The notes under the pieces: generated by a model
The model's input: the letters and a program-made list of their open reading frames with translations, nothing else
Told to the model about the DNA's origin: nothing
The model's database searches: none
Position numbers and translations under genes: made by a program
Shown: positions 1 to 49,672 of the stretch, piece after piece
Position numbering within the stretch: position 1 is the first letter of the stretch
Layout of the letters: the number at the start of each line of letters is the position of its first letter
Assembly (NCBI GenBank): GCA_030694975.1
Contig: JAUYTU010000038.1
Coordinates: 1-49,672, forward strand
DNA from: Erysipelotrichaceae bacterium
GTDB lineage: Bacteria > Bacillota_I > Bacilli_A > Erysipelotrichales > Erysipelotrichaceae
DNA: 49,672 bases
Direction of reading: 5' to 3'

Positions 1-145
1 CTCAACAGTCAAGCTGTACAAATGAAACACAAATCCACAGTGCATAGTTTAAGCATAACGCATTGGCCGTGCAGTATGCTCAAAAAAGATTAGGCTAGAA
101 AGGAATTTATCAATTTACTAACCTAAATTGATAATACGAAAAATT

Positions 146-907
146 ATGAATGTATCAAAGGAATATTTCGACATCGCTATCGATGTGATGAATCAAATTG
201 AAGCAACTCAAAGTGAAACGATCGAAAAGGTATCCCAAATGTTTGCGGATTGTATAGCTGCGGATGGATTGGTGTATGTGTATGGTTCAGGACATTCGCG
301 CATGGGTGTTGAGGAGATGTTTCCGCGCTATGGCAGTTTCGCCGGTTTCTATCCGATCGTTGAGTTATCAACCACCTTCTATCACAATGTCGTAGGTGCT
401 AACGGACTTTCTCAGGCCATGTTTTTGGAGAATGTCGAAGGTTTTGCGAAGCAGATCATTAAGAATTTCATTGTCAAACCTCACGATGTTTTCTTGCTTT
501 TCTCAACCTCAGGCAATGGGAATGTCGTTATTGATATGGGCATTGAGGCGAAAGCATTGGGAGTGCCGGTCGTTGCAATTACCGGAGTGAAGAACAGTGG
601 TGAAGCACCGAGTAAGCATTCGACCAAGCAAAAACTCTTTGATGTGGCGGATGTCGTGATTGATACGTGTGTGCCGGTGGGCGATAGTGCGATTAAGATT
701 GAGGGATTGAAATATCCGGTCGGTCCGATATCCACGATTGCCAATTCTGTAATTGTAAATATGATTAAAGTGCGAGTTGCACAGTTACTGACCGAAAAAG
801 GTCAGCCGCCGTATGTGCTGACAAGTGCTCAAGTCGTGGGTGTTGAAGAGGCGAAGGAAAGCTTTGAAGGTGTGTACCGCGAGCATCGTCGCCGCACCAA
901 CCGCTAA
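146..907 (+). CDS. SIS-domain sugar-phosphate binding protein (UPF0309-like)
   Basis: This is a cytosolic protein of 253 residues made of one sugar isomerase (SIS) fold. A phosphosugar-binding signature (GSGHS) lies near residue 50. A second SIS motif, with FSTSGNGN followed by VPVVAITG, lies near 130-155. This pattern matches the UPF0309 group related to phosphoheptose isomerase, so a phosphosugar ligand is expected but the substrate is unknown. The frame is open from a TTG at 128, but the ATG at 146 gives the family-like N-terminus (KEYFDIA). Neither start has a well-spaced ribosome site; the nearest is AGAAAGGAA at 97-104. No partner gene lies next to it. Its stop codon falls inside a 15-bp repeat that reappears at 2906. 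The 145 bases upstream show no gene. Confidence 0.8.
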   Translation: MNVSKEYFDIAIDVMNQIEATQSETIEKVSQMFADCIAADGLVYVYGSGHSRMGVEEMFPRYGSFAGFYPIVELSTTFYHNVVGANGLSQAMFLENVEGFAKQIIKNFIVKPHDVFLLFSTSGNGNVVIDMGIEAKALGVPVVAITGVKNSGEAPSKHSTKQKLFDVADVVIDTCVPVGDSAIKIEGLKYPVGPISTIANSVIVNMIKVRVAQLLTEKGQPPYVLTSAQVVGVEEAKESFEGVYREHRRRTNR

Positions 908-909
908 TC
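895..909. repeat. 15-bp direct repeat, left copy (flanks HD-GYP segment)
   Basis: CACCAACCGCTAATC is identical to 2906-2920 in the same orientation. This copy contains the stop codon of the SIS gene (905-907). It also contains the bases that serve, in the other copy, as the stop codon of the convergent GyrI-like gene. The match ends abruptly on both sides. Confidence 0.8.
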
Positions 910-980
910 GGCTTGTTGTAGTGTTTTGATAAATTCCCTAGTCTTTGGAAGGATGATTATTGAAAAAGTATAGTATATTG

Positions 981-1011
981 GTGCGATGATTCAAACTCGC
1001 ACTTTTTCTTT
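981..1011 (+). terminator. Rho-independent terminator
   Basis: Stem GTGCGA (981-986) pairs with TCGCAC (997-1002) around a 10-base loop, followed by TTTTTCTTT. It would end transcription from the SIS gene, although it lies inside the segment that appears to have been inserted. Confidence 0.8.
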
Positions 1012-1122
1012 GGATGGATAAGCAGATCTAACAATCATTTATAATCAAACCAGTTTTTAAATCTCTCTTGAAAAATAAGATTTCATTATGAAAAAGGGTT
1101 GTTAGATAATATATTTTTTACA

Positions 1123-1151
1123 TTGATGTTGCTAGATATATAGAATACAAT
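1123..1151 (+). promoter_or_regulatory. Sigma-A-type promoter for the HD-GYP gene
   Basis: TTGATG (1123-1128), a 17-base spacer and TACAAT (1146-1151) match the vegetative consensus well. Transcription from about 1158 would give a leader of about 205 bases before the HD-GYP start. Confidence 0.6.
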
Positions 1152-1258
1152 AAAGGAAACTATAGAATGAATGTGGTATTGGTATAAATTCACGGGGAGC
1201 ATAATTGTAAAAAAGGCAGCAGAATAAGAGGTCGTTTCACTTGGAGAATTGAAAACCT

Positions 1259-1333
1259 ATGGCTGATTTAGATTGGTGGCAAGAAACCTGTGGACAAGAT
1301 AGGCATCCGTACACTGAAAGCCATCAGGACTGA
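1259..1333 (+). CDS. Possible 24-residue leader peptide
   Basis: An ATG-started ORF of 24 codons ends in TGA at 1331-1333. It sits in the leader of the HD-GYP gene. A GGAG lies at 1243-1246, about 12 bases upstream. The peptide is polar and acidic with a WW pair (begins MADLDWWQET) and resembles nothing I know. The DNA also contains ATGGCT (1259-1264) and its complement AGCCAT (1319-1324), so this stretch may function as RNA structure instead. Coding status is doubtful. Confidence 0.25.
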   Translation: MADLDWWQETCGQDRHPYTESHQD

Positions 1334-1362
1334 CCATATAGTTAAAGACAGGAGTGTGAATC

Positions 1363-2802
1363 ATGTCCGCAAAACATTTTAAAATCATAGCATTGCAGAG
1401 TGTGTTTGCACTTTTCGTATTTTTATTATTTGTTTATTTTTTTGTAAAATACGATTCTGAACAATTGCAAAATCAAGTCAATAATATGGGGCAAACGCTG
1501 GACTTTGCTATAGAGGTGGACGTCAATACAAGTAAAGGCGTATTAGCTTCGTTTGCTTACAATTACGAGATAGATCCCGATTTAGACGTTGCGAAGTTTG
1601 AGACATTGGCAAAACACTATATTAAAGTGAACCCCGAAATCATTTATGTTCAACGCAAGGATAAAGAGACCACGACCGTTATGGTTTACCCTGATACATA
1701 TAGTTATACGCTTGGCGCAACATTGATGGGTAGACCAGAGGTTGAAGAAGCTGTGCGTAAGGCTATAAAGGATAAGATTGTTACCGCCAATGCACCTTAT
1801 GTACTCAAAGATTCGGAGGATCTCTTAGGGCTTGTTATCAGATACCCCCTCTATAAAGAAGAGATATTTAATGGATTCATCGTAGTGGTGATGAATATTG
1901 ACAATTTATTAAATAACATCATTGATGCTGAAATGATGACGGATTATAATATAAGTCTTATTGATGATAACGAGAAACTATTTTGGGGATATGATGGACA
2001 ACATAAGGGACACGTCTATATCAATAATATTGCCATACTAGACAATTTTTGGACGATTCAAGTCTCAATGAAAGACAATATGATGGCATCAACAATCGGA
2101 TTTTTGACGGGAACATCCTTTTTATTCCTATTGATTGTTGGTTTATTAGTTGTTATGCAGATTAGACTTATGAAAAAAGATCAAAACAATCAACAACTCG
2201 CTATTTCTAAAGAAGAACTCGAGAATAGACTGCTTCAATCGGTTAATGCAATCTCAAAAATCGGTGAGCTTAGGGACGTATATACTGCAAGTCATCAGAA
2301 AAAGGTTGCAGATTTGTCTTGCGCTATAGGTAGAGAAATGGGACTCAAAGATGAAAAAATCAGAAATCTTTCTTTTGGTAGTTTGCTCCATGATGTTGGA
2401 AAGTTTTTCGTACCATCAGAAATTTTGAACAAGCCCGGAAAAATGACGGACTTAGAGTATCAAATAATACAAACCCATGTTGATGAAAGCTACAATGTAG
2501 TTAAAGAAATTGATTTTCCTAAAGAAATCCATACGATGGTTTATCAGCATCATGAGAGATTGGATGGTTCAGGCTATCCTCTAGGGATATCCGGAGATGA
2601 GATTATTCTGGAAAGCAGAATTCTGGCAGTTGCTGATGTCGTGGAGGCTATGACCTCACACCGGCCATATAGAGCCGCTTTAGGCATTGACGCCGCCCTA
2701 AAAGAGATCTTGTTTTACCGGGGAACTAAATATGATGCGGAAGTAGTTGATGTTTGTGTTAAGCTTTTTAAAGAAGACGGATATACAATTTCGTCATCGT
2801 AG
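1363..2802 (+). CDS. Membrane CHASE-sensor HD-GYP domain protein (putative c-di-GMP phosphodiesterase)
   Basis: This 479-residue membrane protein should sense an extracellular signal and hydrolyse cyclic di-GMP. A transmembrane helix at about 9-28 is followed by an outside domain (30-240) resembling CHASE. Its cues are NPEIIYV near 90, a VYP near 110, and YPLY...GFIVVV at 161-176. A second helix spans about 245-266. The HD-GYP domain covers about 290-475: H311, HD at 343-344, K347, HH at 396-397 and GYP at 404-406, all consistent with an active enzyme. AGGAG precedes the ATG. No GGDEF cyclase is in the window, so its partner must be elsewhere. The gene stands alone between 15-bp direct repeats and looks more AT-rich than its neighbours, suggesting acquisition. 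Confidence 0.9.
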   Translation: MSAKHFKIIALQSVFALFVFLLFVYFFVKYDSEQLQNQVNNMGQTLDFAIEVDVNTSKGVLASFAYNYEIDPDLDVAKFETLAKHYIKVNPEIIYVQRKDKETTTVMVYPDTYSYTLGATLMGRPEVEEAVRKAIKDKIVTANAPYVLKDSEDLLGLVIRYPLYKEEIFNGFIVVVMNIDNLLNNIIDAEMMTDYNISLIDDNEKLFWGYDGQHKGHVYINNIAILDNFWTIQVSMKDNMMASTIGFLTGTSFLFLLIVGLLVVMQIRLMKKDQNNQQLAISKEELENRLLQSVNAISKIGELRDVYTASHQKKVADLSCAIGREMGLKDEKIRNLSFGSLLHDVGKFFVPSEILNKPGKMTDLEYQIIQTHVDESYNVVKEIDFPKEIHTMVYQHHERLDGSGYPLGISGDEIILESRILAVADVVEAMTSHRPYRAALGIDAALKEILFYRGTKYDAEVVDVCVKLFKEDGYTISSS

Positions 2803-2905
2803 ACCGTAAGACAGAAAATAGATTCGTATTGTGAAGTGATATCATTTGATTACTATGCATTAGACAACGTATTTTTTCAGTTCTAGTCAAAAGTAGAGCT
2901 TTGAA

Positions 2906-2920
2906 CACCAACCGCTAATC
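2906..2920. repeat. 15-bp direct repeat, right copy
   Basis: This copy is identical to 895-909. It contains the stop codon of the minus-strand GyrI-like gene (2915-2917). Removing the DNA between the copies plus one repeat would restore two convergent genes whose stop codons overlap. Confidence 0.8.
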
Positions 2921-3538
2921 TAACTTTGCGACTCTAAAGCGTAGCACCGTTTTCATTTTACTGACATCGGTTTTACGGGGATCGCTAAGATATATTTCGC
3001 GATGCGTCTTATCTGCGCGCACAAATCCATTTTCTCTAACATGGGTTTCCATTTGCGCAAACGAAGCCGGTTCATCATCGAAAGATCCGATGTGCATCTT
3101 CTGACAACACCAGCCATCTTCGAATGTTTCAAAGGTGGCTTTTTCTATATCAAGATTCACTTTCTTACTTTTGGTTAATTTCTTAAATTTCTCAAATACT
3201 TCTACAGTCACGAATTCCGGTTGTCGGATCATGATGGTGTACTTCAGATTGTCCTTGCGAAAGTTGACAAGTGTTTTATCTATCACATCCCAAATACCTT
3301 CCAAAGGAAAGACCGTATAGTCATAGTATCCCAAAGGTATATCACTGCCTTTGTACGACATCTTAATCGCATAGCTCAGCGCATACAAAATCTCAACATC
3401 CAGACCAAAGGCCTCCCCATTGGGATTTCCCTCACCTTTAACACAGATGTAGTTGTGTTCTCTTATCTGAGTAACGGTCGGGTGGGTGGGTGGGAAGTAA
3501 TCTGCCTTATCTTCAATTCGATATTCATATTTCTTCAT
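2915..3538 (-). CDS. GyrI-like small-molecule-binding domain protein
   Basis: This cytosolic protein of 207 residues consists of a GyrI-like/AraC effector-binding fold without a DNA-binding domain. Recognition rests on the overall pattern. There is an N-terminal segment with HNYICVKGEGNP, and a C-terminal segment with THREIYLSDPRK followed by TVLRFRV, typical of stand-alone GyrI-like proteins. Such proteins bind hydrophobic or cationic small molecules, and some hydrolyse them. The substrate here is unknown. Of three candidate starts (GTG 3547, ATG 3544, ATG 3538), the last is chosen because AGGTG lies six bases upstream. The gene runs divergently from the downstream arsenate reductase and convergently towards the SIS/HD-GYP region. 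Confidence 0.75.
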   Translation of the reverse strand: MKKYEYRIEDKADYFPPTHPTVTQIREHNYICVKGEGNPNGEAFGLDVEILYALSYAIKMSYKGSDIPLGYYDYTVFPLEGIWDVIDKTLVNFRKDNLKYTIMIRQPEFVTVEVFEKFKKLTKSKKVNLDIEKATFETFEDGWCCQKMHIGSFDDEPASFAQMETHVRENGFVRADKTHREIYLSDPRKTDVSKMKTVLRFRVAKLD

Positions 3539-3650
3539 ATTCATCACCTGCTTTCATTATAGGTGGTTAACAAAAACTTAACACATAAAAAAAGCAAAAA
3601 TTTTGCGATTTTTTATCTTTTTATGATAGTATACATTCGGAGGACAAGAT

Positions 3651-4061
3651 ATGAAATTAAAAGTTGCGTTTGTATGTATCCATAATTCTTGCCGCTCACA
3701 AATGGGCGAAGGTTGGGCAAAACACTTGGGAAGTGATATTTTTGAGGTGTACTCAGCCGGTACCGAAGATTATCCGGAAGTTAAGCCATTAGCGAAAGCC
3801 GTGATGGAAGAGGTAGGTATCGATATGAGCGAACACCATCCGAAATTGCTCAGCGATATTCCGCCGTCGTTGGATATTTTGATTACCATGGGTTGCGGAG
3901 TTGCGTGTCCGTTTGTTCCGACGCGCTATCGTGCGGATTGGGGATTGGTTGATCCTTCAGGCGGTCCGATTGAAAATTTCAGAGTTACCCGTGATATCAT
4001 TAAGGGTAAAGTTGAAGAACTGATCGAAGCAGTGAAGAATGACACGCTTTTTGTGAAATAA
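3651..4061 (+). CDS. arsC: Arsenate reductase / low-MW protein tyrosine phosphatase family
   Basis: This 136-residue enzyme probably reduces arsenate with thioredoxin. The phosphate-binding loop C-x5-R spans C9-R15 (CIHNSCR). Two more cysteines (C82, C86, in GCGVACP) can pass the disulfide on. D101-P102 supply the general acid. The spacing of three residues between the second and third cysteines differs from the longer arrangement of the classical Staphylococcus/Bacillus ArsC. GGAGGACAAG precedes the ATG and an AT-rich promoter region lies upstream. No ArsR, ArsB or Acr3 gene is adjacent. A second family member with different cysteine spacing lies at 25630-26076. A phosphotyrosine phosphatase role cannot be excluded, but the cysteines favour arsenate. 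Confidence 0.85.
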   Translation: MKLKVAFVCIHNSCRSQMGEGWAKHLGSDIFEVYSAGTEDYPEVKPLAKAVMEEVGIDMSEHHPKLLSDIPPSLDILITMGCGVACPFVPTRYRADWGLVDPSGGPIENFRVTRDIIKGKVEELIEAVKNDTLFVK

Positions 4062-4084
4062 AAAAGGAATCACTATTGTGATAG

Positions 4085-4113
4085 AGTTTCTCGAAGTTCG
4101 AGAAACTTTTTTT
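4085..4113 (+). terminator. Rho-independent terminator after arsC
   Basis: A perfect 10-bp stem, AGTTTCTCGA (4085-4094) with TCGAGAAACT (4098-4107), encloses a 3-base loop and runs into seven T residues. Confidence 0.92.
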
Positions 4114-4213
4114 GTTAAGTAAGTTCAATATCTTGTTTATTCGACATAACAACCTATGGTAAAATATTTGTATCAGATGTTCGAAGAACAACGACAATTG
4201 TGATGGGGGAAAA

Positions 4214-4543
4214 ATGGCTAATTACACGCGTGATTTAGAAATGTTTTTTTACACAATATCATTGATTATGATTGCATGGGGGCTTTTTGATATGTATCGG
4301 ATGGATCGACTTATTGATAATGATCTTAAAGTTAAATACTTTACGGTTGTTTGGAGTAAAATTTCTCTTGGATTAATTTCAGCTCTCTATATTTTTATTT
4401 TGTTTTGGTCTGACATCATCGAACATGTGAAAGCTATGATGCCTATTTATGTTTTGAGTTTAATTGTCATGGTTTTGACATACTTTGTAAGTCGACTGGT
4501 TATATTTACGGTTAAGAAGGTTTTGACAATAATCTATCGTTAA
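4214..4543 (+). CDS. Small three-helix membrane protein, unknown function
   Basis: I do not recognise this 109-residue protein. It has hydrophobic stretches at about 10-26, 45-65 and 75-98, so three membrane helices are likely, with a lysine- and arginine-rich tail. The start is supported by GGGGGA just upstream of the ATG. A weak -10-like element (TATGGTAAAAT) lies about 50 bases before the start. A short inverted repeat, GTTC-GAA-GAAC, lies between that element and the start and could be an operator. It is followed at 70 bases by another unknown membrane-anchored protein, and the two may form a pair. Confidence 0.65.
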   Translation: MANYTRDLEMFFYTISLIMIAWGLFDMYRMDRLIDNDLKVKYFTVVWSKISLGLISALYIFILFWSDIIEHVKAMMPIYVLSLIVMVLTYFVSRLVIFTVKKVLTIIYR

Positions 4544-4577
4544 GTGATGTTCGATAACTGTCTTGATATTCAAAATT

Positions 4578-4589
4578 AGACGATCGTCT
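4578..4589. promoter_or_regulatory. 12-bp perfect palindrome (possible operator)
   Basis: AGACGATCGTCT is perfectly self-complementary. It lies in the 69-base gap between two small membrane-protein genes, about 24 bases before the second start. A repressor site is possible; chance occurrence is also possible. Confidence 0.3.
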
Positions 4590-4612
4590 CAAAAACTGAA
4601 AGGAAATTTGAT

Positions 4613-5050
4613 ATGAAAAGAGAAAATTTACCACGAAGTAATAGAAGAGTTCTGTATTTAAGCGTTTCGTTATCGATGTTGCTTTTAGCTTTGATATGGG
4701 GAACCATGACATTTGTAAACTTCGAAAATATATTTGCTGGAGATTTGCAGAAAATTGTAGTGACAGATAGTTCTACGGGAAAATCAGTAACCATAGACAA
4801 TCCAGAATTAATGGCGAAGGTGAGTCCAGTATTTTTCCCAAAGATTGGTTCAGGGTTAACAACGGCGGAGGGCACGGATATTACAATTACTTTCAATTAT
4901 GAGCGCAAAGAAATCCAGTATAATTTGTTTGTTAGAAAGATTGACTACACTGACTTCTACAAGTATTCCTCAACTGATAAACCACGCTCTTTTAATTTAA
5001 GTAAAAATGATAGTAAAATACTGGAAGAAGTGATTAAATTCGCTCCTTGA
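4613..5050 (+). CDS. Single-pass membrane-anchored protein, unknown function
   Basis: I do not recognise this 145-residue protein. A positively charged N-terminus (KRENLPRSNRR) is followed by one hydrophobic segment at about 14-35. The remaining 110 residues are polar, look beta-rich and would lie outside the membrane. No lipobox or clear signal-peptidase site is visible, so it is probably anchored by its N-terminal helix. AAAGGAAA lies about 7 bases before the ATG. It follows the three-helix protein on the same strand with no terminator between them, so they may be co-transcribed. No catalytic motif can be seen. Confidence 0.6.
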   Translation: MKRENLPRSNRRVLYLSVSLSMLLLALIWGTMTFVNFENIFAGDLQKIVVTDSSTGKSVTIDNPELMAKVSPVFFPKIGSGLTTAEGTDITITFNYERKEIQYNLFVRKIDYTDFYKYSSTDKPRSFNLSKNDSKILEEVIKFAP

Positions 5051-5183
5051 TTCACGCATGCTGATCAAAGAACCGAAATTTCCCATATGTGAGTTGCATA
5101 TAGAATCGTGTGTGAAAGTTCGCGAAACCCTTTAATTTCTCTCAAACTTGTGATAAACTTTGTGCATGTTACGGAGGGAAGAT

Positions 5184-5219
5184 ATGAATCGAATTTTCGG
5201 CTCAACCAAATCGAAGTAA
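5184..5219 (+). CDS. 11-residue ORF with a very strong ribosome site (leader peptide candidate)
   Basis: GGAGGGAAGAT precedes ATG at 5184, and 11 codons encoding MNRIFGSTKSK end in TAA at 5217-5219. A terminator hairpin begins 16 bases later, and the purine riboswitch follows it. The ribosome site is better than those of most genes in the window, so translation seems likely. The combination looks like a translated leader with an attenuator, or a separate small transcript. The peptide has no obvious purine-related codon bias. Confidence 0.4.
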   Translation: MNRIFGSTKSK

Positions 5220-5234
5220 CAAATCTGGCATGGG

Positions 5235-5263
5235 CATAGGTCGTTTACGCACCTATGTTTTTT
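5235..5263 (+). terminator. Terminator between the 11-codon ORF and the guanine riboswitch
   Basis: CATAGGT (5235-5241) pairs with ACCTATG (5251-5257), an inner CG/CG pair shortens the loop, and six T residues follow. Because it lies upstream of the riboswitch, the purine operon must either read through it or start at a promoter overlapping it. TTTACG, 17 bases, TAATTA around 5244-5272 is one weak candidate. Confidence 0.8.
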
Positions 5264-5277
5264 GTTTAATTATTATC

Positions 5278-5348
5278 GTTTTGTATATCTGTGGAAATAA
5301 GGTCCGCAAGTCTCTACCTCCTTACCTTAAATGAGGAGACTACAAAAC
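5278..5348 (+). promoter_or_regulatory. Guanine riboswitch aptamer (purine riboswitch)
   Basis: The full three-way junction is present. P1 pairs GTTTTGTA (5278-5285) with TACAAAAC (5341-5348). P2 is TGTGGA/TCCGCA with loop AATAAGG. The J2/3 strand reads TCTCTACC. P3 is CTCCTTA/TGAGGAG with loop CCTTAAA. J3/1 reads GACTAC, and its C is the nucleotide that pairs with guanine or hypoxanthine; adenine aptamers have U there. A terminator follows 38 bases later, so guanine binding should stop transcription of the purine operon. Confidence 0.95.
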
Positions 5349-5386
5349 AAACGTAGGCTTTTTTAGCTATTTTTGTTTTTATCAGA

Positions 5387-5409
5387 GACACCGCGACCGG
5401 TGTCTTTTT
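5387..5409 (+). terminator. Riboswitch-controlled terminator
   Basis: GACACCG (5387-5393) pairs with CGGTGTC (5398-5404) around CGAC, followed by TTTTT. It lies between the guanine aptamer and purE, so it is the likely expression platform. I could not identify a clear antiterminator that overlaps its 5' arm. Confidence 0.88.
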
Positions 5410-5427
5410 CATTGAAAGGAACAACTT

Positions 5428-5913
5428 ATGGAAAACATTAAAATATCTGTCGTTATGGGTTCGTCGAGTGATTATACGACTGTTAAAGAAACAACCGCAA
5501 TCCTTGAGCAGTTTGGGGTCAGCTTTGAAAAGAAAGTCGTCAGTGCCCATCGCACACCGTTAGATATGGTCGAGTACGCGAAAAACGCGAAGAGCCGTGG
5601 TATAGAAGTTATTATCGCGGCGGCTGGTGGCGCAGCGCATCTGCCCGGTATGATTGCTTCGTTAACAACCATTCCGGTCATCGGTATTCCGATTGAAAGC
5701 AAGACGTTAAAAGGGATCGATTCATTACTGTCCATCGTTCAGATGCCGGCTGGAATTCCGGTACTGACCGTAGCGATTGGTGTGGCTGGAGCGAAAAACG
5801 CGGCATTAGCGGCGATTGCGATGTTAGCGGTACATGATGAAGAACTTGCTTTGGCTTTGCAAGAGTATCGCAATGAAATGGCGGATGCCGTACGAAGGAG
5901 TGAACTGTTATGA
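5428..5913 (+). CDS. purE: N5-carboxyaminoimidazole ribonucleotide mutase, catalytic subunit
   Basis: PurE converts N5-CAIR to CAIR in de novo purine synthesis. The 161-residue protein is of normal class I length. It carries GSSSD at 11-15, SAHRTP at 39-44 with the mutase histidine H41, and [11 protein letters not shown] near 65-75. Pairing with purK directly downstream confirms the bacterial two-enzyme route. AAAGGAACAAC precedes the ATG. This is the first gene of the ten-gene purine operon behind the guanine riboswitch, and its last four bases overlap the start of purK (ATGA). Confidence 0.97.
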
Positions 5914-6986
5914 GTACCATTGGAATCTTAGGTGGGGGTCAGTTGGGATTAATGATGGCCCAAGCCGCCAAGAAGTTTGGTCATCGCATCGTGGTAATCG
6001 ACCCGGACGATCAATGTCCGTGTGTCAGTATTGCGGATGAGTTTATTTGTGCAAAGTACAACGATGAAACAGCGATAAAAGATATGGCTGCGCTGTGCGA
6101 TGTTATGACGTATGAGTTTGAAAATGCGGATGCACAAGTTGTATCTATGTACTTAGATATATTTCCTCAGGGAAGTGAAGCACTGACCATCTCTTCGCAT
6201 CGTTATAAAGAGAAGAAATTCGCGAAGAAACTTGGATTAAAAACGCCCAACTTCTTCAAAATTAAAAGTGAAGCTGACTTATTCCAAATCGTCAGTTTTC
6301 CGACGCTGATCAAGACGTGTCGTTTTGGCTATGATGGAAAAGGTCAGTGGCTGATTCGGGATGTTGAAGATCTCAATGAAATCAAACTGGAATTTCCTGG
6401 GGAATATATTGCGGAAGATTTTATCAGTTATGATCGAGAAATATCGGTGGTCGTGGCTCGTTTCGTGGACGGGATCGTGACGTATCCGCCTTTTGAAAAT
6501 GTGCATGAAAAGGGGATATTGAGACAGACCACATATCCGAGTTCGATAAGTGAGGGTGTTGCGCGTTTGGCGGTTGATGCGGCCATCGCAATTGTTGAAC
6601 AACTCAATTACATCGGAGTACTCGCCGTTGAAATGTTTGTTTCTGGTAATGAAGTGATTTTTAATGAATTTGCGCCAAGACCGCATAACAGTGCTCATCT
6701 GACCATTGAATGCGCTGATTTCAGTCAGTTTGACCTCCATATCGCCGCAATCACCGGTCAGAAGAAGATTGAACCCCAAATGCTCAAATCGGGAGTTATG
6801 TTCAACATCCTAGGCCAGCATGTCGCCGAAGTTTTCAGTAAGCAAGCCGCAAAACCGGATAAGCATGTCTTCATTCACTGGTATGGCAAAAAAGAAACAC
6901 GTTTTAATCGTAAAATGGGACACGTTACGATTGCTGGGGACGATAAACTGAACGAATTGGTATTGCGTTGGAGGATGTCACGATGA
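5910..6986 (+). CDS. purK: N5-carboxyaminoimidazole ribonucleotide synthase
   Basis: PurK is an ATP-grasp enzyme that carboxylates AIR with bicarbonate and ATP to give N5-CAIR, the substrate of PurE. The 358-residue protein starts with the dinucleotide-like loop GGGQLG (8-13). A central ATP-grasp region includes [12 protein letters not shown] near 130-142, and the metal-site segment is [13 protein letters not shown] near 250. The start overlaps purE by four bases, and the stop overlaps the preferred purL start in the same way. This implies translational coupling. Confidence 0.96.
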
Positions 6987-9900
6987 AGTTTCGCTTATTT
7001 GTACAAAAAAGATCGGATATTGACTCGCATTCGGCTTCGCTAAGTGATAGCGTCCGACAACAGTTGATGATTGATGCCAATGTAATCATAATCAACGGTT
7101 ATGACATTGACGAACTTGATGAGAACTATTGGGATGATGCGATTGCCCGCGTGTTCAGTGAACCGATGACCGACATGGTCTATTTAAGACTTCCGAAGGT
7201 TGTAGGAACAGTCATTGTTAAGGAACCATTGCCAGGCCAATATGATCAGCGGGCAGACAGTGCTCAACAATGCTTACGATTGCTCGATGGTGATACGTCG
7301 GCTACGGTTAGCACTTTTGAAGTTGCCATGTTTGATACGGAGTTGAGTGATGAGGAATGTTCCTCATTTATTCACTACTGGATCAACCCGATTGAATCAC
7401 GCCAAAAAGACTTGGATATCGACGTTGAGATTGAAGAACGGGAAAGTGATGAAGGGGAGATTCGCGGATTCTGTGCGTATGATGATGAGCAGTTGAAACA
7501 ATTCCTTGTGGATCAACAAGCCGCCATGTCCTTTGAAGATATAAAACTCATCCAACGTTTCTTTACAGAGAATGAAAACCGAAATCCAACGCGCACCGAA
7601 TTCAAAGTGCTCGACACCTATTGGTCCGATCATTGTCGTCATACGACCTTTGAGACCGTCCTTGATGAAATCATCATTGAAGATGGATCGTTGAAATCAT
7701 CGATTGAAGAATCACTGATTTTCTATGGGAATTTAAAAATTGCAACCCATCGGGAAAACCGACCGGACACGCTGATGGAAATTGCCACGATCTTTGCGAA
7801 AGCACTGAATGATTCACGGGTTGAGATAAGTGATGAAATCAATGCCTGTTCGGTTAAAATCAATATTGATACAGAGAACGGGGATGAAGAGTGGTTATTA
7901 CAATTTAAAAACGAAACCCACAATCATCCCACCGAGATTGAACCCTATGGAGGTGCTTCCACGTGTATCGGTGGTGCCATTCGAGATCCCTTAAGCGGAC
8001 GCGCTTACGTTTATCAGGCCATGCGCATGAGCGGCTGTGGCAATGTCAAAGAAGAAATCTCAGAAACGATGCCGGATAAATTACCGCAACGCGTGATCGC
8101 ACTCAAAGCAACCGCCGGTAACAGCGGTTATGGCAATCAGATCGGTGTTGCGACCACAACCGTTAAGGAAATCTATCATCCGCGTTATGTCGCAAAACAT
8201 TTGGAATTAGGGGCGGTGGTCGGAGCGGTAAAAGCGAATCACGTTCGACGATTGAAACCCAGTGCCGGAGATGTCATCGTATTGGTGGGTGGCAGAACCG
8301 GTAGAGATGGGATTGGCGGGGCCACCGGCTCATCCATTGAACATGACAGTTCGAGCTTACTGACATGTGCCGCCCAAGTACAAAAGGGCAATGCGGTGGA
8401 AGAACGTAAAATTCAACGACTCTTTCGCAATCCGGAAGTGAGTTTATTAATTAAAAAGTGCAATGACTTTGGGGCGGGTGGTGTCAGTGTCGCTATCGGC
8501 GAACTTGCGGATGGATTATTCATTGATTTGTCGGCCGTACCTACGAAATATATCGGACTCAATGCGACCGAACTGGCCATTAGTGAAAGTCAGGAACGCA
8601 TGGCGGTGGTGCTTGATCCCAAGGATGTTGAACAATTCCTTAACTTTGCTCGACAAGAGAACCTTGAGGCAACCGTGGTTGCGAAAGTCACGGAAAGTAA
8701 GCGTTTGATGATGAAATATCAAGATTCGGTGGTTGTTGATCTTGATCGCAAGCTGATTGATACGCATGGCGTCCGACAACATGCAAAAGTGCGGATAGCT
8801 GCGGATTATTCGCCATCTTCAGGTGAGACTTTTGATAAAGATTGGGCACTAACTCATATCTCATCACTTAATGTCTGTTCTCAAAAAGGATTGATTGAAC
8901 GATTTGACTCCACGATCAACGCACTAACTGTGCTTGCTCCTTTGGGAGGGAAGTACCAACTGACTCCTAGTGAGGGAAGTGTGTCGAAGATACCTGTACT
9001 GAAAGGTAATACCTCGGTGGCCTCGATCTTAACCTATGGATTCAACCCACAGCTAAGCGAAAAGAATATGTTTGTCAGTGCGCAAGGTGCCGTATTGGAA
9101 AGTATTGCGAAAGTGCTGGCCTTAGGGGGCAATGTCAACGATATTTACTTTTCTTTTCAAGAATACGTCCCGAAACTGAAGAATGAGGTTCAGTGGGGTG
9201 AGGTTACCGGAGCTCTGCTTGGCGCCTTGAGTGTTCAAAAAACCTTCGGCCGACCGGCCATCGGCGGTAAGGACAGTATGTCCGGCTCTTTCAAACATCT
9301 GGACGTATTGCCGACGTTGGTGAGTTTCGCTTGTGCGACCACAACCGTTAAGAATGTGATATCAAGTGAAGCGAAGATGAAGGGAAACCGACTGTACCTG
9401 ATTAAGGTGAATCGGTTAAGTGATGGAAGCTTTGATCTGAATGATGCCAAAATCAAGTATCGTGAGTTTGAGCAAGCGAAACGTTTGGGATCAATTGTCA
9501 GTGCTTCAGTTGTCAAAGAATCGCTGTTTGCTTCGATCGTGATTATGTTAATGGGCAACGGCTTAGGGGTCACGGTCGATACACAGTTATCCTTGAGTGA
9601 CAATTATATCGGCAGTCTGCTGGTTGAGCGTAATGTTCCTCAACCCGATTGGATTGAGATCGGTATCATCAATGATGATTATGCATTTAACGGAATCAAA
9701 CTTGATCGTGATGAAGTGAAAAGAGCTTATCTGGGTGGACTTGAATTTCTATATCCGATTCATCATGTAAATGATAATACGGATGTTACCTTACCTTGCA
9801 TCGGCTATCCGATCGAGACATATCCGTATGCGGCTGTTGACGAGGTGCACGTGGTCATACCGGTATTTCCGGGAACTAACTGTGAAATCGATACAGCGCG

Positions 9901-10639
9901 AGCCTTTGAGAAAGCGGGAGGTACCGTTGATTATGCTCTTATCCGCAATCTGAGTAAGGAAGATTTATCTCAGTCAATGGATCATTTGGTGAGTTTATTG
10001 GATCAAGCGCACATTCTGGCATTGCCCGGAGGATTCTCCATGGGCGATGAACCGGATGGCAGTGCCAAGTTTATTGTCAATATCCTGAAAAACGAGAAGG
10101 TCAAAGCCGCTGTTGAGAGACTGCTCGTTCGAAAAGGTTTGATTATCGGCATATGCAACGGCTTTCAGGCATTGATCAAATGTGGATTGTTACCGTATGG
10201 AAAGATCATGGATTTAACCTTTGAAGATGCGACACTGACAAGCAATGCGATCGGCCGACATATCAGTACGATCGCTACGACCCGATTGGTCTGTGATGGC
10301 TCGCCATGGCTTAAGGATATCGGGGAAGATATTATAAAAGTTCCTTTCAGTCATGGGGAAGGTCGTTTGTTGGCAAGTGAACAACTCGTTCAACAGTGGA
10401 TTGAATATGGTCAGATAGCTTTTCAGATGTGTGATGACGAAGGTAAGTCAACCATGGATCCAAGTGTTAATCTCAATGGTTCGGTCATGGCGATTGAAGG
10501 ACTCATCTCACCGTGCGGACAGATTTTGGGTAAAATGGGACACACCGAACGCATCGATTTGGACTTATATAAGAATGTTCCGGGGATAAGAGAGATTCCA
10601 TTGTTTAAAAATGGGATCAACTACTTCAGAAAAAGGTGA
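6983..10639 (+). CDS. purL: Phosphoribosylformylglycinamidine synthase, single-chain form
   Basis: This large FGAM synthase uses glutamine and ATP to amidate FGAR. One chain of 1218 residues combines a PurS-like N-terminus, two PurL halves and a C-terminal class I glutaminase. Visible landmarks are DTYWSDHCRH and HNHPTEIEPYGGA in the first half, and GGKDSMSG in the second. The glutaminase shows FPGTNCEIDTA, LPGGFSMGDE, GICNGFQ with the nucleophile at about C1058, and PFSHGEGR. The length fits the clostridial-type family rather than the Bacillus split PurS/PurQ/PurL. An in-frame TTG at 6968 is rejected because the ATG at 6983 has GGAGG eight bases upstream and overlaps the purK stop. Confidence 0.96.
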   Translation: MKFRLFVQKRSDIDSHSASLSDSVRQQLMIDANVIIINGYDIDELDENYWDDAIARVFSEPMTDMVYLRLPKVVGTVIVKEPLPGQYDQRADSAQQCLRLLDGDTSATVSTFEVAMFDTELSDEECSSFIHYWINPIESRQKDLDIDVEIEERESDEGEIRGFCAYDDEQLKQFLVDQQAAMSFEDIKLIQRFFTENENRNPTRTEFKVLDTYWSDHCRHTTFETVLDEIIIEDGSLKSSIEESLIFYGNLKIATHRENRPDTLMEIATIFAKALNDSRVEISDEINACSVKINIDTENGDEEWLLQFKNETHNHPTEIEPYGGASTCIGGAIRDPLSGRAYVYQAMRMSGCGNVKEEISETMPDKLPQRVIALKATAGNSGYGNQIGVATTTVKEIYHPRYVAKHLELGAVVGAVKANHVRRLKPSAGDVIVLVGGRTGRDGIGGATGSSIEHDSSSLLTCAAQVQKGNAVEERKIQRLFRNPEVSLLIKKCNDFGAGGVSVAIGELADGLFIDLSAVPTKYIGLNATELAISESQERMAVVLDPKDVEQFLNFARQENLEATVVAKVTESKRLMMKYQDSVVVDLDRKLIDTHGVRQHAKVRIAADYSPSSGETFDKDWALTHISSLNVCSQKGLIERFDSTINALTVLAPLGGKYQLTPSEGSVSKIPVLKGNTSVASILTYGFNPQLSEKNMFVSAQGAVLESIAKVLALGGNVNDIYFSFQEYVPKLKNEVQWGEVTGALLGALSVQKTFGRPAIGGKDSMSGSFKHLDVLPTLVSFACATTTVKNVISSEAKMKGNRLYLIKVNRLSDGSFDLNDAKIKYREFEQAKRLGSIVSASVVKESLFASIVIMLMGNGLGVTVDTQLSLSDNYIGSLLVERNVPQPDWIEIGIINDDYAFNGIKLDRDEVKRAYLGGLEFLYPIHHVNDNTDVTLPCIGYPIETYPYAAVDEVHVVIPVFPGTNCEIDTARAFEKAGGTVDYALIRNLSKEDLSQSMDHLVSLLDQAHILALPGGFSMGDEPDGSAKFIVNILKNEKVKAAVERLLVRKGLIIGICNGFQALIKCGLLPYGKIMDLTFEDATLTSNAIGRHISTIATTRLVCDGSPWLKDIGEDIIKVPFSHGEGRLLASEQLVQQWIEYGQIAFQMCDDEGKSTMDPSVNLNGSVMAIEGLISPCGQILGKMGHTERIDLDLYKNVPGIREIPLFKNGINYFRKR

Positions 10640-10644
10640 AAAAT

Positions 10645-11364
10645 ATGGAAAAGAAACAAATGATTTATGAAGGTAAGGCCAAACAGTTGTATACTTGTGA
10701 TAGAGATGATGTCTATGTGATGCGCTTCAAAGACGATGCGACCGCATTCAATGGCATCAAAAAAGCCCAAATCACCAACAAAGGTGCCTTAAACAATCAA
10801 ATATCGACGATATTGTTCCATCAGCTTCATCGCCATGGAATCAAAACTCATTACATCGAAACGCTCAACGATCGCGAACAACTGTGTTACAAGGTCGAGA
10901 TTTTTCCGTTGGAAGTCATCGTACGCAATATCATCGCCGGATCGATGGCTAAGCGCTTGGACATTGAGGAAGGAACACCGTCCTCAAAACCGATTTATGA
11001 ACTGTGCTACAAAAATGATGAATTGGGCGATCCGTTGATCAACGAAGATCATGCGATGGCTTTGGGATTTATAACTGAAGTAGAACTTCGCACGATCAAA
11101 GAAACGACATTGGCAATCAATCAATTGTTAATATCTTTGTTTGATCGCATCGGCATTACTTTGGTCGACTTTAAAATCGAATTTGGCAAACTGCCGGATG
11201 GGACTGTGATACTTGCGGATGAAATCTCGCCGGACTCCTGTCGTCTGTGGGATAAGATTACCGGTAAGAAACTGGATAAAGATCGCTTCCGCCGAGATTT
11301 GGGAAATGTCGAGGATGCTTATCAAGAAATTTTCAACCGCCTCCATGAGGTTTATCATGACTGA
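10645..11364 (+). CDS. purC: Phosphoribosylaminoimidazole-succinocarboxamide (SAICAR) synthase
   Basis: PurC joins CAIR and aspartate with ATP to form SAICAR. The 239-residue protein is of typical bacterial length. It has the N-terminal YEGKAKQLY, a central EVIVRNIIAGS and the C-terminal DEISPDSCRLW, all characteristic. A GTG at 10636 overlaps the purL stop, but the ATG at 10645 is preferred because AGGTGA lies six bases before it. The 3' end overlaps the purF start by eight bases. Confidence 0.96.
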   Translation: MEKKQMIYEGKAKQLYTCDRDDVYVMRFKDDATAFNGIKKAQITNKGALNNQISTILFHQLHRHGIKTHYIETLNDREQLCYKVEIFPLEVIVRNIIAGSMAKRLDIEEGTPSSKPIYELCYKNDELGDPLINEDHAMALGFITEVELRTIKETTLAINQLLISLFDRIGITLVDFKIEFGKLPDGTVILADEISPDSCRLWDKITGKKLDKDRFRRDLGNVEDAYQEIFNRLHEVYHD

Positions 11365-12763
11365 AAGGATGTTTGATCGTGAATTGCATGAGGAATGCGG
11401 GGTCTTCGGTGTTTTCAATATCCATGACGCCGCCGAACTGACGTATTATGGTTTGCATGCCTTGCAACATCGCGGTCAGGAAGGTGCGGGAATCGTGGTC
11501 AGTGATGAAACCCGGTTGCTCGGCGTTAAAAACGAAGGCAATGTCCGCTTCGTATTTCCGGAGAATGTTCTCAAAAAACTGACTGGTCAACATGCGATTG
11601 GTCATGTGCGCTATTCAACCACCGGGGGCGGGGGATTGCTTAATGTACAGCCCTTCCTCTTTCGCCATGGCAGCGGCGATTTCGCCCTTTGTCACAATGG
11701 CAACATCGTCAATTCCAAACAACTTAAAAACCGATTGGAGCGTAATGGCAGTATCTTTCAGAGCTCATCGGATTCCGAAATATTGGCTCATTTGATTCAA
11801 AGGGAAACCCGTAAAGACCGTTTGGACGCCATCAAGGAAGCATTGATCTATTTAGAAGGTGCCTTCGCCTTTCTGTTGTTAACCAAAGATAAACTGTATG
11901 CGATGCGTGATAAACACGGATTACGCCCACTTTCCATCGGAAAGTTCAATGGCGGGTATGTGATTGCCAGTGAAACGTGTGCGTTGGATGCGGTTGGGGC
12001 AACCTTTATTAAAGATGTACAACCCGGAGAAATCGTGATAATCGATAAACATGGAATAACTTATGATAGTTATACGCCGGATACAGAAGAGAAGATATGT
12101 GCCATGGAGTATATTTATTTCTCTCGTCCGGACAGTGATTTGCTTGGGCTTAATGTCCATCGCTCGCGTAAGGCGTGTGGACGAATTCTTGCCAAAGAAG
12201 CACCGGTGGAAGCGGATATTGTCATTGGTGTTCCGGATTCTTCGTTATCGGCGGCCAGTGGGTATGCGGAGGCCAGCGGAATTCCCTATGAGATGGGTTT
12301 AATTAAGAATAAGTACAGCGGAAGGACCTTTATCGAACCTTCCCAAGCACTGAGAGAAAAAGGAGTTAAGATGAAATTAGCGCCGGTTCGCAGTGTTATT
12401 GCGGGACAACGGGTTATTTTGATTGATGATTCCATTGTGCGTGGAACGACGTCGATGAAAATCGTTTCGATGCTTAAGGACATGGGAGCTAAGGAAGTGC
12501 ATATGCGCATTGCCTCACCCCCGATTATTGCGCCATGTTTCTACGGTGTGGATACTTCGACGATTGAAGAGTTGATCAGTGCGACCAACTCAATTGAAGC
12601 ATTGAGACAACTGATTGGTGCGGATAGCCTGGCTTTTTTATCGATGGACGGACTCAGTGAAGCGTTGGGACATCGCAGTTTCTGTCATGCCTGTTTTACC
12701 AAGGAATATCCGACGCATTTGTATGACGATATCAAGGAAGCCAATAAGGACGGAAAGTTCTAG
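11357..12763 (+). CDS. purF: Amidophosphoribosyltransferase (glutamine PRPP amidotransferase), Fe-S type
   Basis: PurF makes phosphoribosylamine from PRPP and glutamine, the first committed purine step. From the chosen start the protein has 468 residues. The catalytic cysteine is C14 (EECGVFGV), so a 13-residue propeptide must be removed, as in the Bacillus enzyme. Four cysteines in the matching places (CAMEYIYFSRPDS, PCFYGVD and CHAC near the C-terminus) indicate a 4Fe-4S cluster, which in Bacillus makes the enzyme oxygen-labile. The PRPP-binding loop is VILIDDSIVRGTTS. The frame is open much further upstream inside purC, but ATG 11357 has ATGAGG at the right distance and the expected propeptide length. 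Confidence 0.95.
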   Translation: MTERMFDRELHEECGVFGVFNIHDAAELTYYGLHALQHRGQEGAGIVVSDETRLLGVKNEGNVRFVFPENVLKKLTGQHAIGHVRYSTTGGGGLLNVQPFLFRHGSGDFALCHNGNIVNSKQLKNRLERNGSIFQSSSDSEILAHLIQRETRKDRLDAIKEALIYLEGAFAFLLLTKDKLYAMRDKHGLRPLSIGKFNGGYVIASETCALDAVGATFIKDVQPGEIVIIDKHGITYDSYTPDTEEKICAMEYIYFSRPDSDLLGLNVHRSRKACGRILAKEAPVEADIVIGVPDSSLSAASGYAEASGIPYEMGLIKNKYSGRTFIEPSQALREKGVKMKLAPVRSVIAGQRVILIDDSIVRGTTSMKIVSMLKDMGAKEVHMRIASPPIIAPCFYGVDTSTIEELISATNSIEALRQLIGADSLAFLSMDGLSEALGHRSFCHACFTKEYPTHLYDDIKEANKDGKF

Positions 12764-12773
12764 GAGGATAGTT

Positions 12774-13793
12774 ATGAGTGAACATTATGCAAAATCAGGG
12801 GTAAATCTTCATGCAGGGTATGAATCTGTCAAGCGGATCCGTACTCATATAGAGCGTACGCGACGATTGGGAATGATGGACAACATCGGATCGTTTGGCG
12901 GTCTGTTTGATTTGACGCGTCTCAATGTTTCGGAGCCGGTGTTAGTCAGTGGGACCGATGGGGTCGGAACTAAACTTAAAATTGCTTTTATGACCGGTAA
13001 GCACGATACGATAGGCATCGATGCGGTGGCCATGTGTGTCAATGATATTTTGGCTCAAGGAGCTCAGCCGTTATTCTTTTTGGACTATATCGCCATCGGA
13101 AAAAACAATCCGGAAACGGTTGAGGCGATTGTCAAAGGGGTTGCGGATGGGTGTGTCAGTGCGAACTGTGCACTGATTGGCGGGGAAACCGCTGAGATGC
13201 CCGATATGTATACGTTGGGAGAATATGATATTGCCGGTTTCTGTGTGGGTGTCGCTGATAAAAGTAAGCTGATATTACCCAGTCACGTCAATGTCGGAGA
13301 TGTAATTATCGGACTTGCCAGTTCAGGACTTCATTCCAATGGTTTCAGTCTGGTGAGGAAGATCTTATTCAAAGATCATTCACTTGATCATATGATGAAA
13401 TTCGGGGAAGTTACACTTGGGGAAGCCCTGTTAACGCCGACGCGCATTTATGTGCGTGCCGTACTTCCATTGATTCAGGAATGTAAGATTCACGGTATTG
13501 CTCATATTACGGGGGGTGGGTTTATTGAAAACGCTCCACGATGCATTCAGGATGAGCAAGGTATTCTCATTCATAAAGGAACATGGCCGATTCAACCGAT
13601 TTTCACCTATTTAGCGGATTTAGGACGTATCCCGGAAGATCAGCTGTATCAAGTGTTCAATATGGGTATTGGGATGATGTTGATCGTTGATCCGAAGGAT
13701 GTTGAGGAAGTACTTAATTATCTTAAATCTCACCATGAACATCCCTATGTTATCGGTGAGGTAACTGATACTCCGGGGGTCGTTATTCGATGA
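12774..13793 (+). CDS. purM: Phosphoribosylformylglycinamidine cyclo-ligase (AIR synthase)
   Basis: PurM closes the imidazole ring, turning FGAM into AIR with ATP. The 339-residue protein has GTDGVGTKLK at 60-69, CVNDILAQGAQPLFFLDY, the GGETAEMPDMY segment and HITGGGF, all standard for the family. The frame is open upstream within purF, but ATG 12774 follows GGAGGATA and gives the normal N-terminus (YAKSGVNLHAGYESV). The 10-base gap after purF is one of the few real gaps in the operon. Confidence 0.96.
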   Translation: MSEHYAKSGVNLHAGYESVKRIRTHIERTRRLGMMDNIGSFGGLFDLTRLNVSEPVLVSGTDGVGTKLKIAFMTGKHDTIGIDAVAMCVNDILAQGAQPLFFLDYIAIGKNNPETVEAIVKGVADGCVSANCALIGGETAEMPDMYTLGEYDIAGFCVGVADKSKLILPSHVNVGDVIIGLASSGLHSNGFSLVRKILFKDHSLDHMMKFGEVTLGEALLTPTRIYVRAVLPLIQECKIHGIAHITGGGFIENAPRCIQDEQGILIHKGTWPIQPIFTYLADLGRIPEDQLYQVFNMGIGMMLIVDPKDVEEVLNYLKSHHEHPYVIGEVTDTPGVVIR

Positions 13794-14362
13794 AGAATAT
13801 TGTTATTTTTGCCTCAGGTTTCGGTTCGAATTTTCAGGCAATGATTGATGCGATCAAGCATGGGAAGTTGCATGCAACGATTGTCGGACTTATTTGTGAT
13901 CGGTCCGGTGCGTATGCGATTGAACGCGCCAGAATTAACGGTATTCCGGTTGCACTGTTTGAGCGCAGTGCTTCGCCCTCAAAAGTTGAGATGGACAAGG
14001 CTATATTGAATCAGTGTCAGGGTTGGCAAGCGGACTGGCTTGTCTTAGCCGGATATATGCGCTTACTTTCACCGATGTTAATTCAGGCGTATCCGCGTCA
14101 TATCGTTAATATTCATCCGTCGTTGTTACCGAAGTATCGCGGATTGGATGCGGTGGGTCAGGCATTGAATCAAAAAGATTCGATTTATGGGTTGACCATC
14201 CATTATGTGGATGAGGGGATGGATACCGGGGAAATCATTGTACAAGTCCCGTTTGAAACCGATCAGTTGGATCGTGATCATATTGAAAAACGTTTACACC
14301 AGTTGGAACATCAGACGTATCCGGCGGTGATCAATAAGTTGATAGTGGAGGAATCGGTATGA
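13790..14362 (+). CDS. purN: Phosphoribosylglycinamide formyltransferase
   Basis: PurN transfers a formyl group from 10-formyltetrahydrofolate to GAR. The 190-residue protein has the expected length. The N-terminal FASGFGSNFQA binds phosphoribose. N107 and H109 in NIHPSLLP, together with D145, match the catalytic triad. After NIHPSLLP it reads KYRG rather than the more common aromatic-proline-glycine. Four-base ATGA overlaps with purM and purH make it translationally coupled on both sides. Confidence 0.95.
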   Translation: MKNIVIFASGFGSNFQAMIDAIKHGKLHATIVGLICDRSGAYAIERARINGIPVALFERSASPSKVEMDKAILNQCQGWQADWLVLAGYMRLLSPMLIQAYPRHIVNIHPSLLPKYRGLDAVGQALNQKDSIYGLTIHYVDEGMDTGEIIVQVPFETDQLDRDHIEKRLHQLEHQTYPAVINKLIVEESV

Positions 14363-15882
14363 GGCGTGCGTTGATCAGTGTAAGTGATAAAACCGGAATT
14401 GTCGAAATTGCGAAAGAGCTTATAGAACTTGGGATTGAAATCATTTCGACCGGAGGAACGTATAAACTACTTAGCGATGCGGGAATATCCGTATTACCGA
14501 TCGAAGAAGTCACCCACTTTCCGGAAATGTTGGATGGCCGAGTAAAGACGTTGCATCCGATGATTCATGGGGGGCTTTTGTTTCGGCGAAATGATAAAAA
14601 TCATGTCGAAGCAACAAAAAAGCATCATATATTACCAATAGATTTTGTCATTGTAAACCTATATCCTTTTGTGGAGACGATTAAGAAAGAGAATTGTTCA
14701 ATTGAACATGCCATTGAAAATATTGATATCGGCGGACCGTCGATGTTGCGTTCAGCCGCTAAGAATCATGCGGATGTGACGGTCATTTGTGATTTGAAAG
14801 ACGCCGTTGAGATGATTCGTCAGTTAAAAGAAGATGGTGAGACATCGCTGGATTTTCGGCGTTTCTTAGCTGCGAAAGTTTTTCGTTTAACCGCCGCATA
14901 CGATGCGATGATTGCGGAGTACTTAACGGAAGAGGACTTTCCGGAAAGAATCATACATACCTATACGAAGGTTGCGGATTTGCGATATGGGGAGAATCCT
15001 CATCAAAAGGCAGCTTTCTATCAGACAAACCTTCAAGAACCCAATTCACTTTCCACGTGTAATCAGTTACAAGGTAAAGAATTGTCCTATAATAATATTC
15101 AAGATGCCAATGCGGCACTTGCGATTTTAAGTGAGTTTGATGCGCCATGTTGTGTGGCGGTCAAACATACCAATCCCTGCGGTGTCGCAATCGCAGATAA
15201 TCTTGTTTTGGCTTGGCAAAAAGCGTATCAAGCCGATCCGGTCAGTATTTTTGGCGGTATCGTGGCGTTTAACGGCGAAGTTGATGCGACGATTGCTAAG
15301 GGACTGTCGGAACTGTTTTTGGAGGTTATCCTGGCTCCGAAATATTCATTAGACGCGCTGGATATTCTGAGTACGAAGAAGAATATGCGAGTTTTGGTGA
15401 CGAGCGAAGATTTTGATCGTCCAACCTCGATGACCTGTGCACGCGTTTCCGGAGGATTGTTGGTACAGACAACGGATTCGGTTGAGTTAGATAAAGAAGA
15501 TTGTAAGGTTGTGTGTGGAAACGTGGATGATTCGGATTGGGATGATTTGCTCTTTGGCGAAAAAGTGTGTAAACATGTTAAAAGCAATGCGATTGTTCTT
15601 GTGAAAGATGGTATGACGGTTGGAATTGGTGGCGGTCAGAGCAATCGGGTCGGTGCCGCGAAAATTGCGCTTGAACAAGCCGGGGATAAGGCGAGGGGAG
15701 CGATTCTTGCTTCGGATGCTTTCTTTCCGATGCCCGATACTGTCGAATTGGCCGCGCAATTTGGAGTAAAAGCGATCATTCAACCAGGGGGATCGATCAA
15801 AGATGAGCTTTCGATAGATTCGTGTAAGAAACATAAGATGACGATGGTGCTGACGGGTGTCCGGCACTTTAAACACGGATGA
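14359..15882 (+). CDS. purH: Bifunctional AICAR transformylase / IMP cyclohydrolase
   Basis: PurH performs the last two steps to IMP. The N-terminal cyclohydrolase part (about 1-195) has an MGS-like start (SVSDKTGIVEIAKEL) with a typical STGGTYKLL. The C-terminal transformylase has RYGENPHQKAAFY, KHTNPCG with the catalytic K-H pair, and the C-terminal GVRHFKH. At 507 residues it is close to the usual 510-530. The gene overlaps both purN and purD by four bases. Confidence 0.96.
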   Translation: MRRALISVSDKTGIVEIAKELIELGIEIISTGGTYKLLSDAGISVLPIEEVTHFPEMLDGRVKTLHPMIHGGLLFRRNDKNHVEATKKHHILPIDFVIVNLYPFVETIKKENCSIEHAIENIDIGGPSMLRSAAKNHADVTVICDLKDAVEMIRQLKEDGETSLDFRRFLAAKVFRLTAAYDAMIAEYLTEEDFPERIIHTYTKVADLRYGENPHQKAAFYQTNLQEPNSLSTCNQLQGKELSYNNIQDANAALAILSEFDAPCCVAVKHTNPCGVAIADNLVLAWQKAYQADPVSIFGGIVAFNGEVDATIAKGLSELFLEVILAPKYSLDALDILSTKKNMRVLVTSEDFDRPTSMTCARVSGGLLVQTTDSVELDKEDCKVVCGNVDDSDWDDLLFGEKVCKHVKSNAIVLVKDGMTVGIGGGQSNRVGAAKIALEQAGDKARGAILASDAFFPMPDTVELAAQFGVKAIIQPGGSIKDELSIDSCKKHKMTMVLTGVRHFKHG

Positions 15883-17123
15883 GGCGCATATTGATTGTGG
15901 GCAGTGGCGGACGTGAACATGCGTTGGCTAAGTGCTTCAAAAAAAGTCCGACCGTTGAAAAGGTTTTTGTTGCGCCGGGTAATGCGGGGATGGGGGATGT
16001 GGCGACCATAGTCCCGATTGGGGTTATGGATTTTGAAAATCTGATCAACTTTTCGAAGTATGAAAATATTGATTTGGTGTTTGTCGGACCGGAAGCACCG
16101 CTTTCGGCCGGTATAACCGATGCAATGAATCAGGCGGGTATCCGTGTGTTTGGTCCAAGCGCTAAAGCCGCGCAGTTGGAGGCGAGTAAGTCCTTTGCGA
16201 AGCAATTGATGAATCAGTACAATATTCCAACGGCGAAGCATGTGACGGTTTTTTCGAAGGTTGAGGCACTAAATTATCTAACCTCACATCCTGCGCCTAT
16301 TGTCATCAAAGCGGATGGTCTGATGGCCGGTAAAGGTGTGACGGTGGCGATGGATGATGAAACCGCAGTCGCTGCGGTTCATGATATATATCAGGATATA
16401 TCCTATGATCCTTTGGTCATTGAGGAGTTTTTGGAGGGGGAAGAATTTTCTTTGATGGCATTTGTGAATCATGAAAAGGTATTCCCTTTAGAAATAGCGC
16501 GGGATTATAAGCGCGCACATGATAACGATAAGGGTTTGAACACTGGGGGAATGGGAGCATTCTCTCCGGTGCCTTTTATTAAGGATGAGTGGGTACAAGA
16601 TGCCATGAATAACATCATGATTCCGATGGCCAAGGCCATGGTCGATCAGGGAATCCCGTTTACCGGCATGCTTTATGGGGGATGTATGGCGACCAAGGAT
16701 GGTGTTAAAACCATTGAGTTTAACGTGCGGTTTGGTGATCCGGAGGCCGAGGTCATCTTGGCGCGATTGCTTACACCGCTGGATCAGGTCGTATTGGATG
16801 TGATGGATGGTAAGGATGTTGAGCTGACATTTGATCCGCGTTTTGCGTTGGGTGTGGTGATGGCTTCGAGGGGTTATCCTCAGAGTTATGTTAAGAATAC
16901 GCCGATCAAAAACTTGGATAGTTTAGGTGTCGATGTGTGTCACATGGGCACCGATTGGGATGACGGTTGGGTAAATAAGGGCGGTCGCGTACTTTTTGTG
17001 ATGGATTTGGCGGAAACACTTGAAAAAGTTCGGGAAACCGTATATAAAGAAATTGCACGGATTGATGCGCCGGGATTGTTCTATCGCTCGGACATTGGTC
17101 AATGGAAGGAAGTACAGGTATGA
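15879..17123 (+). CDS. purD: Phosphoribosylamine-glycine ligase (GAR synthetase)
   Basis: PurD is an ATP-grasp ligase that couples phosphoribosylamine and glycine. The 414-residue chain begins with ILIVGSGGREHALA. The ATP-grasp core has KADGLMAGKGVTVA near 145-158 and LNTGGMGAFSPVP near 215-227. The metal/ATP site FNVRFGDPEAE lies near 285. It is complete and uncoupled from any fusion partner. It overlaps purH and purB by four bases each. Confidence 0.96.
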   Translation: MRRILIVGSGGREHALAKCFKKSPTVEKVFVAPGNAGMGDVATIVPIGVMDFENLINFSKYENIDLVFVGPEAPLSAGITDAMNQAGIRVFGPSAKAAQLEASKSFAKQLMNQYNIPTAKHVTVFSKVEALNYLTSHPAPIVIKADGLMAGKGVTVAMDDETAVAAVHDIYQDISYDPLVIEEFLEGEEFSLMAFVNHEKVFPLEIARDYKRAHDNDKGLNTGGMGAFSPVPFIKDEWVQDAMNNIMIPMAKAMVDQGIPFTGMLYGGCMATKDGVKTIEFNVRFGDPEAEVILARLLTPLDQVVLDVMDGKDVELTFDPRFALGVVMASRGYPQSYVKNTPIKNLDSLGVDVCHMGTDWDDGWVNKGGRVLFVMDLAETLEKVRETVYKEIARIDAPGLFYRSDIGQWKEVQV

Positions 17124-18403
17124 TTCAACGGTATTCACGGCCTCAAATGTCAAAACTTTGGTCGGATGAGCAGCGCTTTTTGGCTTGGTTGGATGTGGAG
17201 TTGGCGGTGGTCGATTATTATCACAATCAAGGAGTGATCAGTGATCAGGAACAAAAACTGCTTCATAAGGCAACTTTCGATATAAATCGGATCAGTGAAA
17301 TTGAATTAGAGACACGTCATGATGTCGTTGCTTTTACGCGTTCGCTCAGTGAGTCGTTGGGTGAGGAAGCGCGGTGGATTCACTATGGTCTGACCAGTAC
17401 AGATGTGGTGGATACGGCGTTGGGTGTGGTCTTTAAGAAGGTAAATGCGATCATCCTTGAGGATTTGAACATTTTAAAGGAAACCTTGAGAAATCATGCA
17501 ATACAATTTAAGCATACGCCATGCATCGGCCGTACCCACGGCGTGCATGCGGATATCAGCAGTTTTGGGTTGAAGTTTGCGTTGTGGTTTGATGAAATCA
17601 ATCGTCAGATTGAACGTTTTCAACAGGTAAGTAAGGAAATTGAGGTCGGTAAGATCAGTGGAGCGGTTGGGACATTTGCTCACACCTCCCCGCAGTTACA
17701 GGACTTTGTATGTGAGAAATTAGGACTGACATCTTCAAACATGTCGACGCAGACATTGCAAAGAGATCGTCATGCGCACTATATCTCGGTATTGGCTTTG
17801 ATCGCTTCGACCTTGGAGAAAATCGGGGTTGAGTTGCGACATTTACAACGTACGGAAGTGCGTGAAGTTGAAGAGGGATTTGCGAAGGGTCAAAAAGGGT
17901 CTTCAGCGATGCCTCATAAGCGCAATCCGATATCTTCGGAGAATATTGCGGGTTGTGCACGCATCATCCGCGGTTACATGGTCAGTTCTTTTGAGAACAT
18001 TCCGCTTTGGCATGAACGTGATATTTCGCATAGCAGTGCGGAGCGCATCTTATTTCCGGATGCGACCATTCTTTTGGACTATATGTTGGATCGTACCAAT
18101 CGGATTTTATCGAATTTGGTTGTGTTTGAGGATCGCATGTTATCGAACATTTATCTGACGCATGGTGTGATTTTTGCGCAACGCGTAATGACGATATTAA
18201 TTGATCAACAGGGTTGGACGCGTGAAGCTGCGTATGACCGCGTTCAGCCGTTGGCAATGAAAGCATGGCAACAACAATCAGATTTCAGAATATTACTTGA
18301 ACAAGAAGAGCTGATCACACCATCACAAATCAGTGATGCTTTTGATTTGAACTTTCATTTAGCGTATATCGATGAGATTTTCATTCGTGTGGGCATACAA
18401 TAA
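17120..18403 (+). CDS. purB: Adenylosuccinate lyase
   Basis: PurB cleaves SAICAR to AICAR in the IMP route and adenylosuccinate to AMP. The 427-residue protein has the fumarase/aspartase superfamily signature SSAMPHKRNP at about 261-270, plus HYGLTSTDVVDTA and GRTHGVHA, which carry the acid/base residues. An upstream in-frame ATG at 17102 is rejected in favour of the ATG overlapping the purD stop, preceded by GGAAGGAAG. Having purB last differs from the Bacillus order, where it is third. A terminator follows immediately, closing the operon. Confidence 0.96.
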   Translation: MIQRYSRPQMSKLWSDEQRFLAWLDVELAVVDYYHNQGVISDQEQKLLHKATFDINRISEIELETRHDVVAFTRSLSESLGEEARWIHYGLTSTDVVDTALGVVFKKVNAIILEDLNILKETLRNHAIQFKHTPCIGRTHGVHADISSFGLKFALWFDEINRQIERFQQVSKEIEVGKISGAVGTFAHTSPQLQDFVCEKLGLTSSNMSTQTLQRDRHAHYISVLALIASTLEKIGVELRHLQRTEVREVEEGFAKGQKGSSAMPHKRNPISSENIAGCARIIRGYMVSSFENIPLWHERDISHSSAERILFPDATILLDYMLDRTNRILSNLVVFEDRMLSNIYLTHGVIFAQRVMTILIDQQGWTREAAYDRVQPLAMKAWQQQSDFRILLEQEELITPSQISDAFDLNFHLAYIDEIFIRVGIQ

Positions 18404-18424
18404 CTGCGAATTTGCAGTTTTTTT
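18402..18424 (+). terminator. Terminator of the purine operon
   Basis: AACTGC (18402-18407) pairs with GCAGTT (18414-18419) around GAATTT and is followed by a long T run. It overlaps the last base pairs of the purB stop region. Confidence 0.85.
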
Positions 18425-18482
18425 ACTTTTTTGAAACTTTTTAAGTCCAAGTGGACTCGTTGTTAGTGAGGATGGTACCCGA

Positions 18483-19004
18483 ATGACCTTTACTAAAGAA
18501 GATCGTTTCGAGGATTTGTTCCGTAGAACCTATGATGAATTAAGCCGATTTGTATTGTTTAAAGTTCGAACCGTCAGTGATGCTGAGGATATAGTGTCCA
18601 ATGTATTTATGAACTTTTATAAGCACATCGTCAAAAATAATCATCAGGTAGATTCTGTGGAAGCTTATCTGTTTGAAATGGCGAAAAATGAGATTAAGCG
18701 ATATTATCGCAAGAAGCATCTGGCACCGATTTCGTTAAGTGAAGGTGACCTGGATGGAATTGAGAACATTGCGGATGAACGTGATGAAATTGCGTCGATG
18801 TTCGATCAGATGATGATTGACACGATCTGGCAAGCGGTTTTGAAATTGGATGAAACAGCTAAGATGATCTTAACGGCGAAATTCAGATTGGATATGACGT
18901 TCAGGGATATCGCAGTTTCGTTGAATAGCAATGAGAATTCTGTAAAGACGAAGTACTATCGAAGCATCGAGACTTTAAGGGTCTTGTTAAAGGAGGATTT
19001 ATGA
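18483..19004 (+). CDS. Sigma-70 family (ECF/SigI-like) RNA polymerase sigma factor
   Basis: This 173-residue alternative sigma factor has region 2 at about 8-75 (LSRFVLFKVRTVSDAEDIVSNVF and NEIKRYYRKKH) and region 4 at about 110-170. The region 4 helix-turn-helix reads MTFRDIAVSLNSNENSVKTKYYRSIETLR. There is no region 1 or long region 3, so it is of the extracytoplasmic-function type. It overlaps by four bases an RsgI-like membrane anti-sigma, which should hold it inactive. GAGG lies 11 bases before the ATG. Upstream, TGAAAC at 18432-18437 resembles the -35 of ECF promoters. A small palindrome, AGTCC/GGACT, lies at 18444-18457. Autoregulation is possible, but I could not fit a -10 at normal spacing. 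Confidence 0.88.
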   Translation: MTFTKEDRFEDLFRRTYDELSRFVLFKVRTVSDAEDIVSNVFMNFYKHIVKNNHQVDSVEAYLFEMAKNEIKRYYRKKHLAPISLSEGDLDGIENIADERDEIASMFDQMMIDTIWQAVLKLDETAKMILTAKFRLDMTFRDIAVSLNSNENSVKTKYYRSIETLRVLLKEDL

Positions 19005-19867
19005 GTAATTTGAAACGCACGTTTGAAAGAAAGACATTTGTTAAGGCAGATGTTCTGGCGGAAATCACCGAAAAAAATCGCAGTCGCAATTTTAATTTCG
19101 GTTGGTTGGTCGCTTTGGGTTTGACGTTGGTCTTGTTAGTCGCTGGTTTACAGTGGGTTAACACCTCTGCGTCCTATGTATCGGTGGATATCAATCCGAG
19201 CATCATGTTGACGACCAATCCGTGGGAAAAGGTAGTTGAAGTGGAAGCTCTGAATGAAGATGCCGAGACTTTGCTTGTAAATTTAAAACAGATTGGTTTG
19301 CAAGTGGATGAAGCTGTCGAGTTGATTATTGCGGAAGCCACAGAGATGGGTTACATCGATCTGCTAGCTGAAGGTGAAATCGCCATGGTTACGGCGTATG
19401 ATGACGATGAAGTTGATGAAGAGCGAAGCGAGAAGATTCGTGAACGCATTCAAGACCGACTTGAAAAACGCGAAATGGCCGTCAATGTTGTCGGACATGA
19501 AGCTGTAGCCGAACAGAAAGAATTGGCCAATAAATTGGGTGTTACTTTGGGTAAAGTGTTGTTTGTTCAACGCCTTCAAGAACGATATCCGACGTTGGGC
19601 GGCGATGAACTTTACGAAATGTCTATCAAGGACATTATGATTAAAGTCAAAGAAATTCGTGGCAATGGTCCGGATAAAGAAGCATTGGCAGATAAGAAAG
19701 CTCTGTTAAAACTTAAAGCAGTGAACAAGGTTCAAGAACGTACTCAAGAATTTGTTCAGGAGTTCCGTGAGGAAAATCCGGGTACGGAGTTGACAGATGC
19801 GGAAATCATTCGTCAAGAAGTAAAAAAACGTATCGACCAAATCAGACAAAACCGTAAAGGTAAATAG
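19001..19867 (+). CDS. RsgI-like membrane anti-sigma factor
   Basis: This 288-residue single-pass protein has a short cytosolic N-terminus (1-33) likely to bind the sigma factor encoded just upstream. One membrane helix spans about 34-53. An RsgI-type outside domain follows, starting with YVSVDINPSIMLTTNP (59-74) and the VVEVEALNED continuation. The rest (about 110-288) is highly charged and probably helical, rich in K, E, R and Q (for example KIRERIQDRLEKRE), unlike the carbohydrate-binding tails of clostridial RsgI proteins. It is coupled to the sigma gene by ATGA, and a terminator closes the two-gene operon. The signal sensed is unknown. Confidence 0.85.
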   Translation: MSNLKRTFERKTFVKADVLAEITEKNRSRNFNFGWLVALGLTLVLLVAGLQWVNTSASYVSVDINPSIMLTTNPWEKVVEVEALNEDAETLLVNLKQIGLQVDEAVELIIAEATEMGYIDLLAEGEIAMVTAYDDDEVDEERSEKIRERIQDRLEKREMAVNVVGHEAVAEQKELANKLGVTLGKVLFVQRLQERYPTLGGDELYEMSIKDIMIKVKEIRGNGPDKEALADKKALLKLKAVNKVQERTQEFVQEFREENPGTELTDAEIIRQEVKKRIDQIRQNRKGK

Positions 19868-19873
19868 ATAACG

Positions 19874-19898
19874 ACCTGTGAGAAATCACAGGTTTTAT
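19874..19898 (+). terminator. Terminator after the sigma/anti-sigma operon
   Basis: ACCTGTGA (19874-19881) pairs perfectly with TCACAGGT (19886-19893) around a GAAA tetraloop, then TTTATT. Confidence 0.88.
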
Positions 19899-19959
19899 TA
19901 TGATATTTATAATGATCTGTTGAATTTACTGAAGGTTCACACTTGTCTGGAAATTAAAC

Positions 19960-19988
19960 TTGACAACAATCTAGTTGGATGTTACTTT
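19960..19988 (+). promoter_or_regulatory. Sigma-A-type promoter
   Basis: TTGACA (19960-19965) is a perfect -35. After exactly 17 bases it is followed by TACTTT (19983-19988). It would drive the micro-ORFs and probably the four genes up to the ABC ATPase. Confidence 0.65.
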
Positions 19989-20014
19989 TTAGACAAATCA
20001 TAGGGGGATAACGT

Positions 20015-20074
20015 ATGAATCATCCATCCGCACATGGATCACGAAATATATTCGAACCATGTTTTTTTACGTAG
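20015..20074 (+). CDS. 19-residue micro-ORF with strong ribosome site
   Basis: GGGGGATAACGT precedes an ATG. Nineteen codons follow, starting MNHPSAHG and ending NIFEPCFFT, with stop TAG at 20072-20074. The placement, 27 bases behind a good promoter and upstream of a bacteriocin-type exporter, makes a small exported or signalling peptide conceivable. The single cysteine followed by aromatic residues near the C-terminus recalls thiolactone peptides only superficially. No leader or processing enzyme is visible. Confidence 0.3.
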   Translation: MNHPSAHGSRNIFEPCFFT

Positions 20075-20111
20075 AATTACAGCGGTAGAATAAAGAAGAA
20101 GGGTCGTCGAC

Positions 20112-20198
20112 ATGGATTACCGGCATTCTATCCTACCAAAAGTCGTGAGTGAAGAAATCATAAAAATAATTCTAGCAAGGTTTGCAGTGAAATGTTAA
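20112..20198 (+). CDS. 28-residue micro-ORF
   Basis: An ATG-started ORF of 28 codons (begins MDYRHSILPK, ends ARFAVKC) lies 38 bases after the first micro-ORF. AAGAAGAAGGG lies about 11 bases upstream. The middle (VVSEEIIKIILARFAV) could form an amphipathic helix. It may be a peptide or chance; no homology is recognised. Confidence 0.25.
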   Translation: MDYRHSILPKVVSEEIIKIILARFAVKC

Positions 20199-20228
20199 TA
20201 ACTGTGTGTTAACGGAGGGAAAGATAAA

Positions 20229-20816
20229 ATGAAAGAGGAATCTCAAACCCAATTAAGAGATGAACAAGACGAAGGTTTGTTTAGTAAGCTAACTGAATTT
20301 TTAAATACAGATGAAATATTGGAAATCTATACCAATGTGTCCGACCCCGAGAAATTCAGTTCAGGTTTTGTATGTGCAGTTTCTGATATGGAATTATTGC
20401 TTTGCCATATACATCCATCGGGATTATATGATGGATATATGGTAAAAGAGATTAGCTCTATATATCGTTTAAACTACAAAACGAAATATTGCGATAAATT
20501 AAGAAAATTATGGAAGATAAATGGTCGGAAACACCTGGAAGTAGCTCAAGGCTCAAGTAATCAATATCTCAATCTCTTGAATCATGCACTAAATAATCGT
20601 TTAGTTGTATCTGTGGAATTACTTGACAGCAGTTTTAACAACATCGATGGTCTTGTTAAGAGTATTGAAGGTGAGTCTATCACTTTTGAAGAATATGATC
20701 AATATGGAGGATTTGATGGTGTAAGCATTATTTGTTTAAACGACATAACGCATTTGGTATGCGATTCTGAAGATGAGTCATGTTTAAAACTGCTGATTGA
20801 TCCGCCGATACTATAA
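20229..20816 (+). CDS. Protein of unknown function with two related halves
   Basis: I do not recognise this 195-residue protein. It has no signal peptide or membrane helix, so it should be cytosolic. Two segments look like repeats of one small beta-rich unit. Residues about 45-80 run FSSGFVCAVSDMELLL...GLYDGYMVKEISSIYRL, and residues about 125-175 run LVKSIEGESITFEEYDQYGGFDGVSIICLNDITHL. Both share the order hydrophobic strand, acidic turn, DG, then an I-x-x-hydrophobic strand. An Sm-like or small barrel fold is one possibility. GGAGGGAAAG precedes the ATG perfectly. Its place at the head of the exporter locus suggests an immunity, regulatory or cargo-related role. The DNA looks more AT-rich than the purine operon. 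Confidence 0.6.
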   Translation: MKEESQTQLRDEQDEGLFSKLTEFLNTDEILEIYTNVSDPEKFSSGFVCAVSDMELLLCHIHPSGLYDGYMVKEISSIYRLNYKTKYCDKLRKLWKINGRKHLEVAQGSSNQYLNLLNHALNNRLVVSVELLDSSFNNIDGLVKSIEGESITFEEYDQYGGFDGVSIICLNDITHLVCDSEDESCLKLLIDPPIL

Positions 20817-20946
20817 GAAGATTTTCTGCACTAGGGCTTTCTATTTCCTTTGTTGTTTATTGTTGGGATGAAGCATCAGAGGAATAGTTTATATAAATTT
20901 ATTGTATTTGTTGTAACTTTAGAAATTAAATAGAAACGGGGAAACT

Positions 20947-21549
20947 ATGAGAAAAATTGTACTTTTATTGCTTATGTTTTTGTTTGTCAGTGGTTGTACG
21001 AAACAAGTAGACAACGCTTATGATGGGGATATTGCCAGTCTGAAACAGCAGTTATCGTTTGTAAGTCAGAAGTTAGAGACATTGAATTTGGAGATTGCGA
21101 CACTAAAGGAAAGCATTAATAAGCTACAAGAATCGCAAGGTACCATAAGTAATCAGATCAGCTGTCATTATGATCAAGGGGATAATCTGTCCCGTTGCTG
21201 GTTTCCGCTAAGTCAGGTGGGATTTGTTGTTAGTGGGCAGATACCCACACAATTTAAGTTTGTTGAGAACTCTTATAACATGGGTGGAATGCAATTACTG
21301 ATACGTTATGATGATGGGAAGGAAACGGATGAGATTGCTCAGTTTTTTGTTGGTAAGTTGAACACTGAAGAACAAGATGATATAGGAGCAAAATTAATCT
21401 CTGATTTGAGTCCGTTTCGCAGTGTCTATTCGGTTGTTATATTGGATACTAATTTGTCCAATGATGCCAAAGCTATTGTGGATCAGTGGTTACAGACAAA
21501 TTACTCAACCATCCAACGGAATCATACTAAGTATAAGTTTCTGCCTTAA
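20947..21549 (+). CDS. Lipoprotein with N-terminal coiled coil, unknown function
   Basis: This 200-residue exported lipoprotein has a signal peptide (1-16) and lipobox VSGC, with C17 as the lipidated residue. Residues about 28-66 form a heptad-like coiled coil (SLKQQLSFVSQKLETLNLEIATLKESINKL). The C-terminal 130 residues form a mixed globular part with two cysteines (near 73 and 83) that might pair. GAAACGGGGAAACT before the ATG gives only a moderate ribosome site. It lies 30 bases before the DUF1430-type membrane protein, so it is likely part of the same export/immunity system. It could bind the cargo or protect the cell surface. Confidence 0.72.
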   Translation: MRKIVLLLLMFLFVSGCTKQVDNAYDGDIASLKQQLSFVSQKLETLNLEIATLKESINKLQESQGTISNQISCHYDQGDNLSRCWFPLSQVGFVVSGQIPTQFKFVENSYNMGGMQLLIRYDDGKETDEIAQFFVGKLNTEEQDDIGAKLISDLSPFRSVYSVVILDTNLSNDAKAIVDQWLQTNYSTIQRNHTKYKFLP

Positions 21550-21578
21550 AGGGTGAAACTGAATCTCTGGGGGAAGAA

Positions 21579-23660
21579 ATGAAATCAAGACAACTAATAC
21601 TTGCACTTCTGTTTGGGCTGCTATTGACATTTTTAGTAACACCCGCAAAGCAAATGCTCTTACGGCAACAGGCCGCTTCATACCACAATGTCCTACGTTC
21701 GCAATCTGCGAGTGTCGGTGAGTTTTTGATTAATGGACTCAATGATACCAAACGCGGCATCGAGTTATTGAAACAATTGGCAGAACAGTATGACGTCAAT
21801 GTTTTTTACAGTTCCACGGATTCGATAATTGCGGGGGAAGATGCTTCCGATTCGTCGGTCGTTTTTCTGATTTTAAGTGATCCCAAGTATCTGGACATAC
21901 TTCCGCTTAGTCGCAAACTTAGTTTAAGTGAGTTCAATCAGATCCAACAACCCATCTCTAACAGTACCTCAAATCCGCTACATATTGAAATCATGGATAT
22001 CGGCTGGAAGTTCTATTTGGCGCCGATCGATTTGTATGACGGTGAGAGTTTTTCGGGGGTGGTTAGGGTCGGCGGTATTCCTCAGATGATTGAGAAGTTT
22101 CGCAATGACTTTCAGATGTTGACACAGGCTTACTTACTTCCCTATAATCAACCAGTTATTCCGGAAAATAATTCACAAATATCTTTTCAGATCATGGTAA
22201 ATACACTCTTACAAAACTGGATGATCGTCATCGTGTCCTTTTTGTTAATCATCATTACGGTGTATGTTTCCTATTCTAAGCGAAAGGATACCGTTGTTAA
22301 GCGACTTCATGGTTTTTCTTCTCTGAGCATTGCCTTTGAACAGACCAAAGATATGCTTACCATCGGACTGCTAATGTTTCTGCCGATTTACTTTATTGTA
22401 TTTACGATCACAAACAACCTTAGTTTAAACTTTGTACTTGATGTTCTGCCTCACTTCTTATCCTTATTCTTGATCGTGATCAGCTTCATATTCTTAATTG
22501 TGTCACTATCCGGAATTGTATTATCACTTATCCGACCTGCGGATGTACTAAAAAACTATGGGAGAAACGATGGTTTCATCTGGATTATGACGATGGTCAA
22601 AGTCTTGATTCTGCTATTGGTATTAAAACCCATCACCAACACAATTTTCTTCGTTGATTATCTTGGCTCAATGATCCAGACAAACCGAACCTACAGTCAA
22701 ATGTTCAGTGATTCTTATACATTGACTGCCCAAGGTGATTCATTTGATCAGCTGTTACGCGTCAGTGAGCAGATCTATCCGATATTGAATGAATCATCCC
22801 ATGCGTTGGCAATGACTTATTCATGGGTGGAAGGGTCGGAAGAACTGGGATCTTATCGGGCATACGTCAATCGAAACTATATCCAAAGTCAAAAACTCAT
22901 GGATGAACAAGGGAATTTGATCGATTCCTCAACCGTGAATGAATCAACGATCATTGTCAGTCAATCCTTAAAAGAAACGATCGTTGATTATCTCAGTCAG
23001 TCACCCGATAACTGTCGAAATCTGATCGCTACATTAAATGACTGTAAAGATTTGACGGTCATCTATACGGACACTAACGTTACCATAACTCCTTATTTCT
23101 ACACCTACGATCCACCGGAGGTGAATGACTTAGATAAGAATTTCATTCTAATACCCTACGACGCAACTTTTCCTATATTCAATGTATTCTTTGAATTAGA
23201 GGATGCAAATCTTGCCTCGGCTATCATCGAGAAGGTCGATCCCTTTGTTTCAAAGAACCGAGTGATGATGGTGAACTTAGCGGCGGAAATGGATCAACAG
23301 ATTGAAAGTATGATTGGACAGCTTGCACAGTCAATTCTGCTTATCATCATCTACTGTTTAATGATTCTGAGTGTACTTGCGGGAATCTATTTGATGTTGT
23401 TTGACTCAAAAAAGCGAATTTGTGCGATCAAGTATACCTTTGGTATCCGATCTTGGCAAACACTGTTAGAACCATTATTAGTTCAGATGTTCATTACTCA
23501 AGTCATTATATTTGTGGCACATCGTTTCTTTATAAATCAGGACTGGACCATCACCCTGTTGGCCTCTGCCTTAATTGCCCTGTTGGAAATATCATTGTTT
23601 CTGTTAATGTCAAGGTTCATTGAAAGCCGCTTAAGCGGTATTGTAAAGAGGGGGATATAG
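21579..23660 (+). CDS. Bacteriocin-associated integral membrane protein (DUF1430 / lactococcin 972 type)
   Basis: This 693-residue membrane protein looks like the permease of the lactococcin-972-type transporter group. Membrane helices are predicted by eye at about 4-20, 214-231, 260-278, 290-316, 336-352, 585-607, 630-647 and 657-677. Two large outside domains lie at 25-210 and 355-580. The C-terminal helices have a FtsX/MacB-like arrangement. The lone N-terminal helix followed by an outside domain is typical of the bacteriocin-associated seven/eight-helix family. GGGGGAAG precedes the ATG. The ABC ATPase starts one base after its stop codon, so the two form one transporter. Specific substrate unknown. 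Confidence 0.8.
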   Translation: MKSRQLILALLFGLLLTFLVTPAKQMLLRQQAASYHNVLRSQSASVGEFLINGLNDTKRGIELLKQLAEQYDVNVFYSSTDSIIAGEDASDSSVVFLILSDPKYLDILPLSRKLSLSEFNQIQQPISNSTSNPLHIEIMDIGWKFYLAPIDLYDGESFSGVVRVGGIPQMIEKFRNDFQMLTQAYLLPYNQPVIPENNSQISFQIMVNTLLQNWMIVIVSFLLIIITVYVSYSKRKDTVVKRLHGFSSLSIAFEQTKDMLTIGLLMFLPIYFIVFTITNNLSLNFVLDVLPHFLSLFLIVISFIFLIVSLSGIVLSLIRPADVLKNYGRNDGFIWIMTMVKVLILLLVLKPITNTIFFVDYLGSMIQTNRTYSQMFSDSYTLTAQGDSFDQLLRVSEQIYPILNESSHALAMTYSWVEGSEELGSYRAYVNRNYIQSQKLMDEQGNLIDSSTVNESTIIVSQSLKETIVDYLSQSPDNCRNLIATLNDCKDLTVIYTDTNVTITPYFYTYDPPEVNDLDKNFILIPYDATFPIFNVFFELEDANLASAIIEKVDPFVSKNRVMMVNLAAEMDQQIESMIGQLAQSILLIIIYCLMILSVLAGIYLMLFDSKKRICAIKYTFGIRSWQTLLEPLLVQMFITQVIIFVAHRFFINQDWTITLLASALIALLEISLFLLMSRFIESRLSGIVKRGI

Positions 23661-23661
23661 T

Positions 23662-24309
23662 ATGATAACGTTTCATCAGGTATCGAAGAGTTTCGGCACA
23701 AAGAAAGTACTAGATCAACTCAGTTTTGAAATAAAACAAGGTACATTAACCGCGATTACCGGACCTTCCGGGTGTGGCAAATCCACATTGTTAAACATTA
23801 TTGGCGGATTGGAAAAACCAGATTCTGGCGAAGTGAAAATAGAGGCTGTCGAACAGCCGTTTAAGAACTCAACAACACGCTTGCTTCTTTATCGAAATCA
23901 ACTGTCCTACCTGTTTCAAAACTATGCTCTGATCGATCATGAGTCCGTTGAGTACAACCTTGCGATTGCCTTACGCTTTGTTAAGCATCCCAATAAAAAA
24001 GCATTAATGAAAGAAGCGTTGACGAAAGTACATCTTGACGTAGATTTAAAGACACCTATTTACACACTTTCGGGTGGAGAGCAACAACGGGTCGCCATTG
24101 CCCGATTATTCCTAAAACCCAGTTCAATTATTCTGGCGGATGAACCAACCGGAAATTTGGATCATGACAATGGGTTGGAAGTTATGAACATGCTCAAATC
24201 CTTAGCGCACCAAGGCAAAACGGTGGTCGTTGTAACGCATGATCCCAGTTACTTGGAATGCTTTGATGATGTGATTGCGTTGGAAGATATCAGGAAACAA
24301 ATCACTTAA
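23662..24309 (+). CDS. ABC transporter ATP-binding protein (lactococcin 972 export group)
   Basis: This 215-residue ATPase energises the membrane protein upstream. Walker A is GPSGCGKST (34-42), the Q-loop is YLFQNYAL, and the signature LSGGEQQ lies near 133-139. Walker B is [10 protein letters not shown] and the H-loop is VVVVTHD. Length and family resemble the MacB/LolD-like exporters linked to DUF1430 proteins. AGAGGGGGATATAGT ends the permease gene and supplies the ribosome site. A strong terminator follows, so the locus ends here. Confidence 0.9.
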
Positions 24310-24313
24310 ATTC

Positions 24314-24335
24314 AGGAGGTTTCGACCTCCTTTTT
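24314..24335 (+). terminator. Terminator after the ABC exporter locus
   Basis: AGGAGGT (24314-24320) pairs with ACCTCCT (24325-24331) around a TTCG tetraloop, with five T residues. Flanking ATTCA/TGAAT can extend the stem. Confidence 0.92.
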
Positions 24336-24393
24336 GAATGGCTTTCTTGTTTTTTATCTTAATTTTTGATATGTTTAACAAGAGGTAAAAACC

Positions 24394-24924
24394 ATGAAAA
24401 TCATAGATACGAAGCGCTGTACCTTGCGTCCCTGGCGATTGTCGGACGTTGAGGATATGTACGAATATGCCAAACTGCCCAATGTCGGACCGGCTGCCGG
24501 CTGGAAACCACATGAGAATACTCAGGAAAGTGCGCGGATCATCGCCATGTTTATCGCCGGGCATGAAGTGTGGGCGATTGAAATGAAAGACACGAAGAAA
24601 GTGGTTGGATCCATTGGTTTGCATTTGGATGACAAACGTCCGAAAGTAAAGGCGCGGATGGTCGGTTTTGTGTTGCATCCGGCATTCTGGGGACAGAGCA
24701 TCATCGCCGAGGTGGTGATGGAAATGGTGCGCTATGCCTTTACAGAATTAGATGTCGAACTTATTTCCGGCTATCATTATCCCCTCAACCGTCAGTCCGG
24801 AAGGGTATTTGAGAAGTGCGGATTCCGTTATGAAGGAACGTTACGAATGTCATCGGTTATTTACGATGGTACCGTACTCGACAATGTCTGCTTTTCCATT
24901 TTGCGTAATGAAGTCTCGCTTTAG
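24394..24924 (+). CDS. GNAT family N-acetyltransferase (RimJ/RimL-like)
   Basis: This 176-residue acetyl-CoA-dependent enzyme is of the ribosomal-protein/amino-acid acetyltransferase type. It starts with the usual TKRCTLRPWRLSDVEDMYEYA. A beta strand pair at VVGSIGL leads to the acetyl-CoA region (VGFVLHPAFWGQSIIAEVVMEMVRYAF, about 90-117). The C-terminal NRQSGRVFEKCGFRYEG is characteristic. The substrate cannot be read from the sequence. AAGAGGTAAAAACC precedes the ATG. It follows the exporter terminator and is transcribed alone. Confidence 0.88.
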   Translation: MKIIDTKRCTLRPWRLSDVEDMYEYAKLPNVGPAAGWKPHENTQESARIIAMFIAGHEVWAIEMKDTKKVVGSIGLHLDDKRPKVKARMVGFVLHPAFWGQSIIAEVVMEMVRYAFTELDVELISGYHYPLNRQSGRVFEKCGFRYEGTLRMSSVIYDGTVLDNVCFSILRNEVSL

Positions 24925-24933
24925 GCATGTTGG

Positions 24934-24961
24934 TTTACGAGTGGATACAATGTGTTACAAT
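24934..24961 (+). promoter_or_regulatory. Probable promoter of the PTS IIB-IIA genes
   Basis: TTTACG (24934-24939), 16 bases and TACAAT (24956-24961), with a TG just upstream of the -10. It lies 39 bases before the IIB start. Confidence 0.45.
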
Positions 24962-24999
24962 AGGGGCATTAAGAGCATTCTTTTGAAAGGGTGGGTCAA

Positions 25000-25314
25000 A
25001 TGAAGAAAATTGTATTACTATGTGCCGCCGGCATGTCGACCAGCTTATTGGTCAATCGGATGCGTGAAGCTGCTCGGGCGGACGGATTGGATTGTACCAT
25101 TGATGCATTTCCGACTTCGCAAGCCGCAATTCACGGCAGGGATGCGGATGTCGTTTTGATCGGTCCTCAAGTGAAGTTTGAGCTTCGCAAAGTTCAAGGA
25201 TTGTTAAGTTGTCCGGTCGATGTCATTGATATGTTATCCTATGGTACTTTGAATGGCAGAAAAGTTTTAGATCAGGCAAAAAGACTGATGGAGGAAAATG
25301 ATGGAACCTACTGA
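25000..25314 (+). CDS. PTS lactose/cellobiose-type EIIB component
   Basis: This 104-residue phosphocarrier passes phosphate from IIA to an incoming sugar. The N-terminal LLCAAGMSTSLLV contains the phosphocysteine C7 and phosphate loop. VVLIGPQVKFEL and the cleft-forming C-terminus are typical of the lactose/N,N'-diacetylchitobiose group. ATG 25000 is chosen over GTG 24991 because AAAGGGTGGG lies just before it and it gives the canonical N-terminus. It overlaps the IIA gene by 14 bases. No IIC permease or glycosidase is nearby, so the pair must serve a distant permease or act in regulation. Confidence 0.9.
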   Translation: MKKIVLLCAAGMSTSLLVNRMREAARADGLDCTIDAFPTSQAAIHGRDADVVLIGPQVKFELRKVQGLLSCPVDVIDMLSYGTLNGRKVLDQAKRLMEENDGTY

Positions 25315-25618
25315 GTTAATCAGTTTTCAAATCATATCCGCTGTAGGAACAGCGCGCAGTTATTATATTGAGGCGATTCAAGTCGCTAAAACCGGAGATT
25401 TTAAAGGTGCAAGTAAACTGATGGAAGAGGGCGATGAGTTCTTCCTTGAAGGTCATCAAGCCCATTTTGAACTTGTACAACAAGAGGCAAGTGGAGAATC
25501 TGTGGTCATGAACTTATTGTTAACTCATGCGGAAGATCAGCTGATGAGTGCCGAAGCTTTCAAAATCATTGCCAATGAGTTTATTGATTTATATAAAATC
25601 GTACTAAGTAAAAAGTAA
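25301..25618 (+). CDS. PTS lactose/cellobiose-type EIIA component
   Basis: This 105-residue all-helical phosphocarrier takes phosphate from HPr. The phospho-histidine sits in LLLTHAEDQLMSA near residue 76, matching the LxVHAQDHLM motif of the family, with a conservative change of the usual HxxDHLM histidine to Q. GHQAHFELVQQEA near 45-57 corresponds to the conserved HxxHTxLIQxEA segment. GGAGG stands six bases before ATG 25301; an adjacent ATG at 25298 is possible. It ends at a bidirectional terminator shared with the convergent arsC-like gene. Confidence 0.9.
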   Translation: MEPTELISFQIISAVGTARSYYIEAIQVAKTGDFKGASKLMEEGDEFFLEGHQAHFELVQQEASGESVVMNLLLTHAEDQLMSAEAFKIIANEFIDLYKIVLSKK

Positions 25619-25637
25619 TCCGTGGTGGATTACTTTT
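25611..25637. terminator. Bidirectional terminator between PTS IIA and arsC-like gene
   Basis: AAAAGTAATCC (25611-25621) pairs perfectly with GGATTACTTTT (25627-25637) around GTGGT. A and T runs on the two sides serve both strands. It overlaps the stop regions of both convergent genes. Confidence 0.9.
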
Positions 25638-26076
25638 CTTTTGACAAGTGGGTAGCTTCGATAACGAAGCCGCGAACTCTATTGCGAATCTGATCTCTTA
25701 ACTGACGGGCTTTTTCCAGTTTCTCCTCAGGGGTACCTTCGAATTCTTCTGGATCAGGTAAGTCCCAGTGTATTCGCTTCTGAATTCCGGGAAACACCGG
25801 ACATTTCTCTTCTGCTTCCCTAGAACATACCGTTATGACATGATGATAAAGGCGTCCTTGTTTATAAAAATCAAAGACACTGTCCGATGAGTTTTTACTT
25901 ATATCCAGGTTTATCTCGGACATGACGTGAATGGCTAATGGATTAATCTCCTTTGTTTGCAGACCGGCGCTCTCCGCCACAAACATATCACCGTATTCGG
26001 AATTTAGAAATTTTTCCGCAATCTGACTTCGAAATGAATTGTACACACAAACAAACAACACACGTATTTTTCCCAT
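25630..26076 (-). CDS. arsC: Thioredoxin-type arsenate reductase / low-MW phosphatase
   Basis: This 148-residue protein has the phosphate loop C-x5-R at C10-R16 (CVYNSFR). Two further cysteines at C84 and C92 (CSREAEEKC) are followed by HWDLPDP, the general-acid region. The spacing is close to that of plasmid pI258 ArsC (C10, C82, C89), so arsenate reduction coupled to thioredoxin is likely. The upstream in-frame ATG at 26094 lacks a ribosome site; ATG 26076 has GAGGT six bases before it. No other ars gene is adjacent. It is the second family member in the window and differs from the 3651 gene in cysteine spacing. Confidence 0.85.
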   Translation of the reverse strand: MGKIRVLFVCVYNSFRSQIAEKFLNSEYGDMFVAESAGLQTKEINPLAIHVMSEINLDISKNSSDSVFDFYKQGRLYHHVITVCSREAEEKCPVFPGIQKRIHWDLPDPEEFEGTPEEKLEKARQLRDQIRNRVRGFVIEATHLSKEK

Positions 26077-26187
26077 AGTGATACCTCTATCCATATTTTA
26101 ACGGTTTGAGATTTTTGATTATCAACTTTAAGTTAAAAATTCGTTATATTGTGTTAATATTGTACAAATGCATGATGGAGGTAAATG

Positions 26188-26691
26188 ATGAACTTCAACA
26201 TACGAAAGGCAACCATGGACGATGCGGATGGCATGGCGATGGTTCATGTGACTAGTTGGCAACAAACCTATCGCGGATTAATTCATCCGGATTTTATTAG
26301 TGAACGAACGATTGATAAAAGTAAGAATATGTTTCTGTCCACCCAATGTAAGAACACCTTGGTCATTGAGACCCATGGAAAAATCGTCGGATTTTGCGGG
26401 TATGGCAGTTCTCGAGATTCGGACCTGACCTTAGATACCGGGGAAATATGGGGTATGTATATGATATCCTCCTATCATGGACGAGGGTGGGGTAAGCATC
26501 TGATGAACGTCGCCTTGATGGAGTTGCGATTGTTGGGATATAAAAAGGCGTCGTTGTGGGTCTTATCGACCAATCAGCGCGCCATTGATTTCTATCGTGC
26601 TCAAGGATTTATGGAAGATGGAATGCATAAAGAAGTGATAATGAAAACACCGGTTAATGAGCTCCGGATGATCCGTCCGACATTGGAATAA
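26188..26691 (+). CDS. GNAT family N-acetyltransferase
   Basis: This 167-residue acetyltransferase has the classic four GNAT motifs. The N-terminal IRKATMDDADGMAMVHVTSWQQTYRGLI is typical of the YhbS/RimI-like group. EIWGMYMISSYHGRGWGKHLM (about 86-106) holds the acetyl-CoA pyrophosphate loop R/G-x-x-G-x-G. ASLWVLSTNQRAIDFYRAQGF is the C-terminal motif. The second of two adjacent ATGs is chosen because GGAGG is six bases upstream. The acceptor substrate is unknown. Its 3' end overlaps the convergent YcaQ-like gene by 38 bases. Confidence 0.88.
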   Translation: MNFNIRKATMDDADGMAMVHVTSWQQTYRGLIHPDFISERTIDKSKNMFLSTQCKNTLVIETHGKIVGFCGYGSSRDSDLTLDTGEIWGMYMISSYHGRGWGKHLMNVALMELRLLGYKKASLWVLSTNQRAIDFYRAQGFMEDGMHKEVIMKTPVNELRMIRPTLE

Positions 26692-27856
26692 TCCAACCAT
26701 CCGCATACGCTATGTGCTTGGTTTGATTGAACTGTGCGAATCGTTGGATACATTGCTTTAACGATTCCATGTTTATCGGTTTTTCTTGCCAAAACCGCTG
26801 TACCAACAGGGTTTTGGTTTTCTTTTGATTGATGATCTCAATTCGACCGATAAAAGCATCGTTTTGAAGCACTGGAAGAACATAATAGCCAAACTTTCGA
26901 CGATGTTGAGGTTCGTAGATTTCCCATTTGTAATTAAAATCAAAGATGGCGGATATCAGCTTGCGATCCCAAAGCAAGTTATCTAATGGAGCGATAAACT
27001 CGGTGCGAACTTTCCGAACTTGAGGTGGACTTTGGAAAAGTTGGAGCGAAGCTGTGGGAATGACGAACGTCTGAATGATTTCTTCGACTTGAACTTGAAC
27101 GACTTTCTGCGAGTTGAGCAATCGCTTAAACGCATTCTTACGACGCTCAGACTTAAGATCCATAATCCCCAACAAGGCATCTGAAGGTTTGTCCCACAAG
27201 ATACCCACCGCTTGAATGCGTCGTAACAGAAACAAATCATCATGCTCATCGTCACTATAGGACTGATCGAAGAGATCGTCATTAAATACATTTTCTCTTT
27301 TTGCATAATATTTGATCGTCCCTTTTTTATGATGAACGACCAAATCACCGCGAAAGTACAGGGTTTCCAAAACGACTCGCGCCGAACTGGACGCACTCCA
27401 ATACCAATCCGCTCTTTCCTTCAGATCGATATCCTTACTGCAAACATAGTCATGTTCGCTCAGATAGTCCATGATCCGTTGTTGGTGCTTATCGACGACT
27501 TCACTGCTCCGACTTTCTTTACGTAGTTGTTCGCGGCGACGGCTCATCAGCGGCCAATCCGAAGTACGTAGGATGGACAGATTTTTATCGAAATAATCAA
27601 TCAAAAATCTGTCTTTGTAAAGTAATTCTTCGAGTAACGTTTTTTCATAGTTTTCAACTCTGGACTGAAGCGTCAGATCCGCATTGCGGCCACATATGTC
27701 AATCGGATCAAACTGAATACAGCCTACTTTCGCTACAAAATCGATGATTCCGATTTTTCCATCAAAAATAGGTTCATTCAATAATCCGTGATAAGCGAGC
27801 AAATATCGACGTACGTTTTCTCTTGATTGTATTTCCAATTTAATCACCGAATTCAT
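26654..27856 (-). CDS. YcaQ/AlkX-like winged-helix DNA glycosylase
   Basis: This 400-residue protein belongs to the HTH_42 (winged helix) family of DNA glycosylases that repair alkylated or crosslinked bases. Visible landmarks are the QFD triplet at about 48-50 (the QxD motif of the AlkX branch), YFDKNLSILRTSDWPL near 90-105, and the C-terminal EIYEPQHRRKFGYYVLPVL near 315. The first ATG lies inside TTATAATG, which looks like a -10 box. If that promoter is real, translation would have to begin at a later codon such as GTG 27847 or TTG 27838. The gene is divergent from the aldo/keto reductase and convergent with the GNAT gene. Confidence 0.82.
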   Translation of the reverse strand: MNSVIKLEIQSRENVRRYLLAYHGLLNEPIFDGKIGIIDFVAKVGCIQFDPIDICGRNADLTLQSRVENYEKTLLEELLYKDRFLIDYFDKNLSILRTSDWPLMSRRREQLRKESRSSEVVDKHQQRIMDYLSEHDYVCSKDIDLKERADWYWSASSSARVVLETLYFRGDLVVHHKKGTIKYYAKRENVFNDDLFDQSYSDDEHDDLFLLRRIQAVGILWDKPSDALLGIMDLKSERRKNAFKRLLNSQKVVQVQVEEIIQTFVIPTASLQLFQSPPQVRKVRTEFIAPLDNLLWDRKLISAIFDFNYKWEIYEPQHRRKFGYYVLPVLQNDAFIGRIEIINQKKTKTLLVQRFWQEKPINMESLKQCIQRFAQFNQTKHIAYADGWIIPMSDGSSGAH

Positions 27857-27912
27857 TATAACAAATTCAACTGATGAAAATCTGTGATATGATAATAAAA
27901 AAGGTGATGACT

Positions 27913-28809
27913 ATGGAAAAAATAAAACTTAATGAGAATGTCTCGATTTCGCCGATCGTCCAAGGGTTTTGGCATCTGACCGACTGGAATTGGACCATCG
28001 CTGAAACGATTGAATTTATCGAACAATGTATAGCCCTGGGAGTAACGACCTTTGATACGGCGGAGATTTATGGTAATTACGCTTGTGAAGAGCGAATGGG
28101 CGAGGTATTGCGTGCGGCTCCGCATTTACGCGATCGCATACAAATCGTTACGAAAACCGGTATCAATATGTTCAGTGATCAACGACCGTATACCCTGGGT
28201 CATTACGATACCCGCAAACATAAAGTCGTTGCTTCTTGTCAGGAAAGTATCGAAAAAATGAACTGCGACTACCTCGATGTCTTCTTGATTCATCGCGAAG
28301 ATCCAGTGATCGACCATAAAGAGCTCGGAAAAACATTGGATGAACTGGTCGATTCGGGCTGGGTCAAAGCAGTCGGTGTATCTAATTTTGATCCGATGAA
28401 ATTCGATGTTTTACAATCCTTTATGAAACACAAACTGGTAATCAATCAAATTGAATGCTCGCCCGTTTGTTTCGAACATTTCAATAATGGCAACATGGAC
28501 TACTTACAGAAAATGGATGTGCGACCGATGATCTGGTCGCCTTTGGCTAGCGGTCGGATATTTACTTCCGGGGATGAGAAGCATGTGCGTGCCCGTAAGA
28601 AAATTGATGAAATTGCTCGCCGTCACGGAGTTGAAAGTGAATCCATCGTTTTTGCTTGGCATTTGTATCATCCGGTCAAAGCGATTCCGATTTCAGGTAG
28701 CCGTAAAATCAAGCGACTTAAAAATGCGCTTGCGGGATTGAATATTGCCTTAACTCATGAAGAATGGTTTGAAATCTATACGGCCAGCGGCCAACAGCGG
28801 ATACGTTAG
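27913..28809 (+). CDS. Aldo/keto reductase (YdhF-like oxidoreductase)
   Basis: This 298-residue NAD(P)H-dependent carbonyl reductase folds as a TIM barrel. The catalytic tetrad is recognisable as D48 and Y53 (FDTAEIYG), K near 86 (VTKTG) and H near 129 (FLIHRED). The C-terminal PISGSRKIKRL binds the cofactor phosphate. The substrate is unknown. ATG 27913 has AAGGTGA six bases before it, so the upstream ATGs in frame are not used. A -10-like TATGATAAT lies 20 bases upstream. The next gene follows after 14 bases, so the two form an operon. Confidence 0.88.
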   Translation: MEKIKLNENVSISPIVQGFWHLTDWNWTIAETIEFIEQCIALGVTTFDTAEIYGNYACEERMGEVLRAAPHLRDRIQIVTKTGINMFSDQRPYTLGHYDTRKHKVVASCQESIEKMNCDYLDVFLIHREDPVIDHKELGKTLDELVDSGWVKAVGVSNFDPMKFDVLQSFMKHKLVINQIECSPVCFEHFNNGNMDYLQKMDVRPMIWSPLASGRIFTSGDEKHVRARKKIDEIARRHGVESESIVFAWHLYHPVKAIPISGSRKIKRLKNALAGLNIALTHEEWFEIYTASGQQRIR

Positions 28810-28823
28810 GAAAGTGTGAATAT

Positions 28824-29975
28824 ATGCGATTTAGTGATGAAAATATGAAAAAAATAATGTTTTTAATAGCTTTTGGGGCGTTGATGTTGTTTGTCAGTCT
28901 TAATTTTATGGATTTACTGGGACATGTACTTCGTTTTCTTTCGATTCTGACCCCATTCATGGTCGGTTTTGCGATTGCCTTTATATTCAACGGTCCCATG
29001 GTATGGATTGAGCGATTTCTATTTGAAAAGCCGGGATGGCTGAAAAAGGCACCACCGAAAATCCAGCGTCCGATCAGTTACATAGTAACACTTATCGGCT
29101 TTTCAGTTTTGATTGCGATGATTTTGACATACATTATCCCACAACTGTATGATACGCTTCGTACCATCGTGGTTGAAGTTCAAAAGCCGGAGCATTGGAA
29201 CAATTTGAGTGCCTGGATAGAGGGCATCGTCGGTGAGAATGCGATGATCGAAGATTGGATTTTGGGGATGAATATCAACTGGGCAGATATCGAGAAAACG
29301 ATTGTAAACTTCTTTGAGCGCAGCTGGTTTGAGTGGCTTCAGAATTCTTTCTTCTTTGCGACATCCGTACTTAGCGGGTTGACCACCTTAATCATTGGAT
29401 TTTTCTTCTCAGTCTATGCATTGTTACAAAAAGAATATGTCATCCGAGGCTTTCATAAAGTCGTGAATGCATTTTTTAATGAAAAAGTTGCGAACAAAAT
29501 CGTATACGTCGGTCGACTTTCGAATCGGATATTCTCCCATTTCCTGTTTGGTCAATGTGTCGAGGCTGTGATTTTGGGATCAATATTCTTCGTTGTCTTA
29601 AACTTACTTGGATATCCTTATGTAATGCTCATCAGTACTCTCATCGGCGTAACAGCGCTAGTACCCATGGTCGGAGCACTGATCGGCATGTTCTTTGGTT
29701 TCTTACTAATTCTGATGGTTGATCCAGGCAAGGCCTTGTGGTTTTTACTGATCTTCAATGTCATCGGCCAAATCGAGAATAACTTCATCTACCCGCAAGT
29801 GGCCGGAAAAGCGTCCGGTCTACCATCGATATGGATTCTACTGGCCATCACGTTGGGCGGAACCTTGTTTGGGGTGTTGGGAATCTTGCTATTTATCCCA
29901 TTGATGTCCGTAGTTTATACGGTATTCAAAGAGTATGTCAATTCACTCTTGGAAAGCAAGAGTTTGAAAGGTTAA
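28824..29975 (+). CDS. AI-2E family transporter
   Basis: This 383-residue membrane protein of the AI-2E (PerM/YdiK/YtvI) family has about eight helices, with pairs near the N-terminus (10-60), a central soluble segment (120-175) and a cluster of five in the second half. Landmarks are PFMVGFAIAFIFNGP near 40, GVTALVPMVGALIGMFFG near 270-290 and NNFIYPQVAGKASGLPSIW near 310-330. Members export small molecules or ions. The name reflects early work on autoinducer-2, and the substrate here is not predictable. GGAAAGTG supplies the ribosome site. No terminator was seen after it. Confidence 0.9.
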   Translation: MRFSDENMKKIMFLIAFGALMLFVSLNFMDLLGHVLRFLSILTPFMVGFAIAFIFNGPMVWIERFLFEKPGWLKKAPPKIQRPISYIVTLIGFSVLIAMILTYIIPQLYDTLRTIVVEVQKPEHWNNLSAWIEGIVGENAMIEDWILGMNINWADIEKTIVNFFERSWFEWLQNSFFFATSVLSGLTTLIIGFFFSVYALLQKEYVIRGFHKVVNAFFNEKVANKIVYVGRLSNRIFSHFLFGQCVEAVILGSIFFVVLNLLGYPYVMLISTLIGVTALVPMVGALIGMFFGFLLILMVDPGKALWFLLIFNVIGQIENNFIYPQVAGKASGLPSIWILLAITLGGTLFGVLGILLFIPLMSVVYTVFKEYVNSLLESKSLKG

Positions 29976-30136
29976 AAAAGCAATTGATAGATTTTGATAT
30001 ATATTGTCGATATTTTGTGTATATTTTGTGAGATATTTATGAGAAAATAGATAGTAGTCAATCGGATATGTTAGAATAATAATGAAGAAATTTTCGTAAA
30101 ATAATTGAATTGAATCGTCTGATTTACTTATGTGAT

Positions 30137-30182
30137 GAATATCCGGGATAACCCGGATTCATGAATACCATTCTTAGAATGG
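30137..30182 (+). promoter_or_regulatory. Two tandem hairpins upstream of dhaK
   Basis: TCCGGG (30142-30147) pairs with CCCGGA (30152-30157) around ATAA. CCATTC (30168-30173) pairs with GAATGG (30177-30182) around TTA. Neither has a T tail, so they are not simple terminators. They lie about 92-138 bases before the dhaK start in a 299-base AT-rich gap and could be leader RNA structure or protein sites. Confidence 0.4.
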
Positions 30183-30274
30183 AGGTGAAGCTGAAAAATA
30201 AGGATATTGTAAAATGTTCGTTTTTGTATTGTTTTTAAAAATCGGTTGTCACATTAAACAAGGAGGAAAATTTA

Positions 30275-31270
30275 ATGAGAAGACTAATTAACGATCCATA
30301 TGAAATAGTAGAGGAAATGTTACAGGGTTACGTTAAAGCATTTAATAAACAAGTTAAACTACTCGAACACGACGGTCGCGTTGTTGTCAGTAAGAATGCC
30401 CCGAAAAAAGACAAAGTCGGCGTTATCGTTGGCGGTGGTTCAGGACATGAACCGTTGTTCTTGGGTTATGTCGGAGACGGCTTTGCGGATGCTGCTGTAA
30501 TCGGAAATATCAACACCTCTCCATCACCGGAACCTTGCTATAATTCCGTTAAGGCCGTTGATGCGGGTAAAGGCTGTATTTATCTATATGGAAACTATGC
30601 CGGCGACGTCATGAATTTCGATATCGGGGCTGAAATGGCTGCTGAAGACGGAATCCGGGTTGAAACCGTTTTGGTTACGGACGACGTTATTTCTTCCACT
30701 GATGTTGAAGGAAGAAGAGGAATCGCCGGAGACTTCTTTGTATTTAAAGTTGCTGCTGCTGCTGCTGAAGAAGGTCATGATCTTGATGGCGTTGTTGCTG
30801 CTGCTAAAAAAGCCAATGCAAATTGTGCAACGATGGGTGTAGCCTTGGGTGCTGCCGAACATCCGACCACCGGAAAAGAAATGTTTGAAATGGATTCGGG
30901 CGACATGGAAATCGGTATGGGTATCCATGGTGAGCCAGGCGTTCGCAGAGGCAAAACCGAACCGGCAGATGCTGTTGTTAAAGAAATCATGGACGTTTTG
31001 GTTCCTGAACTGAAATTAGTTAAAGGCGACGAAGTTTGCGTCTTGGTTAACAGCTTAGGTGCTACACCGTTGATGGACTTGTTTGTTGCTTATCGCAAAG
31101 TTGCTGAAATCCTTGAAGAGTTAGGTGTGGGCGTTCATAAAACGTTTATCGGATCCTATGCTTCCACAATGAACATGCCGGGATCATCCGTAACCTTATT
31201 AAAAGTTGATGCTGACTTGAAGAGATTTATCGATTATCCGACCAACGCTCCGTATTTTGTTCAAATCTAA
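30275..31270 (+). CDS. dhaK: Dihydroxyacetone kinase subunit DhaK (possible tetrulose kinase)
   Basis: This 331-residue PTS-type kinase subunit binds the ketose covalently. H218 (GIHGEPG) is the hemiaminal histidine at the same number as in E. coli DhaK, and GGGSGHEPLF (53-62) contributes the second histidine, H58. GRRGIAGDFFVFK is typical. AAGGAGGAAAATTTA gives an excellent ribosome site. Phosphate would come from DhaL-ADP and a DhaM protein, which is not in the window. The following TIM and RpiB paralogs suggest that a four-carbon ketose (erythrulose), rather than or as well as dihydroxyacetone, is the substrate. That is inference. Confidence 0.93.
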   Translation: MRRLINDPYEIVEEMLQGYVKAFNKQVKLLEHDGRVVVSKNAPKKDKVGVIVGGGSGHEPLFLGYVGDGFADAAVIGNINTSPSPEPCYNSVKAVDAGKGCIYLYGNYAGDVMNFDIGAEMAAEDGIRVETVLVTDDVISSTDVEGRRGIAGDFFVFKVAAAAAEEGHDLDGVVAAAKKANANCATMGVALGAAEHPTTGKEMFEMDSGDMEIGMGIHGEPGVRRGKTEPADAVVKEIMDVLVPELKLVKGDEVCVLVNSLGATPLMDLFVAYRKVAEILEELGVGVHKTFIGSYASTMNMPGSSVTLLKVDADLKRFIDYPTNAPYFVQI

Positions 31271-31311
31271 CGGATTGGCCTGATTTTATGCATGTGGAGG
31301 AGAAAAACACC

Positions 31312-31965
31312 ATGTACGAAAATACAGTATTAGGAAAAGCTTATTTCACAAGAGTCATCGTTGATATGGCAGCCATGGCTGAACGGGAAAGAGATTATCT
31401 TGCCCAATTGGATTCACCGATTGGTGATGGTGATCACGGCATCAATCTTTCGATCGGGTTTAGAGAAGTAACGAAGAAATTACCTGAATGGGAGAATGAG
31501 AATTTGACTTCTTTATTCAAAAAAGTCGGGATGACTTTGTTGGGTAAGGTTGGAGGAGCGGCCGGACCACTGTACGGTGGTTTCTTCATGAAGTTTGGGG
31601 AAGCGGCTAACAATAAAGAAGAAGTGACTTTTGATGAGTTAGCCCTAATGTTTAAAAGCGGTATTGAATTGATTGAAAGTCGTGGCAAAGCAGTAATCGC
31701 CGATAAAACGATGGTCGACACCTTACGTCCGTTTACAGATGCTTTGTTGGCAGCCGTGGAGGCAGAAATTGAGCCTTTGACAGCGTTTGAACAATGCTTG
31801 CAAGTAGCCGAAAAAGGCAGAGATTCAACGATTCCTCTCATCGCCAAAAAGGGCAGAGCTGTTCGTCTTGGTGAAAGAGCCATTGGTCATTTGGACCCGG
31901 GCTCAGCTTCTTCATACATGATTTTAAATATTTTCTACGACAACCTAAAAAAAGAACTAGCATAA
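31312..31965 (+). CDS. dhaL: Dihydroxyacetone kinase subunit DhaL
   Basis: This 217-residue ADP-binding subunit phosphorylates the ketose held by DhaK. The metal-binding aspartates D34, D39 and D41 lie in LDSPIGDGDHG. VGGAAGPLYGGFF and the C-terminal HLDPGSASS are family signatures. The frame extends to an ATG at 31288, but GGAGGAG directly before ATG 31312 fixes the start. It follows dhaK after 41 bases. A hairpin follows the stop, with a weak tail, before the TIM gene. Confidence 0.93.
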   Translation: MYENTVLGKAYFTRVIVDMAAMAERERDYLAQLDSPIGDGDHGINLSIGFREVTKKLPEWENENLTSLFKKVGMTLLGKVGGAAGPLYGGFFMKFGEAANNKEEVTFDELALMFKSGIELIESRGKAVIADKTMVDTLRPFTDALLAAVEAEIEPLTAFEQCLQVAEKGRDSTIPLIAKKGRAVRLGERAIGHLDPGSASSYMILNIFYDNLKKELA

Positions 31966-31966
31966 C

Positions 31967-31990
31967 ATCACTGCCCGAAAGGGCAGTGAT
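31967..31990 (+). terminator. Strong hairpin between dhaL and TIM (attenuating or partial terminator)
   Basis: ATCACTGCCC (31967-31976) pairs perfectly with GGGCAGTGAT (31981-31990) around GAAA. The tail is only ATTTAAG, so termination is probably incomplete. It may adjust the kinase:isomerase ratio or stabilise the dhaKL message. A -10-like TATGAT at 32014-32019 could start a separate transcript. Confidence 0.55.
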
Positions 31991-32044
31991 ATTTAAGTTA
32001 TATTTATTTGTGATATGATAATGTTGTAGTTAAGGAGGATTTTT

Positions 32045-32830
32045 ATGAGAAAAAAAATCGTCGGTTCCAGTTGGAAAATGCATGTTAATACGAAAGCCCA
32101 AGTGGATGCCCTTGCTCTAGAAATAGTGGAAGGTGTAAAAAACATTGAAAACGTAGATATGTTTCTAATACCGACCTTTCCATTAATCGATCATTTGGCT
32201 AATATCTTACGTAACAGTAATGTTGCTTGGGGTGCTCAAAATATGGCATTTGTCGATTATGGAGCCTACACCGGTGAAGTACCGGCATCTACACTAGCCG
32301 ATCTTCAATGTACGTATATTGAACTTGGCCATGCGGAGCGGCGGGCACATTTCAATGAAACCGATTATGCCGTTAATAAGAAAGTAAATTTATGTATGGA
32401 TGCCGGGTTGACACCGTTGGTTTGCATCGGTGAAACCAAAGCGGAAAAAGAAGATGGCGTCGGCAGAATTCGGATAAAAACCCAAATTATTTGGACACTC
32501 GAAGGGATTGAGATAGAAGAAGTGCCTAAAGTCATCTTTGCTTATGAGCCGGTGTGGGCGATTGGTCAGCCTGAAGGAGCCAACCCAGAATATGTCAATG
32601 ACATGCACCGCTATATCCGGGATGTAATCGCTTCTGAATATGGAAATGACATCGCACAGAAAACTCGAATCATCTACGGAGGTTCCGTTAAATTGGAAAG
32701 TGCACATGAATACATTCGTCAGGAAAATATTGATGGCTTGTTTACGGGCAGATTTGCTTTGGAAGCCAAGAATTATATTGCGATTGTTGATTTGGTTGAG
32801 AAATACGTAAACGAAAAGGAAGGTTTATAA
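32045..32830 (+). CDS. Divergent triose-phosphate isomerase family protein (probable tetrulose-phosphate isomerase)
   Basis: This 261-residue TIM-barrel isomerase keeps the catalytic lysine K11, histidine H97 and glutamate E169. It departs from housekeeping TIM in telling ways. It has SSWKM instead of NWKMN, GHAERR instead of GHSERR, and loop 6 reads AIGQPEGANPEYV instead of the usual AIGTGK. These resemble my recollection of the EryH/LerI branch (L-erythrulose-1-phosphate isomerase). Its position after dhaKL and one base before an RpiB paralog fits that role. AAGGAGG precedes the ATG. It could still serve glycolysis if no other tpiA exists. Confidence 0.82.
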   Translation: MRKKIVGSSWKMHVNTKAQVDALALEIVEGVKNIENVDMFLIPTFPLIDHLANILRNSNVAWGAQNMAFVDYGAYTGEVPASTLADLQCTYIELGHAERRAHFNETDYAVNKKVNLCMDAGLTPLVCIGETKAEKEDGVGRIRIKTQIIWTLEGIEIEEVPKVIFAYEPVWAIGQPEGANPEYVNDMHRYIRDVIASEYGNDIAQKTRIIYGGSVKLESAHEYIRQENIDGLFTGRFALEAKNYIAIVDLVEKYVNEKEGL

Positions 32831-32831
32831 T

Positions 32832-33284
32832 ATGAAAATAGCAATTGGTTGTGATCAGTTTGCTTATGATTTAAAAATGGTCGTAGTGAAACACTTGGAA
32901 AGTCAAGGACACGAAGTAGTTGATTATGGTTGTAAAGAAGGTGAAGAAGTTATGTATCCCGATATGGCACTGGTTGTTTCAGAGGCTGTTGCCGCAAAGG
33001 AATTTGAAAGAGCGATTTTGATTTGCGGAACCGGTATCGGAATGGCGATTGTTGCCAATAAAGTTCCGGGGGTCCGTGCCGCCTGTTGCCATGATGTATA
33101 CTCAGCTCAACGGGCCAGAAAAAGCAATGATGCTCACATCATGACGATGGGCTCAGAGATTGTCGGATATGCTTTAGCCAAAGAGTTGGTCGATGTGTGG
33201 ATGGCCTCAGAATTTGCCGGAGGACGCTCCAAACCAAAAGTTGAACGAATGGACATCATTGATGAGAAGTATAGAACTAAATAG
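32832..33284 (+). CDS. RpiB/LacAB family sugar-phosphate isomerase (probable tetrulose-phosphate isomerase)
   Basis: This 150-residue RpiB-fold isomerase has the catalytic cysteine C65 in ILICGTGIGMAIVANK, and H87 followed by YSAQRARKSNDAHI. The phosphate-binding N-terminus reads GCDQFAYDLK, where standard RpiB has a GSDHAG-like segment. The C-terminal FAGGRSKPKVERM is typical. The changed N-terminal motif and the operon context (dhaK, dhaL, TIM-like) suggest D-erythrulose-4-phosphate isomerase, as in EryI/DerI, rather than ribose-5-phosphate isomerase. That is inference. It starts one base after the TIM stop and ends at a terminator. Confidence 0.85.
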   Translation: MKIAIGCDQFAYDLKMVVVKHLESQGHEVVDYGCKEGEEVMYPDMALVVSEAVAAKEFERAILICGTGIGMAIVANKVPGVRAACCHDVYSAQRARKSNDAHIMTMGSEIVGYALAKELVDVWMASEFAGGRSKPKVERMDIIDEKYRTK

Positions 33285-33287
33285 AAA

Positions 33288-33322
33288 AGTCGACGGTATT
33301 ATGTAGCCGTCGACTCTTTTTT
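33288..33322 (+). terminator. Terminator after the dhaKL-TIM-RpiB operon
   Basis: AGTCGACGG (33288-33296) pairs with CCGTCGACT (33307-33315), then CTTTTTT. The A run on the left side may also serve the convergent fumarase gene. Confidence 0.92.
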
Positions 33323-33324
33323 GT

Positions 33325-33849
33325 TTACTGAATGTAAGCGTCATTGCCCTTGGTATCCCAACAGACGATCGCCGGAAAGTTCTCAACTTCCAACTTATAA
33401 ATCGCTTCCGGACCTAACTCTTCATAAGCAATGATTTCACTGTTTTTAACACATTTTCCCAGCATCGCACCGGCACCGCCGATTGCCACCAGGTATACTG
33501 CCTGGTTTTTTAACAGAGATTGCTTGACGGTATCATTGCGATATCCTTTGGCGATAATCATCTTAAGGCCAAGTTCTAAGAGCGTTGGCGTATAGACATC
33601 CATTCTCGAAGCTGTCGTCGGACCGGCACTGCCAAAATTCTGACCGGGCGGAGTCGGGGATGGACCGACATAATACAATATCTGATTTCGAATATCGAAA
33701 GGTAAGGAACCGCTTCTATTCAAATCTTCGAACATCCGTTTATGAGCCGCATCACGCGCCGTATAAACGGTTCCTGAAATAAAGACTAAATCTCCGGCTT
33801 GCAATTGGTTGAGTACTTCTTGTTTAAGAGGAGTAGTTATCTGAATCAT
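33325..33849 (-). CDS. Class I fumarate hydratase, beta (C-terminal) subunit
   Basis: This 174-residue subunit forms half of the two-subunit iron-sulfur fumarase (related to L-tartrate dehydratase). GPSPTPPGQNFGSAGPTTASRMD near 61-83, KGYR and YLVAIGGAGAMLGKCV are the conserved substrate-binding segments. The start at ATG 33849 overlaps the alpha subunit stop by four bases and has AAGGTGG seven bases upstream. An in-frame extension to 33885 lies inside the alpha gene. Partnered with aspartase in the same operon, it should hydrate fumarate to malate. A tartrate or mesaconate role is possible but less likely in this context. Confidence 0.9.
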   Translation of the reverse strand: MIQITTPLKQEVLNQLQAGDLVFISGTVYTARDAAHKRMFEDLNRSGSLPFDIRNQILYYVGPSPTPPGQNFGSAGPTTASRMDVYTPTLLELGLKMIIAKGYRNDTVKQSLLKNQAVYLVAIGGAGAMLGKCVKNSEIIAYEELGPEAIYKLEVENFPAIVCWDTKGNDAYIQ

Positions 33850-34694
33850 TTCAATACCACCTTTGTGTGTCTGGCCATATGGCAATTAATGTTAACGACC
33901 ACCGGCATCGAAGCGATATGTGTGGGGTAGTGCTCTATAAATACGCCCAAAGCTGTTGTTTTGCCACCCAATCCCTGAGGACCGATACCTAGTTCGTTGA
34001 TTTCTATGAGTAACTCTTTCTCTAAATTCGCATAACGTTCATCCGGATTTTCTTCACCGATTTCCCTAAACAAAGCCTTCTTGGCCAGTACGGCCGCATA
34101 ATCCATGGTACCGCCTACACCGACTCCAATGATCAGCGGCGGACAGGCATTGGGACCGGCCTTCTTTACGGTCTCCAACACAAACTGACGCACACCATTA
34201 AGTCCTTCGGACGGCTTGCACATTTTTAAAGCGGACATGTTTTCAGATCCAAATCCCTTGGCCGCAACCTCAATGACAATCTCATCACCATCAACGATGT
34301 CCGTATAAACAATCGCAGGCGTATTGTCTTTGGTGTTCTTTCGATCAAAAATCGGATCATCAACAATCGATTTTCTTAAATAACCAACATCGTATGCTTC
34401 ACGCACCCCTTGATTGATGGCCTCTCTTAAAGAACCATCCACAATTTGAACTTCTTGGCCGATCGTCATGCGAACAACGATCATACCGGTGTCCTGGCAC
34501 ATGGGCAAACGGTTTTCCGATGCCGTATCACTGTTTTCCAAAAGGATTTTCAGGATATTCTTGGCAAGTCCGGGTTCCTCCTTGCCCATATAATCCTTTA
34601 GAACTTCCTCCATTTTCGGGCTGTATCGATATTGAATCGACAGACAAGCCTCTTTAACGGCTTCCTTAATCTTCTCGGCTGTAATCTTCTTCAT
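33846..34694 (-). CDS. Class I fumarate hydratase, alpha (N-terminal) subunit
   Basis: This 282-residue subunit holds the oxygen-sensitive 4Fe-4S cluster. Its three ligands are visible in LPMCQDTGM, GPNACPPLIIG and NINCHMARH. GIGPQGLGGKTTALGV is the conserved C-terminal loop. ATG 34694 follows GAGG by nine bases, so the upstream GTG at 34709 is not used. The first 29 bases overlap the end of aspA in another frame, giving tight coupling. The iron-sulfur type fits an anaerobe. Confidence 0.92.
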   Translation of the reverse strand: MKKITAEKIKEAVKEACLSIQYRYSPKMEEVLKDYMGKEEPGLAKNILKILLENSDTASENRLPMCQDTGMIVVRMTIGQEVQIVDGSLREAINQGVREAYDVGYLRKSIVDDPIFDRKNTKDNTPAIVYTDIVDGDEIVIEVAAKGFGSENMSALKMCKPSEGLNGVRQFVLETVKKAGPNACPPLIIGVGVGGTMDYAAVLAKKALFREIGEENPDERYANLEKELLIEINELGIGPQGLGGKTTALGVFIEHYPTHIASMPVVVNINCHMARHTKVVLK

Positions 34695-36150
34695 TTTCAA
34701 TGTCCTCACGCTCGCTTTGCTCTTTGTTTTTCTTTAACAACAACTTGCGACCCGGAATTCCCGGTTTCGTCATGGTTTTCGCATTCAGAATCAATTCCAA
34801 CTCGACTGGATCAATCAATTTGCTCTCAATTAAAATCTCTTTCAGTTTACGATTTTCAAACAGTGCTTGTTTAGCCAATCGGGAAGCCGTAGCATAACCG
34901 ATATGCGGAGCAACCGCAGTGATGGTTCCGATGGATATCTCAACCAACTCCTGACAACGCTCGACATTGGCCTCAATGCCATCGATCGCATTAACACGCA
35001 ACGTATAACAGGCATTGGTTAAGGTTTCTAATGATTCAAATAGTTTAAAGAGTAAGACCGGTTCAAAAACGTTGAGTTCCAACTGTCCGGCTTCGGCTGC
35101 TTTCAATATGGTAAGATCGTTTCCGAAAACATTGAAACACACCTGATTGACCACTTCGGCGATGACCGGATTGATTTTTCCAGGCATGATTGAAGATCCG
35201 GGCTGACGTTCCGGGAAACGGATTTCCCCAAAACCGGTTTTCGGTCCGGAGGCCATCAGACGTAAATCGTTGGCCATCTTGGAAAGGTTGACAGCTAACG
35301 TTTTCAGTGAGCTCGACGCCCATACGAAAGTATCCACATTGCGAGTCGAATCTACCAAGTCCTTGGCCGATGTTAACGTGATTCCACAGATGTGACTGAG
35401 TTCTTTGACGATGATTTTCTTATATCCTTCATCCGCATTCAATCCGGTACCTACCGCAGTAGCTCCCATATTGACCGCTTTAAGGTCATTGAAAGCGACG
35501 CGGATGCGCTTGATATCGCGAGTGATCGAGGTTGCAAAGGCATGGAACTCCTGTCCTAACTGAATGGGAATCGCATCTTGAAGATGCGTACGACCCATTT
35601 TAAGAACATTTTCAAATTCTTCGCTTTTCTTTAATAAAGAAACTTGTAAAAGTGAAAGCTCATGAAGAAGTTGTCTAACCATAAATAAACTGGCCACCCG
35701 ACCGGCGGAAGGGTATACATCATTGGTCGACTGACCGAAATTGACATGATCATTGGGATGAATATAATCATATACGCCGATTTGACGGCGAGCCAATTGC
35801 GCTGCCCGATTGGCAATGACTTCATTGGCGTTCATATTGACCGAAGTTCCGGCACCGCCTTGAATGGCATCGGTTATGAACCATTCGTCCAGTTTGCCTT
35901 CGATGACTTCATCACAAGCCTTAATGATATAGCGTGCCCGACGTCCATCGAGCAGTTCCGCTTTCTGATTGGCGATGGCACTGGCCTTCTTGATCATACC
36001 GACCGCACGGATCATTTGATTATGAATCGGACGTTTGGTAATCGGAAAATTTTCGATTGCACGTTGGCTTTGAGCTCCGTAAAGAGCATTCATTGGGACA
36101 AGGACTTCGCCAAGCGAATCCTTTTCAACGCGAAACTCGGTGGTATTCAT
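34666..36150 (-). CDS. aspA: Aspartate ammonia-lyase (aspartase)
   Basis: This 494-residue enzyme of the fumarase/aspartase superfamily cleaves aspartate to fumarate and ammonia. It has GQSTNDVYPSA and GRTHLQDAIPIQLG near 135-200, and the flexible catalytic loop GSSIMPGKINPV near 325. The downstream class I fumarase makes aspartase more likely than class II fumarase. About 30 C-terminal residues (rich in K, E and D) extend beyond the usual end and overlap the next gene. The ribosome site is AGGAGGATACAACT. A minus-strand promoter, TTCGAA, 16 bases, TACAAT, lies around 36195-36222. An inverted repeat AAGTTC...GAACTT (36183-36188 and 36213-36218) spans it. Confidence 0.92.
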   Translation of the reverse strand: MNTTEFRVEKDSLGEVLVPMNALYGAQSQRAIENFPITKRPIHNQMIRAVGMIKKASAIANQKAELLDGRRARYIIKACDEVIEGKLDEWFITDAIQGGAGTSVNMNANEVIANRAAQLARRQIGVYDYIHPNDHVNFGQSTNDVYPSAGRVASLFMVRQLLHELSLLQVSLLKKSEEFENVLKMGRTHLQDAIPIQLGQEFHAFATSITRDIKRIRVAFNDLKAVNMGATAVGTGLNADEGYKKIIVKELSHICGITLTSAKDLVDSTRNVDTFVWASSSLKTLAVNLSKMANDLRLMASGPKTGFGEIRFPERQPGSSIMPGKINPVIAEVVNQVCFNVFGNDLTILKAAEAGQLELNVFEPVLLFKLFESLETLTNACYTLRVNAIDGIEANVERCQELVEISIGTITAVAPHIGYATASRLAKQALFENRKLKEILIESKLIDPVELELILNAKTMTKPGIPGRKLLLKKNKEQSEREDIENEEDYSRED

Positions 36151-36311
36151 AGTTGTATCCTCCTAAACAAGATAACAAAGATAAGTTCGAATTCATTGTA
36201 ACATATTTCAGAGAACTTCGAATGTGAAAGTCCGATGTTTTTGTTTATCAATAAGCGCAACTTGAGTATAATAAAGATACAGACGTTTGTTGGGTTAAAG
36301 GAGGACTGAGT

Positions 36312-37754
36312 ATGCACATCCGATTTGCTCACCATTTATTTGACGATTATATTTTCCGACGCGGAGTCGATTACATGGAATGGGGATTGGTACGTCAGCG
36401 ACCGCTCAATGATCCCCATGTTTTTGACATTGTGGTTGATGGGACACGACCGTATAACATTCAAATTGCGGTGGATGATGTCGGGCACGTACTTTCGCAC
36501 ACCTGTGACTGTGGTGTTCATCATTGCAAGCACTTGGCGGCGAGTTTTATCGTGCTTTCACAACGTCAAAGCAAGGACTATGAAGTTGGAACCAATTTAC
36601 GATTGGACAGTAACATTAATGCGAACGTTCAAGACCCGGCTTTATTGCATACAGTGGTCATCGAACAGTTGGCGAAAGCGTTGGATGTTGCTTCGAAGAA
36701 TGAGAATATCGATCTTTTGTTTGAAGCGTATGAGTACTACACTGAACAGATGAACTGGTTGATTGATCATCATTGCTATCAGTCAGCTTTGGTCGTTTTG
36801 GAATACATGATGGATGAAATCGTAAGTTACTGGACGGCCAGTAATAATGATTTGGAACAAATGAATTTCTTCAAAAAACAAACATTGTGGATCAAGTCGA
36901 TTGCATCCTCTTATCAGATTGATCCGCGAAGATTGATTTCGGATGTGTTGCTTTGGACGCAGTTATATCCGGAAATTAAGACGGAGGTCAAGGGTCTGTG
37001 GCTGGTGGCATTGTGCGTTTTTGCATCCGATGATCTATTAAGAGATGATATCTTGCATGTCATAGCTTCGGTCAGCGAAGGGATGGATCATCCGAAGTTA
37101 CTGGCAGAAATTGAGTTTTCGTATAAACTTTATGCCAATGAAGAAGATGTTGAAGCCTATTCTTTGGCGCACTTGGATTCAGATTTGATTCGAAACTATT
37201 TGATCGATATTTATTTAAAAAAACATGATTCGCAGAAAGTCATTCAGTTATGTCGCGAAAAAATCCGTAAGTCACCCAAGCATGAAGATGTTGTTTGGGT
37301 CGGTCCGATGTTGGAAGCCTTTCGACAGCTGGAAGACGACGAGGGATTTCGCGCAACCCTGAAATGGATGTATTACTGTGGGGAGCACTATGCTTTGGAA
37401 CATTTGCGCAGCATTACCGATCGTCGGATATGGCGTGAAGTTGTGGATGATATGATTCGGGAATTTCATCAGGGAGCGTTTTCCGATTGGGTATACCGTC
37501 ACTTACTGATGGAAGAAAAACGTTGGGAACAGATGGCTGTTTATGTCAGTAAGAATCCGAGTTTCATTGCTCAGCTGTATCCGTATCTCATGGATCCTTA
37601 TCCGAACATGGTCTATGACTTATTGATTGAACATATCGACCGCTTGTATCGCCGAGAAAAACGCATTGAAATACTCACGCCTTGGATCTCAGTGATCAGT
37701 GAGTATTTCAGTGAAGCTGAAGGCTGGCAGTTGATTGAGAAATATAAGAGTTAA
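36312..37754 (+). CDS. SWIM zinc-finger domain protein, unknown function
   Basis: This 480-residue cytosolic protein has an N-terminal SWIM zinc finger: C65-x-C67-x4-C72-x-H74 within HTCDCGVHHCKHLA. The remaining 400 residues look helical with TPR-like repeats (for example YLIDIYLKKHDSQKVIQLCREKI). No helicase domain follows, although such SWIM proteins are often encoded beside SNF2 helicases. A DNA- or protein-binding role is plausible but unproven. AAAGGAGGACTGAGT gives a strong start. A -10 TATAAT lies at 36267-36272 with a weak -35 17 bases before it. It is divergent from aspA and ends at a terminator. Confidence 0.8.
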   Translation: MHIRFAHHLFDDYIFRRGVDYMEWGLVRQRPLNDPHVFDIVVDGTRPYNIQIAVDDVGHVLSHTCDCGVHHCKHLAASFIVLSQRQSKDYEVGTNLRLDSNINANVQDPALLHTVVIEQLAKALDVASKNENIDLLFEAYEYYTEQMNWLIDHHCYQSALVVLEYMMDEIVSYWTASNNDLEQMNFFKKQTLWIKSIASSYQIDPRRLISDVLLWTQLYPEIKTEVKGLWLVALCVFASDDLLRDDILHVIASVSEGMDHPKLLAEIEFSYKLYANEEDVEAYSLAHLDSDLIRNYLIDIYLKKHDSQKVIQLCREKIRKSPKHEDVVWVGPMLEAFRQLEDDEGFRATLKWMYYCGEHYALEHLRSITDRRIWREVVDDMIREFHQGAFSDWVYRHLLMEEKRWEQMAVYVSKNPSFIAQLYPYLMDPYPNMVYDLLIEHIDRLYRREKRIEILTPWISVISEYFSEAEGWQLIEKYKS

Positions 37755-37780
37755 ATATTTAGTATTTAGATTTTGTTTTT

Positions 37781-37804
37781 AATACATCCTTCGGGATGTA
37801 TTTT
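37781..37804 (+). terminator. Terminator after the SWIM protein gene
   Basis: AATACATCC (37781-37789) pairs with GGATGTATT (37794-37802) around a TTCG loop, followed by a short T run. Confidence 0.85.
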
Positions 37805-37817
37805 ACATAATAAGTGC

Positions 37818-37823
37818 TATAAT
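37818..37823 (+). promoter_or_regulatory. Extended -10 promoter of pepD
   Basis: TGCTATAAT (TATAAT at 37818-37823) is a perfect -10 with an upstream TG. No good -35 is present at 17 bases. The start codon follows 27 bases later. Confidence 0.55.
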
Positions 37824-37850
37824 AGTCGTTATAAGTCAAAGGAAGATGAT

Positions 37851-39278
37851 ATGATGAACCATCCGAAATTCTGGTTTGAACAAATCAGCCAAATCCCCCG
37901 AGGCAGTCTGAATGAAAAGGAAATCGCTGGATTTCTTGTTGAATTCGCAAATAAGCACCAATTATCGGTTGTCAGCGACGATCTGTTTAATGTCTTGATT
38001 CGTAAACCCGGCCAACACGGTGGCGAGAACTCTCAAAGTGTCCTTTTACAAGGTCATACCGATATGGTATGTGAAAAAGCGCCGGACAGTAATCATGATT
38101 TTACCAAAGATCCCATTGAACTCATTGAGGAAGAGGGTTGGTTAAGAGCCAATCATACGACCTTAGGGGCGGACGATGGGTTTGCGGTTGCTTATATGCT
38201 GGCATTGCTGGAAAATTCTGAAATTAAGCATCCACCGTTGGAATGTTTATTTACGGCGGCTGAGGAAATCGGTTTGTTAGGTGCGGTCGCTTTCGATGCC
38301 ACTCTATTAAAGAGCAAGCGATGCATCGGCTTGGATTCCGGTGGTGAAAACCGTACAGTCATCACGTCCAGTGGCGGTGTTCGCGGTAAAGCGAAGTTGA
38401 AGATTGAGAAGAATACGGTATATCCCAATGCGCTTCAGGTGTTTGTTGAGGGGGCAATCGGCGGACACTCAGGAATCGACATTGCCAAGCAACGCGCCAA
38501 TGCGGCGATATTATTGGCAACTGTGGCGTTTGAATATTATAAAGAAACCGGTGATTCTTTCGGTATTATAGATATACAGGTCGGTAAATCGGAGAATGCG
38601 ATTCCTTTTGCCGGCGAGATGATTTTAGGATCTCAAATTGAATTTAATCAGAATCTATTGGAAGCAATTATCAAGCGAAACGTTTTTCAGTTTGAGAAGA
38701 GTGATCCGAATGTCCGTATCACTTACAAAGCTCTGGAAGGCAAGATGGGTTTTGACGCCTTATCATCCATGAATTTCATCCGCTTCGCCTACCTGTTTTT
38801 CCAAGGAGTTCAATGGATGAGTTTGGATATTCAGGGATTGCCTTTGCTAAGCGCAAACTTGGGATATTTGAAAGTTATCGATGAGACATTGGTTGTGGGA
38901 TTCTCTTTCCGCTCACCGATTTCCGACATGTTGGATCAAAACATTGACAGAGTACAAGTGTTGGCCGATTTGTTGAGTCTGGATACGGAATTTACCAGCC
39001 GTTATCCCGGATATCCGTATGAAAAGAACAGTCCGCTTCGCAATATGTATCAACAGTGGTTTCTCAAACATACCGGACACGAATTGAAACTGGAAGCCAG
39101 TCATGGCGGATTAGAGTTGGGTATTTGGAAAGGGGCCATCCCTGATTTAGATATCATTACGATGGGTCCGATTCATGAATTGATCCATACGTTCAATGAA
39201 AAGATGAGCATTGCCTCATTTGATATCGTTTATCAACGTTTATGTGCTTTTTTAGGAGAACTTTCGGATGTTACATAA
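37851..39278 (+). CDS. pepD: Cytosolic non-specific dipeptidase / aminoacyl-histidine dipeptidase (M20)
   Basis: This 475-residue zinc dipeptidase of the M20 family hydrolyses a broad range of dipeptides. Metal and catalytic residues are visible in LQGHTDMVCE, TLGADDGFAVAY and FTAAEEIGLLGA. The lid domain carries GGHSGIDI. The C-terminal histidine appears in MGPIHELIHTFNEKM. The frame is open to 37773, but ATG 37851 has AAAGGAAG just upstream and follows a clear -10. It overlaps the MFS transporter gene by 11 bases, so a peptide-use unit is likely, with the transporter taking up or exporting amino acids. Confidence 0.93.
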   Translation: MMNHPKFWFEQISQIPRGSLNEKEIAGFLVEFANKHQLSVVSDDLFNVLIRKPGQHGGENSQSVLLQGHTDMVCEKAPDSNHDFTKDPIELIEEEGWLRANHTTLGADDGFAVAYMLALLENSEIKHPPLECLFTAAEEIGLLGAVAFDATLLKSKRCIGLDSGGENRTVITSSGGVRGKAKLKIEKNTVYPNALQVFVEGAIGGHSGIDIAKQRANAAILLATVAFEYYKETGDSFGIIDIQVGKSENAIPFAGEMILGSQIEFNQNLLEAIIKRNVFQFEKSDPNVRITYKALEGKMGFDALSSMNFIRFAYLFFQGVQWMSLDIQGLPLLSANLGYLKVIDETLVVGFSFRSPISDMLDQNIDRVQVLADLLSLDTEFTSRYPGYPYEKNSPLRNMYQQWFLKHTGHELKLEASHGGLELGIWKGAIPDLDIITMGPIHELIHTFNEKMSIASFDIVYQRLCAFLGELSDVT

Positions 39279-40467
39279 GAAAAGTTCATCCCTGATCTGG
39301 TTTTTCAGTTTCATGATGATGGAACTGATATTTGCGAACCTGGCCCACCCAGCCACCCCGGCGCTTATCAAAAACCTGAATCTGCCGGATTACACTTTTG
39401 GGGCAGCGTTTGCATCGATGGCCTTTACCAACTTTTTGTTCTCGCCTTTTTGGGGGAAACTGTCCGATCATAAAGGGCGGGTAAAACTGTACATGTTGGC
39501 GTGCATCGGTTATGCTTTCGGTCAGTTTCTGTTTATGCAAGCGACCACGGAAATCGGGATTTTCGTAGCACGCGGGATTGCCGGTTTTTTCATCGGAGGT
39601 ATCAATGTTACCCATCTTACCTATGTTATGGATGGATCATCGTTGGAAGATCGGGCGAAAAACCTGACCATTCACTCAACGATCTTTACCTTGGCCGGAT
39701 CGATGGGTTATCTGATTGGCGGTTTTCTAGGCAATATCTCAATTCCTTTACTGTTTACGGTGCAGGTCGTGGGTTTGATATTCAGTGGGATTGTGACGTT
39801 CTTAAAAATGAAGGAAATCCATCCGGGAGATGGAACTCATTGGGAAATGAAGCAGTTGTTGGATGCGTCCAATCCGTTTTCGGCTTTTAAAAGCGCATCA
39901 AAATCAATTTCCGTGTGGGTTTGGGTATTCTTTGGGGTCGTATTTTTCTCGGTATATGGTTCTACGGCCTTTGATCAGGCATTTAATTATTATATTCGTG
40001 ATCAGTTTGGCTTTCCGCCATCGTATAACGGGATATTGAAAGCCGGTGTCGGAATACTGGCTTTGTTGGTTAACTCAACGATTTGTATGTATCTGATTCG
40101 TAAGACGACCATGAAAAAACCCTTGGTTTGGGTCATGGGACTTACGGCACTGACCGGGTTTGCGGTGTTGTGGAGTGATCAGGCTTTTACGTTTATTGCG
40201 ATAAGTATTCTCTTCTTTGCCCTTAACAGTATTTACTCCGTCTTAATTCAGGCATTGGCCGGAAAGGAAAGTCGTAGTGACTCTACCGGAGCATTTATGG
40301 GTATGTTCAGCTCGATGCGTGCGCTGGGTATGATTTTCGGATCACTGTTAGCCGGTCTCATTTATGCTTATGGTCCGAAACTGGCATTTGTTATGGCGGG
40401 TGTCATGTTTTTGGTGGCGTTAGTGTTGATGAGTTTGTTGATTCGCTATCGTCCGAAAAGTGAATAG
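39268..40467 (+). CDS. Major facilitator superfamily transporter
   Basis: This 399-residue permease has about 12 membrane helices. Motif A appears between helices 2 and 3 as GKLSDHKGRVK (near 66-76), and a proline/glycine-rich antiporter-like GSMGYLIGGFLG occurs in helix 5. It resembles multidrug/TetA-like members, and the substrate cannot be assigned. TTAGGAGAAC inside the pepD end is the ribosome site, eight bases before the ATG. The gene overlap implies co-expression with the dipeptidase. Confidence 0.88.
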   Translation: MLHKKSSSLIWFFSFMMMELIFANLAHPATPALIKNLNLPDYTFGAAFASMAFTNFLFSPFWGKLSDHKGRVKLYMLACIGYAFGQFLFMQATTEIGIFVARGIAGFFIGGINVTHLTYVMDGSSLEDRAKNLTIHSTIFTLAGSMGYLIGGFLGNISIPLLFTVQVVGLIFSGIVTFLKMKEIHPGDGTHWEMKQLLDASNPFSAFKSASKSISVWVWVFFGVVFFSVYGSTAFDQAFNYYIRDQFGFPPSYNGILKAGVGILALLVNSTICMYLIRKTTMKKPLVWVMGLTALTGFAVLWSDQAFTFIAISILFFALNSIYSVLIQALAGKESRSDSTGAFMGMFSSMRALGMIFGSLLAGLIYAYGPKLAFVMAGVMFLVALVLMSLLIRYRPKSE

Positions 40468-40514
40468 GTTGCTTTTTTTGAAAATTAACATAAAATAAAA
40501 TAAGGAGGTAATTT

Positions 40515-40733
40515 ATGTTTCTCATTACAGGATTTATTGCCGGTTTGCTTGCCGGAAAAATATTGCGCGGACGCGGATATGGACTATTAGGTAATATTAT
40601 CATTGGTTTGTTTGGGGCTTACATCGGAGGTAGCTTATTTAACTTGAATGCATCCGGATGGTTTGGGGAATTGTTGGTTTCTACGGTCGGTGCGGTTGTG
40701 TTTCTTTGGGTATTAAGCTTATTTAAACGGTAA
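40515..40733 (+). CDS. GlsB/YeaQ/YmgE family membrane protein
   Basis: This 72-residue protein has three hydrophobic glycine-rich helices: FLITGFIAGLLAGKI, YGLLGNIIIGLFGAYIGG and the C-terminal LLVSTVGAVVFLWVL. That is the pattern of the transglycosylase-associated/GlsB stress family. Members are envelope-stress associated and the function is not known. TAAGGAGGTAATTT is a perfect ribosome site. A 47-base AT-rich gap separates it from the MFS gene. It ends directly in a terminator. Confidence 0.88.
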   Translation: MFLITGFIAGLLAGKILRGRGYGLLGNIIIGLFGAYIGGSLFNLNASGWFGELLVSTVGAVVFLWVLSLFKR

Positions 40734-40754
40734 GAACGCTAAGTCAGCGTTCTT
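40732..40754. terminator. Bidirectional terminator
   Basis: AAGAACGCT (40732-40740) pairs with AGCGTTCTT (40746-40754) around AAGTC, followed by T residues. It starts at the stop codon of the GlsB-like gene and overlaps the end of the convergent APH-like gene. Confidence 0.9.
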
Positions 40755-41649
40755 TTTCATTTTCGAGCCATTTGGGAATATCTTTTTTGAGTTGGTCGTA
40801 ATCATCCATTACCATTAAGACATACTGCTTTAGCGTCTCTGTTTGATTTGTAGAGAACTGAGTGCTCCATGTTAGCGCTGAAATCATGCTGTGACACATG
40901 TATAATTTCATCAATGCATGAAAATCAGCGGGGATTCCGTATTTGAAATAGCCGTCCAACTGACCGATGACAAACGGTACACTTTGTTTTCGACTGAAAA
41001 AATAAGCGCGGATAAATTCTTCGTAAGGATCACCGATATCGCAGCGATTGAAATCGATGATGGCCGCATTTTGAAATTCTACCAATAACATATTGCCGAT
41101 GTGATAGTCGCCGTGCTGAAAGACCAGCGGCCGATCGCTTAACAGGTGAAGGTTGTCCTTTATGTAATCAATTACTAAATAATCATTGGTAAAATGAAGT
41201 TCTTTTTGATGATACATATCGATTTGTTTTAGGATTTTATTACTCATGCGTTCGTACTGATCAATTGAATCAGATTCTATAGGCAATGCGTGGATGGCTA
41301 ATAGAGCTTCTCCCGCAAAATATCCCATATCATACTGCATGGATGCGGGCAGTAAGTTGATCGACGTTTCTAAATCTTGGGCTTCGATGTACATATAAAT
41401 CCCAATGACAATGTCCTCTTCTTCGATGAACAAAAGGGGTCGGTTGACCGGCCATCCTTGTTGATAAAGACGTGAAATCTGCTCGAATTCCCATTTCCGA
41501 CGTTGAAGCATGCTGATATCGCTGATGCGAATCAGATGTTTCTGTTGGTCTTTGATGCCGATCCACTTCTGATCGACGGACCAGCCCTTATCAAGAAACT
41601 GGACGTCTTGGTAATGGTATTTCTCGATGAGTCGTTGTCGTTGTTCCAT
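40744..41649 (-). CDS. Aminoglycoside phosphotransferase-fold kinase
   Basis: This 301-residue protein has the APH/choline kinase fold. The catalytic loop HGDYHIGN (179-186) gives base D181. The metal-binding DFN (199-201) is followed by GDPYEEFIRAYF. A nucleotide-binding N-terminus is less conserved (LIRISD near 39-44). Targets of such stand-alone kinases range from aminoglycosides and macrolides to small metabolites, and none can be inferred here. GAGGTACT precedes the ATG. It is divergent from the MazG-like gene with 59 bases between. Confidence 0.85.
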   Translation of the reverse strand: MEQRQRLIEKYHYQDVQFLDKGWSVDQKWIGIKDQQKHLIRISDISMLQRRKWEFEQISRLYQQGWPVNRPLLFIEEEDIVIGIYMYIEAQDLETSINLLPASMQYDMGYFAGEALLAIHALPIESDSIDQYERMSNKILKQIDMYHQKELHFTNDYLVIDYIKDNLHLLSDRPLVFQHGDYHIGNMLLVEFQNAAIIDFNRCDIGDPYEEFIRAYFFSRKQSVPFVIGQLDGYFKYGIPADFHALMKLYMCHSMISALTWSTQFSTNQTETLKQYVLMVMDDYDQLKKDIPKWLENEKER

Positions 41650-41708
41650 AGTACCTCTTTTTCTGATATTATAACGGATTTCTGCTAAAATGTAATCAGG
41701 TGATGCAA

Positions 41709-42035
41709 ATGAAGGAATATAATAAGTTGATTCGTGATCGGGTTGTGGAAAGTGTTGAGAAGGACGGTCGAAACGCGATTACCAGGAAGTTGGATACGCA
41801 GGAGTATACAGATGAGTTAAAAAAGAAGCTTTTGGAAGAAGTCAACGAGCTGTTGAATGCTCATGGGGATGCGATCATTGAGGAGATGGCCGATGTTTAT
41901 GAAGTGTTAGAGCATCTTCTGGCAGTTTATGAAATAAAGGAAGATGATTTGCTTATCGTGAAGGCGAAAAAGGCGCAGATCAAAGGGAAGTTCAAGAAGC
42001 GCTTATTTTTGATTGGTGTTGTGGATAAGGAGTAA
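41709..42035 (+). CDS. MazG-like nucleotide/phosphoribosyl-ATP pyrophosphohydrolase-type protein
   Basis: This 108-residue all-alpha NTP-PPase family protein is the short type that starts YNKLIRDRV. It has the metal-binding E-x-x-E segment KLLEEVNELL and the E-x-x-D pair EEMADVYEVLEHLL. Such proteins hydrolyse nucleoside triphosphates or related molecules, possibly as house-cleaning enzymes. ATG 41709 is chosen over GTG 41700 because AGGTGA sits five bases before it. A -10-like TGCTAAAAT lies just upstream. It is transcribed alone or with the MBL gene 56 bases downstream. Confidence 0.82.
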   Translation: MKEYNKLIRDRVVESVEKDGRNAITRKLDTQEYTDELKKKLLEEVNELLNAHGDAIIEEMADVYEVLEHLLAVYEIKEDDLLIVKAKKAQIKGKFKKRLFLIGVVDKE

Positions 42036-42091
42036 ATAAGCCATCTTTATTTCGGATTATGATAAAATAAAATAGCGAAGGAGGGGGTTGT

Positions 42092-42781
42092 ATGAAAGTT
42101 AACGTTGAATACTTGTCTCATAGCGGATATGCGGTTGAAACGGATAAAATGATTCTGATATTTGATTATGTTGAGGGGATTTTGCCTTCGAAATATCTGA
42201 AATCTGACAAGCAGTGCTGCTTTTTTATCACACATCACCACAGCGATCATTTTTCGCAATCGGTGTTCTCCTATAAAAAAACGGTGGTCATGTCCGATGA
42301 TATTAACTTAGATCCTTTTTTTAATGTGTTTAAAGTAAAAGCAGGTGATATGTTGGTTTGTGATAAAGTTTCTGTAAAAGTGTTCGGCAGTACCGATGAA
42401 GGTGTGAGTTATTTAGTGAGTGATGGCGATGTTAATATTTTTCATGCCGGTGATTTAAATAACTGGCATTGGAAAGATGAGTCGACCAACGAAGAAATTG
42501 AGTTGGCCCAAAATTCTTTTCTTGATATCATACGTGAGATCGCGGAGTATCCCATTGATGTCGCAATGTTTCCCGTCGATGCCCGAATGGGTTCGGAGTA
42601 TGATTTGGGAGCCAGGCAATTTGTGGATGGATGCAAACCGTCGCACTTGTTTCCGATGCATTTTCAGTCGGTCGATTCATTACTGCCGTTGCAGATTTAT
42701 TTAAAAAACGGTAATATTCAATATTACTTGCCGTTGAAAAATAATCATGCTTTCGAAGTTGTCGTGTCCGATGGAAACTGA
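42092..42781 (+). CDS. MBL-fold metallo-hydrolase
   Basis: This 229-residue metallo-beta-lactamase-fold protein has the zinc motif HHHSDH at 48-53, the second ligand aspartate in FHAGDLNNWHW near 115, and a late histidine in LFPMHFQSVD. The arrangement resembles the UlaG-like/RNase-Z-like small hydrolases of the beta-lactamase superfamily II group. The substrate is unknown. GGAGGGGGTTGT precedes the ATG. TATGATAAAAT about 30 bases upstream may be a -10. It ends at a compact terminator. Confidence 0.87.
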   Translation: MKVNVEYLSHSGYAVETDKMILIFDYVEGILPSKYLKSDKQCCFFITHHHSDHFSQSVFSYKKTVVMSDDINLDPFFNVFKVKAGDMLVCDKVSVKVFGSTDEGVSYLVSDGDVNIFHAGDLNNWHWKDESTNEEIELAQNSFLDIIREIAEYPIDVAMFPVDARMGSEYDLGARQFVDGCKPSHLFPMHFQSVDSLLPLQIYLKNGNIQYYLPLKNNHAFEVVVSDGN

Positions 42782-42787
42782 AATTTT

Positions 42788-42806
42788 GCGGGGAAACCCG
42801 CTTTTT
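42788..42806 (+). terminator. Terminator after the MBL hydrolase gene
   Basis: GCGGG (42788-42792) pairs with CCCGC (42797-42801) around GAAA, followed by TTTTT. Confidence 0.88.
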
Positions 42807-42885
42807 AGTTCTACATGTGATAAAATATGTCCATGACTATATTGGTAAATATTCAATTGGTTATCAACTCTAGGGAGGGGTTTGT

Positions 42886-43296
42886 ATGAACAGACAAAAA
42901 AATCCGTTGATCGGAGTCTTATTCTTTGTTGGAATCTTATTCTTCTTTTTTGCGAGCTCTGCGCAAAGTTTTTATTTTATTCCGTTTATATTTCCAATCG
43001 TTTTTTTCTTCATCGTGATTCAGATTCTGGCTGCAGCGAAGAAAGCTCAGTCAGCGACAGGTGGCGCTGCTAAAAAGCCTTTGGATACCCGTTATGATCG
43101 TGACTTTTCCAAGCGGACCAGTACCAATGCTCTAAAGAAACCGCTTTTGAAAAAACCGGATGCACCACGCGCAACAAATTATGGCAATGTCAGTAATTTG
43201 CCGGGAGCGCATCTTACAAAGTGTCCGAAGTGTGGTGCAGATATGGATGATCGGTATGACTATTGCTTTAAGTGTAAGGCTTGGTTGAAACAATGA
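42886..43296 (+). CDS. Two-helix membrane protein with C-terminal zinc ribbon
   Basis: This 136-residue protein has two hydrophobic helices at about 8-25 and 29-50. A basic, proline/alanine-rich linker (55-105) follows, and then a C-terminal zinc ribbon, CPKCG...CFKC (C-x2-C-x12-C-x2-C). Such proteins are common in Bacillota and uncharacterised. The zinc ribbon would face the cytosol if the N-terminus is inside. AGGGAGGGGTTTGT gives a strong start. It overlaps the gamma-carbonic-anhydrase-like gene by four bases, which in turn overlaps the HAD gene, forming a three-gene operon. Confidence 0.72.
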   Translation: MNRQKNPLIGVLFFVGILFFFFASSAQSFYFIPFIFPIVFFFIVIQILAAAKKAQSATGGAAKKPLDTRYDRDFSKRTSTNALKKPLLKKPDAPRATNYGNVSNLPGAHLTKCPKCGADMDDRYDYCFKCKAWLKQ

Positions 43297-43811
43297 TTCG
43301 TTCACACAAAGGAAAAACTCCCAAAATTGGGAAGAATGTATATATCGATCCTACGGCATTGGTCATTGGTGATGTAACACTGGGTGATGACAGTTCCGTA
43401 TGGCCGGGTGCTGTGGTTCGTGGGGATGTCAATTCGATCAAAATTGGAAATCGCTCAAACATTCAGGATAATGTAGTGATTCATACGTCTCATTTTGTTC
43501 CTGTGTCTATCGGCGATAATGTGACCATTGGACATTTGGCCCATGTTCACAGTGCTACGATCGGTAATGGTGTTATGGTCGGTTCGCGTTCAGTTGTTTT
43601 GGATGAGTCCGTTATTGAGGATACATGTCTGATTGGTGCAGGGGCATTGGTTTCGCCACGCAGTAAAATACCTTCAAAATCCATGGTCTTGGGTATGCCG
43701 GCGGTGATTAAGCGTGAATTGAATCAAAATGAAATTGACATGATCATGGCCAATGCTGAGGAATATGTAAATATGAAAAATGACAATCTGGCGGAACAAT
43801 TGAATGATTAA
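43293..43811 (+). CDS. Gamma-carbonic-anhydrase-like hexapeptide-repeat protein
   Basis: This 172-residue left-handed beta-helix protein is built from hexapeptide repeats (VIGDVTLGDDSSVWPGAVVRGD and so on). Three histidines match the gamma-carbonic anhydrase zinc site: one in DNVVIHTS and two in IGHLAHVH. The family (YrdA/PaaY/Cam) includes active carbonic anhydrases and proteins of unknown activity. The start at 43293 overlaps the preceding stop; the frame extension to 43281 has no support. It overlaps the next gene by eight bases. Confidence 0.88.
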   Translation: MIRSHKGKTPKIGKNVYIDPTALVIGDVTLGDDSSVWPGAVVRGDVNSIKIGNRSNIQDNVVIHTSHFVPVSIGDNVTIGHLAHVHSATIGNGVMVGSRSVVLDESVIEDTCLIGAGALVSPRSKIPSKSMVLGMPAVIKRELNQNEIDMIMANAEEYVNMKNDNLAEQLND

Positions 43812-44475
43812 GGGCATTATTTTTGATTTGGATGGTACGTTGCTCGACACCTTGGAAGATATTGCGGACAGTGCCAATGAAGCGTTAGCACTTTCGGGTT
43901 TTGAGTCACATCCTTTGGATGAGTACCGTTTTTTTGTGGGCAATGGCGTTGAGAATTTGGTACGAATGATGTTGCCGAAGGGTACTGATAATCACGTTTT
44001 GACCCGTGTGGTTGAAGATTTCCAGTTGGCTTATCATCGCAACTATTCAAATAAATGTCAGCCTTATCATGGGATTATGGACTTACTAAATGAGTTGAGT
44101 CAACGCGGGATCTTGATGGGTGTCTGTTCAAATAAGCCGGATGCCTTTACGCAGATCATGGTTGATTTGTATTTTAAAGATATTAATTTTGTGGCGGTGA
44201 CGGGGGAGCGAAAAGAACTGCCAAGAAAGCCAAACGCTGCCATGGTGAATTTTATTTTAGATCATATGAATTTATCGGTTGATGAGTGTCTGTTTGTCGG
44301 TGATTCGGATGTTGATGTAAAAACGGCTCATGCAGCTAGATTGAAAAGTGTTGGTGTGGAGTGGGGGTTTCGTCCGATCAAAGAATTGATCGATGCGAAC
44401 GTTACGTTCACAGTATCTCATCCTCAAAATATTCTAAATTTACTTGATTCTGCTTTGGCGAAAAATGTCGTATGA
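43804..44475 (+). CDS. HAD-family phosphatase (phosphoglycolate phosphatase-like)
   Basis: This 223-residue haloacid dehalogenase-type phosphatase has all four motifs: DLDGT with nucleophile D8 and D10, VCSNKP with the serine/threonine-type site, KPNAAMV with the lysine, and VGDSDVDVKTA with the acidic pair. The helical C1 cap at about 16-85 is typical of PGP/Gph and pyrophosphatase PpaX groups. The substrate is not determined. It is the last gene of the zinc-ribbon/gamma-CA/HAD operon. Its stop is followed closely by a cre site and the leucine dehydrogenase promoter, with no terminator seen. Confidence 0.9.
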   Translation: MIKGIIFDLDGTLLDTLEDIADSANEALALSGFESHPLDEYRFFVGNGVENLVRMMLPKGTDNHVLTRVVEDFQLAYHRNYSNKCQPYHGIMDLLNELSQRGILMGVCSNKPDAFTQIMVDLYFKDINFVAVTGERKELPRKPNAAMVNFILDHMNLSVDECLFVGDSDVDVKTAHAARLKSVGVEWGFRPIKELIDANVTFTVSHPQNILNLLDSALAKNVV

Positions 44476-44492
44476 TTATTAAGTGAAATCTA

Positions 44493-44506
44493 TGTAAACG
44501 CTTTCA
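44493..44506. promoter_or_regulatory. Catabolite-responsive element (cre) overlapping the leuDH promoter
   Basis: TGTAAACGCTTTCA matches the CcpA-binding consensus TGWAARCGNTWWCA at essentially every position. It overlaps the -35 element of the next promoter. CcpA binding should therefore block transcription when a preferred sugar is present. Confidence 0.85.
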
Positions 44507-44530
44507 CATCGTATTCGTTTTTGTTATAAT
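44502..44530 (+). promoter_or_regulatory. Promoter of the leuDH-VOR operon
   Basis: TTTCAC (44502-44507), a 17-base spacer ending in TTGT, and TATAAT (44525-44530). The perfect -10 and overlap with cre give a convincing catabolite-repressed promoter. Confidence 0.75.
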
Positions 44531-44563
44531 GAAGGTGCATTAAGAAAGAAAGGTCGTACGCTC

Positions 44564-44692
44564 GTGACTCTTACCTGCATTCGACACGAAAACCAAATCT
44601 TACCTCTAGAGGTGTTTCACGGTGTTATCGTTCATCAGTCGTTTTGTGGTATTTGTAAGCAAGACGGCCTTTTTTTTCTGAAAATATCATAG
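44564..44692 (+). CDS. 42-residue ORF in the leuDH leader (leader peptide or zinc micro-protein)
   Basis: A GTG-started ORF of 42 codons ends in TAG at 44690-44692, 26 bases before leucine dehydrogenase. AAAGG lies 10 bases before the GTG. About 13 of 42 residues are Leu, Ile or Val. It has C5-x2-H8 near the start and C28-x2-C31 near the end, a spacing compatible with a small zinc site. Its last third runs through the terminator hairpin (44638-44677), so translation would disrupt termination. It may be an attenuation peptide, a real micro-protein, or chance. Confidence 0.4.
   Translation: MTLTCIRHENQILPLEVFHGVIVHQSFCGICKQDGLFFLKIS
44638..44677 (+). terminator. Leader terminator/attenuator before leucine dehydrogenase
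   Basis: GTCGTTTTG (44638-44646) pairs with CAAGACGGC (44660-44668), allowing two G-U pairs, around a 13-base loop. Eight T residues follow. It lies between promoter and gene, so it must be conditionally read through. Confidence 0.7.
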
Positions 44693-44718
44693 CGAAAGCT
44701 GAAAAGGAGTACATTCAC

Positions 44719-45813
44719 ATGAAAAAATTTGATTATTTGGAGAAGTATGGATACGAGCAATTGGTCTATATGTATGACCGCAACTCCGGTTTAAAGGGAG
44801 CGATCTGTATCCATAACACAACGTTGGGTCCGGCTTTGGGTGGAACGCGCGTGTGGGAATACGAAGATGAAGAAGATGCGATTCTCGATGTTTTGCGTTT
44901 GGCTCGTGGGATGACGAAGAAGGCTGCTTGCGCAGGATTGAATCTTGGCGGCGGTAAAGCTGTCATTATCGGAAACTCTAAAAAATTAAAATCAGATACC
45001 GTTCGTCGGGAAGCGTTCTGGCGGGCATTTGGGCGTTATGTCGATTCTTTGGGCGGTCGTTATATTACCGCTGAAGATGTGGGCACATCTCCAGAGGATA
45101 TGGAATACGTTAAAATGGAAACCAATTACGTCATGGGATTGCCGAGTACTTCCGGAGATCCATCCCCGTTTACCGCTTGGGGTGTTTATAAAGGCATTAA
45201 AGCTTGCTTGAAAGAAGCCTATGGATCCGCAAAATTGGAGGGCCGTGTAATTGCCGTTCAAGGTGTGGGGCATGTTGGCGGTTATTTATGTAAGTACTTA
45301 GCTGATGAAGGCGCGAAGTTGATCATTGCGGATATTGATGATGAAAGAGTTAAGGATATTGCGGCGCAAACCATGGCTCAAGTGGTTTCGGTTGATGAAA
45401 TCTTTGATGTCCAATGCGATGTGTTTGCTCCTTGTGCGTTGGGTGCGGTGATCAACGATGACACGCTCAGACGTTTAAAATGTAAGATCATTGCCGGTGC
45501 TGCGAACAATGTATTGAAGGACAGCGAACCGCATGGAAAACAAGTTCATGATCTTGGAATGATATATGCTCCGGATTATGTTATCAATGCCGGTGGGTTG
45601 ATCAATGTATATCAGGAAATCATTGGTTACAATAAAGAGTCGGCGATGCGCGCTATTGATATGATCTTTGATCGCATCCGTGAAATCATTCGGGTTTCTA
45701 AAGAAACCAATACTCCGACTTATTTGGTTGCTGATCGGATGGCTGAGCGTCGCATTGATATGATGCGTAACATTAACAGCATCCATATTCCAGGCAGATG
45801 TCAGAAAAAATAA
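44719..45813 (+). CDS. Leucine (branched-chain amino acid) dehydrogenase
   Basis: This 364-residue enzyme oxidatively deaminates leucine, valine and isoleucine to 2-keto acids with NAD. Catalytic lysines K68 and K80 (GLNLGGGKAV) are at the same numbers as in the Lysinibacillus enzyme. GPALGGTRVW binds substrate, and VQGVGHVGGYL is the Rossmann loop. AAAAGGAG precedes the ATG by about ten bases. The downstream ketoacid:ferredoxin oxidoreductase subunits complete oxidation to acyl-CoA. A cre site and a leader attenuator suggest control by carbon source and possibly amino acid supply. It overlaps the P-loop gene by 16 bases. Confidence 0.94.
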   Translation: MKKFDYLEKYGYEQLVYMYDRNSGLKGAICIHNTTLGPALGGTRVWEYEDEEDAILDVLRLARGMTKKAACAGLNLGGGKAVIIGNSKKLKSDTVRREAFWRAFGRYVDSLGGRYITAEDVGTSPEDMEYVKMETNYVMGLPSTSGDPSPFTAWGVYKGIKACLKEAYGSAKLEGRVIAVQGVGHVGGYLCKYLADEGAKLIIADIDDERVKDIAAQTMAQVVSVDEIFDVQCDVFAPCALGAVINDDTLRRLKCKIIAGAANNVLKDSEPHGKQVHDLGMIYAPDYVINAGGLINVYQEIIGYNKESAMRAIDMIFDRIREIIRVSKETNTPTYLVADRMAERRIDMMRNINSIHIPGRCQKK

Positions 45814-46457
45814 TTATCACAGGGGCATACGGGGTCGGTAAGAGCGAATTTGCGTCACAACTCGCTCTTACCATGGCTCCGTGTTACCTTGCGGATTTGG
45901 ATGTTATCAATCCGTATTTCCGTCCCCGTGAGCAAGCGGACTGGCTGTTGAGTCAGGGTGTGGAAGTGGTTGGAAGCCTTTTGAAGAATCATATCAATCA
46001 GGACTTTCCGGCGTTAAGTGGTGCCATCAGTGGAATTATCAGTCAGAAGTCGCGAATCATTCTTGATATGGCGGGAAGTGAGAACGGCTTACGTCCGTTG
46101 GCCACTTTTTTTGAGGATTTAAAAGATGCGCAGGTATGGCTGGTTGTGAATTTATCGCGTCCGGAGTCGATGTTGGATAAGATCGAAGATATGGTTCACT
46201 TGTTTGAAGAGCGTAGCAAACTTAGGATTTCGGGATTTGTTCATAATACGCATATGTTAGAATATACGACGGCTGAACTTGTTGTTGAGAGTCAGAAAAA
46301 GTTGAAACTTTTGTCTCAACAGTTGCAAATTCCAATCGTATATACGATGATAAATGAAAGCATTGTCAAGCAATGTGAGAATGAGATAGAAAATCCGATT
46401 TTGACCTTCAAACATTTGATTTTGAGGGCTGAGTGGATGAGAGGAGCGTCACTATGA
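45798..46457 (+). CDS. P-loop ATP/GTP-binding protein in the leuDH-VOR operon, unknown role
   Basis: This 219-residue protein has a Walker A GAYGVGKS at 9-16, an aspartate-rich LADLDVINPYFRPRE, and a Walker B-like RIILDMAGSENG near 90-101. This suggests a SIMIBI-class (MinD/CobB/Mrp-like) NTPase. No membrane segment or extra domain is visible. Its position between leucine dehydrogenase and the ferredoxin-like subunit, overlapping both, implies a role in this pathway. Examples would be iron-sulfur or cofactor delivery to the oxidoreductase, or branched-chain acyl-CoA handling. No function can be assigned. Confidence 0.75.
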   Translation: MSEKIIITGAYGVGKSEFASQLALTMAPCYLADLDVINPYFRPREQADWLLSQGVEVVGSLLKNHINQDFPALSGAISGIISQKSRIILDMAGSENGLRPLATFFEDLKDAQVWLVVNLSRPESMLDKIEDMVHLFEERSKLRISGFVHNTHMLEYTTAELVVESQKKLKLLSQQLQIPIVYTMINESIVKQCENEIENPILTFKHLILRAEWMRGASL

Positions 46458-46672
46458 AGGGAAGAGTTACCTTTAATACCGATCGATGCAAAGGTTGTGG
46501 GCTATGTGTGTCGGTGTGTCCGGTCAAGCTGATCGAACTCGATAAGTCCGTGGTCAATGCCATCGGCTATAATCCGGCATATCCGGCCTATCCGGATAAG
46601 TGCATCGCCTGTACCAACTGTGCGATTATGTGTCCGGATACCGTCATTACGGTAGAAAGGTTGGATGACTGA
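46454..46672 (+). CDS. vorD: 2-ketoisovalerate:ferredoxin oxidoreductase, delta (ferredoxin-like) subunit
   Basis: This 72-residue subunit carries two 4Fe-4S clusters: C-x2-C-x2-C-x3-C at 12-22 (CKGCGLCVSVCP) and CIACTNCAIMCP near the C-terminus. It transfers electrons from the thiamine-bound ketoacid to ferredoxin. ATG 46454 overlaps the previous stop (ATGA) and has AGGAG eight bases before it; an upstream GTG at 46433 is not needed. It is the first of four VOR subunit genes in the order D-B-A-C. Confidence 0.9.
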   Translation: MKGRVTFNTDRCKGCGLCVSVCPVKLIELDKSVVNAIGYNPAYPAYPDKCIACTNCAIMCPDTVITVERLDD

Positions 46673-47730
46673 TGAGTAAAGTTCTGATGAAGGGCAATGA
46701 AGCGATTGCCCAAGCGGCGATTGCGGCTGGTTGCGATGCTTTTTTTGGTTATCCCATCACACCGCAAAATGAAATCTGTGAATATATGTCGAAGTATTTG
46801 GCTAAAAGTGGGGGTGCTTTCGTTCAGGCGGAAAGCGAGATTGCTGCGATTAATATGGTCTATGGGGCGGCCGGTGCCGGTGCTCGGACGATGACTTCAT
46901 CGTCTTCACCAGGGATTGCACTTAAACAAGAAGGTATTTCTTATTGTGCTGGAGCCGAGCTTCCATGTGTCATCGTGGCGATCAGCCGTGGTGGTCCGGG
47001 ATTGGGCGGTATTTTGCCGGCTCAAGGTGATTACAATCAAGCGACCCGCGGAGGCGGAAATGGCGATTATAAAGTGGTTGTGCTTGCGCCTAATGGTGTT
47101 CAGGAAGCTACGGAAATGATGCGCGATGCTTTTCTGCTTTCGGAGAAATATCGTAATCCGGTCATGGTCATGGCGGATGGTGTTATCGGTCAGATGATGG
47201 AGCCGGTGGAAATCAATACCGATCCATTGCCGAAATTTGAGAAGCCTTGGGCAGCGACCGGTGACAGTCAGTCACGTGGTACGCGTAATGTAATTAACTC
47301 ACTGTTTTTAAATCCGGTTGATTTGGAGAATCATAATATCGCATTACGCAAGAAGTATGATTTGATTGAGGAAAATGAAGTTCAGGTGGATTTGTATATG
47401 ATGGATGATGCGGATGTTGCGTTGGTGGCTTATGGTACACCTTCACGCATCGTTAAGTCAGCGATTGAAGAGATGCGGGCTGAGGGTATTAAGGTGGGGC
47501 TGATTCGTCCAAAAACATTGTATCCGTTTCCATTTAAGCAAATTAACGCGGCCGCGGATAAGGTGAAGTTTATGTTGACGGCGGAACTGTCGATGGGTCA
47601 GATGGTCCATGATGTGCGTTTGGCGGTCAATGGTAAAGTACCGGTATATTTCTATGGTCGTGCCGGTGGTATGATTTTTGAGCCGAAAGAAATTTCCGAT
47701 GCGGTTAAATCGCATCTGGGAGGTGAATAA
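46672..47730 (+). CDS. vorB: 2-ketoacid:ferredoxin oxidoreductase, alpha subunit
   Basis: This 352-residue subunit of the KorA/VorB type includes the pyrimidine-binding domain of the thiamine enzyme. It has MKGNEAIAQAAIAAGCDAFFGYPITPQNE at the start, the AESEIAAINMVYGAAGAGARTMTSSSSPG segment near 53-80, and GGPGLGGILPAQGDYNQATRGG near 103. The protein accepts branched-chain ketoacids or 2-oxoglutarate. The leucine dehydrogenase in the operon argues for 2-ketoisovalerate and its relatives. Its start overlaps the vorD stop by one base (TGATG). Confidence 0.92.
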   Translation: MSKVLMKGNEAIAQAAIAAGCDAFFGYPITPQNEICEYMSKYLAKSGGAFVQAESEIAAINMVYGAAGAGARTMTSSSSPGIALKQEGISYCAGAELPCVIVAISRGGPGLGGILPAQGDYNQATRGGGNGDYKVVVLAPNGVQEATEMMRDAFLLSEKYRNPVMVMADGVIGQMMEPVEINTDPLPKFEKPWAATGDSQSRGTRNVINSLFLNPVDLENHNIALRKKYDLIEENEVQVDLYMMDDADVALVAYGTPSRIVKSAIEEMRAEGIKVGLIRPKTLYPFPFKQINAAADKVKFMLTAELSMGQMVHDVRLAVNGKVPVYFYGRAGGMIFEPKEISDAVKSHLGGE

Positions 47731-47731
47731 C

Positions 47732-48478
47732 ATGACTGTTATATTTCAAAAAACTAAAGGATTGACGGATACGCCGTTTACTTACTGTCCGGGTTGTACC
47801 CATGGGATCATTCATCGATTGGTTGCGGAATGTCTGGAAGAGTTGGATATTCTGGATCGTACCGTTGCGATTGCTTCGGTCGGTTGTTCAGTTATGAGTT
47901 ATGAATTCTTTAATTGTGATGCCATTCAGGCAGCGCATGGCCGTGCTCCAGCCGTTGCGACCGGTGTTAAGCGGGTATTGCCCAATAAAATCGTTTTTAC
48001 CTATCAGGGAGATGGCGATTTGGCGTCCATCGGTACAGGCGAAATCGTTCAGGCGGCGCATCGTGGCGAGAATATTACGGTTATATTTGTTAATAATGCG
48101 ATTTACGGGATGACGGGTGGTCAAATGGCGCCGACAACGTTGCCGGGTCAGATCACGACGACCTCTCCGTATGGTCGTGATGTGTCGAAGCAAGGTGAGC
48201 CGATTCGGATGTCTGAGCTGATGGCTCAGATTCCGGGGGCTGCGTATATTGAGAGAGTAATGACGGCTGATCCGGTGAGTGTGCGTAAAGCAAAAAGAGC
48301 CATTAAGAAGGCGTTTGAAATTCAGAAAAATGGCGGTGGTTTCAGTATGATTGAGATTCTGTCGTCGTGTAACATCGGTTGGGGTTTATCGCCGGTGGAT
48401 TCACTTAAATATATCAAAGAAGATATGGCCGCATACTTTCCGTTGGGTGTCTTTAAGGATAAAGGTGCTGCTCAATGA
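47732..48478 (+). CDS. vorA: 2-ketoacid:ferredoxin oxidoreductase, beta (thiamine diphosphate) subunit
   Basis: This 248-residue subunit binds thiamine diphosphate and magnesium through GDGDLASIGTGE...NITVIFVNNAIYGMTGGQ near 100-135. The N-terminal TYCPGCTHGIIHR and CSVMSYEFFNCDAIQAAHGRAP are also conserved. GGGAGGTGAATAAC gives the start at ATG 47732; the longer frame to 47678 lies inside vorB. It forms the active site together with VorB. Confidence 0.93.
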   Translation: MTVIFQKTKGLTDTPFTYCPGCTHGIIHRLVAECLEELDILDRTVAIASVGCSVMSYEFFNCDAIQAAHGRAPAVATGVKRVLPNKIVFTYQGDGDLASIGTGEIVQAAHRGENITVIFVNNAIYGMTGGQMAPTTLPGQITTTSPYGRDVSKQGEPIRMSELMAQIPGAAYIERVMTADPVSVRKAKRAIKKAFEIQKNGGGFSMIEILSSCNIGWGLSPVDSLKYIKEDMAAYFPLGVFKDKGAAQ

Positions 48479-49011
48479 AAAAGGTAAAAATGGTTTGTGC
48501 CGGTTTTGGTGGTCAGGGAGTCCTTTCGGTAGGGCAGCTGATTGCAATGATGGCGATGAATAAGAGTTATTTGGTAAGTTGGATGCCTTCGTACGGTCCG
48601 GAAATGCGGGGCGGTACGGCGAACTGTCATGTGGTTATTGATGAGCATGATGTGGGATCACCGATTATCTCGGATGGAATTACCCATTTACTGGCCATGA
48701 ATCAACCGGCATTAAAGAAGTTTCTGCCAAGGGTTGCGCAGGGAGGTGTCATCGTAGCGAATGCTTCGATGGTTAAAAGAGATGATTCTCGTCCGGATAT
48801 TCAGTGGGTGATGGTGGATTTCTATCAAATCGCTACAGAAGCCGGAAATCAGCGCACGCAGAATATGGCAGCGTTGGGATCACTGGTCCGTCAGTTGGAT
48901 GGTTTCAGTGAATCGGATGGATTCAATATTATTTTAGAGAAGTTTGGGGATAAAAATCCGGAGATGGTTGAAGTCAATCAAAGAGCATTTACACTCGCCT
49001 ATCATAGTTAA
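48475..49011 (+). CDS. vorC: 2-ketoacid:ferredoxin oxidoreductase, gamma subunit
   Basis: This 178-residue gamma subunit starts with the typical VCAGFGGQGVLSVGQLIA (coenzyme A-binding domain of the pyruvate:ferredoxin family) and continues with SYGPEMRGGTANCHVVI. It overlaps vorA by four bases and closes the operon before a strong terminator. The products would be isobutyryl-, isovaleryl- or 2-methylbutyryl-CoA, which could yield ATP through a phosphotransacylase and kinase. Neither gene is in the window. Confidence 0.92.
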   Translation: MKKVKMVCAGFGGQGVLSVGQLIAMMAMNKSYLVSWMPSYGPEMRGGTANCHVVIDEHDVGSPIISDGITHLLAMNQPALKKFLPRVAQGGVIVANASMVKRDDSRPDIQWVMVDFYQIATEAGNQRTQNMAALGSLVRQLDGFSESDGFNIILEKFGDKNPEMVEVNQRAFTLAYHS

Positions 49012-49016
49012 ATCAG

Positions 49017-49044
49017 AGGTCTGAGCGAAAAACTCAGACCTTTT
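49017..49044 (+). terminator. Terminator of the leuDH-VOR operon
   Basis: AGGTCTGAG (49017-49025) pairs perfectly with CTCAGACCT (49033-49041) around CGAAAAA, followed by four T residues. Confidence 0.9.
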
Positions 49045-49047
49045 CCA

Positions 49048-49079
49048 TAAAAAAACTGTCAGCGTTTATTCTGACAGTT
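49048..49079 (-). terminator. Terminator of the minus-strand surface protein gene
   Basis: AACTGTCAG (49054-49062) pairs with CTGACAGTT (49071-49079). Read on the minus strand it is followed by a run of seven T residues (plus-strand A run 49049-49055). It ends transcription of the surface protein gene that stops at 49088. Confidence 0.85.
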
Positions 49080-49087
49080 ACTTTAGA

Positions 49088-49672
49088 TTATCCTACGATT
49101 GTATTTTTTTTCTTGGTAGCAAATAACATCATGAAGCCAAACAGTCCGGTTAATAGTCCGAGACCTGCAGTTGCATCGGAGGTATCTGGTAAAGATTCTT
49201 CTGCTTCACCTAATACTTTATCTTCTTCGACTACAACTTCTTCTTCATCTACATTTTCTTCTTCTTCGCCAAGAACTTCATCATCTTCTTCATCAACGAC
49301 TTCTTCTTCAACGACTTCTTCTTCATCTACATTTTCTTCTTCTTCGCCAAGAACTTCATCATCTTCTTCTTCAACAACTTCTTCTTCATCAACGACTTCT
49401 TCTTCATCAACGACTTCTTCTTCATCGACTACGACTTCTTCTTCATCGACAACTTCTTCTTCATCGACAACTTCTTCTTCATCGACTACTTCTTCCTCTT
49501 CATCAACGACTTCTTCTTCATCAACGACTTCTTCTTCATCGACTACTTCTTCTTCATCGACTACTTCTTCTTCATCGACTACTTCTTCTTCATCAACTAC
49601 TTCTTCTTCATCGACTACTTCTTCTTCTTCATCGACTACTTCTTCTTCTTCATCGACTACTTCTTCTTCATC
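49088..49672 (-). CDS. Acidic-repeat surface protein with LPDTS-type wall-anchor signal (C-terminal part, 5' end outside window)
   Basis: The frame is open from the window edge to TAA at 49088-49090, giving the last 194 residues. From the edge inwards it is a tract of D-EEE(E)-VV repeats. Two copies of a variant block follow, containing DDEVLGEEEENVDEEEVV. The end is a sorting-type signal: LPDTS (49178-49192), the hydrophobic stretch ATAGLGLLTGLFGFMMLFA, and KKKNTIVG. This is the layout of a sortase substrate, but the fifth motif position is Ser, not Gly. The very acidic stalk would extend through the wall. A terminator follows. The head domain lies beyond the window. Confidence 0.85.
   Translation of the reverse strand, partial: DEEEVVDEEEEVVDEEEEVVDEEEVVDEEEVVDEEEVVDEEEVVDEEEVVDEEEVVDEEEEVVDEEEVVDEEEVVDEEEVVVDEEEVVDEEEVVDEEEVVEEEDDEVLGEEEENVDEEEVVEEEVVDEEDDEVLGEEEENVDEEEVVVEEDKVLGEAEESLPDTSDATAGLGLLTGLFGFMMLFATKKKNTIVG
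49220..49672 (-). repeat. Tandem 18-21 base repeats coding for DEEEVV
   Basis: The plus-strand unit is roughly TTCTTCTTCATCGACTAC, repeated many times to the window edge. Variation is mainly in the valine codons (GAC, TAC, AAC on the plus strand) and in three versus four TTC triplets. All length changes are multiples of three, so the frame is kept. Such a tract should change length easily by slippage or recombination. Confidence 0.9.

Follow-up and report, generated by a model that had tools for sequence, protein, structure and literature searches.

A candidate composite accessory island with a putative leader attenuator and an ABC pair distantly related to that of lactococcin 972 in an Erysipelotrichaceae genome

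Does the DNA between an rsgI gene and a GNAT acetyltransferase gene hold one bacteriocin system, or a set of separately acquired genes? The question arises in the window, the whole 49,672-nucleotide stretch of DNA that was analyzed, which is contig 8 of the genome G000 (2.19 Mb, 42 contigs). The nearest named relatives of G000 are uncultured Erysipelotrichaceae/HGW-Firmicutes-10 MAGs. The assemblies are drafts throughout, and several of the genomes are 62-79% complete. An earlier note on this DNA had proposed a single export/immunity locus with a hidden new peptide. The ORFs of 195, 200, 693, and 215 amino acids were found where that note had placed them (Table 1), but they do not make up a single conserved bacteriocin system. 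The reading preferred here, with a probability of about 55%, is that of a composite island of accessory genes occupying a chromosomal hot spot. The island would carry envelope-type and immunity-type genes for inter-bacterial competition behind a leader acting as an attenuator.

Table 1 Coordinates of the features within the window.
Feature	Position	Strand	Remarks
Accessory island	19871..24313	+	Between rsgI and GNAT gene, left terminator included; empty or alternative sites in relatives
Left terminator	19873..19894	+	Between rsgI and leader; common to G002 at same site; absent in empty-site genomes
Promoter-leader element	19960..20082	+	Eight copies, in 4 of the 7 genomes of the genus
Leader promoter	-35 TTGACA 19960-19965; extended -10 (TG-N-TACTTT, 19983) 19980-19988	+	Kept in 8 of 8 copies
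Shine-Dalgarno GGGGGA	20003-20008	+	Conserved among leader copies
Micro-ORF (leader ORF) MNHPSAHGSRNIFEPCFFT	20015..20074	+	Ends NIFEPCFFT; frame not conserved among copies
Terminator-like hairpin ACATGG..CCATGT, then T7	20032..20068	+	Inside leader ORF; stem in 8 of 8 copies
p195, 195 aa	20229..20816	+	Cytosolic, with a duplicated small domain; candidate immunity-type protein
Orphan coiled-coil lipoprotein, 200 aa	20947..21549	+	Lipobox-like N-terminus MRKIVLLLLMFLFVSGC; coiled-coil stretch
Mobile block (ABC pair)	21568..24294	+	Copies elsewhere in G003 and G001, with 94-95% identical DNA
Membrane subunit, 693 aa	21579..23660	+	TIGR01654 21.3 bits; profile alignment to TIGR01654-like proteins
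ABC ATPase, 215 aa	23662..24309	+	TIGR03608 253.3 bits
Right-edge terminator (hairpin)	24314..24331	+	Resident chromosomal; directly behind rsgI in empty-site genomes

The insertion site

The genes for an ECF sigma factor and an RsgI-like anti-sigma factor lie upstream of the island, and the GNAT gene lies downstream. The island is about 4.4 kb long and AT-rich, with 38.3% GC compared with 42-44% in the flanks; the p195 gene has 33.7% GC. In three relatives (G003, G001, and G005) the site is empty. There the rsgI stop codon runs directly into the terminator, AGGAGGTTTCGACCTCCT or a closely similar sequence, after which comes the GNAT gene. This contiguity indicates that positions 19871-24313 are extra DNA in G000. 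In G002 the same site carries the left terminator as in G000, and then other cargo, a gene for a 167-amino-acid membrane protein. The sequence ATGAACCAT..CCATGTTTT ahead of that gene is perhaps a diverged leader. In the relatives, then, the interval between rsgI and the GNAT gene holds either no genes or different ones, and an empty site together with alternative cargo is what characterizes a mobile or accessory hot-spot island.

Since the distant G002 shares the left terminator, filling and emptying of the site are indistinguishable. No integrase or transposase gene was present among the ORFs read at 19871-24313, and inspection of the island junctions by eye revealed no direct repeats. Homologous recombination is a possible route of exchange. 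The earlier note had ended the operon with one terminator. The hairpin is there, but it belongs to the resident chromosome, and a second terminator stands at the left edge.

The leader element and its copies in the genus

The leader was first detected as a repeat of about 115 bp (19959-20082) in a DNA search of the genus. Two copies are found in G000, three in G002, two in G005, and one in G006. The conserved features are the TTGAC motif, the TG-N-TANTTT region, the GGGGGA site, the start ATGAAYCA(T), and the stem ACATGG/CCATGT with a run of five to seven T after it. The stem, of only six base pairs and with an inner helix, is retained in all eight copies at -8 to -11 kcal/mol; two copies carry the variant GCATGG. 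The claim of one good promoter fared unevenly. The promoter is conserved in every copy, but it scores poorly against the consensus and was missing from the promoter scan. The pattern ATGAAYCAT-N8..38-CCATGTTTT had nine occurrences across the seven genomes of the genus, compared with four across the family's remaining 259 genomes, and zero occurrences of the reversed-pattern control in the listed genomes. Only in this genus does the pattern exceed the background.

The genes behind the copies are unrelated. The second copy in G000 is followed by a 2148-amino-acid RHS protein (PF05593, DUF6531). The copies in G002 are followed by homologues of the N-terminus of this RHS protein and by a lipoprotein. 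Similarly, an LRR protein follows in G006, a DUF6560-like protein in G005, and p195 in the window. The copy on contig 50 of G005 lies at the contig end, with RHS-type sequence downstream. Within the genus, the leader precedes RHS/WapA-like toxins and other accessory genes.

The peptide frame of the leader was not conserved. In the five copies that are alike, eight codons vary, six of them with a change of residue. The leader ORF ends after five codons in G006 and G005, and in the window copy it is one base out of register. As the sequence features are conserved and the peptide frame is not, the target of selection seems to be the nucleic acid and the translation start rather than the product. 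The micro-ORF had been named as a candidate for cargo or immunity. As cargo it is a poor candidate, because it belongs to a repeated leader upstream of unrelated genes, and the element is probably a regulatory leader, an attenuator. This corrects a likely mis-annotation of the micro-ORF as a bacteriocin. Two micro-ORFs had been listed. The first has the GGGGGA site, but the second (20112-20198) is unsupported, as dozens of ORFs of at least 20 amino acids occur here.

A promoter, a translatable short ORF, and a terminator-like hairpin are present, as sequence features, ahead of the structural genes. A mechanism can be proposed from them. RNA polymerase would start at the TTGACA promoter and make a leader of about 90 nucleotides. 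The polymerase would tend to halt at the ACATGG/CCATGT hairpin and its T-run. The leader ORF, translated from the strong GGGGGA site, would enter or abut the 5' arm of the hairpin, and the position of the ribosome on it could decide between stop and read-through. Read-through would let the operon yield p195, the lipoprotein, and the ABC pair. We infer that the leader is a regulated promoter. A constant leader with conserved nucleic acid and translation start fits the control of read-through.

Another explanation is that the leader is only a duplicated strong promoter, a small repeat of the MITE type that carries its own terminator, or a gene for a small RNA, and that no ribosome-controlled attenuation occurs. 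The promoter and the hairpin are conserved and the peptide is not, as this explanation would have it, and the copies lie at unrelated sites. The leader also gave no structural z-score signal. Because the whole-leader RNA folds were no better than those of shuffled sequences, with z-scores between 0.1 and -0.6, attenuation by the leader is what we infer, not what the folds display. However, GGGGGA, the start codon, and the codons after it (ATGAAYCAT) are conserved to the same degree as the promoter and would be needless for a plain promoter or a small RNA, and the leader copies are found on the coding side of accessory genes. The explanation is a serious one but falls short of even odds. No alternative, mutually exclusive antiterminator structure was found in the leader. 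An ORF that merely blocks the hairpin would need none.

The attenuator reading has relatives among known systems. An upstream ORF that senses translation stress ahead of a toxin operon has a precedent in toiL-topAI (PMC12121999). The window's leader resembles toiL-topAI and the macrolide-inducible leaders of msrD and vmlR in its promoter, its short ORF with a strong Shine-Dalgarno site, and its terminator-like hairpin, all before the first real gene; here these features are known from sequence alone. Unlike those leaders, it is re-used before several unrelated accessory operons in one genus, and its peptide frame is not conserved. A broader proposal is that a genus-specific, ribosome-sensing attenuator has been copied before unrelated competition genes (RHS toxins, lipoproteins, an LRR protein, mobile ABC immunity pairs), giving a dispersed translation-stress regulon in which the leader stays constant while the targets behind it are swapped. 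We hold this proposal only tentatively and consider it rather doubtful. If the leader does sense translation stress, attack by antibiotics or toxins would be linked to the expression of toxin and immunity genes in this uncultured Erysipelotrichaceae-related genus. The genus-wide leader ahead of exchangeable accessory and competition genes is the more interesting remainder of the analysis.

The leader was also compared with wider collections. The Rfam search of the leader region returned a single chance hit, which overlapped the left terminator, and the leader peptide had no match among plasmids. Outside the genus, a sequence model of the leader gave background-level matches only, the best of which, in G016, is an unrelated coding region.

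The ABC pair

The earlier note had described a lactococcin-972-type pair. This holds for the ATPase more than for its partner. The best NCBIfam ATPase model for the ATPase is TIGR03608, at 253.3 bits, which is 1.5 bits under the cut-off of 254.85. The membrane protein reached 21.3 bits against TIGR01654, over its last ~120 residues only, far under the cut-off of 189.35, which none of the 266 family genomes passed. It had been called DUF1430-like, but Pfam gave nothing relevant and no DUF1430 match. When aligned by hhalign with the stronger TIGR01654-like proteins of the family, it gave E = 6e-5 over 118 columns, compared with E = 0.07 for an unrelated ABC permease. The membrane protein is therefore a remote TIGR01654 relative and not a curated member. 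Its hydropathy suggests about eight transmembrane segments and two large extracellular regions. By these comparisons, the kinship of the pair to the lactococcin-972 ABC pair is real but distant. Contig 38 of G000 carries two further such pairs, with ATPases 44-47% identical to that of the window and membrane proteins that are barely alignable. The membrane protein had no match among plasmids and viral contigs, and PADLOC returned only generic ATPase cross-hits.

Could the pair instead be an envelope pump of the MacB, LolCDE, or FtsEX type, unrelated to bacteriocins and perhaps partnered by the lipoprotein? The weak TIGR01654 score would fit, and the solved ATPases nearest to that of the pair include MacB and LolD. 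However, the ATPase favors TIGR03608 widely over FtsE (174 bits) and LolD (146 bits), with FtsE, LolD, and MacB trailing by 80-107 bits; the membrane core matches the lactococcin-type partners by profile; and the lipoprotein is not conserved alongside the pair. An envelope pump of this kind is judged unlikely.

The pair is also present in G003 and G001, at other sites. Its DNA is 94-95% identical there, whereas the flanking purB, rsgI, and GNAT genes are only 75-89% identical between the genomes. The homology begins abruptly at the ribosome-binding site (21568/21569) in both genomes. It ends in G003 at 24294, just ahead of the ATPase stop codon; in G001 the contig end falls inside the ATPase gene. 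The G003 pair has a tRNA-Trp/Glu cluster on one side and the orthologue of the second pair of G000 on the other, a place where G000 lacks it. The G001 pair is located after a CorA-like gene. The high identity at different sites, the abrupt ends, and the more divergent flanking genes show that the ABC pair forms a mobile block in its own right. In both genomes the pair occurs without the micro-ORF, p195, or the lipoprotein. Conservation of these neighbors with the pair, which the earlier note had proposed to check, was thus not seen, and the p195 relatives likewise occur without pairs. The note had itself named unconserved neighbors as a refutation of its reading, and a single export/immunity locus with a hidden peptide is unsupported.

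The absence of a recognizable bacteriocin was borne out. The lactococcin-972 precursor (PF09683) was sought in G000 and 97 relatives, and none was found in G000 or its genus. In the positive control, G287, the precursor lies just upstream of a TIGR01654-like gene. In lactococci, the view is that the lcn972 orf2-orf3 products form an ABC transporter for immunity (PMC4055356). Lactococcin-972-like peptides, for their part, are believed to exit by Sec (PMC11796350). ABC pairs of this type would thus need no dedicated cargo. For the pneumococcal counterparts, roles in immunity and transport are unverified predictions (PMC11796350). An immunity or resistance role fits a mobile pair that stands by itself and has no precursor. 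The pair would most likely remove or export an envelope-acting antimicrobial made elsewhere, for self-protection or immunity, and not the micro-ORF product.

The lactococcin-972 pair (TIGR03608 plus TIGR01654, 'bacteriocin-associated integral membrane protein', as in lcn972 orf2-orf3 and scbBC) shares with that of the window the gene order, membrane protein and then ATPase, the ATPase subfamily, and a membrane protein of about 690 amino acids whose core is alignable by profile. Unlike it, the window's pair has a membrane protein far below the TIGR01654 cut-off and no precursor adjacent or in the genome, follows p195 and the lipoprotein, and is mobile as an isolated block. A lactococcin-972-type ABC pair can thus travel without a bacteriocin gene, as expected for a free-standing immunity or resistance module. 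A self-contained bacteriocin locus, with the pair exporting or protecting against a new peptide from the micro-ORF or the lipoprotein, is very improbable: the ATPase is near TIGR03608 and the micro-ORF shares the operon and has a strong Shine-Dalgarno site, but the micro-ORF is a copy of the genus-wide leader, has no conserved frame, and encodes a peptide without a signal sequence, the genome has no PF09683 precursor, and the pair occurs elsewhere alone.

p195 and the lipoprotein

In the composite island, p195 is perhaps an orphan immunity protein. Its description as a duplicated-fold protein was confirmed: the two halves match each other by profile (E = 1.3e-7), and the family is supported by nine sequences with two matching halves. 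No family was assigned by Pfam, NCBIfam, or PADLOC, and no match was found among phages and viral contigs. A single-sequence structure model (pLDDT 42) was too poor for a structure search. Within Erysipelotrichaceae, the relatives of p195 stand alone, unlinked to ABC pairs. On Priestia plasmids, they occur in runs of small genes that include DUF3885 and YxiJ. YxiJ is one of the genes located downstream of B. subtilis wapA. These neighbors, which belong to another genus, make an immunity-type role of p195 plausible. The locus resembles WapA/RHS polymorphic toxin loci with orphan immunity genes in two respects: the same leader stands ahead of RHS proteins in G000 and G002, and p195 has relatives among immunity-like genes on the Priestia plasmids. 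It differs from them in that the island has no RHS gene and p195 lies outside the recognized immunity families.

For the lipoprotein, no relative was found in 60 genomes, where one match was at chance level (E = 0.0085). The earlier description of a coiled-coil lipoprotein agrees with its lipobox-like N-terminus and its coiled-coil stretch.

The island site and its counterpart

Immediately 5' of the island site, the window encodes an ECF sigma factor paired with an RsgI-like anti-sigma factor. The counterpart of this site in the congeneric genome G002 carries a gene for a 167-aa membrane protein as cargo, and a possible diverged copy of the promoter-leader element is found in front of it (ATGAACCAT..CCATGTTTT).

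Leader copies at other sites

Contigs C208 of G006 and C13 of G005 share one site behind a cation-ATPase-like gene, and the leader is present at both. The gene immediately 3' of the leader is DUF6560-like in G005; in G006, an inserted LRR-protein gene comes next.

In the source genome (G000), a leader copy lies ahead of a 2148-aa RHS/DUF6531 protein. The displaced RHS C-terminal fragments 3' of it, each with a small gene downstream, are a toxin-tip/immunity cassette array, and phage-like genes adjoin this array.

Further ABC pairs and the p195 family

A secreted-looking 265-aa protein ending in GGCAGCGFGGGGGGTWSVQPLYN is encoded ~0.8 kb upstream of the second lactococcin-type ABC pair of G000. 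Two proteins are encoded upstream of the third pair: one of 88 aa, whose start resembles a signal peptide, and a lipoprotein of 201 aa.

On Priestia megaterium plasmids (L123-L126), members of the p195 family are surrounded by DUF3885, YxiJ, UPF0715, and DUF5412 genes. This duplicated-domain family is unnamed and merits a Pfam entry.

Coordinates of the features described
Feature	Position	Position in locus
Sigma/anti-sigma pair	window 18483-19867	
Island-site counterpart	G002:C45:24900-25960	
RHS locus	G000:C38:105000-115700	L090 1-10700
265-aa protein	G000:C38:127544-128341	L091 3544-4341
Third ABC pair	G000:C38:137000-140800	L091 13045-16801
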